A stretch of 64,000 nt of DNA from Deltaproteobacteria bacterium (lineage in GTDB: Bacteria > Desulfobacterota > Binatia > Binatales > Binataceae): NCBI GenBank assembly GCA_021831785.1, contig JAKBMB010000011.1, positions 317,491 through 381,490 on the forward strand. Direction: 5' to 3'. The position numbers and the translations under genes are program-made. Shown here piece by piece: positions 1-64,000 of the stretch. The stretch's first letter is position 1; every line of letters begins with the position of its first letter. The notes under the pieces were generated by a model. It was given only the letters and a program-made list of their open reading frames with translations. It did no database searches and was not told where the DNA came from.

Positions 1-477
1 ATCGACGTTTTCGCGGCCATAGCAAGGCATCGAGCAAACCAGTTCCACCTGATTACGCCGATAAAACTGCGGCAGCCATTCCATGCCCTCGACGAACAGC
101 ACGGTGAGATTGCATCGCACCATCACTCGCCGGCCCAGCGCGCGGGCTTGCTCGACCAAGAAGCGGAAGTTCGAATTGAGCTCGGGTGCGCCACCGGTCA
201 GGTCGACCCCTGTAATCTGCTCACTGCGCGCAAGGATCGCCCTGACGCGCTCGGCCACCTCGCGCGTCATCCGCTCCGGGCGCTTCGGGCCGGCGTCGAC
301 GTGACAATGATGGCACGCCTGGTTACAGAGCTTGCCGACATTGACCTGCAGCGTTGCCGTTCGCCCGCGGCTGAGCAGACCGAGGCTGTGCTCGCTTAGG
401 ACGCGATTAAAATTTATGCTCGCCCCGGCGCCGATCGGGGCATCAAGAGCGGTCTTAACCTCGCCGCAGGATTCCAC
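1..477 (-). CDS. arsS: ArsS-like radical SAM protein (3' end off the window)
   Basis: This is the first 159 codons of a radical SAM enzyme resembling the arsenosugar-biosynthesis family ArsS, which acts on methylated arsenic compounds. Directly visible is the 4Fe-4S binding motif CNQACHHCH (C-x3-C-x2-C) near residue 50, followed by HVDAGPKRPERM and the glycine-rich TGGAPELN segment, all typical of the ArsS branch. The start is GTG at 477, with GGAGG about eight bases upstream. The C-terminal part lies beyond the left edge, so the family-specific tail cannot be checked. It has no operon partner here; the next gene is divergent and 480 bp away. ArsS is the best guess, but another SPASM-less radical SAM enzyme of the same branch is possible. 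Confidence 0.8.
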   Translation of the reverse strand, partial: MESCGEVKTALDAPIGAGASINFNRVLSEHSLGLLSRGRTATLQVNVGKLCNQACHHCHVDAGPKRPERMTREVAERVRAILARSEQITGVDLTGGAPELNSNFRFLVEQARALGRRVMVRCNLTVLFVEGMEWLPQFYRRNQVELVCSMPCYGRENVD

Positions 478-957
478 GTGACGTTCCTCCCATGGAAATT
501 TATATATTGTCCGCTTAGAGCGCCGGACGTTACAACAAGGCAAGCGCTTGGCGCAAATCTCCGGGCCGCGAGGCCCTGGCCGATCTGCCGCATCGCAAAC
601 CCATGCCCGACGGCCGCAGGCCTGAATTGGCCGGGCGTCCTTTTCGATGCGCAGCGAACGCCGCTCCGGCAAACAGGAACCCGGCGCTGGTGGCGACGGC
701 CCGCCGGTGCGACTCGATTACGTCTCAGTGCGAGGTGACATCGCGAGCGGCGAAGCGCTTGAAGAGCATGCTGAGCAGAAAAGCTCCGACGCGAGTCAGA
801 TGCGGCACAAGCCGGCGGGATGCGGTTGGGCTGGTTCTTTGCCTTTCGCGCCGTAGCGTTATAGATAGTCATTGAGAACGCCTCGGCGCTAACAGCAGAA
901 TCTATCGTTTACTTAAAACCTGTGTCGAGATTCTCCTGCTCAGACGGAGAGGCTCGC
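478..957. other. Intergenic region between divergent arsS and cyclase gene
   Basis: No convincing gene is seen. The ORFs here are short, arginine-rich and overlap each other on both strands, as expected from GC-rich non-coding DNA. An AT-rich stretch around 495-510 (TTTATATATT) just upstream of the arsS start could hold its promoter. Confidence 0.5.
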
Positions 958-2277
958 ATGACCGCGATCAAGTACGCGAAAAGCGGCAGCGTCCACGTTG
1001 CATACCAGGTGTTCGGCAGCGGAGCCCACGATCTGGTGATGGTCCCCGGGGCCTTTTCGCATCAGGAGCTCGTCTGGGACGACCCTCTGGCGGCGCGCTT
1101 GCTGGAACGGCTCGGTTCATTTGCTCGCGTGGTCGCTTTCGACAAACGTGGACAGGGGCTATCCGACCGCGGCGTCGCAGTGCCAACCCTCGAGGAGCGG
1201 ATGGACGACCTGCGGGCGGTGATGGATGCCGCCGGCGCGGAGCGCGCGGCAGTCTTAGGAGTCTCTGAAGGCGGCGCATTGGCAGCGGTGTTCGCTGCGA
1301 GCAACCCGGCTCGCGTCTCGGCGCTTATCCTTTTGAGTACCCGCGCGCGCTGGTCATGGGCGTCCGACTATCCAACCGGCAGGCCGTCTGAGGAGATAGC
1401 AAAACTGGTTGCCCAGACCGAAAAGCATTGGGGCGAAGGCGTCGCCGTTGCGCAGATGGCGCCGAGCCGCGCGAGCGACCCGGCCTTTCATCGCTGGTGG
1501 TGTAAGCTGGAGCGAATGAGCGCGAGCCCGGCCGACATCGTAGCGCTTTATCAGATGATCTTCGAGATTGATATCCGTAACGTGCTGCCCACGATCCGCG
1601 TCCCCACCCTGGTGATGCATCGCAGAGGTGACCAAGTCATTCCGCTCGAGGACGGCGGCTGCGTCGCCGAGCGGATTCCGGGCGCGAAGTTCGTCGCGCT
1701 GGAAGGCGCCGACCATTTCCCTTGGGTCGATGCCGGCGATGATTTTATCGGGGAAATTGAGGAGTTTCTCACCGGCATGCGCCGCGCAGCGGTGCCTGAC
1801 CGTATCCTTGCGACGCTGCTCTTCGTCGACATCGTGGGCTCGACGGAACAGGCGGCGAAGCTGGGCGACGCCAGATGGCGCGACCTGCTGGGGAGCTATT
1901 ACGGCTTGGTGGAGCGGCAGTTGGCGCGCTTCGGCGGCCGCAAGCTCGGCACTGCCGGCGACGGTGTCTTCGCCAGCTTCGACGGCCCCGCGCGCGCCGT
2001 GCGATGCGCGATGTCAATTCGCGAAGCGGTGCAGGCGCTCGGCATCAACGTGCGGGCCGGCGTTCACACCGGGGAATGCGCGATCGTCGGCGACAATCTG
2101 GGTGGAATCGCCGTGCACATTGGAGCGCGAATCTGCGACCTCGCCGCTCCCACCGAGGTCCTCGTCTCCAGCACCGTGAAGGACCTCGTCGCCGGCTCGG
2201 GCCTGCGCTTTACCGACCGTGGCGCCCGGCCGCTCAGGGGTGTCCCCGACCAATGGCGCCTATTCGCCGTGACCTGA
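958..2277 (+). CDS. Alpha/beta hydrolase fused to class III adenylate/guanylate cyclase domain
   Basis: A 439-residue two-domain protein. Residues 1 to about 270 form an alpha/beta hydrolase with the nucleophile elbow GVSEGG and a late ADHFPW segment supplying the catalytic histidine. From about 275 to the end is a class III nucleotide cyclase domain, starting LLFVDIVGSTEQ (metal-binding Asp) and continuing through GTAGDGVFASFDGPARA and RAGVHTGE. Such fusions are known, chiefly in actinobacteria and soil lineages; their ligands are mostly unknown. The hydrolase half may act as a sensor for a small ligand controlling cyclic-nucleotide production (inference). The ATG at 958 is preferred over an upstream GTG at 922 because GGAGAGG precedes it by about seven bases. 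The gene is monocistronic. Confidence 0.9.
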   Translation: MTAIKYAKSGSVHVAYQVFGSGAHDLVMVPGAFSHQELVWDDPLAARLLERLGSFARVVAFDKRGQGLSDRGVAVPTLEERMDDLRAVMDAAGAERAAVLGVSEGGALAAVFAASNPARVSALILLSTRARWSWASDYPTGRPSEEIAKLVAQTEKHWGEGVAVAQMAPSRASDPAFHRWWCKLERMSASPADIVALYQMIFEIDIRNVLPTIRVPTLVMHRRGDQVIPLEDGGCVAERIPGAKFVALEGADHFPWVDAGDDFIGEIEEFLTGMRRAAVPDRILATLLFVDIVGSTEQAAKLGDARWRDLLGSYYGLVERQLARFGGRKLGTAGDGVFASFDGPARAVRCAMSIREAVQALGINVRAGVHTGECAIVGDNLGGIAVHIGARICDLAAPTEVLVSSTVKDLVAGSGLRFTDRGARPLRGVPDQWRLFAVT

Positions 2278-2399
2278 CGGCTGCTTGACGAGTAGACGAT
2301 CAATCGTCGCGAGCGCCGAGTGCCAGGTGGCACGGCACCTGGAGCACCAAGCGTAGGCCGCCATTGCCTGTGGGCGAGGCACCGGCGGAAAGCGCCGCG

Positions 2400-3278
2400 C
2401 TATGTTGTCGGCCCATCGGGCGGGCGCTTGGCCGCGGGCTTTGTCTGCGGCGGCAAATTTTTGTCTTCGAGCATTAGGCAGCCGTCGCCAAGCCATCGCT
2501 CGAGCATCCGGTTGATTTCGCCAATCGCCTCGCCCTCGGGGCAGACTGCGGCAACCCTCTCGCACACGGCCGCAAAGCTCGCCCCTTCGGCAAGCAGGGA
2601 AAAGGCGTTGCGCTCGGCGAGCGCAATTTCGCGATAATACACCGCCCCGTTCAAACGCCAGACCACGACGCTTTGAGCCACAGGTTCGGGTGCTTGCCAT
2701 TCCTTCGGTTCACGGATCGCGCGCAACGCCTCGGCCACGCGCCATCGGCAGTCGACAAGCCGCAGCGCGGGCGGGGTCCTAAGATGCAGCTCAGGCCATC
2801 GCTCAGACGCGATAGCGCGCAAGTCCTGCGCCTTCAGGGTAACGGCGTCCGGCGCCTGAAAGACTTCGATCAGGCTCCATTCAAGCCGCGCAACCTCGGC
2901 TAGAAACGGCCATTGCTCCAGCGCGCGATGGCCGCGCAGAAAGTCGGGAAGAAACTGACCGGCGTAAACCACCGAGCTATGGAACGGCGGACAAGCGGCA
3001 AGATAGCCTCTGATAAGCTCGTGAAACCGCTCTGCGCCGACCATCCCGGCCACCGTCGGGAAGTCGTCCTTGAGGCATTCAAGGAGGCGATAGAAGTACG
3101 CGTCGGCGTATATAGCCAGCCGTTCGGCGGGGCCGAGCCGCTCATCGCCTACGATGATTTCGCTAAGGCCGCCCGCCGGCAGGCTACGACCCTCGGTTTC
3201 CGGCGCGGACGCAACGCCCTCCGGCGCCGTGATCACTTTGTAGAGCAGGCGCTGAAGTTTTTGCAAACGTTCTTCCAC
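2400..3278 (-). CDS. bufC: BufC-like putative DNA-binding/DUF2063 protein
   Basis: About 292 residues of the DUF2063 (HvfC/BufC N-terminal) family. In bufferin and related pathways this partner binds the DUF692 enzyme and presents the precursor peptide. The N-terminal helical domain is recognisable from ERLGPAERLAIYADAYFYRLLECLKDDFPTVA, followed by GYLAACPPFHSS and FLAEVARLEWSLIEVFQAPDA, all family signatures. The frame is open back to 3530, but those extra residues lie inside bufB and are not family-like. The likely start is GTG at 3278 (VEERLQKLQ), overlapping the end of bufB by 95 bp, with only a weak upstream Shine-Dalgarno sequence. This implies translational coupling with bufB. Confidence 0.82.
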   Translation of the reverse strand: MEERLQKLQRLLYKVITAPEGVASAPETEGRSLPAGGLSEIIVGDERLGPAERLAIYADAYFYRLLECLKDDFPTVAGMVGAERFHELIRGYLAACPPFHSSVVYAGQFLPDFLRGHRALEQWPFLAEVARLEWSLIEVFQAPDAVTLKAQDLRAIASERWPELHLRTPPALRLVDCRWRVAEALRAIREPKEWQAPEPVAQSVVVWRLNGAVYYREIALAERNAFSLLAEGASFAAVCERVAAVCPEGEAIGEINRMLERWLGDGCLMLEDKNLPPQTKPAAKRPPDGPTT

Positions 3279-4137
3279 TGTCGGTTGTCCCAGATTCTCG
3301 CTCGTTGGCAGCGGACGAGTCGCAAATTCGGCGCGCCTCTTTCGCGGCCGTCTGCAGCACCGCAAACTCGGGAATATTGTCGTCCCATTCGATGAGCGTC
3401 GATACCGCCCCGAACCGGCGCACGGCGAGCTCGTACAAAGACCACACTTCGGGCCGAATCGGATGGTCGTGCGTGTCGAGAAGGTAGGCGCCGTGGTCAC
3501 TGTGACCGGCAAGATGAAACTGTACGACACGCTCGATGGGTATCGACGATATATACCGCGCGGGGTCGAAACGATGGTTAAAGGCGTTCACAAAAATATT
3601 ATTGATGTCAAGCAAAATGCCGCAATCGGCCTGCTGCGCGACGGCGGCCAGAAACTCCCACTCGCTCATCCTCGATTCGACAAAGCGCATGTAGGTCGAC
3701 ACGTTTTCCAACAGAATCGGCCGCTCCAGTGTATCTTGAACCTGGCGGACGCGGTCAGCCACATGGCGAATTACAGCGGACGTGTAAGGCAGCGGCAAAA
3801 GGTCATGCAGGTTGCGTCCGTCAACGCCGGTCCAGCACAGATGATCCGACACCCACGCGGGCTCAAAGCGGCGGGCGAGCTTCTTTAGGGCGGCAAGATA
3901 TTCGCGGTTGAGCGAATCCGTCGAGCCGATGGACAACGAGACGCCGTGCAAGACGATAGGGTAGCGCTCGCGCACCGACTCCAGAACCTGCAACGGGCGC
4001 CCACCGGCGACCATGAAATTTTCCGTAATTACCTCAAACCAGTCCACCGCCGGCTTTTCCTGCAACACCAAATCATAGTGCTCAGTGCGCAGGCCGACGC
4101 CGCACCCAAGGCAAGGAAAATCCGCGCGTTTCATCAT
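3184..4137 (-). CDS. bufB: BufB-like DUF692 multinuclear iron enzyme
   Basis: A 317-residue DUF692 protein of the MbnB/TglH/BufB group. These TIM-barrel, multi-iron oxygen-dependent enzymes modify cysteine residues of peptide precursors; the bufferin members are reported to make thiooxazole-type copper ligands. Expected metal-ligand segments are all present: HGVSLSIGS, SDHLCW, ENVSTYMRF, LLDINNIFVNAFNH, FHLAGHSDH, DTHDHP and LIEWDDNIPEF. Two adjacent ATG codons (4137 and 4134) follow GGGGGGTGAG. The last 45 residues run past the usual family end and overlap bufC. Its precursor gene, bufA, lies 549 bp upstream on the same strand. A repeat element at 4201-4370 sits in that gap, so co-transcription with bufA is not assured. 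Confidence 0.87.
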   Translation of the reverse strand: MMKRADFPCLGCGVGLRTEHYDLVLQEKPAVDWFEVITENFMVAGGRPLQVLESVRERYPIVLHGVSLSIGSTDSLNREYLAALKKLARRFEPAWVSDHLCWTGVDGRNLHDLLPLPYTSAVIRHVADRVRQVQDTLERPILLENVSTYMRFVESRMSEWEFLAAVAQQADCGILLDINNIFVNAFNHRFDPARYISSIPIERVVQFHLAGHSDHGAYLLDTHDHPIRPEVWSLYELAVRRFGAVSTLIEWDDNIPEFAVLQTAAKEARRICDSSAANERESGTTDSGRTFAKTSAPALQSDHGAGGRCVRAGNRGS

Positions 4138-4686
4138 CGCTCACCCCCCAATACCTTCACCGTCTGATCAATCACCATTAGAGCCTGTCTTATAAACGCG
4201 CTCAGAGTTTGTGAGTTTTTTTGGGGTTCCGCCCAATCTTGTGTCATCTTGAGCGAAGGCCGGCGCGGCCGGAATCGAAAAACCCCTAGTTTTTCCGGGA
4301 TTCTTCGACTTGCGCAACGCTCGCTCAGGATGACACCAAAGGCTAACGTTAAAAATTCACAGGCTCTCAGCATAACCTAAGGAGGGACGCTCGGCATGAC
4401 ATCCACACCCTACGGTCACTTATGAGACTACTTCTAGAGCGCCACATGCGTCACTCATCGGCAGACAAACGCACTTGTCGCGCCAAGCTTACCCCTTCTT
4501 GCAGCCGCCTGCGCCGACTCGGGCAACGCGCGCCCCGGTGACGGCCGGGCGTGCGGCCCGTGCCAGCAAGCTGGGCGCGTAACGTTCGGACTTTTGCGCG
4601 CGCTCAAGACGCGCGAAGTCAAACCCGAAGCGCCGGCACGCTCCCTGGGCCGCACGCTCCCGTATGCCGTTCTCGCAGCGCAGGGC
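4138..4686. other. Long spacer between bufA and bufB, carrying a palindromic repeat
   Basis: The 549 bp between the precursor gene and its modification genes contain the repeat element 4201-4370 and about 300 bp with no recognisable coding sequence. Short ORFs here are not supported by any family resemblance. Bufferin operons are usually compact, so the spacing suggests later insertion. Confidence 0.5.
4201..4370 (+). repeat. Intergenic palindromic repeat, family B copy 1
   Basis: A 170-bp element with imperfect terminal inverted repeats: the left end reads CTCAGAGTTTGTGAG and the right end, reverse-complemented, CTGAGAGCCTGTGAA. Its interior contains the TGTCATCYTGAGCGA-type motif in both orientations. 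It matches the element at 56103-56270 along its whole length in inverse orientation, with only scattered differences. No coding capacity is seen, which fits a MITE- or REP-like mobile element. Confidence 0.7.
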
Positions 4687-4959
4687 CTACATCTTCTTTT
4701 TTTCCGGATGGCCGCCCGCGTCCTTGCATTCTTTGGCGCTAGTCGTCATAACGAACCCCTGCCCCTTGCAGGAATTCTTGCCCGGGCCGGGACTGGTCGC
4801 AGTCTTGCACGCGCTTTGCCCGGCGCAGGAGTTGCCGCCGAGGCACTGCACTTTGCCCTTCGCCATAGAGCTTCCCTGGGCTCGAACCGCAGCCGGCTGG
4901 GCCATAAATGCGAGAGCGACCGCGGTAGCCAGAATCGCGCCCGTGGTTGTTGCCTTCAT
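4687..4959 (-). CDS. bufA: Bufferin precursor, BufA2-like cysteine-rich secreted peptide
   Basis: A 90-residue precursor with a Sec signal peptide (positively charged start, hydrophobic core AILATAVALAFMA, cleavage probably after AVRA near residue 27). The mature part has five cysteines in a pattern typical of the BufA2 family: QCLGGNSCAGQSACK, then NSCKGQGFVMTT and KECKDAGG. In this family the cysteines become copper-chelating heterocycles through BufB/BufC, and the exported product protects the periplasm against copper. The start at 4959 has AGGAGG eight bases upstream. The nearby ECF sigma factor (12.7 kb) and CusBA pump (43-48 kb) fit a copper-response theme, though no link is shown by sequence. 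Confidence 0.85.
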   Translation of the reverse strand: MKATTTGAILATAVALAFMAQPAAVRAQGSSMAKGKVQCLGGNSCAGQSACKTATSPGPGKNSCKGQGFVMTTSAKECKDAGGHPEKKKM

Positions 4960-5513
4960 CGAAAAAGCCTCCTCACGCGTTTTAGTTGTGCCGCGTTTTC
5001 GCGACAGAGCCGAACACCTATAATCCTCCCGCGTCCACCCAAAAACTCTCGCGCCCGCGGCCCTCTGGTGCCCATCCTTTTGCTCCAGTCGCCGTGAGCC
5101 GCACGCGATGCTTGCGCGGGGCCGGTTTTGCCGTTATCAACTATTGTCTTCTCACTCGCCGGACCGTTACAGTCGAAAAAATCGGCCGCCGGTTAACCGC
5201 GGAATGTGACGAGCGTGCACGGTTTCGGCCGCATGCGCAAGACCTTCTGGCTCCGTTTATTATACCGGCGTATGCGCGGACTCGCGGTTCCCATCTAGGG
5301 TCTTATATTTCTCAGGGTTGTGACGCGAAGGATCGACGCGCGCTGCGGTTCATTGAAGCACTCGCCCGCGCCGCGCGCGGCTGGCGCGGCACGTGCTAGC
5401 GGACGAGCTTTTCCGCGGCGTGGTGTAGCAGGCACAGACGCTTAAAACGCTCTTGGACGAGCAGCGCTTCACGGATGACACTGCCGAAGCGCGGGTGGTT
5501 TGCATAACTATGC
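4960..5513. other. Region between bufA and atpG containing direct-repeat copy 1
   Basis: Apart from the repeat described separately (5029-5390) and the presumed bufA promoter in 4960-5030, nothing recognisable is seen. The 5391-5513 stretch downstream of atpG shows no clear rho-independent terminator. Confidence 0.5.
5029..5390 (+). repeat. Direct-repeat copy 1 flanking the N-ATPase operon
   Basis: This segment aligns, with roughly two-thirds identity and small gaps, to 12347-12798. Shared landmarks in the same order are GTTATCA-CTATTGTCTT, GCTACAGTCGA / GTTACAGTCGA, ATTATACCGGCG / TCATACCGGCG, ATCTAGGGTCT, GACGCGAAGG / GACACGAAGG and GCGGTTCAT. In the second copy the right part runs into the start of the ECF sigma gene. 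Here it is followed by unrelated sequence, so it appears to be a decayed duplicate of that promoter and gene start. Confidence 0.75.
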
Positions 5514-6374
5514 TCAGACCGACTTCATCGCTTCGGCGCCACCGATCAGATCAAGAATCTCTGTGGTGACCGCTTCCTGGCGCAGCCGGCGGGCCAGGAG
5601 GTTAAGTTCATTGAACTTCTTTTCGATATTTTCATGCGCAGCTTCCATCGTGCGGAACCGCGCGGCGTTCTCGCTCGTGAACGATTCCGTCAACGCATTC
5701 TCGAGCGCCGCGAAGAAGTATTCTCCGGCCAACTCTTCGAAAAGTTCGGGGGCGTGAAGATTTGTCAGCGGCGGAATTCTGAGAATGCGCGGCTGCACCA
5801 CGCTGGCATCGAGCGGCAGCAGCAGTCGACGCTCGACCCCGGTCTGCTGTCCGGCGCGAAAGCCGGCGTGTATAACCTCGAGCCGGCCCAGTTCGCCTAT
5901 CGAGAACATCCGGTAGAACTCGGACGCCACGCGGCGCGCAACCCCGGTGACGCCACCGCTATGGGTCGCCATCTGCAGCGTGAGGTTAGGGCGGTGACCG
6001 CGCTCGGCGGCGCGCAGCGCACCCCGGCTGCCAACAACTAGAAGCTGCGCGTCACCGTTGCTTTCGGCGAGCGCGCGCTCGGCGAGGTCGAGAATCCGTT
6101 CGTTGAAGGCGCCGCAGAATCCGTGCTCGGAACAGATGGCCACGATGCCGAGCCGCGCGCACTGCGGTGGTCCCGACCGGGATTCGCCGGCATCGAGCAG
6201 CGCGGCCACTTCGGCCAGCGCGCCGCTGATCTCCTCGGAGTACCTGTGGATCGCATCGAGCGAACGCTGGCCTTGCTGCATCTGAGAGGCGGCGATCGCT
6301 CGAATCGCAGCGACGATATCCAGCAATTCATTGAGCGAGATGATGCGCGCCGAGACTTCTTGGATTCTCGACAT
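5514..6374 (-). CDS. atpG: N-type ATPase gamma subunit
   Basis: The central-stalk gamma subunit, 286 residues and last gene of the operon. It couples rotation of the membrane c-ring to the catalytic alpha/beta head. The N-terminal helix SARIISLNELLDIVAAIRAIAASQM and the C-terminal helix NIEKKFNELNLLARRLRQEAVTTEILDLIGGAEA match the long coiled-coil ends of gamma subunits, with VAICSEHGFCGAFNE from the Rossmann-like middle. It begins seven bases after atpA stops. Divergence from housekeeping gamma subunits is normal for N-type ATPases. Confidence 0.92.
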   Translation of the reverse strand: MSRIQEVSARIISLNELLDIVAAIRAIAASQMQQGQRSLDAIHRYSEEISGALAEVAALLDAGESRSGPPQCARLGIVAICSEHGFCGAFNERILDLAERALAESNGDAQLLVVGSRGALRAAERGHRPNLTLQMATHSGGVTGVARRVASEFYRMFSIGELGRLEVIHAGFRAGQQTGVERRLLLPLDASVVQPRILRIPPLTNLHAPELFEELAGEYFFAALENALTESFTSENAARFRTMEAAHENIEKKFNELNLLARRLRQEAVTTEILDLIGGAEAMKSV

Positions 6375-6381
6375 CGCCGAA

Positions 6382-7986
6382 TCACTCCCGCGCCGCGGCC
6401 GGCCGAACCCCTGCGCTACTGGTCATCTTCTCCACCAACTCCGCCATCAGGGAGCGCAACACCGCGCGCGACTCGGCATCAAGCTCGCCGGTAGCGTTGA
6501 TTCGTTCGGCGTTTGCCGCGCCGCGGCGCTGCAACCAGTCTCCGATCGCGTCCCGCAGCTCGCCGATTCTGTCAACCGCGAGCCGGTCGAGCAGCCCTTC
6601 ATTGAGCGCCAGCAGCAGGGTCACCTGATGCGCGAGGGCAAGCGGGGCATATTGCGGCTGGGTCAGGACCGCGCGGATCCTGCGACCATGTTCGATCACC
6701 GTGCGCGTCCGCTCGTCAAGCATGCCGCCAAAGCGGGAGAAGATTTCGAGCTCAAGGAACTGCGCGTACTGGAGGCGCAGGCTTTCGGAGAGCGCGCGGA
6801 TCGCCGCCGGCTGTGTTTTTCCGCCCACACGCGAAACGCTCGTGCCGACGTTCACGGCCGGTTTCTGTCCCTCATGGAAAAGCCGCGGCTCAAGCACGAT
6901 TTGGCCGTCGGTTATCGAGATGAGGTTGGTCGGGATATACGCGGCCAGGTTGCCCTCCTCAGTGGCAGCGACCGGCAGCGCCGTCAGTGAACCGCCGCCG
7001 CGCTCGCGGCTGAGCTTCGCCGCGCGCTCCAATAGGCGGGAATGGATGTAAAAGATGTCTCCAGGGTACGCTTCACGGCCGGGCGGATTGCGCAGCAGAA
7101 GCGCAAGCTGCCGGTAGATCACAGCGTGCTTGGTCAGGTCGTCGATCACCAGCAGGGCATCGCCGCCGCGCTCGGAAAAATATTCGGCCATGGTACATGC
7201 CGCGTACGGGGCGAGCCATTGCAGGCCCGGGGGATCGTCGGCCGCGGCGACCACGAAGATGCAGCGGTCCGGCGCGCCGTAGCGCCGGACCGCCTCGATC
7301 ACCTGGCTGACCGACGACATTTTCTGGCCCACGGCGCAGTAAACGGAAATTACGCCGGAGCCGCGCTGGCTGATGATCGCGTCGACGGCGATCGCGGTTT
7401 TGCCCGTCTCGCGGTCACCGATTATCAGTTCGCGCTGGCCGCGCCCGAGCGGCAGCATCGCGTCGATCACAACCAGCCCGGTGTGAAGCGCCTGGTGGAC
7501 GAAGTCGCGGTCGGCGATGGCGGGCGCAGGTTTTTCCACCGGCTCGAAGGCTTTACTGCCGACATCGGCGCCGCCGTCGAGAGCGCTTCCCAGAGGATTA
7601 ACGATGCGGCCCAGCAGGTTCTCACCGACCGGCACGCTGGCGACAGCGCCGGTAGTATGCACGCGGCTGCCGGCCTCAACGCCCGCACTTGGCCCGAGCA
7701 TCGCGCAGCCGATCAGGTCGGGATCCAGCGTCAGTACCATCCCCATCACGGGCGCGCCTGCGCCACTGGCCTCGAACAGCAGCAGCTCGTTGAGACGCGC
7801 GTCGGGAAGCCCCGAGACGCCGGCGACGTCATCGCCGACACGCTCGACTCGCCCGAAGACGTTGAGCGTCGGCGCCGGCTTGAACCGGTCGAGCCGGACG
7901 CGGGCCTCGGCGGCCCGCGTCCGCAGAGCATCAGCCAGCGCGGCCACGGCCCCCCATCTCCCGGCGCGCGGCGGCGATACTTTCAC
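6382..7986 (-). CDS. atpA: N-type ATPase alpha subunit
   Basis: A 534-residue regulatory nucleotide-binding subunit of the F1-like head. Visible are the Walker A motif GDRETGKT, the [36 protein letters not shown]-like core in the expected order, [11 protein letters not shown] (Walker B), and [27 protein letters not shown]. The first 56 bp overlap the end of atpF, implying translational coupling. A Gly- and Ala-rich start region differs from housekeeping AtpA. Confidence 0.95.
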
Positions 7987-8683
7987 GCCAGTTGAAGCGC
8001 AGTGTCGCGTTAGGGAATCGGAGTTCTGCGCCGGCGATCAGCTCGGGGTCGGCGGAAAAGATGATGTTGGGCGAATTGCCGAGCCGCGCGGCCAGCGCTG
8101 AGCGCCATTCGAGCTGCTCGCCGGCGCTCAACGCATGGGCGGTAGCGACCTGCAGCGGCGCCGCAGTGTCGGCGCCACACAGCGCGGCGCGCTCGGAATC
8201 GGGCAACCGGTCAAGATGCTCGATCACGCGCTCGAGGAACGGTCCCTCCAGCACCGGCGCCGCCACTTCACCGAGCAGGCGCGCAGCCAAGGTGATTGCG
8301 AGCCCGGCCGCCTGTTCGAAAACTTCATTGGCAACCATGGCGCGTTCTTCGTCGAGGCGCTTGAGGACCGTCTGCTTGAGCTGCTCGCTCTCGGCGCGGG
8401 CGGCTTCGAGCACCTTCTTACCTTCTTCGGCAAGCCGCGCTCGCTCCTCTTCGATCAGCGCGCGGCGCGCCGCCTCTATTTGGGCCCGGCGCGCCTCGAA
8501 GTCTTGGCGGGCCTGGTCAGCGCTCTGTTTGGCTGCCTGCGCCGCGGCGAGCGCATGGGCAATCTCCTCCTTGCGCCGCGCCACGATTGCGGCGACCGGC
8601 TTGAACAAAAAGCGCTTGAGCAGCCACACCAGGATTACGAAATTGACCACCTGCAGCGCGAAGGTCCACCAGTCGAAAGTCAT
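7931..8683 (-). CDS. atpF: N-type ATPase b subunit with delta-like C-terminus
   Basis: A 250-residue peripheral-stalk subunit. The N-terminus carries one transmembrane helix ([23 protein letters not shown]), followed by a long charged coiled coil (about residues 30-140). The last hundred residues (from about [12 protein letters not shown]) resemble delta-type sequence. N-type operons lack a separate atpH and have such extended b subunits, so this protein probably does both jobs (family knowledge plus inference). It starts two bases after atpE ends and overlaps atpA by 56 bp. Confidence 0.9.
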
Positions 8684-8685
8684 CG

Positions 8686-8931
8686 TCAGCGCGCAGCGTA
8701 GGGATTTGCGAACAGGAGCAGCAAGGCTACCACCAGGCAGTAAATCGCCATCGTCTCGATCATCGCGAGTCCCACGAACAGCGTGCGCGACAGGGTACCC
8801 GCGGACTCCGGCTGGCGGGCAATTCCCTCCATTGCCGCCGCAATCGCGCGCCCCTCGGCGAGCGCGGGGCTGATCGACCCGATCGAGACCGCCAGCGCGG
8901 CGGCAATTATGCTTACGATCTGTGTGTTCAT
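8686..8931 (-). CDS. atpE: N-type ATPase c subunit (rotor ring)
   Basis: An 81-residue hairpin of two membrane helices forming the ion-carrying rotor ring. The loop ARQPE (39-42) is the conserved F1-contact motif. The ion site has Glu59 in AMIETMAIY, and a second carboxylate, Glu26, in SPALAEGRA where sodium ATPases usually have glutamine; Thr60 and Tyr64 complete the pocket. This double-carboxylate site is characteristic of N-type c subunits. The ATG at 8931 has GGAGG seven bases upstream and is preferred over the longer open frame beginning at 8955. Confidence 0.93.
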   Translation of the reverse strand: MNTQIVSIIAAALAVSIGSISPALAEGRAIAAAMEGIARQPESAGTLSRTLFVGLAMIETMAIYCLVVALLLLFANPYAAR

Positions 8932-8944
8932 CCGATATCCTCCG

Positions 8945-9613
8945 TCACTTCTCAAGCGCGCCTATGCCGCCTCCGATATAGACCGCGGCGAGCACACTGA
9001 AGATGTAAGCCTGCACGATGCCGACTAAGATTCCAAAGGCCATGAACGGAATCGGCACAAACAGCCCGGACAACGCAAAGATGATCGCCAGTACGAGTTC
9101 GTCGCTCATCACGTTGCCGAACAGCCGCATCGCCAGCGAAAACGAGCGCGTGAATTCGCCGAGCACGTTGAGCGGCAGCAGCAGCGGATTCGGCTTGAGA
9201 TAGCCCTTAAGATAGCGCCCCAAGCCCTGTACCTGCACGCCATAGTAATGTACCGACAGGAAAACCACCGCGGAGAGCGCTGCGGGTGTTTCGATCGCCG
9301 CGGTCGGCGCTTTCACGCCGGGGAGCACTCCGGACAGATTGGCGGTCAGGAGGAAGATGAAAAGCGTCCCCAGCAGCGGTAAGAAGGGCCGCGGATCGCG
9401 ATTGAGCGTTGCGCCAATCTGGTTCTCGATCTCGCCGACCAAGGTCTCGATAACCGCCTGAAGCGCATTAAGGTTTATTTCAAACCGCCGCGTGGCTATC
9501 CGGCAAGCCAGGGCCAAGGCGGCCATCAGCGCCCAGGTCGTCACGACCGTGCGGCTTATCGGAACCATTCCGGCATGGAAGAGGACCGTGGTCGCGAGCG
9601 GCGAGTAGTTCAT
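8945..9613 (-). CDS. atpB: N-type ATPase a subunit (stator channel)
   Basis: A 222-residue polytopic membrane protein providing the ion half-channels against the c-ring. The essential arginine lies in the segment SFSLAMRLFGNVMSDE, and the final helices GILVGIVQAYIFSVLAAVYIGGGI follow the family. The ATG at 9613 overlaps the atpR stop by four bases (ATGA). The open frame extends upstream to 9733, but that part is inside atpR and arginine-rich, so it is not coding here. Confidence 0.93.
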   Translation of the reverse strand: MNYSPLATTVLFHAGMVPISRTVVTTWALMAALALACRIATRRFEINLNALQAVIETLVGEIENQIGATLNRDPRPFLPLLGTLFIFLLTANLSGVLPGVKAPTAAIETPAALSAVVFLSVHYYGVQVQGLGRYLKGYLKPNPLLLPLNVLGEFTRSFSLAMRLFGNVMSDELVLAIIFALSGLFVPIPFMAFGILVGIVQAYIFSVLAAVYIGGGIGALEK

Positions 9614-9894
9614 GCGGGACCGTCCGCGCTGTTTCGTATGCGGCGGATCGCCGCGGTGCGAACCGCGAGAAACCCGGCGAAGGCCGCCAGCAACGCGCCG
9701 GCTCCGGCAAGGCGCACGATCGCGGCGAAACATCCTGCAATAGCAAGAAGGCGCGCCCCGTGCACCGCTACCGCGCCTGCTGCGCGGCGTGAACGAGCGT
9801 ATAGGCGCACGTTCCAGTCGAGGATCGCGAAATATACCGCCCCGATGAGCGCGCCAAGCACGCCGTAAGCGAGCAGCGCTGCGAGCCCGGTCAT
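9610..9894 (-). CDS. atpR: N-type ATPase accessory membrane protein AtpR
   Basis: A 94-residue membrane protein with three predicted hydrophobic helices (LAALLAYGVLGALIGAVYFAI; LLAIAGCFAAIVRLAGAGALLAAFAGFLAV). AtpR is found only in N-type ATPase operons, between atpQ and atpB, and is thought to help assemble or charge-balance the c-ring. The identification rests mainly on size, topology and exact operon position. It overlaps both neighbours by four bases at each end. Confidence 0.85.
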   Translation of the reverse strand: MTGLAALLAYGVLGALIGAVYFAILDWNVRLYARSRRAAGAVAVHGARLLAIAGCFAAIVRLAGAGALLAAFAGFLAVRTAAIRRIRNSADGPA

Positions 9895-10196
9895 TCGCCC
9901 TGCATCCTCCTCCAGACCGCGGCGAAGCCCACCGCCGCTCCGACGAAAACCAGGGCGGCGCTCCAGAACACCCCGGTGTGGAAGGTCCTGTCGAGCCATC
10001 TTCCAGCGAACGCGCCCAGCAAGATCGGCGCGACGATCGTCCATCCGAAGCGCCCCATCATCCCGAGCGCCCGCGTTACGGGCCATTCACCGCCGCGCGC
10101 CCAGCGCTCGCGGCGGTCCTGCATCCGGCGCACGGCCCGTTCAAGCTCGTGGTTCGGTTCCTTTGGTTCATCCGGTTTTCGTTGCTCGTCGCCCAT
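9891..10196 (-). CDS. atpQ: N-type ATPase accessory protein AtpQ (AtpI-like)
   Basis: A 101-residue protein with a charged N-terminal half (RKPDEPKEPNHELERAVRRMQDRRERW) and two C-terminal transmembrane helices (GWTIVAPILLGAFAGRWLDR; SAALVFVGAAVGFAAVWR). It resembles the AtpI/AtpQ group that assists c-ring assembly. The order atpC-atpQ-atpR-atpB is the N-type hallmark. It starts 12 bases after atpC and its stop overlaps the atpR start. Confidence 0.86.
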   Translation of the reverse strand: MGDEQRKPDEPKEPNHELERAVRRMQDRRERWARGGEWPVTRALGMMGRFGWTIVAPILLGAFAGRWLDRTFHTGVFWSAALVFVGAAVGFAAVWRRMQGE

Positions 10197-10208
10197 GGCC
10201 GGACCTCG

Positions 10209-10652
10209 TCACGAATCGGGCGCTTCGGTCGAACGCACCGGCGGGGCGAAGGGTTGAGTTGTCGGCCGCAGGTAGCGGGAGAGCCGGCGAATCGCGGCCC
10301 GCTCGAGCTTCAGCGCGCCGAGGCGCGCGCTTTGCTCCGCCTCGAAATTCCTCGTCATCTGAGCCAGCACCTCGGCGCGCAAACGTGCCAGGTCGGTTCC
10401 GGGAACCGCCTCACGCGTCGCAACCTCGACCAGGCTTCCGTTGCTCACCCGCAGCACGCCGCCGCGCACCGCGACGTAGTGTTCGCTGCCTTGCGCGTCG
10501 CGCCAGATCAATACCGAAATTTTTAGGACCGTCAGAAAGTTGGTATGTCCTGGCGCGATTCCAAAAGCGCCGGTGCGATCCTCGGCGCGCACATGACGCA
10601 CGTCGTCCTGCTCGACGGCGACCGTGGTCGGCGTACTGACAACGAGCTTCAT
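10209..10652 (-). CDS. atpC: N-type ATPase epsilon subunit
   Basis: A 147-residue epsilon subunit of the rotor stalk. The N-terminal beta-sandwich is recognisable from IAPGHTNFLTVLKISVLIWRD and VAVRGGVLRVSNGSLVEVATREAVPG. The C-terminus is helical and basic. It follows atpD by two bases, the standard N-type position; housekeeping operons also place epsilon after beta. Confidence 0.92.
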   Translation of the reverse strand: MKLVVSTPTTVAVEQDDVRHVRAEDRTGAFGIAPGHTNFLTVLKISVLIWRDAQGSEHYVAVRGGVLRVSNGSLVEVATREAVPGTDLARLRAEVLAQMTRNFEAEQSARLGALKLERAAIRRLSRYLRPTTQPFAPPVRSTEAPDS

Positions 10653-10654
10653 CC

Positions 10655-12708
<2,054 letters not shown>

Positions 12709-13410
12709 ATGCTGCCCAGGGTCTTGACACGAAGGCTAGATACACGGCGCGGTTCATCGGACCAGTCCTCCGCGCCGCACGCGGCGCGTGTGAGCGGCGA
12801 TGAGACCCAGTTGCTAAGCCGGCTTCTGGCGGGCGATGAAGCGGCTTTTGCGGCGCTCATTAATCGTTACTATGCTTCGATGTTGCGGCTGGCGCGTCTT
12901 TTCGTCGCCGATCTCGACGTGGCCGAAGAGGTGGTTCAGGACACCTGGCTGGCGGTCATTAACGGGTTGGCCTCGTTCGAGGGACGCGCCGCGATTAAGA
13001 CCTGGATCTTTCGGATTCTGGTAAATCGCGCCAAAACGCGCGGTATGCGCGAAGCGCGCTCAATCAACTTTTCATCCCTAACCACAGGTTCGAAAGAAAA
13101 CGCGACGCCGGCGCTTGACGCCGACCGTTTCAGCGCCTCCGGCGCATGGCACGATCCGCCGCGCGGCTGGGGCGTGGACAGCCCGGAAGATATTTTGCAG
13201 CGCAAAGAAGCGCTTCAATTGATCGAGCAAGAGATCGCCACACTGCCGCCGAGTCAGCAAGCGGTTATTACCTTGCGCGACCTCGAGGGGCTTACGTCCG
13301 ACGAAGTGCGTAACGTCTTAGGAATTAGCGAGACTAATCAACGCGTGCTGCTACATCGAGCGCGGTCCGCCGTCAGACGCGCGCTCGAAAAGCATTTCAC
13401 TAAAGGATAG
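12709..13410 (+). CDS. ECF-family RNA polymerase sigma factor
   Basis: A sigma factor of up to 233 residues. Region 2 is clear (ALINRYYASMLRLARLFVADLDVAEEVVQDTWLAVINGL) and region 4 is clear (TLPPSQQAVITLRDLEGLTSDEVRNVLGISETNQRVLLHRARSAVRRAL). Two starts are possible: ATG at 12709, which lies only nine bases after a miniature element and within the duplicated block, or GTG at 12790 (VSGDETQLLSRLL), which removes 27 residues of no family resemblance. The second fits the family better. It is followed after six bases by a zinc-finger anti-sigma gene. Since bufferin genes elsewhere are often ECF-controlled, bufA at 4.9 kb is a candidate target. Confidence 0.92.
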   Translation: MLPRVLTRRLDTRRGSSDQSSAPHAARVSGDETQLLSRLLAGDEAAFAALINRYYASMLRLARLFVADLDVAEEVVQDTWLAVINGLASFEGRAAIKTWIFRILVNRAKTRGMREARSINFSSLTTGSKENATPALDADRFSASGAWHDPPRGWGVDSPEDILQRKEALQLIEQEIATLPPSQQAVITLRDLEGLTSDEVRNVLGISETNQRVLLHRARSAVRRALEKHFTKG

Positions 13411-13416
13411 CGCGCC

Positions 13417-13650
13417 ATGTTGACCTGTGAACAACTAACCGGGCTTGTCACTGACTACATCGAGGGCTGGTTGCCCATGCGCCAAAGGTTTCGCTTTCGG
13501 CTCCATGTTGCTCTATGCCGCTCATGCCGCAGGTATCTGCGTCAGATGCGACTGACGATTGGCGCGCTCAACGGCTTGCCGCGCCAACCGCTGCCGCCGG
13601 CTAAGGAACAAGAGTTGATGCACCGATTCAGAGCTTGGCAGCGAGCATAA
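13417..13650 (+). CDS. Putative anti-sigma factor with zinc-finger (ZAS-type) domain
   Basis: A 77-residue soluble protein with the H-x3-C-x2-C zinc motif (HVALCRSC) near residues 30-37, typical of anti-sigma factors that hold their ECF partner. It lies six bases downstream of the sigma gene, so the pair is almost certainly co-transcribed. There is no membrane segment, unlike many anti-sigma factors, which points to an intracellular redox or metal signal (inference). Confidence 0.82.
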   Translation: MLTCEQLTGLVTDYIEGWLPMRQRFRFRLHVALCRSCRRYLRQMRLTIGALNGLPRQPLPPAKEQELMHRFRAWQRA

Positions 13651-13986
13651 TCACATTTCCCCGAGGGCCTTTCCGGCGCCCGAGCAAAACCGGATCGAAA
13701 GCCTGCTCTTCGCGATGCAGATGAAGCGCAGCCGGCATCATATCGGCCCCCGAAAAAACGGCGCCCTTTGGCGGCTTGCTCATTCCCGGGCGGCCGAAAC
13801 AAGCTTCACCGGCGCCTGCGCAGCCTTCGGAGCGCCACACGAATTTCGGCGCCGCGCCGAGCGCGCCCTCTTCGCCGTTGTAGCGGAAAAAAGTCGCGAC
13901 CTCGGCCAGCGCGTGGTCAGGCGCGTCTTGCCGGCACCGAAACCGGGAGCGACGCCTCGGTGGTAACGGTTTCGGGCGCGCCCGCC
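13651..13986. other. Intergenic region before the MerA-like gene
   Basis: The frame of the downstream reductase is open back to 13768, but those residues are arginine/alanine-rich and show no flavoprotein resemblance. I see no gene or clear terminator here. Confidence 0.45.
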
Positions 13987-15492
13987 ATGCTGCCGCTCGA
14001 TACGCATAACCAGAGGCTTATCGCCAACGTCCATCCTGCCGACTGGCGCAACCCGACTCCAGCCGGACGTTACAACCTGGTCGTGATCGGGGCGGGCACC
14101 GCGGGTCTGGTCGCCGCCGCGGGCGCCGCCGGATTGGGCGCGACGGTGGCGTTGGTGGAGCGCGACTTTTTTGGCGGCGACTGCCTTAACTTCGGATGCG
14201 TACCCTCCAAAGCGCTGCTTCGCGCCGCGCGCGCCGCAGCTGACCTGCAGCGCGCAGGTCGATACGGGATCGCGATTACCCGGGAGCAGGTTCGCGTCGA
14301 TTTCGGCGCCGTGATGGAACGGATGCGAAGGCTTCGGGCCGAGCTGAGCGTCAACGATTCGGCCGAGCGTATGCGTGCCCTAGGCATCGACGTCTTTATC
14401 GGACACGCGCGCTTCACCGCGCCGGACACCGTCGAGGTCGACGGGCAGCGGCTGCGCTTTCGCAAAGCGATCATCGCCACCGGAACGCGGCCGGCCGCCT
14501 TGCCGGTGCGCGGACTTGCCGAGGTCGGCTATCTGACCAACGAGAGCGTATTTTCGCTGACCGAGTTGCCGCGAACGATCGCCGTGATCGGAGCCGGGCC
14601 CATCGGATGCGAGCTGGCGCAAGCGTTCCGGCGACTCGGAGCGAAGGTCTGGCTAATCGAGGCGGCGCCGCGCATCTTGATCCGCGAAGACCCGCAGGCG
14701 GCTCAACGGGTTAAGCAAGCGATGGCGCGTGAAGGAGTGGAGATTCTTACGGGCGGAGAGATCACCGCGGTTGAAAGGCGGGCGGGCGAAAAGTTCATTC
14801 GCATGACTCTAAGCGGCGAGTCGCGCGAAATCGTGGCCGACGAAATCGTTCTCGGCGTCGGACGCGCGCCCGCGATTGACGGACTGGACCTCGAAGCGGC
14901 GGAGGTCGCTTACAACGCGGCCGAGGGGATCACGGTCGATGACCAGCTGCGGACTACGAACGCAGACATATTTGCGGCCGGCGACGCCGCTTCCCCGTAC
15001 AAGTTCACGCACGTCGCTGACGCCACGGCGCGGCTCGCGCTTCGAAACGCCCTTTTTTTCGGCCGGCGCCGCGCAAGCTCGTTGGTCGTGCCCTGGTGCG
15101 TTTACACCGACCCCGAGATCGCTCACGTGGGACTGGGTGAGAGCGAAGCCCAAAGCCGCGGACTTAAGATTGCTACGCTGACCCAGGAACTGGGCGGCGT
15201 CGATCGCGCCGTGCTCGACGGCGAAACCGACGGGTTGCTAAAGGTCCACCTAGTTGAGGGAACCGACCGGATCGTCGGCGCAACGATCGTGGCAAGTCAC
15301 GCCGGGGAAATGATTTCCGAGCTCACGCTCGCCATCTCCAACCGAATCGGCCTAGGCGCGATCGCCGACGTGATTCGTCCGTACCCCACGCAGGCAGAAG
15401 CGATAAAGAAGATCGCCGACGCCTACAATCGCGGCCGCCTGACACCGACGCTGAAGCGGCTCCTAAGGGCCTACCTCGCTTGGCTCCGCTAG
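13987..15492 (+). CDS. MerA-like FAD-dependent pyridine nucleotide-disulfide oxidoreductase
   Basis: About 501 residues of the class I disulfide reductase family. The FAD Rossmann motif VIGAGTAGLVAAAGA is near residue 30, the redox cysteines are in GGDCLNFGCVPSK, the NAD(P) motif is VIGAGPIGCELAQ, and the second FAD motif is TNADIFAAGDAA. The position of the usual catalytic histidine reads RPYPTQAEA, with tyrosine as in mercuric reductase rather than glutathione or lipoamide reductases. However, the vicinal C-terminal cysteines and the N-terminal HMA domain of MerA are absent, so mercury reduction is doubtful. ATG at 13987 (MLPLDTHNQRLI) is the conserved subfamily start. Confidence 0.88.
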   Translation: MLPLDTHNQRLIANVHPADWRNPTPAGRYNLVVIGAGTAGLVAAAGAAGLGATVALVERDFFGGDCLNFGCVPSKALLRAARAAADLQRAGRYGIAITREQVRVDFGAVMERMRRLRAELSVNDSAERMRALGIDVFIGHARFTAPDTVEVDGQRLRFRKAIIATGTRPAALPVRGLAEVGYLTNESVFSLTELPRTIAVIGAGPIGCELAQAFRRLGAKVWLIEAAPRILIREDPQAAQRVKQAMAREGVEILTGGEITAVERRAGEKFIRMTLSGESREIVADEIVLGVGRAPAIDGLDLEAAEVAYNAAEGITVDDQLRTTNADIFAAGDAASPYKFTHVADATARLALRNALFFGRRRASSLVVPWCVYTDPEIAHVGLGESEAQSRGLKIATLTQELGGVDRAVLDGETDGLLKVHLVEGTDRIVGATIVASHAGEMISELTLAISNRIGLGAIADVIRPYPTQAEAIKKIADAYNRGRLTPTLKRLLRAYLAWLR

Positions 15493-15636
15493 CTGATAGC
15501 GTCTCTAGCGCGGCGCTGGATTTAACGCCGCCCTCCGGGGTCACCGCGTCTCGCGCATCGGCAAAAAAGCGCAAAGAGAACTTACGCGACCGCCCGCGAT
15601 GGCGGTAGACTAGGCCTAAAGGGGGGAGCAAAACGT

Positions 15637-16308
15637 ATGGCGACAGCTACTGTGGCGGCAAGAACACCCGGCTTCAGACTGGGGATCTACATTTTCAAAG
15701 ATGCGGAGATCGTCGATTTCGCCGCACCTTACGGGGTATTTTCCGTGGCGCGGCGCTTTGATCCTGAGCTTGACGCGTTTCTGGTCGCAGACAGCGCGAG
15801 GCCGGTACAAGTGCAGGCAGGGCTGGTCGTGGTCCCCAGCTATACCTTCAACGACCGGCCGGCGATGGACGCTTTCCTCATACCCGGCGGCTTCGGCACG
15901 CGCCAGGAAATCTACAACCGCCGGCTTCACGATTACATCCTGTCGCTGCCCGCGGCATGCCTGCTGACCAGCGTATGCACCGGTTCATGGATCTACGGGC
16001 GCATGGGTCTGCTCGACGGGCTGCCGGCGACCAACCGCAAGGAGCCGGACGCGCTCGAAGCCTCGTCGCGCGGCAAGGTCCCCATCGATCGTCTAGCCCA
16101 GATCGCCCCCCGATGCCGCATAAGCCGGGCTCGCGTGGTGGACGCCGGGCGAATGATTACCGCGGCGGGCATATCCTCGGGTATGGAGTTGGGCTTTCAC
16201 CTGCTGCGGCGGGCCGGCTACGATGAGCAGTTCATCGCCGAAGTAGCGCGCACCATGGAATATACTAAGGCGTACGAGACCTATCGGAGCGACTTCGAGC
16301 AGGGCTAG
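15637..16308 (+). CDS. DJ-1/PfpI family protein
   Basis: A 223-residue class I glutamine amidotransferase-like protein. The nucleophile elbow is LLTSVCTGSWIYGRMGLLDG with the reactive cysteine, preceded by AFLIPGGFGTR and followed by ITAAGISSGMELGFHLL. This pattern resembles isonitrile hydratase-type and AraC-associated members, not the protease PfpI itself, but the substrate is unknown. The start has GGGGGGAG about eight bases upstream. The gene stands alone between a flavoprotein and GST genes. Confidence 0.88.
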   Translation: MATATVAARTPGFRLGIYIFKDAEIVDFAAPYGVFSVARRFDPELDAFLVADSARPVQVQAGLVVVPSYTFNDRPAMDAFLIPGGFGTRQEIYNRRLHDYILSLPAACLLTSVCTGSWIYGRMGLLDGLPATNRKEPDALEASSRGKVPIDRLAQIAPRCRISRARVVDAGRMITAAGISSGMELGFHLLRRAGYDEQFIAEVARTMEYTKAYETYRSDFEQG

Positions 16309-16596
16309 AGCCCGTTGCGACAGAAGCCTGCTCCTATGATACGCCGCCGGTGGACAGCAATAGCCGCTTTCACTAGGCTGGGGATGAACAAACGCAGCTT
16401 GAACGACCGGCGGGCCTGGTTGTGCATATATGATGCGCCAGAGCGCGCGCGAGCGGACTCAAGCTGCTGCCCGGACAGCATTCGCGCAATGCCGGCTTCA
16501 TCCGGCGCGGGTACGACGCGTTGCGCGATCGGGGATATGTTCGGGCTCCTGCCGCCGGAGACAACCGCGGATTTATGACCGCCTAACGGAGGCGCG

Positions 16597-17205
16597 ATGA
16601 AAATCTACAACAACTCGACGGCACCCAACCCACGCCGAGTCCGTATCTTCCTGGCTGAGAAGGGGATTAACGTACCATACGAGGAAGTGGACATCGTCAA
16701 GGCGGTGAACCGCACGCCCGAGTTCAAACAAAAAAATCCGCTCGGCACGCTGCCCGTGCTCGAGCTAGACGACGGCACCCATATCGCCGAGAGCGTCGCA
16801 ATCTGCCGCTACTTCGAAGAGCTTTACCCCGAACCGCCGCTGATGGGCCTAGGAGCGAAGGAGCGGGCGCTGGTGGAGATGTGGAACCGCCGGATGGAGC
16901 TCCATCTCTTTCTGCCGGTCATGGACGCCTTTCGCCATCAGCACGAGTTTTTCAAGGGCCGCCTAACGCAGGTTCCCGAGTACGCTCGGGTCCAGGGTGA
17001 GAACGCAGAAAAGAGCCTGAGTTGGGTCGACCAGGTGCTTTCCGACAGGTTTTTCATGGCCGGCGATAACTTTTCGATCGCGGACATCACCGCGCTGTGC
17101 GCGATCGATTTTGCCCGCGTCTCTAAAATTCGCGTCCAGCCCGAGCAAAAGCATCTGTCAAGATGGTACGCCGCGGTGTCATCGCGGCTAAGCGCAAAAG
17201 CGTAG
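16597..17205 (+). CDS. Glutathione S-transferase
   Basis: A 202-residue GST. The N-terminal thioredoxin-like domain starts MKIYNNSTAPNPRRVRIFLAEKGI with the glutathione-site segments NPLGTLPVLELDDG and HIAESVAICRYFEELYP. The C-terminal all-helical domain contains the N-capping motif FSIADITALCAIDFA. ACGGAGG precedes the start by four to five bases. Such GSTs detoxify electrophiles or reduce peroxides; this one cannot be assigned a substrate. It is the first of three GST genes in about 2.2 kb. Confidence 0.93.
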   Translation: MKIYNNSTAPNPRRVRIFLAEKGINVPYEEVDIVKAVNRTPEFKQKNPLGTLPVLELDDGTHIAESVAICRYFEELYPEPPLMGLGAKERALVEMWNRRMELHLFLPVMDAFRHQHEFFKGRLTQVPEYARVQGENAEKSLSWVDQVLSDRFFMAGDNFSIADITALCAIDFARVSKIRVQPEQKHLSRWYAAVSSRLSAKA

Positions 17206-17349
17206 ACCCGAAAAGCGCGCTGCTCGCCGGCTTTCGTAGACAGGTTCGAACGGCGCCCGCGCGGGCCGCAGCGGACGTTCACCACGGGCGGATGCGAAGA
17301 GCACCCTTGTCCGCGCCGCGTTCAAGACGAAAATTTAGCGGAGGAAGCG

Positions 17350-18045
17350 ATGATCGACGTCTATTTTTGGACCACACCGAACGGCTACAAGGTCACAATA
17401 ATGCTCGAAGAGGCCGGCCTCGCCTACAAAGTGATTCCGGTTGATATCGGCCGAGGCGATCAGTTTAAAGCCGAATTTCTCGCGATCAGTCCGAACAACA
17501 AGATTCCGGCGATGGTCGATCACGACGGGCCGGGCAGGCAACCGATCGCGATCTTCGAGTCGGGCGCCATCCTGATGTACCTGGCCGAAAAAACCGGCAA
17601 GCTCATGTCCTCGGATATGCGCCGGCGCTACGATGTGATTCAGTGGCTGATGTTCCAGATGGCGAGCGTGGGCCCGATGCTGGGCCAGGCGCATCACTTC
17701 CGCCGCTACGCTCCCCAGCAGATCGGCTATGCGATCCAGCGCTATACCAACGAGGCCAGCCGCATTTACGGCGTGATCGACCGGCGTCTGCGGCAAGTCG
17801 AGTACCTAGCAGGCGATTATTCAATCGCCGACATCGCCACCTATCCCTGGCTCAGGTCGCATAAATGGCAAGGCCAAAATCTTGAGGATTTCCCGCATCT
17901 GAAGCGCTGGTACGAGGCGATCGAAAGCCGGCCCGCGGTGCAAAAGGGGATAGCCGTGATGGCCGACCAGGTGAAGCGCCCCGTGACCGCCGATAAGGAT
18001 GCATGGGAAACGTTGTTCGGCGCCAAACAATACCGGCGCCGTTGA
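17350..18045 (+). CDS. Glutathione S-transferase, YfcG/YghU-like
   Basis: A 231-residue GST of the Nu/YfcG type. The start VYFWTTPNGYKVTIMLEEAGLAY and the segment AISPNNKIPAMVDHDG are characteristic, with the TPN asparagine/threonine replacing a catalytic tyrosine or cysteine. YfcG-type enzymes have disulfide-bond reductase activity with bound glutathione. The C-terminal domain has YLAGDYSIADIATYPW. AGCGGAGGAAGCG provides a good ribosome site. Confidence 0.92.
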   Translation: MIDVYFWTTPNGYKVTIMLEEAGLAYKVIPVDIGRGDQFKAEFLAISPNNKIPAMVDHDGPGRQPIAIFESGAILMYLAEKTGKLMSSDMRRRYDVIQWLMFQMASVGPMLGQAHHFRRYAPQQIGYAIQRYTNEASRIYGVIDRRLRQVEYLAGDYSIADIATYPWLRSHKWQGQNLEDFPHLKRWYEAIESRPAVQKGIAVMADQVKRPVTADKDAWETLFGAKQYRRR

Positions 18046-18744
18046 TCATGCCGCCCGTGTCAGCCGGCTATGCCGGCGCGCCATTGCGTCGAACGCATTC
18101 AGAAGCCGTTCTCGCCACGAATATAGCGGGTCTGTCGCTTCTAGGACCTCAAGCGGGCTCGCGCAGCGGACCCATTGGAATGTGCCGAACAGGACGTAAT
18201 CGGCGTAGGCCGGAGATTCGCCGCAAAGGTAGGGCTGGCCTTCAAGCAGCGTACGCACGGGGGCGAGAGCTTGGCGCAGCCGCTCCATATAGACCGGACG
18301 CTCGGCCTGTGCCTGCTCCAAGGAGCAGCCGAAACGGGCCTCACGAGTGCTGCGAAAATAGTCGCGGTCGTGGGGATGGACGCAGTCATATATGTCCCTG
18401 GCTACCATTCGGATAAGGGCGGCGTTGATCTCGCTATCGACCCATGAATTGAAAAATTTAGTCAGCGGCCGTCCGTATCCGCCGCCGAACAGCGAAGGGC
18501 GCTCGCGATACTTGTCCTCCAGGTGACAGGCGATGGCCCAGGAATCGCTGATTACATCGTCGCCATCGACCAGCACAGGAACCTTGGTCTGGCCGCTGAA
18601 CGCGATGAGTTCTTTGTCAGTAAATTTGCACGGGCTAAACTCGGCGGCCAGTTGCTTGTGTGCGAGCGCCATTCGCGCCCGCCAGCAGTAGGGGCTGAAC
18701 CTCCTGTCACCGGCGCCAACCAACTCGTAAAGCTTAAGCGTCAT
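18046..18744 (-). CDS. Glutathione S-transferase, beta-etherase-like
   Basis: A 232-residue GST, convergent with the previous one (they end on adjacent bases). The N-terminus LYELVGAGDRRFSPYCWRARMALAHK matches the LigE-like group of proteins annotated as beta-etherases, which cleave lignin-type aryl ethers; many members have other, unknown roles. KVPVLVDGDDVISDSWAIACHLE supplies the glutathione-binding part. The ATG at 18744 has AGGAG about seven bases upstream. Confidence 0.88.
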   Translation of the reverse strand: MTLKLYELVGAGDRRFSPYCWRARMALAHKQLAAEFSPCKFTDKELIAFSGQTKVPVLVDGDDVISDSWAIACHLEDKYRERPSLFGGGYGRPLTKFFNSWVDSEINAALIRMVARDIYDCVHPHDRDYFRSTREARFGCSLEQAQAERPVYMERLRQALAPVRTLLEGQPYLCGESPAYADYVLFGTFQWVRCASPLEVLEATDPLYSWRERLLNAFDAMARRHSRLTRAA

Positions 18745-19115
18745 CAATTACTCCTGAATTGCTCCTGCCGGAATATTTTAAGCCTCGGCGGCCGAAGCGT
18801 AACACAATTCGTCCCGACCCCGCGGCAATCGGTGAGGCTGATTCGGCGAGAAGGATTATTTTCGCTTCCGCCCATCGCAGGCAACCCGCCGAGTCGGCGC
18901 AACCCCCGGCACAACGCCGCGATTCGCGGACCGCGCTCAACTATTAACGCGGTACGTGTCAACCGACTTCGTTCCTGGATCGCCTTTGGCGTAGGCCGCT
19001 AACCTTGACGTAACCTTTAAGACATAAGGTGAGCAATTGAGCATGGTGACGCTTGATGGCTCGAATTACTTAGCGTAAAAGGTTCCCATGTCCTAGATCG
19101 GAGTAACGTCGCTTG
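18745..19115. other. Intergenic region between divergent GST and cysC
   Basis: No gene is supported. The right half is AT-richer (TAACCTTTAAGACATAAGG near 19010) and probably contains the cysC promoter. Confidence 0.45.
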
Positions 19116-19658
19116 ATGGAAAAAGGCTTTACCCTGTGGCTGACCGGGCTTTCCGGAGCCGGCAAGTCTACCTTGGCTCAACTTGCGGCCGTGGAATTGA
19201 AGCGACGCGGTTACCGTGTCGAAGTGCTGGACGGCGATGAAGTCAGGACCAACCTCTCTAAAGGTCTTGGTTATTCCAAGACCGATCGGGACACCAACAT
19301 CCGGCGCATGGGCTACGTGTGCAAGCTTCTTGCGCGCAACGGCGTGGTTGCGATCGCCGCCGCTATCTCGCCTTACCGCGAGGTTCGGGACGAGGTGCGG
19401 CGGATGCATGTGCGTTTCGTCGAAGCCTACGTCAAATGTTCGCTGGGGGCGCTGATCGAACGCGACGCAAAGGGACTTTATAAAAAAGCACTGGCAGGGG
19501 AAATCAGCGGCTTCACTGGAATCTCCGATCCGTATGAGCCGCCGCTCAACGCCGAAATTGTGATCGAGACCGACTGCGAATCGCCAAAAGCTAGCTTGGT
19601 CAGACTTGTGACCGCCCTGGAGAAGCTTCGTTACATCGAGCGTGACGGGCTGCCGTAA
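19116..19658 (+). CDS. cysC: Adenylyl-sulfate kinase
   Basis: A 180-residue kinase that phosphorylates adenylyl sulfate to PAPS, the sulfate donor for assimilation or sulfation. The P-loop GLSGAGKSTLA is at the N-terminus, followed by LDGDEVRTNL, DRDTNIRRMGYVCKLLARNG, and SDPYEPPLNAEIVIET, all standard for CysC. The sulfurylase partner (CysD/N or Sat) is not nearby. Start choice is between TTG 19113 and ATG 19116: GGAG at 19100-19103 is better spaced for the TTG. Confidence 0.95.
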   Translation: MEKGFTLWLTGLSGAGKSTLAQLAAVELKRRGYRVEVLDGDEVRTNLSKGLGYSKTDRDTNIRRMGYVCKLLARNGVVAIAAAISPYREVRDEVRRMHVRFVEAYVKCSLGALIERDAKGLYKKALAGEISGFTGISDPYEPPLNAEIVIETDCESPKASLVRLVTALEKLRYIERDGLP

Positions 19659-19916
19659 GTGGCCCGAGGCCGCCGCGCCCGCTTCTCACCCTCAGGCCGA
19701 AACACCTTGCCAGATAGCGGCAAGGTCTGATTGCGCTCGCCTCCGTCCGGCCGGGGGCAACGTCGCCGCTCGGTAGATGTTCGTGTTTCGTCGAAGGCTG
19801 CCGTAGCATCCGGGCATTCTTGTTGGCCATGGGGTCAGAGGATGAAGCTCTGACGGCATGTATCAGACTGCTCTTGCGAGCGGCTGTCCGATGAGCGAAG
19901 ATCACCAAGCACGGGC

Positions 19917-19993
19917 GCGCCCTTAGCTCAGCGGATTAGAGCAGCAGACTACGGATCTGCGGGTCGGGGGTTCAAATCCCTCAGGGCGCGCCA
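19917..19993 (+). tRNA. tRNA-Arg (anticodon ACG)
   Basis: A 77-nt cloverleaf including encoded CCA. The acceptor stem GCGCCCT pairs with AGGGCGC; D-stem GCTC/GAGC; anticodon stem GCAGA/TCTGC with loop CTACGGA giving anticodon ACG; T-loop TTCAAAT; discriminator G. The ACG wobble adenosine is normally deaminated to inosine to read CGN codons. It is followed by a region with IS debris, as often found next to tRNA genes. Confidence 0.95.
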
Positions 19994-21376
19994 GCCAAAA
20001 CCTCGACAAATTCAAGCCTTTTTCGTCATTCCCGCCAAGTGTCGCTTAGGCCGCCAAACCGGCCAAGTAGACGCGGCGTGAACGCTAGGGCCTCGAACCC
20101 CGCCGGCTTGGCCCAGATTACCCTCTGCTTTTCCCGTGCTTCCCTCAAGCCTCGAAGAGGGAACGGGCCATGGCTACAAGCGAGCTACGCGGGGTTCTCG
20201 AACGGCAGGCCGGCGATGCGCTGGTCGGGTTTGCTTGCGCCTGTGCGATCTAGGGCGCGGCCGCGCAAGCTGCCCGGCCCGCCACGAAGACGCGCGGCGA
20301 TTAGGTGAGGCCGTTGACGCCGCTCCATCTCGAAACCCTCATGGCCTTGGCACCCATGTACGCGAAGGATACAGGCCGCCGGCCCGTCTAGTCCCAGCGG
20401 CGGATCGCTCAATCGATCCACGGACCCCGGCAAGGAATCTAGACCTCCCACTCCGTGCGGCATTGTCCACACGGTGACAACGACCAATGCGCCGGCGCCC
20501 GACATCACCCAGCTTCCCACTCTCTTGCACGGGCAGCAACGAAAAGTCTTCGACGATCAAGCGTACCGGCAAGCGTATCGGCAAGCGTACCGGAAGGAAG
20601 GCCGGCCGCCAGGCCTACGAGACCCGCGGGATGTGCTACCGGCTCAATCGACGGCCCAATGTCAAACAGCCGCTTGGCGCGCGTCGGCAGCAGATTAACC
20701 GGGTGCGCTCGCGGAGCCGGGCGCGCGGGGAGCATCCCCTTCGAGTCATCAAACAACTGTGGGGATTCGCCAAGCTGAGATACCGGAACCCGGCCAATAA
20801 CCTGACCCGCGCGCAGACGATCTTTGCGCTGGCCCGCCTCACCCAACGTGCCGCGGCCAAGGAGCAGAGTTGGCAGGTCTGAGCCGGCCTTCAGCTTGGC
20901 CGGCTTGACAGGGTACAGTAAGCGGTAAGGGAATGTCGAACAGGTGCAAGCCCAGCGAAGTTTCAACGAGACTGAACTGGAAAAAGCAGGAGTTAAGTCA
21001 ATAGACCTTTATGGACGCCCTTATACTCGGCGTACGGCCTCTCAGAGAGCCTGGTCGCCTGGGTTGAGCAGCAGCCGCCTTCCCCTCGGTTGGTGGAGAT
21101 GCCGAATGGCTGCAACAGCTTGGTTGAGCGGAAAAAGACGGTGGCGGCAGAGCGGCGCCACAAGCACAAATCAGGATCCGGAGACGGATGCCTGCTCGAA
21201 AACGCCGAGAAGAGTTCTCTTCTCTCCGCCGAAATGAGAGCGCAAGTCATGACAGGCCGCGAAGGCCCACGATGTGATCATTGCGCGCACTTGGCTCGAT
21301 ACCGACCGGTTGAGGGCAGGGGACACGCTTAGTTTCGCAATAGGCGCTTGGTTCGCCCGCCAAAGGGAGCGGGAAA
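19994..21376. other. Gene-poor region with transposase remnants downstream of tRNA-Arg
   Basis: Nearly 1.4 kb without an intact gene. The centre (about 20440-20882) is an IS5-type transposase relic, described separately. The rest shows no recognisable coding. A perfect inverted repeat, GAGAAGAG TT CTCTTCTC, lies at 21207-21224 but has no T-run, so it is not an obvious terminator. Confidence 0.5.
20440..20882 (+). pseudogene. IS5-family transposase remnant (frameshifted)
   Basis: Two overlapping frames give the C-terminal half of an IS5-like DDE transposase. Frame one reads IVHTVTTTNAPAPDITQLPTLLHG and then VFDDQAYRQAY. After a shift, frame two reads TRGMCYRLNRRPN, QQINRVRSRSRARGEHPLRVIKQLWGFAKLRYR (with the family's catalytic glutamate in RGEHP) and TIFALARLT. 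The frame change falls at a tandem triplication of a 12-bp unit (CAAGCGTACCGG-like, about 20563-20598). The N-terminal half is unrecognisable, so the element is dead. Confidence 0.72.
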
Positions 21377-22498
21377 GTGAGGAAACTGATCTCAGCGGCC
21401 CTCATCGTCAAAGATGAGGAAAAGCACCTAGCGGCATGCCTAGAATCCATTGCCGGGCTCGTCGATGAGGTCGTGGTGGTCGACACGGGCTCGCGCGATC
21501 GTAGCCGTGAGGTCGCGCTCGCCCACGGCGCGCGGGTAGTGGATTACAAGTGGCATGACGATTTCGCTGCGGCGCGAAACTATGCGATCGACCAAGCTGA
21601 GGGCGACTGGATCCTTTACATCGACGCCGACGAACGGGCGCGGGTTCCTGATCGCCAGGGCCTGGAGGGCGAGCTTGCCGATCCGCGGCTGTGCGCATGC
21701 ACCGTTCGCTTTTATCCGCGAAGCGGGTTTACGGCCTATCGCGAGCATCGTTTGTTCCGCCGCGATCCGCGTATTCGCTTCCGGAGCGCGATTCACGAGA
21801 CGATCATGCCGGACTTGAACCGGCTCGTGGCCGCCGGCCAGGGCAGAGTCGGGGCTTCAAAGCTGACCATTGACCATTTCGGCTATGACGGGGATCAAGC
21901 GCACAAGGCTGAAAGGAACCTGCGCCTTCTACGGAAGCAACTTCGGGTTGATCCTGGGAGGATTTACCTGTGGTGGCACCTCGGCACGGTCTACCGCGAC
22001 CTCGGCCGCCTGGCCGAGGCGGAAGCCGCGTGGCGGCACGGAACTACGATTGCGCGGCGCAGCTTAGTCCGTGGGCCTGAAGACGCTCTGTGCTTTATCG
22101 AACTGGCCAAGCTGCGCCTGCTCAGAGCAGAGGAAGCGCTGGAGCTTGTTCGTGAGGCGGTTGGGTTGCAGCCGGACAACCTGCTGCTCAATTGGCTCGA
22201 GGCGCGCATACTCGCCGCCGCCGGGCGATATGGCGAGGCGCTTGCGATCTTCGAACGCCTGGCCCGCGTCGACGCAGAGAACCTCGTGGGGGAGGTATCT
22301 TACGATCGGCGGATTTTCGGCGCCTGGGCGTTTGCCGAAATGGGCTATTGCGCGTTCCGAATGGGGCGTTATCTGGAAAGCGAGAACTGCTACCGCCGTG
22401 CCGAGGGCTTGGAGCCCGATTGTCTGGAGTTCCGCGTCAAGCGCCAGCTTGCGAGCAAGCACGCCGCCTCCGACGTTCTCGGCCTGGCGCAACGTTAG
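21377..22498 (+). CDS. Family 2 glycosyltransferase with TPR-like C-terminus
   Basis: A 373-residue protein. The N-terminal GT-A domain (to about residue 165) starts ISAALIVKDEEKHLAACLESI and has VVVDTGSRDRS and the metal-binding LYIDADER. Residues about 190-360 are helical and TPR-like (LWWHLGTVYRDLGRLAEAEAAW, GRYGEALAIFERLARVDAENL, GRYLESENCYRRAEGLEPD). This arrangement is common in SunS-like and cell-surface GT2 enzymes. The GTG start at 21377 has GGGAG upstream. It leads the glycan gene cluster. Confidence 0.88.
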   Translation: MRKLISAALIVKDEEKHLAACLESIAGLVDEVVVVDTGSRDRSREVALAHGARVVDYKWHDDFAAARNYAIDQAEGDWILYIDADERARVPDRQGLEGELADPRLCACTVRFYPRSGFTAYREHRLFRRDPRIRFRSAIHETIMPDLNRLVAAGQGRVGASKLTIDHFGYDGDQAHKAERNLRLLRKQLRVDPGRIYLWWHLGTVYRDLGRLAEAEAAWRHGTTIARRSLVRGPEDALCFIELAKLRLLRAEEALELVREAVGLQPDNLLLNWLEARILAAAGRYGEALAIFERLARVDAENLVGEVSYDRRIFGAWAFAEMGYCAFRMGRYLESENCYRRAEGLEPDCLEFRVKRQLASKHAASDVLGLAQR

Positions 22499-22788
22499 CG
22501 GGCGACCCATTCGCTTGCACTTTTCCTACCCTGGCCAATTAGGGTCGCACCCATGTCCGAGCGGGCCGCTAACCCGAGCCAAGCGGCAAGCTTCGGTCCG
22601 AGTTATGCCAGTCAAACGGCGCCGCGGTGCCGGCGCTACGGCACGGCCCATCAAAGGGTAGTCCTTAAGCGCGCTTGCGGCGAGCCACAATGCTTTGGAT
22701 ACCGCTGATTGGAGCGGGTTTAGGGCTGGCAGCCCGCTTGTGGTCGCTGTATCTTGTAGTCGCTGTATAAGGTTATCGGAGACGAGGG

Positions 22789-24324
22789 TTGGGCATTCCA
22801 CTGGAAGAGCTGAAAGCGCAACTCGCGGCGGCTGCCGTTGCCGATCCTACTTTTCCTGATCATCGCTTCGCCGAACGTGGGATCGTCATTTGTGCCGGCG
22901 GTCCTCGGCTCTTTACCTGCGCATGGGTTGCGATCGGGATCCTCCGCCGGCATCTCGGTTGCACGCTGCCGATTGAAGTCTGGTACCTGGGTGCCAAGGA
23001 AATGGGCCCGCCGATGCGCGGCTTGCTCGAAGAATTGGGCGCCCAGCCGGTCGACGCGCTCGAGGTAGCGAAGCGTCACCAGGTGGAACGGCTCGGCGGC
23101 TGGGAACTTAAACCTTACGCATTAATGCACTCGCGTTTTCGGGAAGTGCTGCTGCTCGACGCGGACAACGTGCCCGTGCGAGAGCCGAGCTTTCTGTTCG
23201 AGCGGCCGGAATTTCGCGAGACCGGGGCTCTGTTCTGGCCGGATATCGTGAAGCTTTCATCGGCCAACGGGATTTGGGCAATCAGCGGCCTTAGCTACCG
23301 CGACACGTGGTCACTCGAATCGGGACAGATGGTTCTGGACAAATCCAGGTGCTGGCGGGCGCTGTGCCTGACGCATTGGATCAATCAGCATTCCGACGCC
23401 TTCTACGACTTTCTTCATGGCGATAAGGACACCTTCTTAATTGCTTGGCTGATGGTTGCGCAAGCTTATCATCTGATTCAGCATCGGCCCAAGCTTTTGG
23501 ATTCGACGTTCTGTCAACGCGGTCCGGACGGTACGCTGCTGTTTCAGCATCGGAACACGGCCAAGTGGATCCTCAACGGCAACAATCCTCGAATCGAGGG
23601 TTTCCGGCTAGAGGACGAATGCCACGCGCTCCTTAAGGAACTCGGGACGCGGTGGGACGGCAGGGTCTTCGATCCACCGCCTCGCTCGGAGGAGGCTCGA
23701 CGACTGGAAGCCGGGCTCTCGCGTATACGGCAATTTATCTTCATCCGCGTCTCTTCCGACGAGCAACGGATGGAGCTGCTGCCGGACCATCGCGTCGGCG
23801 CCAGTGGCGCAATTTACGTGCGTTACTGGCACGTTGCCGACGGCGTGGACGGGCCGGAACTGTGCCTCGAGGGGGACGGTCTTCGAAGCTGCGCGTTGCG
23901 GCGCTCTGAGGACGGCAGATGGCGGGGCCGATTGCTCCAGAAGCCTTACATGCCCGTGGAGCTGGTTCCTACCCCCGGCAGCGGGCCAACCGACAATTGC
24001 AGTCCCGTGGCGACAAGTGGAGCGTTGATGCCGCTCGTCGACCGGGTTCTGGAGTCGGGCGCGTCGCTCCCATGGGACCGCGAGGTGGCACGCGATCTCG
24101 TGGGCGCGCTGCGTGTCCTGGCCGCGATCGAGCCGGCGGTGGTCGGGCGATTGAAGGACGAGGAGATGCGTTCGACGCCGGCATCGGCTCGGGGGCAGAT
24201 CGTCCGGGCAGCGCTCGCCGGGCTTGTCGATCCGGTGCGGCGTCCCGATAGTGCCGGGATCGCGCCGGGGCATAACTGGCTAGCCGGGCCCTTTGACCTG
24301 AACTGGGACGGCTACAAGCGCTGA
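22789..24324 (+). CDS. Putative mannosyltransferase of the MNN1/GT71 type
   Basis: A 511-residue protein. Residues about 30-260 match the Mannosyl_trans3 domain of fungal MNN alpha-mannosyltransferases: GIVICAGGPRLF, LPIEVWYLG, GGWELKPYALMHSRFREVLLLDADNVPVREPSFLFE (with the DAD metal motif), TGALFWPDI, and ESGQMVLDKSRCW. The C-terminal 200 residues are of unknown function. The likely start is TTG at 22789 with GGAGACGAGG upstream. Its next neighbour is an Anp1-like enzyme, another fungal mannan family, which supports a shared mannan-like product (inference). Confidence 0.8.
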   Translation: MGIPLEELKAQLAAAAVADPTFPDHRFAERGIVICAGGPRLFTCAWVAIGILRRHLGCTLPIEVWYLGAKEMGPPMRGLLEELGAQPVDALEVAKRHQVERLGGWELKPYALMHSRFREVLLLDADNVPVREPSFLFERPEFRETGALFWPDIVKLSSANGIWAISGLSYRDTWSLESGQMVLDKSRCWRALCLTHWINQHSDAFYDFLHGDKDTFLIAWLMVAQAYHLIQHRPKLLDSTFCQRGPDGTLLFQHRNTAKWILNGNNPRIEGFRLEDECHALLKELGTRWDGRVFDPPPRSEEARRLEAGLSRIRQFIFIRVSSDEQRMELLPDHRVGASGAIYVRYWHVADGVDGPELCLEGDGLRSCALRRSEDGRWRGRLLQKPYMPVELVPTPGSGPTDNCSPVATSGALMPLVDRVLESGASLPWDREVARDLVGALRVLAAIEPAVVGRLKDEEMRSTPASARGQIVRAALAGLVDPVRRPDSAGIAPGHNWLAGPFDLNWDGYKR

Positions 24325-24360
24325 TGAGAGAGCCGAACGGAGGCTTCTCCCGGGCAAAAG

Positions 24361-25140
24361 ATGACGCCTGCAATGACCGCCAACCGGGAAACGGTCCTCA
24401 TTCTTACCCCGGTCAAGAACGCGGCGCGGTTCCTTGACACTTACTTTGCGGGGCTCGAAAAGTTCACCTATCCGGCGTCATTGATCTCGCTCGGCTTTCT
24501 TGAAAGCGACAGTGATGATGAGACCTACGAGCTGATACGAGAGCGACTCGAGCATTTGCGGCGCCGCTATGCCGGTGTCGAGATTTGGCGGAGGAATTTC
24601 AATTTCCGGATTCCCGAGGGATTTCCCCGTTGGACCCGCGCGTTCCAGATTCCGCGGCGAAAAGTCTTGGCGAAGGCCAGAAATCATCTGCTGTTTCGGG
24701 CGCTCAAAGAACAGGATTGGGTCCTTTGGCTCGACGTCGATGTGATCGATTACCCGCCTGGTCTGATCGAGCGGCTAATTGCAACCGGGCGTGACATCGT
24801 ACATCCTCATTGCGTCAAGCGCTACGGCGGACCGACCTTCGATCTGAACGCCTGGCGCGATCATGGCCGCGTTCGTATGAACGACCTCCGTGGCGGTCCG
24901 GATCTTGTGCGGTTGGACGCGGTCGGCGGCACGGTGCTGCTCATCCGCGCCGACGTCCATCGCGACGGGCTCATCTTTCCCTGCTTTCCCTACGGTGCCG
25001 CTAATCCGGCGATAAGACGCCCGCATCCCCTGCGAATCGACGGCGAGATGGAGACCGAGGGTCTGGGCATCCTCGCTATCGACATGGGATACCAGTGCTG
25101 GGGCATGCCCAACCTCGAGGTTCTGCATGCGCCTGAGTGA
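24361..25140 (+). CDS. Anp1-like (GT62) mannosyltransferase
   Basis: A 259-residue protein resembling Anp1/Mnn9/Van1 of the fungal Golgi mannan polymerase. Diagnostic segments are VLILTPVKNAARFLDTYF, ISLGFLESDSDDET, KVLAKARNHLL, DWVLWLDVDVIDYPPGLIE (metal site), DAVGGTVLLIRADVHRDGLIFPCFPY, and ETEGLGILAIDMGYQCWGMPNLEVLH. No transmembrane anchor is seen, unlike the fungal enzymes. The start may be ATG 24361 or 24373. It follows the MNN1-like gene by 36 bp, likely in one operon. Confidence 0.82.
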   Translation: MTPAMTANRETVLILTPVKNAARFLDTYFAGLEKFTYPASLISLGFLESDSDDETYELIRERLEHLRRRYAGVEIWRRNFNFRIPEGFPRWTRAFQIPRRKVLAKARNHLLFRALKEQDWVLWLDVDVIDYPPGLIERLIATGRDIVHPHCVKRYGGPTFDLNAWRDHGRVRMNDLRGGPDLVRLDAVGGTVLLIRADVHRDGLIFPCFPYGAANPAIRRPHPLRIDGEMETEGLGILAIDMGYQCWGMPNLEVLHAPE

Positions 25141-25386
25141 GCATGGGCAAGGCTGCCGGCAGTTAGGCGATGAACGACCGAATCTCGCTCGGACTATGAT
25201 CGGATGCATACCGCAATGGAAAAGCGGAATTGCCCGAAGTGCACTGACCAGCGAAGGGTCTCTCGCAGCTTGCGGCGGAAGCAACGAAGCCATGCGTGAA
25301 AACGATGCGTCGGGAAGGGCCGCGCCCCCGATCTACGTTGAACGTATCCGGTTACTCTCCTGTTCCGGAGGGACAGCCTCGCCCTC
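25141..25386. other. Possible decayed 5' half of the HprK-like gene
   Basis: This stretch has no clear ORF. The frame of the downstream fragment can be extended a short way (RRDSLAL) before an in-frame TGA near 25342. It may be the degraded N-terminal part of that gene. Confidence 0.3.
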
Positions 25387-25752
25387 ATGCCGAGCTCGGC
25401 CGTCCTCGATAGGTTCGGGTCATTCAGCAATTCACAGGCGGGCCAACTGATTGCGCTCGATCCGCTGGAGTTTGGAAAGCCATGGCGGATAGTCTCCGCA
25501 CCGGTCTCGACCATCATCTACATCGAACCCAATCACGGCGCTCAAACCGCGCTCCGGCGTTGCGGCAAGGTCGAGATGACTCGGCGAGTCCTTCCGCAAT
25601 GCGCACCACCCGTTTCAGGGCGACGGGACTGGCTCGGCGATCTATGTGCCACTGTGGATCGGGCCGATACCTTTCTGATCGAGCTCGGCGACCTAGATTC
25701 AGCGCTGGCGGCGACCAAGGAAGTACTCAGTCAAATCCGGAGTGCGACATGA
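25387..25752 (+). pseudogene. C-terminal fragment of an HprK-like kinase-family protein
   Basis: 121 residues, apparently the end of an HprK-related (HPr kinase/PEP carboxykinase fold) protein of the kind found near PqqD proteins in peptide-modification and glycan loci. The recognisable pattern is IIYIEPNHG, then RRVLPQCAPPVSGRRDWLGDLC and the terminal GDLDSALAATKEVL. The P-loop-bearing N-terminal two-thirds is missing, and upstream reading is blocked by a TGA. It could also be an intact short protein, since the ORF from the ATG at 25387 is open. Confidence 0.4.
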
Positions 25753-25907
25753 CGCCTCGGCGCAAGGATGCTCAACTTGTGTGCTGACGGCAGTTCGGTT
25801 CGATCCGGAGGGGCTCGTCACGCGGCCCCGTAACGTTAAACGAGGAGAACATAGGACATGGCTTGCGAATCTCCAGATCTCTTGCGGGCCTTTTAGATAG
25901 ATCCGTG

Positions 25908-26882
25908 ATGCCGATCGGTGAGCAGCCGTCGACTTCGCTAAGAGCCCGGCCGCAGCCGGCGGCGCAAGCCCGGACGGACCTACCGAGGCCGGCTTGGCGG
26001 ATAGCCGGCGCCCTGTCGCGCGCGGACCGCGCGAGGCTCGCATGGCAGCTTCTTGCGGATGAGGCCGAAGAAATTACGTTCCGTCGCGAGGGGACCCGAT
26101 GGACCGCTTTCCCGTGGGACCGATTCATCTCGGAGCAGCTCTTCGTCGACGGCGGCTTTCAAGTGGCCGAGGTCCGGTCTGTCCTCGCTTGGATGAGGCG
26201 CCATCATCGGTTTGCCACTCCCAAGGATGTCGTCATCGACGTAGGCGCCAATATCGGCACCTCTACCATCCCGTTCGCTAAGGAGACCGACTCTTGGGTT
26301 CTCGCCATCGAGCCGGTACCGGAGGTCTTTGCCGTTCTTTGCCGCAATGTCGCCGACAATGGGCTAGCGGAGCAGGTCACCTGCATCCAGGCAGCGATCA
26401 GCCCAGCCGGGGTTGACCGAGTGCGGATGATCTTGCCAGAAGGCAACAGCGGTGGTGGCTCAGTCTGTCGCCAGGACCGTAAGCTGAGCTTCGCGGGCGT
26501 TTCGGGCATCCGCGGCATCGTAGAGGTGCCGGCGATGACACTGGCCGAGGTCATAAACGCTCATGGCGTGGCGCCGGAGCGCGTGGCATTCGTTTGGAGC
26601 GACACCCAAGGCTGCGAGGCGGACGTTATTGAGCCGGGTCAGGCGCTCTGGGCGGCGGGTGTTCCCCTGTTCGTGGAGTTCGCTCCGCAGACCTTTCCCG
26701 ATGGCGCCGAAGCGCTTGTAGCTGCCGCCACCACGTTGTTCAGCGGGTTCATCGCCGCCAAAACCCTGCTTACAGATGTGGCCGCCGAGGCTCGGCCGAT
26801 AACCGGACTGGCGGCTTTCTGCCGCGCACTGGGCCCTTCAGGCGGTGATGCCTTGCTGTTGCCGGAAGGGTTCGAAATCTGA
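25908..26882 (+). CDS. FkbM-family SAM-dependent methyltransferase
   Basis: About 324 residues. The methyltransferase domain starts with VVIDVGANIGTSTIPFA (motif I, SAM-binding), then VLAIEPVPEVFAVLCRNVADNGL and a later FVWSDTQGCEADVI, as in FkbM proteins that O-methylate sugars or small molecules. In a glycosyltransferase cluster it probably methylates the glycan. The start is uncertain: ATG 25908 is chosen, but the frame is open from TTG 25863. A strong GAGGAG lies before an ATG at 25858 that opens only a 12-codon frame (MACESPDLLRAF), perhaps a leader or a frameshifted original start. Confidence 0.85.
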   Translation: MPIGEQPSTSLRARPQPAAQARTDLPRPAWRIAGALSRADRARLAWQLLADEAEEITFRREGTRWTAFPWDRFISEQLFVDGGFQVAEVRSVLAWMRRHHRFATPKDVVIDVGANIGTSTIPFAKETDSWVLAIEPVPEVFAVLCRNVADNGLAEQVTCIQAAISPAGVDRVRMILPEGNSGGGSVCRQDRKLSFAGVSGIRGIVEVPAMTLAEVINAHGVAPERVAFVWSDTQGCEADVIEPGQALWAAGVPLFVEFAPQTFPDGAEALVAAATTLFSGFIAAKTLLTDVAAEARPITGLAAFCRALGPSGGDALLLPEGFEI

Positions 26883-27094
26883 CCTGGCGCCAGTGCTGCA
26901 ACTCGCCTCTGAGACGGCCGGAACCGTCCGCTCCGCCATGCCGATGTCCCGGCCGCCGCTCGTGCTGGCGTGGAGGCGCGCGGGTCTGAGGCCGGCGTTC
27001 CGGGCGTTGCTCGCGTTGCTAAGCGAGGAGCCATTCTGCTGGCCCTGCCAACTTCTGCGGCGCCTCGACGCGTCATCTAGGTAAAGCGCGCAGC

Positions 27095-28369
27095 ATGACA
27101 AAAATGCGCCGCGAGAGTGTGCTTTACCTCACGCCGATCATGCCGCAGCGCTTTGGCAATGGCCTGGCGATGCGTGCGGCTTCGGTGCTGGAGGCCCTGG
27201 CGCGCCGCTTCGATGTACATCTATTTGTCGTCCCCGTGGGCGGGGACCTCGGCTCGCCTTCGGATTTCGTCCGGAGGCACACGGTACGGATCGGGGGGTT
27301 GGATTTGACAAAAAGTCTCGACCCGTTGTTCGCGCTGATCGCCCGCGTCTTGGGTTCCGAGCAGCGCGCGCGCGCCGAACGCGATTATCCGAAACCCTAC
27401 CTAAGCCGCTTCTGCACCGGCGATAGCGCGCTTTCCCTGCTGGAATGGAGCAGCGAATCTCCGGTTGCCGGTCTTCATGTGATGCGGCTCTACCTGGCGC
27501 CCCTCGCACAACCTTTCCTGCGTAGGCCGGCATTGGAGCGGCCGTTTTGTGTCCTCGACCTCGACGATGACGACGTCCGAACTTGCGAACGGCTGGCGCG
27601 CCTCCAGGCGGAGCTTGGAGACAGCCGGGCGGCGGCTGCCGCAGCCGCCGAGGCTGAAAAATATCGGATCCTTGCCGACCACTATATTCCCCGGTTCGAT
27701 TGCGTGACCGTTTGCTCCGAAGGCGACGCGAGTCAACTAAGCGGCCGGTTCCCCGGCGTTTGCTTTGCGGTGATGCCGAACGGTTACACGCCGCTTGATA
27801 GCGCTCGCTCGCGCCGGCCCTCAACTTTCGGTCCGCTTCGGCTGCTCTTTGTCGGGTCCTTCGGCTATTTTCCAAATGTCGATGCAGCGTTGTTCTTATG
27901 CCGCGAGGTGCTGCCCGCTTTGCGGCGGACAACCGAACGAAAAATCCGCATCGACCTGGTCGGGGCTGGCGACGCGGCCGCGCTGCGCGGCCTGGTTCGG
28001 GACCCGAGCGTGACGTTTCGAGGCTTTGTCGAAAAGCTGGCGCCGTTTTACGCAGCGGCTGACGTTGTGGTCGTTCCGGTGCGCGCCGGCGGCGGCACAC
28101 GGATCAAGATTTTGGAGGCATTTGCCCACGGCGCGCCCGTGGTGACGACACGGCTGGGAGCCGAGGGAATAGATGCGGCCGATGGAGAATACCTGCTGTA
28201 CGCCGACGATCCGCAAGCGTTCGCCCGGGCCTGCCTGCGCGTCAAAGAGAGCCCGGAACTCGCCGCGGCGCTTGCCGCACGCGCCGCTGCCTTGCTCGCT
28301 GCACGCTACAGCTCGGCACAGATTCAGGCATCCGTTGCCGCAGTTTGGGATCGGTCTGTCGGCTGCTGA
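27095..28369 (+). CDS. Family 4 glycosyltransferase
   Basis: A 424-residue GT-B enzyme. The C-terminal donor-binding domain is clear: LRLLFVGSFGYFPNVDAALFLCREVLPAL, VTFRGFVEKLAPFYAAADVVVVPVRAGGGTRIKILEAFAHGAPVVTT (with the conserved glutamate of EX7E type), and GEYLLYADDPQAFA. The N-terminal acceptor domain begins SVLYLTPIMPQRFGNGLAMRA. It closes the glycan cluster and is followed after 57 bp by the pqqD-like gene. Confidence 0.92.
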   Translation: MTKMRRESVLYLTPIMPQRFGNGLAMRAASVLEALARRFDVHLFVVPVGGDLGSPSDFVRRHTVRIGGLDLTKSLDPLFALIARVLGSEQRARAERDYPKPYLSRFCTGDSALSLLEWSSESPVAGLHVMRLYLAPLAQPFLRRPALERPFCVLDLDDDDVRTCERLARLQAELGDSRAAAAAAAEAEKYRILADHYIPRFDCVTVCSEGDASQLSGRFPGVCFAVMPNGYTPLDSARSRRPSTFGPLRLLFVGSFGYFPNVDAALFLCREVLPALRRTTERKIRIDLVGAGDAAALRGLVRDPSVTFRGFVEKLAPFYAAADVVVVPVRAGGGTRIKILEAFAHGAPVVTTRLGAEGIDAADGEYLLYADDPQAFARACLRVKESPELAAALAARAAALLAARYSSAQIQASVAAVWDRSVGC

Positions 28370-28426
28370 GCTGAAATACGCTAGAATTCGCGGTCACCGC
28401 GCTCGCGCGATCAGGAGGGTTTTGCT

Positions 28427-28696
28427 ATGGCGGACGCTGCGCACCGCAATCCAGTAAGGGCGCCCGGTCTCGAAATCAACGAGGTCGCGGACGGTTGTAT
28501 CGTCTATCAGCCCGACCGGGATCGGGTGCATTATCTCAACCAAACCGCTGCTCTCATCCTGGAGCTCTGCAACGACCGCAATGCCGAAGCCGACCTGTCC
28601 GAGCTCCTCCGGTTGGCTTACGACCTGCCGACACCGCCGGTGGAGGAAGTGGCGGAGTGTTTGGAACTGCTGCGGAAAGAGGGTTTGGTTAGCTGA
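28427..28696 (+). CDS. PqqD-like peptide-recognition (RRE) protein
   Basis: An 89-residue PqqD-family protein. These winged-helix RRE domains bind the leader of a RiPP precursor and hand it to a modifying enzyme. The pattern EINEVADGCIVYQPDRDRVHYLNQTAALILELCNDRNA...ELLRLAYDLP...EVAECLELLRKEGLV is typical. CAGGAGG precedes the ATG by nine bases. No radical SAM, YcaO or cyclase gene lies beside it, and the HprK-like relic upstream is the only familiar companion, so a RiPP role is only possible. Confidence 0.85.
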   Translation: MADAAHRNPVRAPGLEINEVADGCIVYQPDRDRVHYLNQTAALILELCNDRNAEADLSELLRLAYDLPTPPVEEVAECLELLRKEGLVS

Positions 28697-28698
28697 CC

Positions 28699-28725
28699 CA
28701 GCGGGCGGTTCGAGTCCCCCTCCGG
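28699..28725 (+). other. tRNA 3'-end-like fragment
   Basis: The stretch GGCGG TTCGAGT CCCCC followed by TCCGGTGA looks like the T-arm (four of five stem pairs) and 3' acceptor strand of a tRNA, with no CCA and no tRNA body upstream. It does not match tRNA-Arg at 19917. It may be an old integration scar or chance. Confidence 0.3.
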
Positions 28726-28850
28726 TGATTTCAAGCAACAAGCGCGTTCAAGAGCAGAATCGCTATCGAGTCGGATGCTTGCAGCAGAAACGCCCTTATG
28801 TTTAGAATGGCGCGATTTAGCTTCGGAGCACTTAGGTGGGGGTGACGGAT

Positions 28851-29519
28851 ATGCAGAAGGGTGACCTTCCGGAGAAGGTTCTGGAGAGCGTGGACGAGTC
28901 GAGGCGCTCGTTCCTGACCAGGCTCATCTTGGGGAGCGCGTTCGTCGTACCCGCCGTCACATCGTTCTCGATGGGCGGCTTGGGGGTTGGCGAAGTCGCC
29001 GCGGCATGCTCGAACCAAATAACCTCGAGCGAATTTATCTCGAACCAGATAACCCCGTGCGAGGACATTGCCGAGGATTCCACAAACAAGGCGTTCGAAG
29101 GTTGCAACTTCCACGGCCGGGACTTTTCTGAGTATAACCTATCGGGGAGCCGCTTTGAGCATACTAACCTAAGCAACGCCAACCTGAGCGGTGCCTGCCT
29201 GACTGCTACCACCCTGGAAAAGGACAACCTGACGGATGCCGACCTGACGGATGCCGACCTGACGGGTGCCATCCTGGCGGGTACCAACCTGACGGGGGCC
29301 AACCTGACGGGGGCCAACCTGAAGGATGCCAACCTGACGGATGCCAACCTGGCACGTGCCAACCTGACGGGTGCCAACCTGACGGGGGCCAACCTGACGG
29401 ACGCCAACCTGGCGGGGGCCGTCTTAACCGAGGTCACCTGGGATAGTACCACCTGCCCTGACGGAACGAACAGCAGCAACAACAACGGGAAGACTTGCAT
29501 AGGGCACCTCAAAGGATAG
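28851..29519 (+). CDS. Tat-exported pentapeptide-repeat protein
   Basis: About 222 residues. The N-terminus carries a twin-arginine signal (SRRSFLTRLILGSAFVVPAV) with the SRRxFL consensus, ending near EVAAACSN. Residues about 85-200 are roughly twenty pentapeptide repeats (A[N/D]LTG pattern), predicted to form a right-handed quadrilateral beta-helix. The C-terminus VTWDSTTCPDGTNSSNNNGKTCIGHL is a cysteine-containing cap seen in secreted pentapeptide proteins. ATG 28851 is preferred over GTG 28836. It lies 150 bp after the PqqD-like gene; a precursor role is speculative. Confidence 0.83.
   Translation: MQKGDLPEKVLESVDESRRSFLTRLILGSAFVVPAVTSFSMGGLGVGEVAAACSNQITSSEFISNQITPCEDIAEDSTNKAFEGCNFHGRDFSEYNLSGSRFEHTNLSNANLSGACLTATTLEKDNLTDADLTDADLTGAILAGTNLTGANLTGANLKDANLTDANLARANLTGANLTGANLTDANLAGAVLTEVTWDSTTCPDGTNSSNNNGKTCIGHLKG
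29173..29423 (+). repeat. 15-bp tandem repeats encoding pentapeptides
   Basis: About 17 consecutive 15-bp units close to AACCTGACGGRTGCC, several identical to their neighbours. The high nucleotide identity shows recent expansion or homogenisation, beyond what protein selection alone requires. It is coding sequence, not CRISPR. Confidence 0.85.
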
Positions 29520-30100
29520 ACCTTCAGCTAGTATGCTGTCCCGCAAATAGATTGAATAACTTGCGCACATCCGCACGCCGCTTGCGCGGCCATCACCCTG
29601 CGCGCCTCCCTTTGTCATTCTGAAAGTTTGTGATCTTTTTGAGTAGTGGGGTGGGCTGCGGTGCCCGTTACGCGGCCAAGGCCCGCGCCCCCTTCCCGGC
29701 CTTCCCCCGCGCGGCGGGGGAAGGTGAGGATGGGGGTGGCCGTAGAGGCCCCAGCTCAGAGTCTGCCTGTCGCTATATCCTGCAGTTCTCAGTAAATGAG
29801 TCACAAGCTCTGAGCGCAGCGAAAAACCTGCGCGCAGCGATTCTATGCCCTTGTGCCGTCGGCTTTCAGGCAAATCGCTTCGCGTTGATGCTTCGCGGAG
29901 TTTATCCTGAGCCGCCATACGCTGGGATTCTTCGCTTCGCGCGGAATGACAGGCGAAGGGCTCGGCATGACACGCGAAGGGTCCAGCATGACGGAAAAAG
30001 CAAAAGCGGTGATGAGCTAGGCGATGGCGGGCTTGCCACGGCGAATCGAAAATGACATGAAGGCTTGTGGCGGTTTCGAGGCCCGGAGTGCAGAAGGCCG
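29520..30100. other. Repeat-filled intergenic region
   Basis: This region contains family-B-like termini (CTGAAAGTTTGTGAT at 29620; GAGTCACAAGCTCTGAG ending at 29814) enclosing a family A right end at 29732-29792 that ends in TA. It is followed by TTCGCG-rich repeats of the ATTCTTCGCTTCGCG type around 29920-29990. No gene is seen. The arrangement looks like one element nested in another. Confidence 0.55.
29732..29792 (+). repeat. Family A miniature element, partial copy 3 (right end)
   Basis: These 61 bp are nearly identical to the right end of the element at 12602-12699, including the CTCAGAGTCTGCCTGTCGCTATAT segment and terminal TTCTCAG followed by TA. No matching left terminal repeat is seen, so the copy is truncated or belongs to a longer variant. 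Confidence 0.65.
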
Positions 30101-30733
30101 GTGTTGCTAATCCTCAATCTTATAGGGACCTTCGTTTTCGGACTTAGCGGCGCGATGCTCGCCGTGCGCAAACGGCTCGATCTGTTCGGCGTCCTTGTCC
30201 TCGCCGCCGCAACCGCGCTTGGCGGGGGTATCACGCGCGACATTTTGCTGGGGCGCACTCCGCCGGCGACGCTTGGCGACTGGCGCTATCTTACTGTCGC
30301 AGCTTGTGCCGGGCTGGTGGTGTTCGTCGAATATCGGCGGGTTGCGCACTGGAGCAATCTAGTCCAGGTCTTCGACGCAGCGGGGCTCGGTCTGTTCACC
30401 GTCACCGGCACCTCCACCGCGCTCAATGCCGGGCTGGGTCTGATGCCTGCCGCGCTTTTGGGGATGCTGACCGGAGTGGGCGGAGGCGCGCTGCGCGACG
30501 TTCTAGCGCGGGAGGTGCCCCTGGTGCTGCGCGGCGAAATATACGCGCTCGCCTCGCTTCTCGGAGCGCTGATCGTTATCGCCGCGGCTAGCGCTAGTGT
30601 TCTCGGTACGCCGGCCGAGATCATTGCCGCGTCCGCAACGTTCGTGTTTCGCATGGTAAGCCTATGGCGAGATTGGAACCTCCCCATAGCGCGTCCGCAC
30701 GAGCACCCAAGCGCGCTTTCGCCGCCGTCCTAA
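30101..30733 (+). CDS. TRIC/YicG-family cation channel (UPF0126)
   Basis: About 210 residues and seven predicted transmembrane helices in two related halves: LIGTFVFGLSGAMLAVRKRLDLFGVLVLAAATALGGGITRD and FDAAGLGLFTVTGTSTAL...GMLTGVGGGALRDVL. The two GGG(I/A)xRD motifs mark the UPF0126/TRIC fold, a trimeric monovalent-cation channel family. GTG at 30101 (VLLILNLIGTF) puts the start at the first helix; a longer frame from 30065 adds an unlikely basic tail. Confidence 0.88.
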   Translation: MLLILNLIGTFVFGLSGAMLAVRKRLDLFGVLVLAAATALGGGITRDILLGRTPPATLGDWRYLTVAACAGLVVFVEYRRVAHWSNLVQVFDAAGLGLFTVTGTSTALNAGLGLMPAALLGMLTGVGGGALRDVLAREVPLVLRGEIYALASLLGALIVIAAASASVLGTPAEIIAASATFVFRMVSLWRDWNLPIARPHEHPSALSPPS

Positions 30734-30825
30734 ACCCTGCGGCGGACGCCCGCAGCTCCTGTGTGCCTCCACCTCGCCGACAAGCGCAGGTTTCGCCAGC
30801 CGGCGCCCATTCCCCTTGCCGGCCG

Positions 30826-33800
30826 CTACGACGGGGGCGCGCACTTGTCAAAGGCGCTGACGTTTTGCGTGGAAGGCGGTAGTATCGCATCGGGCACGAT
30901 GTCCACCGGCATGAAATCAAGCGGAAGCGTGACGATACCGACGAGCGCATCAATTACGCTGCCGAAAAATTCGGGGGAAACGTCCGAGGCGTTGGCTGGT
31001 CCACTCACTCCTATGCGAACCGCAAAGACCTGGTCGAAAGTGTGCCCTAGCTTGACGCCCACGATCGGCATCTTGTCGAGTCCCCAGCGCGGCGAGGTGA
31101 AGGGCATCGCGGCCAGATGCAAATCCAGTCTGTTTTCAGGCATATAAATCTCGCCGTGTCCGACCAGCCGAATCACCGGGCCGCTTAGCTGTAACTGCTG
31201 TACGGTAAGAGCCTGGGGCGCAAACGTCAGCCGCGCGAGGATCTTGTCGAACGGCAGGCCGGTTTTATCCAGGTCCGGCGGGTTAAAGGTCAGCCAGCTC
31301 CGGACGTTCAGTAGCTCCATAATCCGTACCAGCACGTCAGCCTTGCCCAGCGCGCCGTTGGCAATAACGATCGTGGCCCCGCCGCAAGTCAAAATCGGTG
31401 GCCTTCCGGCACCGGCCAAAATCGCCCCGGCGTTGATCTTCATGCTGAGGTCTCCGGAGACCGGCTGCTTATTAGCAGAGCCAAGAGCAATAAAAAGCGC
31501 GCGCGCATCGATTCGGCTCGCGTCGCCGGTGAGGTAAAGCTGATGTTGATCGCCGTTCCATATCGCAGCCAACTTGACCGAGCCGCGCAACGCACGGGCA
31601 GAAACATTCTTGACCTCCCATTGATTCGCCCGGCCGTCGAATTGCGCGGCCAGGTCGTCGATCTTCACTCCGCGGAAGAACACCGTGTGTAGGTTAATTG
31701 TGCCGGACAGGGCCAGCGCATGCGACGGGGGCGCGGGCGGGGACCCGCCGCTGGGAGAGGCGCGGCCGTCGATGGATGGACCGGCGGCGCTGGCGGGCGA
31801 ATTTCCGCCAAGGCGCGCGGGTTCACCCGACGCGGGGCGGGTTTCTGAGAGTATGCTATCCGCCGGTTTCGCGCGCGCCGAAGTTTGGGCGCCGCCGCCA
31901 GACCTCCCGCCTTTGAAGTTTATAGCGTCCACGTCAAATCGGCTGCCGGAGATTGTCAACTTTACGGCCGGGTTCGCGAAATCGGAGACCGCGGCCAGCA
32001 GATCGAAGTGGCCCGCGCCCAGCGTTACTGCGTTCGCGGACAACCTTGCGCTTTGCCGATTGAAAACGACGCGCGTTCCGCGCACGAGCACGGGCTTTGT
32101 CGTATAGGGTGAATCCACCGACAGACCATTTATCGACAAGACGCCATCTAGGCGCGGCGGTTCGCGAGAGACCTTCCACAGGACCGTCACCTGGCCGCCG
32201 GCCTGGCCGGAAACTTTGAACCTCGACAAGCTCGAATCTGGGGCGAACGTTCGATACCATCGCCACATGTCGGCCCCGCGCAGCCTTATTCGGGCGCGCA
32301 GCGTCCGGCTGGGGAGCGCCAGGCGGCCGTCAGCGGCGAGCGTGCCTCCTTCCAGTACCGATGCATGTACCGCCGACAGCAGGAGCTCGCGTTTAAGCTC
32401 GGCACGCCCGCGAAATGCGAGCGCGTTGTGCGCGCCATGATCAGCGAGCTCAACAAAGCCGTGATCGAGCTCGAACCATGAATTCTGCGGCTCGAACCGG
32501 CCGTTGTCGCCCGCCAGCGTCCCGCCGAAGTTGGCCTGCGCATACGCGGTGCGCTGAGCGCGGAGTACGTTGCGAGCACTGACGGGCAATGCTTTTTGCA
32601 GTGCCGGCTGATCGAGCGCAAGCGCGCCGAAAAAGCCGCCGCTATAGACCGCGCGCATCCCGCTGCTGCCCAAAGATTGCCGGGCATCGACCTGAAACCG
32701 CCCGCGCGTGATCCTCAAAGCGCCGACTTGAGCCGCCAAGTTATCCGCGGCCACCACGCCGTTGTCAAGCGTGAAGCGAGCGGGACCTTCAAGCCGCAAG
32801 CCCAGAAAGCCGAGCCGGCGCACTTCGGCAAGAGCCAGCGTTCCGTCGGCGGCCAGATCGGCGGTCGCGATCGAAAGCGCGCCGCTCGAGCTGCCGACCA
32901 GCGCGCGAAGCACCTGACGTTGTTTGCAGGCCGCGTCGGAGCATTGTCCAAAGGCCGCGCGCCAAGGCTGGAGGGCGGCGGCGAATTGTACGCGCTCGAT
33001 CTCCAGCTCTCCGCGCAGCGCTGCCGTCGGAGCAATACCCAGCGCCTTACTCGCTTCGTCCATTCGCACCTGGAATGGCCCGGCTTCCAAGTCGAGCTTT
33101 GGGTTGCTCGAAAACTGCGCCGCAACGGCCCCCTGTGCCGGAAACCGCTCGCTTAAACCCAGCCCGGCGGGCATCAACACGGCGCCGGCGAGCTTGAATT
33201 GATCGGTGGATAGCGCATAAGAGCCGTCGAACCCGACTTGCCCCAGCGTTGGCACTTGCGCCGCATGCACTCGTATCTGCCCGTGCAACGCCGCGCTTTC
33301 GGAAACAGCCAATTGCAGCCGCCCGTTGAGCGCAACGTTGCTGCGGCGAATGAACTCGACGCTGCCATAAGCAGGCTTCGCCTGTTGGGCCTCGAGAGCG
33401 GGGATCGTAAAATCTGCCGAGGCGGAAAACCCGTCAATCGGCGGTCCGTTCCAGGAAACCCGTTCTATCGCCACGCTCAGGACCCTGGAATCCGCGTCCA
33501 GGCTCGCGTCGAGATTAACCTTCGGGATGGATTGATCCGCGGCTTTAAAGCTGGTCAAGCGCAGCTTTCCGTTCACCACAACCGCATGGTTTACGAAGCG
33601 CGCCACCGTGCTCGCCAACTTGGGCAGTGTGGCGACGTAGCCCTGTAAATCGAAGCTTTGATTCGTCGGCCTGGAAGCCGGCGCGAGGGTTACGTCAGGC
33701 GCAAAGAGGCTTAAAGATTTTAGCGGCAGCAAGCGAACCCGTACGAGTTGGCCATAGCCGATCACCGCCTCGATACGTTTCGCGCGCGCCGATTGACCGT

Positions 33801-34032
33801 GATAAGCGATGCTCGCATCGCCGGCGACAATCTCAAGGCCGCTCGTCGCGACGCCCAAATCCAAGCTTCCCAGACTGATAACGGCCCCGGTCTTGGAGGC
33901 CACGAGCTGCAACCCGCGCCGCATCAGCGCATCTCGCTTGAGCACCACTAGCGATACCGCCGCTGCAAAGATCAGCAGCAGCGCGCCGGCGGCGATCATC
34001 GCGATGCGCAAGGCCAGTCTCATTAGACGCAT
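30826..34032 (-). CDS. Large AsmA-like protein
   Basis: About 1068 residues, in the AsmA/YhdP/TamB group implicated in phospholipid transport to the outer membrane. It has one N-terminal transmembrane helix (IAMIAAGALLLIFAAAVSLVVL) then a long beta-rich periplasmic body, consistent with the groove-like bridge fold. The AsmA-like C-terminal domain is recognisable from INLHTVFFRGVKIDDLAAQFDGRANQWEVKNVSARALRGSVKLAAIW and YMPENRLDLHLAAMPF. A Pro/Gly/Ser-rich stretch near residues 735-765 is probably a flexible insertion. ATG 34032 has GGGGAG nine bases upstream. The neighbour at 30.1 kb is convergent. Confidence 0.85.
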   Translation of the reverse strand: MRLMRLALRIAMIAAGALLLIFAAAVSLVVLKRDALMRRGLQLVASKTGAVISLGSLDLGVATSGLEIVAGDASIAYHGQSARAKRIEAVIGYGQLVRVRLLPLKSLSLFAPDVTLAPASRPTNQSFDLQGYVATLPKLASTVARFVNHAVVVNGKLRLTSFKAADQSIPKVNLDASLDADSRVLSVAIERVSWNGPPIDGFSASADFTIPALEAQQAKPAYGSVEFIRRSNVALNGRLQLAVSESAALHGQIRVHAAQVPTLGQVGFDGSYALSTDQFKLAGAVLMPAGLGLSERFPAQGAVAAQFSSNPKLDLEAGPFQVRMDEASKALGIAPTAALRGELEIERVQFAAALQPWRAAFGQCSDAACKQRQVLRALVGSSSGALSIATADLAADGTLALAEVRRLGFLGLRLEGPARFTLDNGVVAADNLAAQVGALRITRGRFQVDARQSLGSSGMRAVYSGGFFGALALDQPALQKALPVSARNVLRAQRTAYAQANFGGTLAGDNGRFEPQNSWFELDHGFVELADHGAHNALAFRGRAELKRELLLSAVHASVLEGGTLAADGRLALPSRTLRARIRLRGADMWRWYRTFAPDSSLSRFKVSGQAGGQVTVLWKVSREPPRLDGVLSINGLSVDSPYTTKPVLVRGTRVVFNRQSARLSANAVTLGAGHFDLLAAVSDFANPAVKLTISGSRFDVDAINFKGGRSGGGAQTSARAKPADSILSETRPASGEPARLGGNSPASAAGPSIDGRASPSGGSPPAPPSHALALSGTINLHTVFFRGVKIDDLAAQFDGRANQWEVKNVSARALRGSVKLAAIWNGDQHQLYLTGDASRIDARALFIALGSANKQPVSGDLSMKINAGAILAGAGRPPILTCGGATIVIANGALGKADVLVRIMELLNVRSWLTFNPPDLDKTGLPFDKILARLTFAPQALTVQQLQLSGPVIRLVGHGEIYMPENRLDLHLAAMPFTSPRWGLDKMPIVGVKLGHTFDQVFAVRIGVSGPANASDVSPEFFGSVIDALVGIVTLPLDFMPVDIVPDAILPPSTQNVSAFDKCAPPS

Positions 34033-34888
34033 CAACCGACAGCTCCCCACTAAAGTTCAAGACGAGCGGCGCGCGCAGGCGGGCTGAGCGTCGTCTTCAA
34101 GTCTTCGACATGCATATCTTGCCCCCGTCCGCTGCGACATCTAAGCGGCGCGCCAGACGGGACAACTTTCTCGAGCAGACGGCGCTGCGGGGTATCATCC
34201 ACGCCGCGGCTTATGCTCGTTGCTGCGGTCGTCACGCGTAGCCGACAGAGGCGCCGAAGAGCCGCCCTAAAGGAGCTTCGCGGAGGTCGATGATTGGCCG
34301 GCCGGGACACCGACTAAGCGATCGGCCGCCGACTTATGGAAAAAATTATACCGCGATAGCGGCCTTCACCGATACAAATGCGGTAAAATGTAGTAGTGGG
34401 ATTGTGGACCTTAAGATTGCGCGATACCGGGCGCAATTGCGTACCTCCACACTTTTAGGTGCAACGTATTCTAGATGCGCCGTGTTTTAGATGAATGAAG
34501 CCTTGCCGCCGACGTCAAGAGAGGTGATGGCGCGCCGCTGGTCCGCAGCTTGACCGGCGGCGGTCGCGGAGTGACGAATCGACGGCGGCCCGTCGTCTCG
34601 CGGGAGCGACCCCAGATGGCGCATGGCAGCGGGACAGGCGGTGCTACCGCGTGCCGGCGGGCACGGACAGTTTACCCAGGCGGCTGGGGTCGTTACACGA
34701 CTCGCCGGAGCCCAGTTGGCGGCCAGCGGTATTGCCCTACGCAAAAGGCGCCGCGCTTCGGGCGGCCCTTTGCCGACAGCGCCGCTGCGCGGAGCACTTT
34801 AGGGGTCGGCGAGCCCGCTGAGCGCGTTTGTTCTCGACGGAAGCCTAGATTTCCCGCCATAAGCGGTTAACGTACGGAGACCAAAGCG
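34033..34888. other. Intergenic region between asmA-like gene and gnd
   Basis: No gene or known element is seen in about 850 bp. The middle (34320-34500) is clearly AT-richer than its surroundings (for example AAAAAATTATACCGCGATAG and AATGCGGTAAAATGTAGTAG), suggesting promoters or old foreign DNA. Confidence 0.45.
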
Positions 34889-35905
34889 ATGCAAATGGGG
34901 ATGATTGGTCTGGGTAGAATGGGCGCGAACATGGTGCGGCGCCTGCTGCTGGCAGGCCACGAATGCGTGGTTTACGACCTGGGCGCGCAGGCCGTGCAGC
35001 AAATGCAAAAGCAAGGGGCCGTCGGGGCCTCTTCACTCGACGACTTTGCCGCCAAGCTTAAAAAACCGCGGGTTTCGTGGATCATGGTTCCGGCCGCCGC
35101 GGTCGAAGGCACGCTCCAGGAGCTCTCGCGCCGGTTCGAAAAGGGCGACATCATCGTCGATGGCGGAAACTCGTACTTTGTGGATGACATCCGCCGTGCC
35201 AAAGCGCTGAGCGCCAAGGGGATCCATTACGTCGATGCCGGCACGAGCGGCGGCGTCTGGGGCCTGGAGCGCGGGTTCTGCCAGATGATCGGCGGCGAAA
35301 CCGAGATCGTCAAGCACTTGGACCCGCTTTTTGCCGCGCTCGCGCCCTCTGTCGAGTCCGCGCCGCGCACGCCGGGGCGCGAAAAGGCCAAGCCCAGCAC
35401 CGCTGAACACGGCTACCTTCATTGCGGACCCAGCGGCGCTGGCCATTTCGTCAAAATGGTCCACAACGGCATCGAGTACGGCATTATGGCCGCGTACGCG
35501 GAAGGCTTAAATATTCTGCGCCACGCGAACGCCGGAAAACACCGCGAGACGGTCGACGCCGAGACTACGCCCCTGCGCGAGCCGGAACTCTACCAATTCG
35601 ATCTCAACCTTCCCGACATCGCCGAAGTGTGGCGGCGGGGCAGCGTGATTGCCTCGTGGCTTTTAGACTTGAGCGCCGCGGCCTTGATCGAAGACCCCGA
35701 ACTCAAGAAGTTCTCCGGGCGCGTGTCCGACTCGGGCGAGGGCCGCTGGACCATCGACGCGGCGATCGACGAAGGCGTGCCGGCCTATGTGTTGAGCGCC
35801 GCCCTGTACGAGCGCTTCAGCTCGCGCGGAGCCGCCGACTTCGCCGACAAGCTGCTTTCCGCGATGCGCTACGAGTTCGGCGGCCATCTGGAAAAAAAAG
35901 GCTGA
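34889..35905 (+). CDS. gnd: 6-phosphogluconate dehydrogenase, short (GndA-like) type
   Basis: 338 residues. It converts 6-phosphogluconate to ribulose 5-phosphate with CO2 release. The NAD(P) Rossmann motif is [13 protein letters not shown], followed by [45 protein letters not shown], and the catalytic [21 protein letters not shown] with lysine and glutamate. Length and the GGVWGLE motif match the short bacterial type, often NAD-linked. CGGAGA lies about nine bases before the ATG. No other pentose-phosphate gene is nearby. Confidence 0.95.
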
Positions 35906-36078
35906 GTCGGTTATAAGCGCGCCGAGCCTCCGTGCGGGCAAAAGCAGCTATGCTTCGCCGTTCTCCGTCGCTGCTGACTGTTGACGCTGGTTGGCCGCGC
36001 GTTTGTTGGGCGCTACGGCCATAGCTTGCGCACGCACGCTTAAGGACGGCGCGGGCCGCGCTGATCGCCGGCTGCGGC

Positions 36079-37401
36079 TCATCCGCGCGAGGGCCGCGAC
36101 TTTTCGCCGCGATAGAACAGCAGCACGATAATTCCGGCGCCGGCGAGCGCGGCCCCCAGTATGTCAAGCCCGCTCTCGAAACTGTCCGTGGACTGCTTGA
36201 GATATCCCATCAGGGCGGGACCGGCGAAGCCGCCCACGTGGCCGATTGAGTTGATAAGCGCGATGCCCCCGGCGGCCGCCGTGCCGCGCAAAAACTCCGG
36301 CGGCATCGACCAGAACGGGCCGATCATTCCCCATACTCCGGCAACGCCAAGAGAAAATGCCGAGAGCGAAGCGACGGGGGTCCGCGCTCGCGCCGCTAGC
36401 GCAAGCCCAAGCGCGCCCGCGAACGAAGGCAGCGCTAAATGCCATCGCCGCTCGCCCCTTCGGTCCGACGAGATGCCCACCAGCACCAGCGCAGCAGCGC
36501 CGCACAAGTACGGAACTGCGGCGAGAAAGCCGAGCTCAAGGGTGGTAAAAACGCCGAACTCCTTGATAATGCGCGGCAGCCAAAAGCTCACGCCGTACAG
36601 CGCGAACACCATCAAGACGTAGCTAGCCGTCAGTATCCACACCCGCGCGCTCCTTAGCGCCTCGCCCAAACCAAAGCGCTGGCTCAAGGCGTTCCGTTCC
36701 TGGTCGCCGCGAAGCAGCGCCACAAGCGAGTCGCGCTCGCGCTCGGAGAGCCACGTAGCCTCAGCCGGGCCGTCCGGCAGATAGTAAAGCACGACGGACC
36801 CGAGTATCACCGACGGGATACCTTCGAGCAAAAATAGCCACTGCCAGCCCGACAGCCCCAACGCCCCGTGCATGCCTAAAATCGCGCCGCACGCGGGTCC
36901 GGCGATTACGTTGGCCAGCGCGTTCGCGGTCAGAAACAGCGCGGTCGCCCGCGCTCGCTCTTGCTGAGGAAACCAATACGTGAGATACAAGATTATACCC
37001 GGGAAAAAACCCGCCTCGGCCGCGCCGAGAACAAGGCGCAGAACGTAGAAGCTCTTCGCGCCCTGGGTATACATCATGCTCGCCGAAATGACGCCCCACG
37101 AGATCATTATCCGCGCGATCCAGCGCCTGGCGCCGAGGCGCTCGAGGATGAGGTTGCTCGGGATTTCGCACACGACATAGCCGACGAAAAAAAACCCGGC
37201 GCCCAAACCGAACATCACCGGCGTAAAGCCCAGGTCGTGATTCATCTGGAGCGAGGCGAAGCTTACGTTGATGCGGTCAAGATAGTTCGCGAGGTAAAGC
37301 AAGCATAGAAAGGGCAGCAGCCTTATCCGCGCCTTTGCCAGCGCGGCCCGAGCCGACGCCGCGATGTCGCGCGCCGCGATATCCCTCGGTGCTGCTCCCA
37401 C
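36079..37401 (-). CDS. MFS transporter, anion:cation symporter (ACS) family, copy 1
   Basis: About 440 residues with twelve predicted membrane helices. LYLANYLDRINVSFASLQMNHDLGFTP, SNLILERLGARRWIARIMISWG, and LLGAAEAGFFPGIILYLTYWFP-like segments identify the ACS/phthalate-permease family that imports carboxylates. It is a tandem paralogue of the next gene. GTG at 37401 is proposed because the open frame further upstream (to 37596) runs through a terminal-inverted-repeat element and encodes low-complexity sequence. Confidence 0.9.
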   Translation of the reverse strand: MGAAPRDIAARDIAASARAALAKARIRLLPFLCLLYLANYLDRINVSFASLQMNHDLGFTPVMFGLGAGFFFVGYVVCEIPSNLILERLGARRWIARIMISWGVISASMMYTQGAKSFYVLRLVLGAAEAGFFPGIILYLTYWFPQQERARATALFLTANALANVIAGPACGAILGMHGALGLSGWQWLFLLEGIPSVILGSVVLYYLPDGPAEATWLSERERDSLVALLRGDQERNALSQRFGLGEALRSARVWILTASYVLMVFALYGVSFWLPRIIKEFGVFTTLELGFLAAVPYLCGAAALVLVGISSDRRGERRWHLALPSFAGALGLALAARARTPVASLSAFSLGVAGVWGMIGPFWSMPPEFLRGTAAAGGIALINSIGHVGGFAGPALMGYLKQSTDSFESGLDILGAALAGAGIIVLLFYRGEKSRPSRG

Positions 37402-37438
37402 GCTAGTGTCCCGAGTGCAAAGTTCGGTGAATAATTCT

Positions 37439-37614
37439 TGCGCCCTCGCCCGCGAGCGGGCGGGTATTAGCGGCGGTCTTAACGCCTCTCCCGGCTGGGA
37501 GAGGCCGCGCCGAAGGCGCGGGTGAGGGACCGATGAGAGACAACAATTGCTGCGCTCCGCGCCCGGCTCAGCACCCTCACCCCAACCCTCTCCCACTTCG
37601 CGGGCGAGGGCGCA
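37439..37614 (+). repeat. Family C miniature inverted-repeat element
   Basis: A 176-bp element with perfect 17-bp terminal inverted repeats (TGCGCCCTCGCCCGCGA at 37439-37455 and its complement at 37598-37614). Internal hairpins are CCTCTCCC-GGCT-GGGAGAGG (37485-37504) and CGCGCC-GAA-GGCGCG (37506-37520). It lies between the two tandem MFS genes, directly upstream of copy 1. Confidence 0.78.
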
Positions 37615-37644
37615 GAAAAGAGCACAACGCGCCGCGCGGCTTGT

Positions 37645-38979
37645 TCACTCGTCCGAAGCTAACCCGACCTGGCCGCGGTAGGTCAGCAGCACGATTACTC
37701 CGGCGCTGGCTACCGCAACCGCCAAAATTTGGAGTCCGCCATTAAAGCTGTGCGTCAGCTCCTTGAGAAACCCCATCAACAAGGGGCCAAAGAAGCCGCC
37801 CGCGTTGCCCAGTGAATTGATCAGCGCGATGCCTCCGGCGGCCGCCGTGCCGCGCAAGAACTCCGGCGGCATCGACCAGAACGGGCCGAACGTCGCCCAC
37901 AATCCCGCCGCCGCCAGTGACAGAGCGAGAAGCGCAGCCACCGGGCCCTTCGCCCGCGCCGAGAGCACAAGTCCGGCCGTGCCGACAAACGCGGAAAGCG
38001 CAAGATGCCATCGTCGCTCGCCGCTGCGGTCCGAGGAGATCCCCACCACCACCATCGCAACCGCCGCGCATAGATAAGGAAGCGCCGAAATAAACCCGAT
38101 CTCGAGGTTGGTAAACGTTCCCAGCCCCTTGACAATCTGCGGCAGCCAAAACGCCACTCCGTATATGGTGACGACGATACAAAAGTAGATGGCGCCCATG
38201 GTCCAGACCCGCGCGCTAGCAAGCCCCTCGCTCAAGCTGTGGCGGTGGGCGCCGGCGGTTTCCTTATACTCGCGATGGAGCAGCGCCATAAGCGACTCGC
38301 GCTCGCGCTCGGAGAGCCAGGTGGCCTCGGCCGGACCGTCCGGCAGATAGTAAAGCACGACGAACCCGAGTATCACCGACGGGATTCCTTCGAGCATAAA
38401 CAGCCATTGCCAACCGGATAGCCCCAATATCCCGTGCATTCCCAAAATCGCCCCGCACAACGGGCCCGCGACAAGGCCGGCAAGGGCCGTTGCGGTTAAG
38501 AACAGCGCGCTTGCCCGCGCCCGCTCGCGCCGCGGAAACCAGTACGTCAGGTAAAAGATAATGCCGGGAAAGAAGCCCGCTTCGGCCGCCCCCAGCAATA
38601 GGCGCAGCACGTAAAAACTGCGTGCCCCTTGCACGTACATCGTAGCCGAGGATATGACGCCCCAGGAGATCATTATTCGCGCTATCCAGCGCCTGGCGCC
38701 CACGCGCTCAAGTATCAGGTTGCTCGGGACTTCGCAGGCTATGTAACCGACGAAGAAAAGTCCCGAGCCTAGGCCGAAGGCGACCGGCGCGAGGCCCAAC
38801 TCGTGGTTCATCTGCAGCGCGGCAAAACTTACGTTGATGCGGTCGAGATAGTTCGCGATGTAAAGGGCAAATAAAAAAGGCAGCAGCCTGACGCGCGCCT
38901 TGGCAAGCGCGGCCTGCGCCGCTGCCTCGACGCCCGGCGCAAAAATACTCTCCGGCGCTGTCTCCGACTTAGGAGCCAT
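37645..38979 (-). CDS. MFS transporter, ACS family, copy 2
   Basis: About 444 residues, closely similar to the preceding MFS protein over its whole length (for example both contain FGPFWSMPPEFLRGTAAAGGIALINS-type and LSGWQWLFxLEGIPSVILGxVVLYYLPDGPAEATWLSERER segments). The twelve-helix layout and NYLDRINVSFA motif indicate the same ACS family. ATG 38979 follows GGGGGGA. The pair arose by tandem duplication; substrates are unknown, probably organic acids. Confidence 0.92.
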   Translation of the reverse strand: MAPKSETAPESIFAPGVEAAAQAALAKARVRLLPFLFALYIANYLDRINVSFAALQMNHELGLAPVAFGLGSGLFFVGYIACEVPSNLILERVGARRWIARIMISWGVISSATMYVQGARSFYVLRLLLGAAEAGFFPGIIFYLTYWFPRRERARASALFLTATALAGLVAGPLCGAILGMHGILGLSGWQWLFMLEGIPSVILGFVVLYYLPDGPAEATWLSERERESLMALLHREYKETAGAHRHSLSEGLASARVWTMGAIYFCIVVTIYGVAFWLPQIVKGLGTFTNLEIGFISALPYLCAAVAMVVVGISSDRSGERRWHLALSAFVGTAGLVLSARAKGPVAALLALSLAAAGLWATFGPFWSMPPEFLRGTAAAGGIALINSLGNAGGFFGPLLMGFLKELTHSFNGGLQILAVAVASAGVIVLLTYRGQVGLASDE

Positions 38980-39697
38980 GCGGCATTCCCCCCTCGTTGC
39001 GCGCAACAGTCTAGCCGTTATGGCCGATCAAAAACCAGAGCGGCGCGGCTCGCCCTCATCCGCTTTATGATTTGCGCTCGCGCGCAGGGCTGCGGCCGCA
39101 ACCGGCGAGCGCGGGATGGCCTGCATCTAGGATGTCGGCCAAGCGATCGGCGAACTTAAGGCGCTCGACGCTGACTCTCTTTTTAGGGCAGCGAAGAGGC
39201 CACGCCGGAGCAGGCCAAATGAATCTGGATAGTACGGATTTAGCCTCAAAGGCTCTTTCGGACCCGAAACACCCCCGAGTGCCGTTCAGATACGCCGGCA
39301 CCTACTGAGGACCGCGCAATATAGTGACAGGCACACTCTCAGCCTGTCCCACCCCCTTCCTAACCTTCCCCCGCACACCCGGGGAAGGAACCAGAATAGG
39401 GCCCTTCGCCGCGTCGCGGGGGAAGGCCGGCAAGGAGGGCGCGGCCTTGCCCGCGCAGCGAGCACAAAGCCAGCCTCACGACTCAGCGCCATCTCAATAT
39501 TTTGCAATCCTCAATAGGTAAAAAAATCGATGGCGAAAGCCTGGACCGAAGGTCAGGCGCTTTTGCCTCCTAAGTTCAGGCGCGCCATAGCCGAATTTTG
39601 CGTGGAGCGGTGCGCTGGCGGGTTGACTTGGTAAGCGCGAAGCCATGAGATCGCCTAAGAACTCGTCGCGCAGACCCGGCGCGAGTGCGCAAGCCTG
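38980..39697. other. Intergenic region between MFS gene and polX, with repeat element
   Basis: The family A element at 39305-39514 occupies the centre. The flanks (38980-39303 and 39517-39697) show no convincing gene or terminator. Confidence 0.5.
39305..39514 (+). repeat. Miniature inverted-repeat element, family A copy 2
   Basis: A 210-bp element flanked by TA (39303-39304 and 39515-39516). The left end reads CTGAGGACCGCGCAATATAG and the right end, reverse-complemented, TTGAGGATTGCAAAATATTG, matching the termini of the 12602-12699 element. The interior contains an imperfect palindrome built from CTTCCCCCGC and GCGGGGGAAGG, related to sequence at 29690-29725. Confidence 0.78.
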
Positions 39698-41404
39698 ATG
39701 CAGAATCAACAGATCGCAGACATCCTCGACGAAATCGCCGAGATGCTGGAGATAAGCGAGGGCAACTTTTTTCGCGTGCGCGCCTATCGCAACGCTGCGC
39801 GAACGGTGCGCGATTGCTCAACCCAACTCTCCGAGATGAGTCCGGAGGCCATCCGCGAGTTACCCGGGATCGGCGAGGACCTCGCGGGCAAGCTAGAGAC
39901 CCTGGTCAAGACCGGGGAGCTTGGGCTGCATCGCGAGTTGTCGCGCAAGGTTTCTACCGGGCTGGTCGAGCTGCTGCGGCTTCCCGGGCTCGGTCCGAAA
40001 CGCGTGCGGGCGCTCCATGAAAAGCTTGGCGTTCGCGACCCGGCTACCCTTAGAGCAGCCCTGGAATCGGGCGCGGTGGCCAAGCTCGAAGGTTTTGGCG
40101 CGAAGCTTCAGCAGCGCCTGCTTCAACACCTGGCCGTGCTGGAGGCCAAACCCGCCAAGCGGCTGCGCTACGTCGACGCGGAGCCAATCGTCGAACAACT
40201 GTTCACCCATATGCGTTCAAGCCGCGCGGTCTCGCGCCTTGAGATGGTCGGGAGCTTTCGCCGCAAGAAGGAAACCGTCGGTGATCTCGACGTGATAGCG
40301 GTGTCGAGCAGGAGCTCGGCAGTGACCGACCGCCTGCTTTCTTTCCCCGCCGTTGCCGAGGTTCTGGCCCGGGGCGAGAGCAAGACCTCGGTTGTGCTGA
40401 ACAATCACCTCCAGGTCGATCTACGCGTGTTCGCGCCCAAGAGCTACGGCGCGGCGATGGTATACTTCACCGGCTCGCAGGCCCACTGCGTGCACCTCAG
40501 GCGAATTGCGCAGCATCAAGGGCTCCTGCTCAACGAGTACGGCCTCTACCGCGGCGGCAAAGCCGTCGCCGGCAAGGACGAGGAACAAATCTATGCGGCG
40601 CTGGGCATGGGATGGATCGCGCCCGAGCTGCGCGAAGACCGCGGCGAGATCGAAGCCGCCCAGGCGGGCAAGCTGCCGAAGCTTATCGAACGCGATGACC
40701 TGCGCGGCGATCTGCATTCGCACACCACATGGACTGACGGCCGCGCCACGCTGGAGGAGATGGCCGGCGCCGCGCGCGACCGCGGATTGGAATATCTCGC
40801 GGTAACCGACCATTCCCGTCGGCTCGCGATGGCGCACGGCCTCGACCCGCACCGCCTGCGCGAGCAATGGCGCGAGATCGAGCAGGTCGAGGCGCGTGTG
40901 GGGAAAATCAAGCTGCTGCGCGGGATCGAGGTCGATATCCTCGAGGACGGCAGCCTCGACCTGCCGGACGAGACGCTCGCCGAGCTCGATTGGGTGGTCG
41001 CATCGGTTCATTACAAGCTCGACCAGGGCGCCAAGTTGATGACTAAGCGGCTAATCAGAGCAATTCGCAATCCCCACGTGGACGTTATCGGTCATCCCAG
41101 CACAAGACTCATCAATCATCGCGAGCCGAGCAACTTCGACTTCGGCGAAATTCTGCGCGCGGCGCGCGAAGAAGGATGCGCGCTGGAGATCAATTCTCAG
41201 CCCGATCGTCTCGATTTGAACGACACCGCGTGTCTGGCCGCCAAGCAGGCCAAGGTCCGATTGGTGGTCTCCTCCGACGCCCATCATCCGCGAGATTTCG
41301 CCGTTCTTGAGTACGGCGTGAACCAGGCGCGTCGCGGATGGGTTGAACCGGCGGATGTGCTTAACACGCGGCCGCTAAAGCAGTTTTTGTCGCTGCGCCG
41401 CTAA
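39698..41404 (+). CDS. polX: DNA polymerase/3'-5' exonuclease PolX
   Basis: 568 residues, a complete bacterial PolX for base-excision gap filling. The N-terminal helix-hairpin-helix motifs are LPGIGEDLAGKLETL and LPGLGPKRVRALHEKLG. The polymerase palm has VGSFRRKKETVGDLDVIAVS and VDLRVFAPKSYGAAMVYFTGS with metal-binding aspartates. The C-terminal PHP exonuclease has DLRGDLHSHTTWTDG, LAVTDHSRR, RGIEVDIL, DVIGHPSTR and SSDAHHP. All catalytic motifs appear intact. Confidence 0.96.
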   Translation: MQNQQIADILDEIAEMLEISEGNFFRVRAYRNAARTVRDCSTQLSEMSPEAIRELPGIGEDLAGKLETLVKTGELGLHRELSRKVSTGLVELLRLPGLGPKRVRALHEKLGVRDPATLRAALESGAVAKLEGFGAKLQQRLLQHLAVLEAKPAKRLRYVDAEPIVEQLFTHMRSSRAVSRLEMVGSFRRKKETVGDLDVIAVSSRSSAVTDRLLSFPAVAEVLARGESKTSVVLNNHLQVDLRVFAPKSYGAAMVYFTGSQAHCVHLRRIAQHQGLLLNEYGLYRGGKAVAGKDEEQIYAALGMGWIAPELREDRGEIEAAQAGKLPKLIERDDLRGDLHSHTTWTDGRATLEEMAGAARDRGLEYLAVTDHSRRLAMAHGLDPHRLREQWREIEQVEARVGKIKLLRGIEVDILEDGSLDLPDETLAELDWVVASVHYKLDQGAKLMTKRLIRAIRNPHVDVIGHPSTRLINHREPSNFDFGEILRAAREEGCALEINSQPDRLDLNDTACLAAKQAKVRLVVSSDAHHPRDFAVLEYGVNQARRGWVEPADVLNTRPLKQFLSLRR

Positions 41405-41798
41405 ACCGTCAAGACCACACGCGCCCGCGGCGCGTGTCAACCGCCGCGGGCACCGTTCGTCTGAAAGGAACCGGGTATAAGCGCAGGGTCTTGTTTTGCC
41501 AGCCTCGCGGGCGGCGCTGTTGCGCTTCGGCAGTGCTCCGCGTAACGATGGGCAGCGGCCCGCGCGACGACCGATGGGTGCGATGCGGCCCTTTCGCGCT
41601 ATAGCCACGCGCTTTGTGTTCACTTGCGCACGGCTGCATGAGCTTGCGCCAACCGGGCGCATCGGTAGCGGAGGTTAGTGCCCGCGCGATACTAGGCCGC
41701 CACATCGCCGATCGCGCATCGGCGTGGCGGCGGCTAAAACGCGTCCTTGACAGATAGTTGTCTAGACAAACAACGTAAAACAAGGAGAAGCGCTAGAC
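41405..41798. other. Intergenic region upstream of the anchored protein gene
   Basis: No gene is supported. The segment TTGACAGATAGTTGTCTAGACAAACAACG around 41748-41775 contains the inverted repeat GTTGTCTAGACAAAC, whose core TTGTC-TA-GACAA may be an operator or promoter part for the gene at 41799. Confidence 0.45.
41752..41775 (+). promoter_or_regulatory. Small inverted repeat upstream of 41799 gene
   Basis: The palindrome GTTTGTCTAGACAACT-like centre (read here as TTGTCTAGACAA) lies 25-40 bases before the GTG start and just upstream of the AAGGAG ribosome site. Its position suits an operator. The regulator is unknown. Confidence 0.4.
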
Positions 41799-42563
41799 GT
41801 GTCACGCGCGCGACTCGCTCTTGACCCCGCGGCGCTCGGTCACCTCAGACCGAGTCAGACAACGCGGAGGTTTGTCAGAATTTTATTTGTGATCGTCCTT
41901 GTGACGGTCGGTCTTGCGCTTCCGAGCATACCCCCGACAGGTCGGTCGGTGCTGATCTGGATTCAGCGCCAGGCCATCAAACTGACCGCGACACCCGACA
42001 ACTGGCGTGAAGAGCAGCCACCCGGCAAAGCCCAGGCTAACAGCAGCGCCGCGGCCGTTGCCAAAAAGTCGACCGGCAACGTGTCGCCGTCGGGCAGCGA
42101 GAGCGCGAAGGGATGCCGCGGAGAAGAGGATGTGCTCGCGACGATTCCTCGTCGCGAGCACTACCAAGTGCTCACGGAGTGCATAACCGTTGTGGGTACT
42201 GTGCGGTCCGAGCCCCATAGCGACCCCGATGGAGTCCAGTTCGATTTTGTCGTCGAGCCGCGCGATTCGCACTTGTTTGCCGCCGAAGGGAGCGAGGTAG
42301 AGACAGGTCAATCACACCAGACGGTAAACCCCGTCATCGGACTGGGGCTAATCGTGCCCGCGGACCTACCCGGATGCAAACCGGGGGAAGTAATCAAACG
42401 AGGCCACGCGGAGCCAGGAAATGTCGGTATTTGCAGCGGACTGGATGTAGTCGTGCCACCGCCCGGCACAAAGGTCGAAATCACCGGAGCCTTTGTGTTC
42501 GACCGCGAAAACAAACTTCACGTCATTTGCCCAGTGTGGTCTATTACGCCTATTCCCGATTGA
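41799..42563 (+). CDS. Membrane-anchored protein of unknown function
   Basis: 254 residues. One N-terminal transmembrane segment (FVRILFVIVLVTVGLALPSI), a Ser/Ala/Lys-rich linker, then a C-terminal domain from about residue 115 (REHYQVLTECITVVGTV...HFDFVVEP-like...VPADLPGC...CSGLDVVVPPPGTKVEITGAFVFDRENKLHVICPVWSI). The C-terminal pattern recalls small OB-fold-like domains found in many uncharacterised bacterial proteins. The GTG start has AAGGAG about ten bases upstream, which supports real translation. Function unknown; it faces outward if the helix is a signal anchor. Confidence 0.7.
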   Translation: MSRARLALDPAALGHLRPSQTTRRFVRILFVIVLVTVGLALPSIPPTGRSVLIWIQRQAIKLTATPDNWREEQPPGKAQANSSAAAVAKKSTGNVSPSGSESAKGCRGEEDVLATIPRREHYQVLTECITVVGTVRSEPHSDPDGVQFDFVVEPRDSHLFAAEGSEVETGQSHQTVNPVIGLGLIVPADLPGCKPGEVIKRGHAEPGNVGICSGLDVVVPPPGTKVEITGAFVFDRENKLHVICPVWSITPIPD

Positions 42564-43044
42564 ACGAAGGACCGCCGGGCCGGGCGGAACACAGGGGCGT
42601 AAAGACGCAATTGCCGCGCGTTCCGGACGAGCAAAGCGCCGACCTGGGTCTCGCTGAGATCTCCCGAAGGCGCTGGATTGTCACAGCCCAGCCGACCGGA
42701 TTCGCGGCGAGGCACGAACGCGGCGCGACTCGCTCGGCTGATTGCGGCACGGCGCGTTGCGACGCGCGCTGCCCATGGCAGCATTAGCAAACACGTCGTT
42801 CTTAGGTATGATTACGGTAGAGTCTTAACCTTGAACCGGGCGAAGGTGACCAGCGGCCGCAGGCTGCGCTAGCCAGGGTTGACAGCAGATGCAAACCCTT
42901 GGCGGATGGAGAAGGGGAACGACCGGCATCATGTCACCAACGGCGCCAAAAACCGCGTCCGGTAAGAAAATGACCCCGCAAGACATAATGATAGCCGGAC
43001 AGGAATCGCTCCACGAGGATCGGAGGGAGAAACCAGAATGCAAG
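42564..43044. other. Intergenic region upstream of cusB
   Basis: The cusB frame is open back to 42889, but without signal-peptide-like features. The probable start is 43045. No other gene is seen. A copper-responsive operator was looked for and not found. Confidence 0.45.
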
Positions 43045-44535
43045 ATGACGAAGGTCGCCTCCCGCCTCACCCCAATTTTAATTTTTGCGCTCGCTGTCAG
43101 CTCCCTCAATCTGGGGACTTCATCGTCTTCGGCGGCTGACCAGCCCGTCGCCTCCTCGCAGAGCGCGCCCAAGCTTGCACCGATCGAGCTCTCGCCGCGC
43201 CGCCGCCAGCTCATCGGGGTAACCCTGGCAAAGGCCGAGGAAAAAGACCTGACCGATCTGATCGAAACGACCGGTCTGGTCGAGCCGGACGAGCAACTCG
43301 AAGGTTACGTGCAGACCCGCTTTGCCGGCTGGATCCGGCAGGTCCTGGTCAACCAGACCTACCAATACGTGCGCAAAGGCGAGCCGTTGCTCACGATTTA
43401 CAGCCCCGAGTTAGCGAGCGCCGAGAACGAATATCTGCTCGCCCTGCGCACCGCCGGGCGGACAGCGGATAGCCGCGTCGAGGGGGTGGCCGGCGGAGCT
43501 AAGTCACTGGCCGACGCAGCGCTGACGCGGCTTAAGCTGTTCGATGTATCGCCGCGCGAGGTCTCCCGTCTCAGGCACGAACGCACCGCGGTGGATACGG
43601 TCGAGATCGACTCACCGATGACCGGCTACGTGGTCGATCGGGCGGCGCTGCCCAACATGTACGTGCAGCCGCAGACGCGGCTTTATTCCATCTCGAACCT
43701 CTCCACGGTATGGGCTTACGCCGCCGTATTTCAAAACCAGCTCGGCGAAATTAAGGTAGGCGACCCGGTTTCGGTTACGGTTGACGCCTATCCCGGCCGC
43801 ACCTTCGACGGCCGCGTCGACTTCATCTGGCAGGCTATCGACCCGACCACCCGCACGGCCAAGGTGCGATGCGCTTTCGCCAACCGCCAAGGACTGCTCA
43901 AGCTCGGAATGTACGTCAATATGACACTCAAACCACGCCTTGGCCGAGCGCTGGTCATCCCAGATTCCGGCGTCTTGCGGACGGGAACTCATAACATAGT
44001 CTTTATCGATCGCGGCAACGGCTATCTGGAGCCTTCGGAGGCGGAGTTGGGTCCCCACGTCGGACACGATTTCGTGGTGCGTAAGGGTCTTCGCCCGGGC
44101 GACCTGATCGTGAGCTCGGCGAATTTCCTGATCGACTCCGAGAGCCAGTTGCAGGCGGCGCTGGGCACCTTCGTACCTCCTCCGCCTGGAGCCAGCGCGG
44201 CGGCAAATGCGCCCTCAGGCAGCATAGAGCTGACAACGCAGCCCAACCCGCCGCGTAAGGGCGGTGACGAGGTGTTCGTGACCGTCCGCGATTCTTCGGG
44301 CAGGCCGCTCGCAGACGCTAAAGTTACGGTAGTCTTTTTTATGCCCGCGATGCCGGCGATGGGGATGTCGGCGATGCGTGTGCAGGCTGATGCGAAGCCC
44401 ACCGGGAAAGGAACTTACGCCGTCACGGTTAGTCTTGACAGCGGCGGAACCTGGAACGTCACCGTAATCGCCACGCGGGCAGGCAAGCAGATCGCTATCC
44501 TTCAGCGCAGCATCTCGGCCAGCGGCGGAATGTAG
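43045..44535 (+). CDS. cusB: CusB-like periplasmic adaptor of RND copper/silver efflux
   Basis: About 496 residues. A Sec signal (LTPILIFALAVSSLNLGTSSSSAA) leads into a membrane-fusion protein: IETTGLVEPDEQLEGYVQTRFAGWIRQVLVNQTYQYVRKGEPLLTIYSPEL, SPMTGYVV, and YSISNLSTVWAYAAVFQNQLGEIKVGDPV. The last 100 residues (ELTTQPNPPRKGGDEVFVTVRDSSGRPLADAKVTVVFFMPAMPAMGMSAM) form an extra FixH/YtkA-like beta domain with a methionine-rich loop that may bind copper. The lipoyl-type hairpin lacks the canonical N-terminal three-Met cluster seen in E. coli CusB. Directly followed by cusA. Confidence 0.9.
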   Translation: MTKVASRLTPILIFALAVSSLNLGTSSSSAADQPVASSQSAPKLAPIELSPRRRQLIGVTLAKAEEKDLTDLIETTGLVEPDEQLEGYVQTRFAGWIRQVLVNQTYQYVRKGEPLLTIYSPELASAENEYLLALRTAGRTADSRVEGVAGGAKSLADAALTRLKLFDVSPREVSRLRHERTAVDTVEIDSPMTGYVVDRAALPNMYVQPQTRLYSISNLSTVWAYAAVFQNQLGEIKVGDPVSVTVDAYPGRTFDGRVDFIWQAIDPTTRTAKVRCAFANRQGLLKLGMYVNMTLKPRLGRALVIPDSGVLRTGTHNIVFIDRGNGYLEPSEAELGPHVGHDFVVRKGLRPGDLIVSSANFLIDSESQLQAALGTFVPPPPGASAAANAPSGSIELTTQPNPPRKGGDEVFVTVRDSSGRPLADAKVTVVFFMPAMPAMGMSAMRVQADAKPTGKGTYAVTVSLDSGGTWNVTVIATRAGKQIAILQRSISASGGM

Positions 44536-44575
44536 GCAACAGCGCCGTGACCGGCAAAATAAAGCCGAGCGCGCC

Positions 44576-47500
44576 GTGATTAACAAGACGATCGACTGGT
44601 GCAACGGCAACCGCTTCCTGGTTGCGCTCTTTGTCGCCGCGATTGTAGCCTGGGGGGCTTGGTCGCTGAGCCGCATCGAGCTCGACGCGCTGCCGGACAT
44701 CTCCGACGTGCAAGTGATCATTCACACCCAATGGATGGGCGAGCCGCCGGGCATCATCGAAGATCAGGTGAGCTATCCGATCGTGACGACGATGTTGGCG
44801 GCGCCGCGGGTCAAGGCGGTGCGCGCTCAGACCATGTTCAACGACTCCTATGTCTTCGTGGTATTTCGCGACGGCACCGACCTCTACTGGGCGCGCAGCC
44901 GGGTCCTCGAATACATGCAGCAGCTCGAAGGACTACTGCCGCCCGGCGTGCATCCTGTGATCGGTCCTGACGCAACAGGTGCGGGATGGGTCTACGAGTA
45001 CGTACTGCTCGACAAGAGCCACAACTTGAGTCTGGCCGACCTCAATACCCTCCAGGACTGGTACGTCCGATATCAACTTGAGACCGTGCCCGGCGTAGCC
45101 GAAGTCGCCAGCATCGGGGGACTCGTCAAACAATACCAGGTCAAGGCCGACCCCAATCGGCTGCTCGCCCTGCATATCCCGCTACAGACCGTGGTTGACA
45201 AGATTCGCGACAGCAACAACGAGGTCGGCGGCCGGGTGCTTGAGATGACCGGCGCCGACTATCTCGTCCGCGGCCCGGGCTACATCCGAACCCTCGAAGA
45301 TCTGGGGAACGTGCCGGTTGGAAGCCGCAACGGCATCCCCATTCTCGTCCGCGATCTGGGAGTCGTGAGCTTCGGCCCGGACCTGCGCGAGGGCGTCGCC
45401 GAGTGGGGCGGCGAAGGTGAGACCGTGGGCGGGATTGTCGTGATGCGCTACGGCGAAAACGCGCTCAAGGTGATCGACCGCATCAAGGCAAAATTAGTCG
45501 AGCTCAAGAAAAGCCTCCCTCCAGGCGTCGAAATATTGTCCGGCTACGACCGTTCCGGCTTGATCTCCGCGTCAATCGACACTCTGAAGCGCGACCTCAT
45601 CGAAGAGGCAATAATCGTAAGTCTCGTAATAGTCCTCTTTCTGTTTCACTTCCGCTCGGCGCTGATTCCCATCCTTACCATTCCGCTCGCCCTGATCGCG
45701 ACGTTCATCCCCATGTACTACTTTCATGTGAGCTCGAACATCATGTCGCTCGGGGGCTTCGCGCTGGCGATCGGCGTACTGATCGATGCGTCGATCGTTA
45801 TGGTCGAGAACGGCTACCGGCACCTCGCTGAACGCGCCATGGGCGGCCGAACTCTTACGCGCGACGAGCATCAAAGAATCGTGCTGAGCGCGGCCAAGCA
45901 GGTTGGGCGCCCGCTTTTTTACTCGCTGCTCATTATTGTACTTTCCTTTCTGCCGGTCTTCCTGCTCGAGGCGCAAGAAGGCCGCATGTTCAGCCCCTTG
46001 GCTTACACCAAGACCTTCGCTATCACTTTTTCCTCGCTGCTCGCGATAACCATCGTTCCAATACTTATGGTCTTTCTGGTGCGGGCAAAAAGATACCGCC
46101 CGGAAGCGCAAAACCCGGTGGCGTATTTCTTCCAATGGCTCTATTTGCCGATCATTCGATGGTGTCTGCGCCATCGGAGCGTGCCGATAGCCGCCGGCCT
46201 GCTGTTTCTGGCGGTCACCTTCCCGCTGGCCTTTCGAATCGGCAGCCAGTTCATGCCGCCTTTATACGAAGGCTCGATGCTCTATATGCCGACTGCGCTG
46301 CCCGGGATCTCGATCACTTCGGCTAGCCACCTGCTGCAACAACAGGACGCGGTGCTCAAGACCTTCCCCGAGGTCGAGACGGTCTTTGGCACAGTCGGCC
46401 GCTCGAACAGCGCGACCGACAATGCTCCTTTAGACATGTACGACACGACGGTGATGCTCAAGCCGCGCAGCGAATGGCCAGCGGGCATGACCTACGACCG
46501 GTTGCTTCAGGAGATGGACGCGAAGCTCCAGTTTCCCGGTCTTTCCAACACCTGGACGATGCCGGTGGAAAACCGACTCGACATGGAGCTCACCGGAATT
46601 AAGACGCCCGTTGGGCTTAAGCTCCAGGGACCGAACCTTAGCGAGTTGCAGAGAATCGGTTCTCAGATCGAGGAGATTCTTTCCAGCGTGCCAGGAACGC
46701 GCAGCGTGTATGCCGAGCGCGTCGCGCAGGGCTTTTACGTCAACGTCACCACCAACCGCGCGCAAGCCGCGCGCTACGGACTGACGGTCGGCGACGTGCA
46801 GCGCATGGCGACCTCCGGCATGGGCGGCGAAAATATTGCGACCACGATCGACGGCCGCAATCGCTTCCCCATCAACGTGCGGTATCTGCGCGACTACCGC
46901 GATGATCCCGAGGCGCTGCGCCGGATGCTGGTCATGACCCCGAGCGGCGCCCAGATTCCGCTTGGCGAGGTCGCCGGCATTACGCTGAGCCCGGGGCCTT
47001 CGATGGTCCGCGATGAAGATGGCCAGCTCACCGCCTACGTATTTATCGATCTCGCCGGCAGTGACTACGGAGGTTACGTGGCGCGCGCCCAAGAGACGCT
47101 CGATGCAAAGCTCCATATGCCGGCGGGCTACAGCCTCAGGTGGTCAGGCGAATACGAGTTCGAGCTACGCGCAAAGAGGCGATTAACGCTAATCATTCCA
47201 GCCGTCTTCGGGGCGATCTTCGTGCTGCTCTACATGTTATTCAAATCCGTCCCGGAAACGCTGATCCTGCTGTTTCCCTGCGCTTTTGCGCTTACCGGCG
47301 GCCTCCTATTACAATACCTGATGGGCTTCAACTTCAGCGTTGCGGTCGCGGTCGGCTACATGAGCCTGTTCGGCATCGCGGTCGAGACCGGCGTGGTGAT
47401 GATTATCTTCCTCGATGAAGCGCTAGATCTACACCTCGCCAAAGGTCCAGTCGATCACGACGATATTGAAGCTGCCACGATAGAAGGCGCCGTGCACCGG

Positions 47501-47731
47501 CTGCGGCCCAAGCTGATGACCGTTTTTGTCGTCATCCTGAGTCTAGCGCCGATTTTTTTCGAAACGGGAATCGGCAACGACGTGATGAAACCGATAGCGG
47601 TGCCCATAGTAGGCGGGATGGTTACGTCTTCGATCGCCGTTCTGATACTGCTGCCCGTTCTGTTCGCCATGATCAAGGAGCGGGCGGCAGCCGGAGGCGC
47701 TCTCAGACCATCGGGCGCGGACGCGCTATGA
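44576..47731 (+). CDS. cusA: CusA-like heavy-metal RND efflux pump
   Basis: 1051 residues with the RND twelve-helix, two-porter-loop layout. The metal-specific HME subfamily is shown by [35 protein letters not shown]. Methionines at the three positions used by CusA for Cu(I)/Ag(I) appear conserved: [12 protein letters not shown]-like ([13 protein letters not shown]), [15 protein letters not shown], and [14 protein letters not shown]. TM4 shows [20 protein letters not shown], the proton-relay region. GTG start at 44576, 40 bp after cusB. No CusC outer-membrane gene is in the window, so the channel must be encoded elsewhere. Confidence 0.95.
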   Translation: [1051 protein letters not shown]

Positions 47732-47923
47732 GGCACGGCGCTTGACCGCCAACAACGTTCGATCGCTAACGGCGAGCGCATCCTCAAGGTCCTTTAGGCG
47801 CCGTCGGCTGTAGTTTAGTCGAGAAACTTCGCGCGGACTCACAAGCGCCGCGGCCTGAGTGGCGGACTTTAACTAATGTAGGGCGTCGCGAAAACGTGCC
47901 CCTGAAACGGAGTGAGCAAGGAA

Positions 47924-48748
47924 ATGACAGCTCAAGCAAATCGGACCACGGTGACCTCGGTTGCGCTCGGCCTGGCTTTGGGGCTGGCGATGCTCTCGCT
48001 TTCGGCGGGCCGCACTGCGGCGCAGACCGCGATCAAAGAGTCCGGACCGGTAGCGGAAGATGAGGTGCCGCAGGCGATCAAAACGGCGTTGAGCGCCCCG
48101 GGACGGACGGCCGCCGACAAGTCTTTGGACGCCGGCCGCAGACCCGAGCAGGTGATGACTTTGCTGGGAATTAAGCCCGGGATGCGGGTGGCCGATCTTT
48201 ATGCCGGAGCGGGCTACACCACCGAGATTTTGGCCCGGATCGTCGGCCCCACGGGCAAGGTCTACTCGCAAAACGCGGCGTTCGAGCCGCGCTTCAAGCG
48301 TTTCGAGGATGCTTGGCGAAACCGGCTCAAGAGCCCGGAACTGAGCAACGTCGTTGCCGTAAGCGCGCCCTTCGACGCCGATCATCTTCTGCCCGTTGCG
48401 CCCAACTCCCTCGACGCGGTGATAATCAACCTCAACTACCATGACCTCGTCTGGCGCGGCGTAAACCGCGATAAGTTCAACTTGAGCGTGTTCCACGATC
48501 TCAAACCCGGCGGCGTGTACGGCATAATCGACAGCAGCGCCCAGCCGGGCTCCGGCGTCCGCGACGTAAAGACCCTCCATCGCATCGACGAGCAGTTCCT
48601 GGTCAACGAAGTGGAGAAGGCCGGCTTCAAGCTTGTCGCGGCATCCAACGTCCTGCGTCATCCCGACGACGACCGCACCTGGGTCGTGTTCCAGCATCGT
48701 GGGCACCAAGACCGCTTCGTGCTCAAGTTCGTCAAGCCCCAAAGCTAG
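47924..48748 (+). CDS. Signal-peptide-bearing class I methyltransferase-like protein
   Basis: About 274 residues. An N-terminal hydrophobic segment (VTSVALGLALGLAMLSLSAGRTAAQ) looks like a Sec signal. The body has a methyltransferase fold: LLGIKPGMRVADLYAGAGYTTEILARIVGPTGKVYSQN (motif I), DAVIINLNYHDLVW and HDLKPGGVYGIID. Exported members of this family are common in Gram-negatives, yet SAM is not expected in the periplasm, so activity is uncertain. The usual DxGxGxG is DLYAGAG here. ATG 47924 with GGAG 11 bases upstream is chosen. Confidence 0.87.
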   Translation: MTAQANRTTVTSVALGLALGLAMLSLSAGRTAAQTAIKESGPVAEDEVPQAIKTALSAPGRTAADKSLDAGRRPEQVMTLLGIKPGMRVADLYAGAGYTTEILARIVGPTGKVYSQNAAFEPRFKRFEDAWRNRLKSPELSNVVAVSAPFDADHLLPVAPNSLDAVIINLNYHDLVWRGVNRDKFNLSVFHDLKPGGVYGIIDSSAQPGSGVRDVKTLHRIDEQFLVNEVEKAGFKLVAASNVLRHPDDDRTWVVFQHRGHQDRFVLKFVKPQS

Positions 48749-48901
48749 CTTGACGCCCGCGCGATCGCCAGCCGCAGCTTTCAGGTCCGGTCGACCCGGC
48801 TTGCAACCTCAATCGGCCGCTCCGTATGATTCTCCACATAATCGGGCGGCCGCGCCCGTCAGCGCGAACAACCCGCGCCGCGGCTTGGTGAAACACCGAC
48901 C

Positions 48902-51712
<2,811 letters not shown>

Positions 51713-52519
51713 ATGGGCGCCAACCCATATCGCGAGATCGAGACCGCCAAGCCCGGAACCGTGGGCTGGCGCGTGCACTACGTTGCGATCGCCACTTCCA
51801 CGCAGGATGTCGCGGCCGAACTGGCGCGCAGCGGGTCGGCGCCGGGGACCGTCGTGATCGCCGAGACGCAAAGCGCCGGCCGCGGCCGCAAAACGCATCG
51901 GTGGTACTCGCCGCCCGGCGTCAACTTGTACTTGACGGTGATTTTGCGCCCTAGAATCGACCCGGCCGAGCTTCCTCGCCTAAGCCTGGCGGCGGGAGTC
52001 GCGGTTGCGCAAGCCTTGGAGAGTTTCGCGCCGGGGCTGGTGGGGCTTAAATGGCCCAACGACATCTGGCTTAGAGGAAAAAAGGCCGGCGGCATCCTCG
52101 CTCAGACGATGAAGGTCGGCGCGCGTGATGAAACGGCCGTCGTCCTGCTCGGAATCGGACTCAACGTCAATCTCGAAGCCCAGCAGATTCCGATTGACCT
52201 TCGCGGCTCGGCGACTTCGCTCTGCATCGAGGTCGGCAAGCCGTGCGATCGTGTGAGGCTCGCCGCGGCCCTCTTTGAGCATTTACACAAAATTCTCGCC
52301 GAGCTCGAAACCGAGGGTTTCAGCGCCATCCGAGCGCGATGGGAACGCTTGTCGCCGCTAACCGGCAAAACCGTGAACGTGCTTGACTGCGGGAACAGGT
52401 TTGCCGGAAAAGTGATAGGCATCGACGAGGACGGCGCCCTTTTGCTAAAAACGGAAAGTGAAAAACCCATCCGCCTGCGGGCCGGGGAAGTCACGCTTTC
52501 CGGTTTATCTAGCCCGTAG
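51713..52519 (+). CDS. birA: Biotin-[acetyl-CoA-carboxylase] ligase
   Basis: 268 residues. It attaches biotin to carboxylase carrier protein via biotinyl-AMP. The biotin-binding loop GRGRKTHRWYSPPGVNLY is present, with LKWPNDIW and KAGGILAQT, then the C-terminal capping domain. No N-terminal DNA-binding domain is seen, so this is a ligase without the repressor function of E. coli BirA. ATG directly abuts the valS stop codon, indicating one operon. Confidence 0.94.
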   Translation: MGANPYREIETAKPGTVGWRVHYVAIATSTQDVAAELARSGSAPGTVVIAETQSAGRGRKTHRWYSPPGVNLYLTVILRPRIDPAELPRLSLAAGVAVAQALESFAPGLVGLKWPNDIWLRGKKAGGILAQTMKVGARDETAVVLLGIGLNVNLEAQQIPIDLRGSATSLCIEVGKPCDRVRLAAALFEHLHKILAELETEGFSAIRARWERLSPLTGKTVNVLDCGNRFAGKVIGIDEDGALLLKTESEKPIRLRAGEVTLSGLSSP

Positions 52520-52853
52520 GGTATGCGAGCGGGGTAGTCGTCGGGCGGATTGTGCTGCCGATGTCCGTAAGCGGTGCACAGAGCAGTTGCGTTTGCCTTT
52601 TGTGTGCACATACCGAGCGACGGCCGGACGCGCAGCGCGGTCGGCTTGGTCGATGGGGACGGCCAATCGCGCAGACGGCGGCTCGTGAAATGGGGTGGCT
52701 CATGTAAAAGAAGCCCTCGTGGGCGTGAGATTTTCGCAACCCTTGCGCCGGCGACGCCGCCGCTTGAGTCTGTTGTGCGCGCGCCGCCGGCAAAATTTGC
52801 CTCGTAATATTTCGCTTCGAGGCTGACACGTCAGGACCTGGGGGGACGCGGTT
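52520..52853. other. Intergenic region between birA and the EF-G paralogue
   Basis: Nothing recognisable is seen. The AT-rich stretch ATTTTCGCAACCCTT / AAAATTTGCCTCGTAATATTTCG near 52790-52815 is the best candidate promoter region. Confidence 0.4.
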
Positions 52854-54953
52854 ATGGCGGTAGAGGAAGTTGTTCGGCTTAGAACTATAGCGATTGTAGG
52901 GCAGGGCGGTGCCGGCAAGACACAACTGGCCGAGGCATTGCTGTTCAGCGCCGGCGCAATTAGCCGGCTGGGCCGTCCGGACGACGGTTCGTCGGCGATG
53001 GACTTCGAGCCCGAAGAACTTGGCCGCCGTGTCTCGTTGAACGCGGCATTCCATCACCTGAGCTGGAAGAAAAACGAAGTTATCTTTGCCGACACGCCCG
53101 GATACAACGCCTTTCTGGGCGACACTTACAACGTTTTGCACGCGGTTGACGGGTTGGTCTTCGTTGTTAGCCCAGGCGCCGACATGAAGGTGGAGGCGGA
53201 GAAGTTATGGGCTGCCGCAAGCGATCTCAACCTTCCACGCATCGCGTTTGTCTCGCGGCTTGACCGAGAACGGTCCGACTTCGCTAACGCCATCAAGGAC
53301 CTCGAAAAGACCTTGGGCGCGCGACCCGTCGGCCTTGCGCTGCCGGTCGGGCAAGAGAGCACCTTTAGCGGTGTCGTCGATTTGCTCGCAATGAAGGCAT
53401 GGCTCATCGGCGAGGGTCCGGAGAAGCCGAGGCAGGAAGAGCTTTCGGGGGAGCTCAAGGCGCGCGCCGAGCAAGCACGAAGCAAGTTGTGCGACGCGGT
53501 GGCCGAGATCGACGACGCGCTGCTCGAAAAATACCTCGAACAAGGTACGCTTGAGTACGGCGAGCTTCGCGCCGCCTTGAAACAGGCCACGCTGTCCGGC
53601 AAATTGGTTCCGGTCCTGTGCGGCTCGGGCGCGCGCAACGTCGGCATTGCGCAGCTTCTCGACGCTGTAGTCGAACTGCTGCCGTCGCCCGCCGAGCGTC
53701 CGCCGTGGAAGTGCGTAAGCCCAAGTAACGGCAGCCCGCTCGAACGCGTCGCCGACCCTAACCAGCCGTTTTCCGCGCTGGTGTTCAAGACCGTTATCGA
53801 CCCGTTTGCCGGACGATTGTCGATCTTTCGCGTCGTCTCGGGGCGGACTACAAGCGACTCGGCCGTGTTCAACGCCACGCGCCAGAGCAAGGAGCGCTTC
53901 GGCCAGTTGCTGCGCCTTGAAGGCAAGAAACAGGCTTCGTTGGATGCGTGCCTGCCCGGCGAGATCGCCGCCGTGGCGAAGCTCAAGGACACTTACACCG
54001 GCGACACGCTTTGCGACGAAAAATCGCCGGTGCTCTTCGGCGCGTTGGCGCGACTTAACCCGGTGATCTCTTTCGCCCTTCACCCCAAGAGCAAAAACGA
54101 CGAGGAGCGGGCCTCGATCTCGCTGCAAAGGCTGGTGGAAGAAGACCCGGCCTTGCAGACTCATCGCGACCCGCAGACTCACGATATCATCTTGTCCGGA
54201 GCCGGCCAGATGCATATCGAAGTGGCGGTGGAAAAGTTAAAGCGGAAGTTTAACGTTGAAGTGGAGCTCCAGGCGCCCAAGGTCCCCTACAAGGAGACCA
54301 TCAAGGGCCGCGCCGAAGCTCAAGGCAAATACAAGCGGCAGTCGGGAGGCCGCGGCCAGTACGGCGACTGCTGGCTGCGGGTCGAGCCAGTCGGACGCGG
54401 CAAGGGTTTCGAGTTCGTCGACGCGGTCGTCGGCGGTGTCATCCCGCGCCAATTTATCCCCTCGGTTGAAAAGGGCGTACGCAATACGATGGCCGAGGGT
54501 TTCCTGGCCGGATACGAGCTCGTCGATATACGGGTGGCGGTCTTTGACGGGTCCCATCATACGGTCGACTCGTCGGACATGGCCTTCCAGATCGCTGCCT
54601 CGATGGGCCTCAAAGCGGCGCTTGAAAAGGCCAAGCCGATACTTCTGGAGCCCATCATGGCGCTGGAGGTCGCTTGTCCCGACGAGAACATGGGCGACGT
54701 GATCGGAGATCTGAATGCGCGGCGCGGCAGAGTGCTCGGCGTCGACCGGCGCGGGTCGAACCAGATAATCAAAGCGCTGGTTCCGATGGCTGAAATCCTG
54801 CGCTACGCGCCCGAGTTGCGCTCACTGACCTCCGGCCGCGGATCGTTTGAAGCGCAGTTCTCGCACTACGAGGAGGTGCCGTCCCATGTCGCGGAAAAGA
54901 TAATCAAGGACGCACATGAGGCTGCCGCGTCAAAGAGCCGCGCGCACGTGTAA
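52854..54953 (+). CDS. EF-G-like translational GTPase (EF-G paralogue)
   Basis: 699 residues with EF-G domain order I-V. The G1 motif GQGGAGKT and G3 DTPGY are normal, but the G4 guanine-specificity motif reads SRLDRERS instead of NKxD, and G2 is weak. Domain II through V are EF-G-like, including FALHPKSKNDEERASISLQRLVEEDPAL and SGGRGQYGDCWLRVEP. This pattern is found in the EF-G-II-like proteins that accompany a canonical EF-G, with uncertain role. It probably supplements, and does not replace, fusA. Confidence 0.9.
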   Translation: MAVEEVVRLRTIAIVGQGGAGKTQLAEALLFSAGAISRLGRPDDGSSAMDFEPEELGRRVSLNAAFHHLSWKKNEVIFADTPGYNAFLGDTYNVLHAVDGLVFVVSPGADMKVEAEKLWAAASDLNLPRIAFVSRLDRERSDFANAIKDLEKTLGARPVGLALPVGQESTFSGVVDLLAMKAWLIGEGPEKPRQEELSGELKARAEQARSKLCDAVAEIDDALLEKYLEQGTLEYGELRAALKQATLSGKLVPVLCGSGARNVGIAQLLDAVVELLPSPAERPPWKCVSPSNGSPLERVADPNQPFSALVFKTVIDPFAGRLSIFRVVSGRTTSDSAVFNATRQSKERFGQLLRLEGKKQASLDACLPGEIAAVAKLKDTYTGDTLCDEKSPVLFGALARLNPVISFALHPKSKNDEERASISLQRLVEEDPALQTHRDPQTHDIILSGAGQMHIEVAVEKLKRKFNVEVELQAPKVPYKETIKGRAEAQGKYKRQSGGRGQYGDCWLRVEPVGRGKGFEFVDAVVGGVIPRQFIPSVEKGVRNTMAEGFLAGYELVDIRVAVFDGSHHTVDSSDMAFQIAASMGLKAALEKAKPILLEPIMALEVACPDENMGDVIGDLNARRGRVLGVDRRGSNQIIKALVPMAEILRYAPELRSLTSGRGSFEAQFSHYEEVPSHVAEKIIKDAHEAAASKSRAHV

Positions 54954-55040
54954 CTAGGCGCCCCCTGCGCGATAGTCCCCCCATCCCTGAGCGACCCCCC
55001 GCGTCCGCTCGCGCAGGGCTAATCGCGCTGCCCGCCCCGC

Positions 55041-55271
55041 TCATGGCGCCTTGTACAGCACCTTGCCGGCGCTGTCGAAAAGCGCGAGGCCCGGTCCGTC
55101 GGATGTCATACCAAGCACCGCACGCATATGGCCCGCGCTGTCCACCAAGCGAAACTCCCGAGCGGCGTTAAGGCCAACGGCGCTAGTTAACGCTCCGCCT
55201 ACGACTGCGCCGCCCAGGGCCAAGGCCGCAAGGGCCGCCGTGCCCGCGATTCCGCTCACGATTGTCTTCAT
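55041..55271 (-). CDS. Small exported or membrane-anchored hypothetical protein
   Basis: 76 residues. The N-terminal hydrophobic stretch (TIVSGIAGTAALAALALGGAVVGGALT) is either a signal peptide or an anchor. The rest, AAREFRLVDSAGHMRAVLGMTSDGPGLALFDSAGKVL, contains two short beta-strand repeats (FRLVDSAGHMRAVLG / LALFDSAGKVL) seen in many small bacterial proteins of unknown role. GGGGGG lies eight bases before ATG 55271. The longer open frame to 55391 is not preferred. Confidence 0.65.
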   Translation of the reverse strand: MKTIVSGIAGTAALAALALGGAVVGGALTSAVGLNAAREFRLVDSAGHMRAVLGMTSDGPGLALFDSAGKVLYKAP

Positions 55272-55491
55272 AGTGCACCCCCCGCTTTTTGGTTTCGGCT
55301 TTAGCCTGCCGCATAGCACAACGCAAGCCACAGGCGTGCGCCGTTTAAACTCGGAAGGGGTGAGACGCGCGCGCCGCGCCGCGGGCCGCAACCGTCAGCC
55401 GGGCGCCGAGTTGACGCTGGAGCGGCCACGGGAGTAAAAATCAAGTATCTGCAATGTGAAAAATGGAAATTCTGTCCAAAAGGAGCAGGCC

Positions 55492-55701
55492 ATGCGCAAG
55501 AACGTGGGCGCAGCCGACAGGGTGGTGCGCGTCATCGTCGGCCTTGCCCTGTTGTCCGTGCTGTTTCTGGCGCGGGGCAACGCGAGATACTTGGGGCTTA
55601 TCGGCTTGATTCCTCTAGTAACGGCGCTTGTCGGCTGGTGTCCGGCCTGGACCTTGCTGGGCGTCAACACCTGTCCCGTCAAGAGCGGCAAAGCGGCCTA
55701 A
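55492..55701 (+). CDS. DUF2892 family membrane protein
   Basis: 69 residues of the DUF2892 (YgaP membrane-domain-like) family: KNVGAADRVVRVIVGLALLSVLF, LGLIGLIPLVTALVGWCPAWTLLGVNTCP. The two helices and the terminal CPAWTLLGVNTC cysteine pair match family members that are often fused or next to rhodanese domains. AAAGGAG precedes the ATG by six bases. Confidence 0.88.
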   Translation: MRKNVGAADRVVRVIVGLALLSVLFLARGNARYLGLIGLIPLVTALVGWCPAWTLLGVNTCPVKSGKAA

Positions 55702-57246
55702 GCGCGGCCAGAGAGACGAAGCCCCCCTGGGTTGGGAAGGTCGTCCATCGTGTCGTGATGCTTAGCATCCTCGAACGCACGGATCTTATTCGGTCTCTCA
55801 CCGGCATCGGAGTGTTCCGGTCTGGCTGCGGCCCGAAAGGCCCGCCTTGGATCACTTTCCTTTACTTCAGCCGCATTTAGAACGGAACAGACCCCGGCGT
55901 TTTGCCAAGGTTCGATAAGACCCTCTGTAAGAAAGCTATTTGAGGTCGCGCGTGCGCGCGCTTAGGACGCGATGGGGGCATTAACCTTTGCATGCCCAGC
56001 GGTCGCTGATAGTACCCCAAAAAGTTTCTGGTCGTACGCGCTAGTATACCGAGTCGCAAATTCGTCTACGAAAGGCTCGGCGAAGGCTGTTTTCAGGTCA
56101 TCCTGAGAGTTTGTGATTTTTTTAACGTCAGCGTTTGGTGTCATCCTGAGCGAGCGTCGCGCGAGTCGAAGAATCCCGGAAAAACGAGGGGTCTTTCGAC
56201 TCCCGCCGCGCCGGCGTTCGCTCAAGATGACACAAGATTGGGCGGAACTCAAAAACTCACAAACCCTGAGCGCAGCGAGCCGGCGAGCGGAGTCGAAGGG
56301 CCTCGCGCGCTCCTGCGTGCGTCATGGGTACGGCGAATGCGGCCGTCGCGACGGCGGCCGCGAATTCCCTTCGACTGGGCTCAGGGCAGGCTCTTCGACA
56401 CGGCTCGCTTCGCTCGCCGGCTCAGGATGACAGAGGCGGCGGTGCTGGCGGCTGCCGCAGCGATCGGCACCTTAGCCCCGAATTATTCAACGCACTTTAA
56501 ACTCGGAACACTAGGCGCCGCTGTTATAACCACTGTGCGGCGGCAAAATGGGTCCGGGCCTAATTTCGGCCTCAGTGGCTGGCTTTGAGAATCGGAGTGG
56601 CTCAGTTTGCGCGAGGACCCCCTGGTCCGAGCAAGAGCGATCTTTTCATTATCCTGAAGCAATTGATCACATTTGCAGCAGAGGCAGTAGGTCCATTTTC
56701 AGTTTTTCTCGTTATCGACCAAAGAGCGGAGTCTACCCTCCTGACCGCATCCGTCACGCTGGCACTTGGTTTGAGTCATCGTCTATTCCTGCGTGAGGCG
56801 CGGATCGTCAGGAGCGGCTATAGTAGCGATGCATTGTGCGATTGCCGCTTGCGTATAAGCCAGCGCCGGGACTCGCCGCAGGCCGCGCTAAAGCCACGAC
56901 CCTCAAGGAGCGGGGCGCGGCTAAAGCTTGGGTCTAGGCCGGCGCTCCCAAGTGTTTCACGCCGCGAACCGAACCGCCCCGAACTTCTCTTTGGTCCTTG
57001 TCGTCGGGCGCCGAGCGTTGCAGCACTTGCGCCGCTCGGTATCCACGCCGCGCTTGGCCCAACAGCGAGCGGGTAACGCCGCGCCATGGACCGCGACCTA
57101 GTATGCGCGAGGCAAGCCGTTCGCTAAACTGGTTTAATTGCTGTTAAAGGCCGGCCTTGAGACGCCTGATACGGGCTGCGGAACAACCGAGCTTGACGCA
57201 GCGTCCAAGCCGCGGCCGGTCCCTTTTTTGGCAAGGCGTGCGCAGG
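55702..57246. other. Long gene-poor region with family B repeat
   Basis: About 1.5 kb. Contains the repeat 56103-56270, followed to about 56440 by further repeated TTCGACT/GCTCGCTTCGCTCGCCGGCTCAGGATGACA-type sequence. From 56450 to 57246 there is one open frame (56585-57076, TTG start) with a hydrophobic patch, but no family resemblance, so I do not call it. Otherwise nothing is recognised. Confidence 0.5.
56103..56270 (+). repeat. Intergenic palindromic repeat, family B copy 2
   Basis: A 168-bp element whose reverse complement matches 4201-4370 from end to end. The terminal inverted repeats read CTGAGAGTTTGTGATTTTTT and, reversed, CTCAGGGTTTGTGAGTTTTT. The interior has GTGTCATCCTGAGCGAGCG and its inverted partner CGCTCAAGATGACAC, forming a long hairpin in single-stranded form. 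Confidence 0.72.
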
Positions 57247-57459
57247 ATGGAGAGTTTCGGCAAGACCCTTATAGTACTGGGCCTGGTGACCGCCGGAGTT
57301 GGGCTGCTTATCTGGCAGTTAGGGCCGTCGGCTTGGCTGGGGCGCCTGCCGGGTGACATAATCATTCGCAGAGGCAGCTTCACCTTCTATTTCCCGCTGG
57401 CCACTTCGATTCTCATCAGCCTCATCCTTACGCTCGTCCTGATGCTGTTTAGGCGCTGA
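57247..57459 (+). CDS. DUF2905 family small membrane protein
   Basis: 70 residues. The sequence MESFGKTLIVLGLVTAGVGLLIWQLG and WLGRLPGDIIIRRGSFTFYFPLATSILISLILTLVL matches DUF2905, a two-helix protein often located near LPS or core genes. It ends three bases before the NtrY-like gene, so the two are probably translated together. Confidence 0.85.
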   Translation: MESFGKTLIVLGLVTAGVGLLIWQLGPSAWLGRLPGDIIIRRGSFTFYFPLATSILISLILTLVLMLFRR

Positions 57460-57462
57460 TCA

Positions 57463-59685
57463 GTGACGGACCACTCCGCCGAAGAAGTCCTTAAGCACGC
57501 CGAGACGGCGCGTCGCAAGCGCGAATTGACCGTGGTTACGGTCGCCGGCGTGCTCTTGCTGCTGTTCGCGCTGGCCGAGACGCTGTTGCCGCCGTTCACC
57601 AACCACACGTCTCTGCTTTCCAACATCGTAGTCATTTTGCTCTTCGACCTGAGCTTCGTCCTGCTCGGCCTGCTGGTGTTCCTGGTGGGACGCAATCTGG
57701 CCAAAGTCATCTTCGAGCACCGGCGCGGGATGATAGGGTCGAAACTGCAAGGGCGGCTGGTGGTTGGGTTCATCGCGGCGGCGTTGATTCCGAGCTTGTT
57801 TCTGCTCTACGTTGCCGAGTCGTTTTTGCGGGCCAATATCAACGCCTGGTTCGACCCGGAATATCAAAAGGTACTCGACGACTCGCTGGCGATCGCGAAG
57901 ACCTACTACCTTAATTCTGCCAACCAGGCGCTCCATGACGGGCGCGAGCTTGCGATGCAGATCGCCGAAGGCGGGCTGATGGAAAAAGCGCAACGCGCCT
58001 CGCTTAAGCGCTTTATCGAGCGCAAGCAGCGCGAATACGGCCTCGGTACGATTGAAGTCTTTTCAGCCGACCGCCGTCTGCTGGTGTTGGAGCTGGGCCC
58101 CCACACTCCGGCGAGCATCGGCGTTGCTCCGGAATCGCGGTTTCTGCTCAACCTCTTGCAAGGCCAAGCGGTTTCGCAGACCGAGCATCTGGGGAAATCC
58201 GACGTGATCCGCGGCGGCGCTCCAATCTACGCCAAGGCCGAGGGTGACGCTATCGTCGGCGCCGTGGTCGTCGATTACTATTTGCCGAGGAGCCTGGTCA
58301 AGCGCGCTGACTCGGTGTCGCGCAGCTTCGACGACTACCTGCAACTGCGCACCCTTAAGCGGCCGATCTTCCGCAGCTACATCCTGGTCCTGGTGCTCAT
58401 CGCACTGGTGGTGGCCTTGCTCGCGAGCTGGCTCGGAATCTACCTGGCGCGCGGCATCACCGGGCCAATCAAGCTGCTTGCCGAGGGAACCCAGGCCGTG
58501 GCCGGCGGCAACTTGAACTACCAGATCATGCCGGTGGGAGACGACGAGATCGCGCATCTGGTGCGGTCGTTCAACCAGATGACGGCGGACCTGCGCGCGT
58601 CCCGCTCGGAACTGGAGCGGCGCCGGCGCGCCATCGAGACCCTTTTGCACAAGGTGCCGGCGGGCGTGGTCGCGATCGACGTGCTGGGTGGTCTGCTCAC
58701 CATCAATCCGTGCGCCGAGCGCTTGCTCGGGGTCACGGCCGCGCAGGCGCTCGGCTGCCGCTACGCGGAGGTGCTCCCGACGCAGGTGGCCAAGGTGCTG
58801 GACGAACAGCCGCGCGACGGAGCGGGGTCCAGAGACTTCCGCTGTTCAATCGAGCTGGGCCGCAACCCCGGCGAGCCGGAGCTGATGATGACGGCCACGC
58901 CCCTGGAACAAGAGGACGGCTCCGTGGGCGGGCACCTTTTGTTTTTCGAAGACGTCAGCCAGATCGCCAAGGTCGAACGTATGGAGGCCTGGCGCGAAGT
59001 GGCGCGTAGGATCGCCCATGAGATCAAAAATCCGCTCACGCCGATTCGGCTTTGCGCCGAGCGCATTCGCCGCCATCTTAACGGCGCCGTTCGCCCCGAA
59101 ACGGCGCGCCTTCTCGACGAATGCAGCCGCACGATTCTCAGCGAGGTCGAAGACCTCAAGCATCTGCTCGACGAGTTTTCGGCCTTCGCGCGGCTGCCTC
59201 ACCTAAACCCGATTCCGGGAGACCTCAACGCAGTGGCCGAGGAGGTCTCGAGCAACTTCCGCAAAGCGCATCCCGAAATCAATTTCACCCTCGAGCTTGA
59301 GCCGGGACTGCCGACGATCATGCTCGATCGCGAAGCGATCAAGCGCGTCTTGGTTAACCTGCTCGACAACGCGGCGGCCGCCACCAGCGCGAGCGCGCCG
59401 GCGCCGTGGATCGGGCTTAGAACGCACCTCAACGCAAGAAGCGGGATCGTAACTCTAGAGGTGGCTGACAACGGCCCAGGCATCAAACCGCACCTCAAGA
59501 CCCGCATCTTCGAACCATATTTCTCCACGAAAACTGACGGCGCCGGGCTCGGCTTAGCGATCGTCTCGGCAATCGTTACCGACCATCATGGCTTCGTGCG
59601 GGTGAGAGACAACGCGCCGAGCGGAAGCAAATTCGTGCTAGAGTTTCCCGTGAGAGGACAGCGGCTGGCGCACGCCATCGGGTAA
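57463..59685 (+). CDS. ntrY: NtrY-type membrane sensor histidine kinase
   Basis: 740 residues. Three to four N-terminal transmembrane helices and an extracytoplasmic segment (about residues 115-290), a further helix, then HAMP (GITGPIKLLAEGTQAVAGGNLNY), PAS-like domain (about 390-500), HisKA with H-box EVARRIAHEIKNPLTPIRLCAERIRRH, and HATPase with NLLDNAAAAT, VADNGPGI, YFSTKTDGAGLGLAIV. This is the NtrY layout; NtrY usually pairs with NtrX. Here the next gene carries the receiver domain fused to LpxC. GTG start at 57463 lies three bases after the DUF2905 stop. Confidence 0.93.
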   Translation: MTDHSAEEVLKHAETARRKRELTVVTVAGVLLLLFALAETLLPPFTNHTSLLSNIVVILLFDLSFVLLGLLVFLVGRNLAKVIFEHRRGMIGSKLQGRLVVGFIAAALIPSLFLLYVAESFLRANINAWFDPEYQKVLDDSLAIAKTYYLNSANQALHDGRELAMQIAEGGLMEKAQRASLKRFIERKQREYGLGTIEVFSADRRLLVLELGPHTPASIGVAPESRFLLNLLQGQAVSQTEHLGKSDVIRGGAPIYAKAEGDAIVGAVVVDYYLPRSLVKRADSVSRSFDDYLQLRTLKRPIFRSYILVLVLIALVVALLASWLGIYLARGITGPIKLLAEGTQAVAGGNLNYQIMPVGDDEIAHLVRSFNQMTADLRASRSELERRRRAIETLLHKVPAGVVAIDVLGGLLTINPCAERLLGVTAAQALGCRYAEVLPTQVAKVLDEQPRDGAGSRDFRCSIELGRNPGEPELMMTATPLEQEDGSVGGHLLFFEDVSQIAKVERMEAWREVARRIAHEIKNPLTPIRLCAERIRRHLNGAVRPETARLLDECSRTILSEVEDLKHLLDEFSAFARLPHLNPIPGDLNAVAEEVSSNFRKAHPEINFTLELEPGLPTIMLDREAIKRVLVNLLDNAAAATSASAPAPWIGLRTHLNARSGIVTLEVADNGPGIKPHLKTRIFEPYFSTKTDGAGLGLAIVSAIVTDHHGFVRVRDNAPSGSKFVLEFPVRGQRLAHAIG

Positions 59686-59744
59686 GCCGCGCGCGGCGCC
59701 TTTTATCGGCCCCGCGAGGATGTTGGAGCGGATGGGGAGTCAGG

Positions 59745-61067
59745 ATGTCGGAGCGAATGAACAGTCGAGCGGAAGACACGATACTCATAGTCGACGACGA
59801 AGAGCGAATCCGCTCTTCGCTCAAGGGCATACTGAGCGACGAAGGCTTTCGCGTGATCGACAGCGGCGAGGCCACGCGCGTGGTGGAGATCGTGGAACAA
59901 GAGCACCCGCGCTTGGTGTTGCTGGACGTATGGATGCCCGAGCGGGACGGCATCGATCTGCTGCGCCAGATCAAACTCGGCTCGCCGCAGACTGAGGTCG
60001 TAATGATTTCCGGCCACGGCAATATTCAGAACGCAGTCGCGGCGATAAAGCTCGGCGCAGCGGACTTTATCGAAAAGCCCTTCTCGGTCGAAAGCCTGCT
60101 CAACACTATCGCTCGTGTGCTGGCCGGGGCCGAAGAGCCGGCAGCGGCCGCCGGTCGAGGGCCGCTTTCGAACGCAGACCGCGGAGCCAATCCTTCGACA
60201 TCGCCGGCGACGCTGCGCCAGAAGACGATCAACCGTTCAGCGGTACTCGCCGGCCAAGGCTTGCACTCCGGATCGAGGACCGGCGTAGTTTTGCAACCCG
60301 CGCCGGCCGGCTTCGGCGTCGTCTTCATGCCGCTTTCCTCCGACGTCGCCATCCCGGCGCGGCTGGAGAACGTCTCCGATACCGGCTACAACACCACGGT
60401 TTCACGGGGCGGATATCACGTGCGCACGATAGAGCATCTGATGTCGGCACTGCACGCCTTCGGCATCACCAATCTTCTAATCAAAACCGAAGCGGAAATC
60501 CCTTCGCTCGACGGCTCGGCGCTCGACTTCTGCCGGCTCATCGCCGAGGTAGGCACCCGCGAACAGGACGCTACGGTGACGCCGCTGCGTGTTGACGAAC
60601 GGATCGTGGTGGGCGACCGGAACCTGCGCGAAGAGTATTTAAGCATCGAGCCCGCCGACAGCCTCATCATCGACTACACCTTGGTATATCCGCCGCCGAT
60701 TGGAGTTCAGCGCGCCTACTTTGAACTCGGCTCGCCGGACGAGTATGTGCGCGAGGTCGCTCCCGCGCGCACCTTCGGCTTGGTGAGCGAGATGCGCAAG
60801 CTCTCGGCGATGGGGCTTGCCCAAGGGGGCCGCCTGGACAATTGCATCCTGGTCGGCGACGACAAGGTGGTAAACACCGAGTTGCGCTTTGCCAACGAGT
60901 TCGCCCGCCATAAAGTGCTTGACCTGATCGGCGATCTCTACATTATGGGGCGGCCGGTCCTGGGCCGCATCGTAGCGCACAAGACCGGCCACTCCGACAA
61001 CGTCGCGCTGCTCAAGGCGCTGCGGAAATATTGCGAAGGCAGAGGATTGGGCGCGCCGCGCCATTGA
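59745..61067 (+). CDS. lpxC: Response-regulator receiver domain fused to LpxC deacetylase
   Basis: 440 residues in one uninterrupted frame. Residues 8-127 form a receiver domain of NtrX/NtrC type: DD17-18 acidic pocket, phosphoacceptor Asp61 (LVLLDVWMPERDG), Ser89 (VVMISGHGN) and Lys111 (DFIEKPFS). A Pro/Ala/Gly/Ser linker (about 128-157) leads to a complete LpxC, residues 158-440, the zinc enzyme for the committed step of lipid A synthesis: KTINRSAVLAGQGLHSG, HVRTIEHLMSALHAFG (Glu230, His231), EIPSLDGSA, FARHKVLDLIGDLY (zinc His389, Asp393) and HKTGHSDN (His416). The NtrX AAA+ and DNA-binding domains are absent. GGGGAG lies six bases before the ATG. Confidence 0.95.
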   Translation: MSERMNSRAEDTILIVDDEERIRSSLKGILSDEGFRVIDSGEATRVVEIVEQEHPRLVLLDVWMPERDGIDLLRQIKLGSPQTEVVMISGHGNIQNAVAAIKLGAADFIEKPFSVESLLNTIARVLAGAEEPAAAAGRGPLSNADRGANPSTSPATLRQKTINRSAVLAGQGLHSGSRTGVVLQPAPAGFGVVFMPLSSDVAIPARLENVSDTGYNTTVSRGGYHVRTIEHLMSALHAFGITNLLIKTEAEIPSLDGSALDFCRLIAEVGTREQDATVTPLRVDERIVVGDRNLREEYLSIEPADSLIIDYTLVYPPPIGVQRAYFELGSPDEYVREVAPARTFGLVSEMRKLSAMGLAQGGRLDNCILVGDDKVVNTELRFANEFARHKVLDLIGDLYIMGRPVLGRIVAHKTGHSDNVALLKALRKYCEGRGLGAPRH

Positions 61068-61101
61068 TCCTGTGCGATTGTAAGGATGCCGGGCGCCGTC
61101 G

Positions 61102-61878
61102 TTGCTCGCGCTCGGCAACGATGGATTAATTCGCCTAGGAGCGACGCAAGCTTTGCCTCGTTTCACGCGCGCTAAGCACGGCGGTTCGCCGCACAAGGGG
61201 TATAGCCCGGCGCCGCTAACGGGACGAATCGCCGTGCTGACAAGCGGCGGCCTCGACAGCGCGGCGCTCATCGCCGAAAGCGCGCGGGTTTACGCAAGCG
61301 TCTATCCCCTATACGTGCGGGCAGGCATGATCTGGGAGCGCAACGAGATTACGGCGCTCCGTCGTTTTTTAACCGCGCTGAGACTCAAAACGATCCGGCC
61401 GCTCGTTGTTTTGAACCTGCCGATGGACGACCTGATACGCGATCATTGGAGCATCACCGGAAAAAAGGTCCCGGGTTATCGCGCCGTGCTCTCTTCCAAC
61501 TACATCCCGGGGCGCAATCTGAGCTTAATCTGCAAGGCCGCGATCTTTTGCGCGCTTAATCGAATCGCCGAGATCGCCTTAGCCACACTGCGGTCGAATC
61601 CTTTTCCGGACGCGCAGCCCAAATTTTTCGACGCCATCACCGACGCCATCACGCTCGGCGTGGGGCTCAAGCTTAAGGTGCGCGCGCCCTATCTCGGCAT
61701 GACCAAGGCCGACCTCATCCGACGCATGAGCCGGCTGCCATTTGAACTGACCGTCTCCTGCATCCGCCCCAAGGGCATTATCCATTGCGGCGCCTGCACC
61801 AAATGCGCCGAGCGTGTCGAGGCGTTTCGCGACGCCGGTGTCCCGGACCCGACCAAGTACGCAAAGCGCGAAGTTTAG
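61102..61878 (+). CDS. QueC-like 7-cyano-7-deazaguanine synthase family protein
   Basis: Up to 258 residues. The PP-loop is VLTSGGLDSAALIAE, and the C-terminal zinc site is SCIRPKGIIHCGACTKCAERVEAF (C-x9-CGxCxKC). These match the QueC/ExsB ATP-pyrophosphatase family, which makes preQ0 for queuosine. The middle part is unlike typical QueC, and no QueD, QueE or FolE genes lie nearby, so a related but different amidation substrate is possible. The start is uncertain: TTG 61102 opens the frame, but the conserved part begins only near residue 40. Confidence 0.8.
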   Translation: MLALGNDGLIRLGATQALPRFTRAKHGGSPHKGYSPAPLTGRIAVLTSGGLDSAALIAESARVYASVYPLYVRAGMIWERNEITALRRFLTALRLKTIRPLVVLNLPMDDLIRDHWSITGKKVPGYRAVLSSNYIPGRNLSLICKAAIFCALNRIAEIALATLRSNPFPDAQPKFFDAITDAITLGVGLKLKVRAPYLGMTKADLIRRMSRLPFELTVSCIRPKGIIHCGACTKCAERVEAFRDAGVPDPTKYAKREV

Positions 61879-62096
61879 CGGGCCTACAATCTTCGGACAG
61901 ATTCGGCGCACTCCGTTTAGATAGCGTCAAAGTCAAAGGGGGCGGACCGCTACTGTGGGCCTAGCCGCGTAGTATCAAAGCCCGCCAACCGGCCGCGCGT
62001 AAAGGGCCGCGCTGAAGCAGCGAGCGAGATTGCGCCGCATGGCCTCGCGCCCTGCGAGAGCTGCATCCGCCGGCTGCTCCCGGCCACCAAGCGCCG
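61879..62096. other. Convergent intergenic region
   Basis: Short spacer between two genes reading toward each other. No clear hairpin followed by T-run is seen on either strand. Confidence 0.4.
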
Positions 62097-62855
62097 CTAA
62101 GGTTCGGCAGGATTAGCGGACTCCCGCACTGGCGTCGGCGCGGGTTCGAAAGCCGCATTGCACGGAGGTCCGTCGGCGAAAAAGTGCCGTACCTCTTGCG
62201 GCTCGCGGCCGAGCACAATGATGCTGGAGGACCGGGTTCCGTAGTTTTCAAGATGCACGCAAAGCGCACCGGAGCGCGGCAGAACCGGATCGAACGCGTC
62301 ATGGTCGGCGAGCAAGCATGCCAAGTCGCGCGGCTCTCCGGAGAACTGTCTCAGCGCGGCGAAGCGCCTGTAAACCCGGCTTATTTTGGGACACTCGAAG
62401 TCGTCGATATCGAGGTTGGTCAACATGTGAAGCCCGGGCTCCAGCGCCGCGACCTCGATTCGCCGCCCCCGCCGGTAACAGACCAGCGCCGCGTCGCGCG
62501 ACACCAGCACCAGGTTGAACGGGTTGTAGGCTGACGCCGATTCGGCGCTCACGTAGCGCGCCGCCTGCGCAGGCGTCGCATAGTGAAGCGCGTCCAGGCA
62601 TAAAAGGCCGCGCGAGCGCGCCCGCGGATCGGGACTCGACTCCGAGCGCCGGTTGAGCAGCCCGCAAACCAGGCCCTGTGCGTTGAGGCCGAGCCAGGTG
62701 CCGCCCGCCACGCGGTCCATTCCGCCGACGATTTCCGGGTTGCGCGCCAGAACGCGCGGAGGCAGAGAAGGGCGCGCAAGATATTCGTCGCGGTTAGCGG
62801 CGATCACTATCGGGTAGCGTCCGAAGACTTTAAAATATAGCGCGAGAGTACACAC
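62097..62855 (-). CDS. NRDE/TANGO2-family protein
   Basis: 252 residues. MCTLALYFKVFGRYPIVIAANRDEYLARP holds the N-terminal cysteine (Cys2, the Ntn-hydrolase-like nucleophile position) and the NRDE motif; GGTWLGLNAQGLVCGLLNRR follows. The family occurs in bacteria and as TANGO2 in animals, with proposed roles in haem or lipid handling, not settled. The enzyme function here cannot be stated. Confidence 0.9.
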   Translation of the reverse strand: MCTLALYFKVFGRYPIVIAANRDEYLARPSLPPRVLARNPEIVGGMDRVAGGTWLGLNAQGLVCGLLNRRSESSPDPRARSRGLLCLDALHYATPAQAARYVSAESASAYNPFNLVLVSRDAALVCYRRGRRIEVAALEPGLHMLTNLDIDDFECPKISRVYRRFAALRQFSGEPRDLACLLADHDAFDPVLPRSGALCVHLENYGTRSSSIIVLGREPQEVRHFFADGPPCNAAFEPAPTPVRESANPAEP

Positions 62856-62943
62856 CGAAACTAAAACTTGACAGTTGGGATCCGCGGCCGCAAGCTGGCG
62901 CCCTACGTTTCTCGGCTAAGAGGATCGCCGCCTGGCGCCGACA

Positions 62944-63375
62944 ATGGAGCCGCTCGGCAGGCATGGGTGCAGGCGAGGATCAAAGTTGCAGCAGGAACGC
63001 GAAGAGACTCGACGGCTGCTACGCTCGCTTGCCGGAACTGATGTTAGTGCAGGCAATGCGCGCGGGAGCACAGGGGACACCGAAACTCCAGAAGCGGCGC
63101 TCGCTGAAACAGCCCGAACTGTTGGGGAGCTTGGAAATACGGTAACGGCTCGCCAGCTCGCAGCAAGGTTGAACATTAGTCAAGACGCTGCGCGTCTTCG
63201 GCTACAGCGCGCGGAGCGCAAAGGCTTCATTCAGCGGGTAGCCTTTGGACAACATTCTGCGAAAGCCGAACAACCAGCAAACAAAACCACAGGTGAAACC
63301 GAATGGGAATCGGAACCAAAGCCGACGGCCCAGGCACACCCTCAGCGGTACGTACCTGAGCCGTCCAAAACCTGA
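62944..63375 (+). CDS. Possible small helix-turn-helix protein
   Basis: Up to 143 residues. The middle part, GELGNTVTARQLAARLNISQDAARLRLQRAERKGFIQRVA, looks like a winged helix-turn-helix. The start is uncertain (ATG 62944 or later), the ends are low-complexity and no family could be named. The stop overlaps the first base or two of the tRNA-like sequence at 63374. It may be a regulator linked to the neighbouring mobile DNA or an old fragment. Confidence 0.35.
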   Translation: MEPLGRHGCRRGSKLQQEREETRRLLRSLAGTDVSAGNARGSTGDTETPEAALAETARTVGELGNTVTARQLAARLNISQDAARLRLQRAERKGFIQRVAFGQHSAKAEQPANKTTGETEWESEPKPTAQAHPQRYVPEPSKT

Positions 63376-63448
63376 GCTGGTGGCCAAGTCCGGTAAGGCA
63401 AGCGTGCTCGCACCACCCTCACCGTCAGTTCAAATCTGACCCGGCCCT
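63374..63448 (+). tRNA. tRNA-like sequence 1 (degenerate cloverleaf, anticodon position CGC)
   Basis: 75 nt foldable as a cloverleaf. Acceptor GAGCTGG pairs with CCGGCCC at six of seven positions; D-arm GCC AAGTCCGGTAA GGC retains GG; anticodon stem GCGTG/CACCC has four of five pairs with loop CTCGCAC; T-arm GTCAG TTCAAAT CTGAC is perfect and canonical. The discriminator is T and no CCA is encoded. An Ala anticodon (CGC) is implied, but the Ala identity pair G3-U70 is missing. It may be a tRNA relic or a non-standard tRNA. Confidence 0.4.
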
Positions 63449-63455
63449 ACCCCAC

Positions 63456-63554
63456 CGGGGTGTGGCAAAACCAGCAGACGCGCTCGCCTTGGAAGCGAGT
63501 GGGCAAAACCGATTACCCGCGGTGCCCGAGCGGGTGCAAGTCCCGTCGCCCCGA
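63456..63554 (+). tRNA. tRNA-like sequence 2 with long variable arm (anticodon position UGG)
   Basis: 99 nt, seven bases after the previous one. Acceptor CGGGGTG pairs perfectly (one G-T) with CGCCCCG, discriminator A. Anticodon stem CTCGC/GCGAG is perfect, with loop CTTGGAA giving UGG (proline codons). A long variable arm closes with GGGCA/TGCCC, as in Leu, Ser or Tyr tRNAs. T-stem GCGGG/CCCGT holds loop TGCAAGT, with G instead of the invariant T55, and the D-loop lacks the usual GG. A class II body with a Pro anticodon is abnormal. Confidence 0.45.
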
Positions 63555-63699
63555 CGTTTCTAATAGCTCCACTTCCCCCTATTTTTGTCAAGTCGGTGTG
63601 GTGGGCTTAGGTGACCTAAAGTAAGCAGGAAGCGACCGGCGAGCAAACCTTTTCATCGCAATACTTGACACAAGTATCATAATCTGCTAACCTTTGATC
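63555..63699. other. Upstream region of the IS1595-type transposase
   Basis: This AT-richer stretch may contain the left end of the insertion sequence, but I cannot define a terminal repeat because the right end is off the window. It holds the promoter/operator listed next. Confidence 0.45.
63661..63693 (+). promoter_or_regulatory. Sigma-70-type promoter overlapped by a palindromic operator
   Basis: A good -35 (TTGACA, 63665-63670) and a -10 candidate (TAACCT, 63688-63693) are 17 bases apart, upstream of the transposase ATG at 63700. The perfect inverted repeat ATACTTG-ACA-CAAGTAT (63661-63677) covers the -35, the layout expected for a repressor site. With only six bases from -10 to the ATG, the message would be almost leaderless. 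Confidence 0.55.
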
Positions 63700-64000
63700 A
63701 TGGCCAAAGGACAAGGCAGAGTTGCCGAAGATAAGAGCGAAATCGTCGCGGCATTACCAAGGGCTTGCGCCGATGAGGTAGCAGCCGTCGAATTTTTTGA
63801 AACGCAGCGATGGAGCGAAACCGGCTCCTGCTGCCCGCGTTGCGGCGATACGGATGTTTACCAGATGCGGGACCGCAAAACCGGCGAGCGTAACCGGCGC
63901 TTTTTGTGGAAGTGCAACGGCTGCCAGAAACAATACACCGTGCGCGTCGGAACAATTCTCGAAGAAAGCCTCATCCCTTTGCGCCATTGGGCTTATGCGT
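63700..64000 (+). CDS. IS1595-family (ISXO2-like) transposase, N-terminal part
   Basis: The first 100 codons of an ISXO2/IS1595 transposase, cut by the right edge. MAKGQGRVAEDKSEIVAALPRACADEVAAVEFFETQRW is followed by the N-terminal zinc ribbon CCPRCGDTDVYQM...RRFLWKCNGCQKQYTVRVGTILEESLIPLRHW, which marks this family. The catalytic DDE part lies beyond the window, so intactness is unknown. Confidence 0.85.
   Translation, partial: MAKGQGRVAEDKSEIVAALPRACADEVAAVEFFETQRWSETGSCCPRCGDTDVYQMRDRKTGERNRRFLWKCNGCQKQYTVRVGTILEESLIPLRHWAYA

Follow-up and report, generated by a model that had tools for sequence, protein, structure and literature searches.

Why would a response-regulator receiver be joined to LpxC, a drug target and the enzyme that commits the cell to LPS synthesis? 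A gene of this kind lies, directly behind the gene of an NtrY-type histidine kinase, in the 64,000 nucleotides of DNA analysed here (the window). The comparisons below led us to a reading that we hold with somewhat more belief than doubt, namely that the membrane sensor NtrY would phosphorylate the LpxC fusion itself and so gate the enzyme.

A receiver and LpxC in one open reading frame

The features of the locus used in the argument are as follows:

57463..59685, + strand: NtrY-type membrane histidine kinase, 740 aa, the presumed partner (Pfam NtrY_N, HAMP, PAS, HisKA, HATPase_c)
59734-59739, + strand: GGGGAG, Shine-Dalgarno-like by sequence, in the 59 nt that separate ntrY from the fusion
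59745..61067, + strand: receiver-LpxC fusion gene, a single ORF with ATG start, 440 aa plus stop
59781..60110, + strand: receiver domain, residues 13-122 (Pfam Response_reg), inside the NtrX-type receiver clade
59925-59927, + strand: codon of the phospho-acceptor Asp61, within the receiver domain
60126..60215, + strand: linker, about residues 128-157, with pLDDT below 50 at 130-149; its length and sequence differ between the aligned proteins
60219..61025, + strand: LpxC catalytic domain, residues 159-427 (E230, H231, T343, H389, K390, D393, H416)

The sequence-only reading had seen here one frame made of a receiver and a complete LpxC, placed behind an NtrY-type kinase and devoid of the AAA+ and DNA-binding domains of NtrX, and the profile searches bore this out on each count. 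Pfam Response_reg matched residues 13-122 of the fusion with 101 bits (cut-off 30.2), Pfam LpxC (PF03331) matched residues 159-427 with 276 bits (cut-off 27), and the NCBIfam model TIGR00325 (lpxC) scored 242 bits, above its equivalog cut-off of 187. As a single ORF holds both domains, each far over its cut-off, chance read-through was ruled out. The receiver has D17, D18, D61, S89 and K111 all in place, and the LpxC domain likewise has E230, H231, T343, H389, K390, D393 and H416, whose zinc-binding and catalytic roles are presumably those of E. coli LpxC. By profile and residues the LpxC domain is complete, and deacetylase activity is predicted for it.

Compared with LpxC (UDP-3-O-acyl-N-acetylglucosamine deacetylase), the fusion shares the full catalytic domain and has the N-terminal receiver in addition. 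With NtrX it shares the type of receiver and the neighbouring NtrY, but carries LpxC instead of the AAA+ and DNA-binding domains: a Pfam scan of the fusion found neither of the two, and the NtrX equivalog model NF051870 gave 123.5 bits against a cut-off of 600. LpxC-FabZ proteins also have a second domain fused to LpxC, but the Pfam scan detected no dehydratase domain beside LpxC in the window fusion, and the LpxC-FabZ model NF009667 scored 201 bits against a cut-off of 465.

The fusion starts 59 nt after the ntrY stop codon, and the GGGGAG motif ends 5 nt before its ATG. NtrY_N in the upstream kinase passed its cut-off narrowly (25.8 versus 23.2 bits) and the remaining kinase domains were over theirs. 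The H-box of this kinase (HEIKNPLTPI, residue 519) is intact, and the phospho-acceptor histidine was present in all 70 NtrY locus matches that cover it, several of the loci being from the same genomes. In the window genome (G000; 3.68 Mb assembly, 96% complete) the fusion is the sole LpxC match. A search of this genome for LpxB gave no match, whereas 26 of 29 relatives-draw genomes gave one. As for the surroundings of the locus, the gene after the fusion (61102-61878) encodes a QueC-like protein that passed Pfam QueC, yet with 68 bits stays below the equivalog cut-off of 150. The start of an IS1595-type transposase (zinc ribbon; 63694-63999, cut by the window end) lies about 250 nt after a tRNA-Ala gene, and no inverted repeats were found at 55400-57200 of the window.

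Distribution of the fusion and its linkage to NtrY

Exploring related genomes, we found that the relatives draw (57 genomes, window genome included) carries the fusion in 55, in 54 as a single match across receiver and LpxC and in one (G025) as the same match cut by a contig end. The other two, 53% (G006) and 92% (G011) complete, showed no LpxC, and no second LpxC was seen in any of the 57 among the matches listed. Absence from close relatives, which the sequence-only reading had named as grounds for giving up the fusion, is thus not what was observed; an architecture that recurs in this way is not an assembly error. Two of the fusion matches (G003 and G036) each run through one TGA, that of G003 at residue 436 of the 440-residue frame. 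The search across genomes that had also been suggested extended the finding to the phylum, where 33 of 148 sampled genomes carry a receiver-fused LpxC (15 as one match plus, from later inspection of frames, 8 receiver-LpxC and 10 longer-middle proteins). The middle was AAA+ by Pfam in all six scanned of these ten; in one of the ten (G157) the receiver is in a separate short frame. By frame length alone, G137 also looks like a fusion. When the phylum draw was centred on the genome of Desulfonema magnum instead of that of the window, matches came back at identical contig coordinates, which places the window in the GTDB phylum of Desulfonema, the Desulfobacterota (Thermodesulfobacteriota at NCBI).

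Fusions were also detected in other phyla, in counts that come from samples and are minima because frames of LpxC matches were only partly inspected. In the phylum to which a MAG deposited as Nitrospirae belongs, 10 of 128 genomes had the fusion, five of the ten with a separate LpxC too; in that of a Terriglobia-deposited MAG, at least 3 of 129 had it (G202 and G343 as one match, G411 by frame). In a MAG deposited as Thermoanaerobaculales (L121, G201) the fusion is the only LpxC among the matches listed. A second, separate LpxC is present in G202 and G102 as well as in the five Nitrospirae-type genomes. For 140 genomes from the phylum of a Proteobacteria-deposited MAG and 95 from that of a Rokuibacteriota MAG, the listed matches included none over both domains, and of 13 loci matched on viral contigs none spanned both domains by the listed ranges. 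Where carriers are MAGs, transfer and binning error look alike. In the Nitrospirae-deposited phylum, L253-L261 encode a divergent receiver-LpxC with T343S and H174L and have no ntrY directly upstream.

That receiver-LpxC proteins should co-occur with NtrY held in the window family and class, where NtrY is directly upstream of the fusion in 43 of the 43 genomes with loci (55 are fused), and was looser outside: over all 84 fused genomes NtrY is directly upstream in 49 and not in 33, the latter judged on the 393-2600 nt available, while two stretches were too short. These 33 genomes, in which adjacency was lost or never present, are what one would expect if the receiver were an inherited passenger, the fusion having been kept as neighbours already co-expressed, with little or no regulation. 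We consider this unlikely, given that a search of 25 fused genomes, 22 of them without an adjacent ntrY, revealed an NtrY-like kinase in all 25. The match was strong in 18, G000 included, weaker and nearly full-length in four (G177, G079, G343 and G202), and confined to the kinase half of an NtrY-like protein in three (G150, G116 and G201).

Where NtrX itself is found bears on phosphorylation of the fusion by NtrY, the reading that we prefer. Among 20 NtrY loci from fused genomes none has an NtrX-type receiver beside NtrY; two receiver matches only were seen there, of 75 and 78 bits, one a regulator more than 2 kb away and the other a hybrid kinase. A true NtrX elsewhere in G000 was sought and rejected, as the next receiver scored 75.5 bits compared with up to 125 in unfused genomes of the phylum. 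Outside Desulfobacterota, some fused genomes do keep separate NtrX-like receivers: in three of Nitrospirae type (G209, G504 and G471) these score 105-109 bits in frames of 459, 469 and 415 aa and may be NtrX, and G202 keeps NtrX beside NtrY. Receivers can act as phosphate sinks, and these retained regulators, together with that general knowledge, would suit a receiver that serves NtrY, as sink or feedback sensor, with LpxC tuning NtrY signalling to other regulators. We give this very little credence: across the relatives draw (57 genomes) other receivers score at most 84.6 bits against the query, which leaves no close NtrX-type receiver there to take up the NtrY signal, and no free one was found in the fused Desulfobacterota of the phylum draw among the matches listed.

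Origin of the fusion

D17, D18, D61 and K111 are kept in 52 of 52 fused receivers, with Ser or Thr at position 89 in 49 and Cys in three (L069, L071 and L074). The LpxC domains are equally constant, with E230, H231, H389, K390, D393 and H416 kept in 52 of 52; T343 is present in 43 and replaced by Ser in the nine Nitrospirae-type rows, which also carry Leu for H174. A third form, NtrX-LpxC, of about 730-770 aa, consists of receiver, AAA+ and then LpxC (L045, L047, L053, L054, L055, L059 and others). Pattern searches found GAFTG in 0 of 9 NtrX-LpxC proteins versus 11 of 15 free NtrX-type proteins and a canonical Walker B in 0 of 9 versus 15 of 15, while the Walker A pattern is kept in 9 of 9. 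A remnant of the Fis-type helix region was seen by eye in NtrX-LpxC, for which the pattern failed in 13 of the 15 free NtrX-type proteins as well. Judged by these patterns, the AAA+ middle of NtrX-LpxC is decayed whereas the receiver and LpxC ends are not. The receiver kept its catalytic residues in all 52 rows while the AAA+ part of the NtrX-LpxC form decayed, which again speaks against a mere passenger.

An LpxC tree built from 116 LpxC frames out of 206, after removal of duplicates and of some named unfused loci, placed 53 fused domains on one side of a branch with support 100/100, found in 200 of 200 bootstrap trees. Every fused row has residues K247 and G180 (9 of 9 in the Nitrospirae type, 44 of 44 in the others), compared with at most a quarter of 63 unfused rows. 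A receiver tree (84 rows), which has few columns and unsure inner forks, placed the fused receivers inside a 69-row clade with NtrX-type receivers (SH-aLRT 96); on this placement the fused receiver is of NtrX type by descent.

Inspection of gene neighbourhoods, with neighbour names taken from one representative per cluster, revealed how the two parts may have met. In unfused members of the phylum the order lpxC-(DUF4390)-ntrY-ntrX occurs in a row in 8 of 21 loci (L099-L119, in one of which, L108, lpxC could not be called). The unfused locus L103 reads yebC-ruvC-ruvA-ruvB-queH-lpxC-ntrY-ntrX, and L107 has the same order plus DUF4390 before ntrY; the fused loci L067, L068 and L075 read yebC-ruvC-ruvA-ruvB-ntrY-[receiver-LpxC]. 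Judged by gene order, the fused loci lack the free lpxC, which is found instead attached to a remnant of ntrX. Since lpxC, ntrY and ntrX are often adjacent in unfused relatives, the fusion joined neighbours, a point that also agrees with the passenger explanation. The evolutionary side of our interpretation is well supported within the class of the window and looser outside it.

The neighbourhood is not confined to this phylum: in the phylum of the Rokuibacteriota MAG, 58 genomes have both an lpxC and an NtrX-type receiver match listed, and in 52 of them the two are on one contig and no more than 6 kb apart. As the lpxC-ntrY-ntrX neighbourhood is found there too, the comparison suggests an old link between NtrYX and lipid A that extends beyond the alphaproteobacteria. 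In the LpxC tree the NtrX-LpxC proteins are nested in the receiver-LpxC set, with four changes for the three labels; this fits either an original receiver-LpxC that was later fused again, or an original NtrX-LpxC that underwent several losses. Beyond its fusion, G202 has an intact lpxC-ntrY-ntrX cluster elsewhere. One MAG (loci L285, G102:C302, and L095) carries both a free lpxC-DUF4390-ntrY cluster without ntrX and a separate receiver-LpxC gene; it resembles how an intermediate might look, and a binning error is possible.

Putative control of LpxC by its receiver

CheB is a response regulator with an enzymatic output domain. The fusion shares with it the order receiver, linker and catalytic domain; the output of CheB is a signalling enzyme and that of the fusion a biosynthetic one. 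Response regulators with enzymatic output are thus known, and what we class as new here is an output that is the committed enzyme of lipid A synthesis. The sequence-only reading knew of no described case, and in agreement with it we found no description of a receiver-LpxC protein in titles and abstract starts of the open-access literature, a set that subscription papers mostly fall outside. The terms 'response regulator' and 'fusion' are absent from the available text of an LpxC review (PMC12444477).

Two-component control of lpxC at other levels has been published. The same review describes a drop in lpxC transcription caused by NtrYX in R. sphaeroides and C. crescentus (PMC12444477). An R. 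sphaeroides strain without ntrYX had 8.8-fold more lpxC transcript; no NtrX site was found upstream of lpxC, and the authors judge the effect indirect (PMC7240162). The same two-component system bears on LpxC in Rhodobacter and Caulobacter, there at the level of the transcript. In the sulfate reducer Desulfovibrio vulgaris, lpxC is given as the single mapped target of the response regulator DVU2934, and in Syntrophobacter fumaroxidans lpxC is directly upstream of the orthologous regulator operon (PMC3333781). Both cases pair a response regulator with lpxC, but DVU2934 binds lpxC promoter DNA and the fusion is one protein. In P. aeruginosa, MurA is described in the review as activating LpxC through direct binding (PMC12444477). 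This, like the fusion, would be control by direct contact, but MurA is a peptidoglycan enzyme and the fusion has a phosphorylatable receiver on the same chain. In the sources consulted, LpxC is controlled through proteolysis or transcription and, in Pseudomonas, through binding of MurA. If our reading is true, the receiver would let phosphorylation switch the genome's only LpxC directly.

In detail, LpxC would itself serve as the output domain of a response regulator, the NtrX receiver having been joined to LpxC with the ATPase and DNA-binding parts of NtrX gone. NtrY would sense envelope or redox state, autophosphorylate and pass the phosphate to Asp61 of the fusion receiver. The phosphorylated receiver would change its packing against LpxC, or its tethering of it, and deacetylase activity would be raised or lowered, setting lipid A output without transcription. 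The proposed phosphorylation of LpxC by NtrY draws support from the NtrX-type ancestry of the receiver, from a decay in NtrX-LpxC that is confined to the AAA+ part and from the published two-component control of lpxC transcription in other bacteria. Our confidence in gating was lowered, and the passenger explanation raised, by the exceptions of G202 and the Nitrospirae type and by the Desulfovibrio precedent. As to the sign, by analogy with CheB we lean slightly to an unphosphorylated receiver that inhibits LpxC and is released by phosphorylation; that NtrYX represses lpxC in Rhodobacter points to the reverse sign. With this fusion, which in its group of Desulfobacterota is usually found beside NtrY, outer-membrane synthesis may be under the direct control of a membrane sensor. 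The fusion would also be a simple protein for asking what NtrY senses, since its output is a measurable enzyme, not a regulon.

Alternatively, the receiver could govern the amount or place of LpxC and not its turnover, through recognition by a protease (e.g. FtsH) or by tethering near NtrY at the membrane. We rate this as possible though doubtful. Enterobacterial LpxC is controlled by proteolysis, and the LapB zinc-ribbon was over cut-off in 0 of 18 genomes of the window family (G000-G017, with one match below cut-off, in G004) versus 7 of 11 others of the class, so the usual adaptor may be missing there. The LapB profile has 28 positions, with at most 150 candidates scored per genome, and it matches genomes free of LPS too, e.g. 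Bacillus subtilis; being short and matching such genomes, it is not specific.

A structure prediction, proposed earlier as a check on the fusion, was obtained with AlphaFold for the window protein with 26 fused sequences and gave a mean pLDDT of 86.6 and a pTM of 0.86, with residues 130-149 below 50. The high pTM is read as pointing to a defined packing of the receiver and LpxC domains in this protein. For a family whose alpha-5 helix is long, a second model reached a pTM of only 0.72, so the packing may not be conserved across families. The nearest solved receiver is 4d6x, labelled as a Fis-family regulatory protein, which we take to be NtrX, and the 50 best Foldseek matches listed were all LpxC structures, at 34-37% identity.
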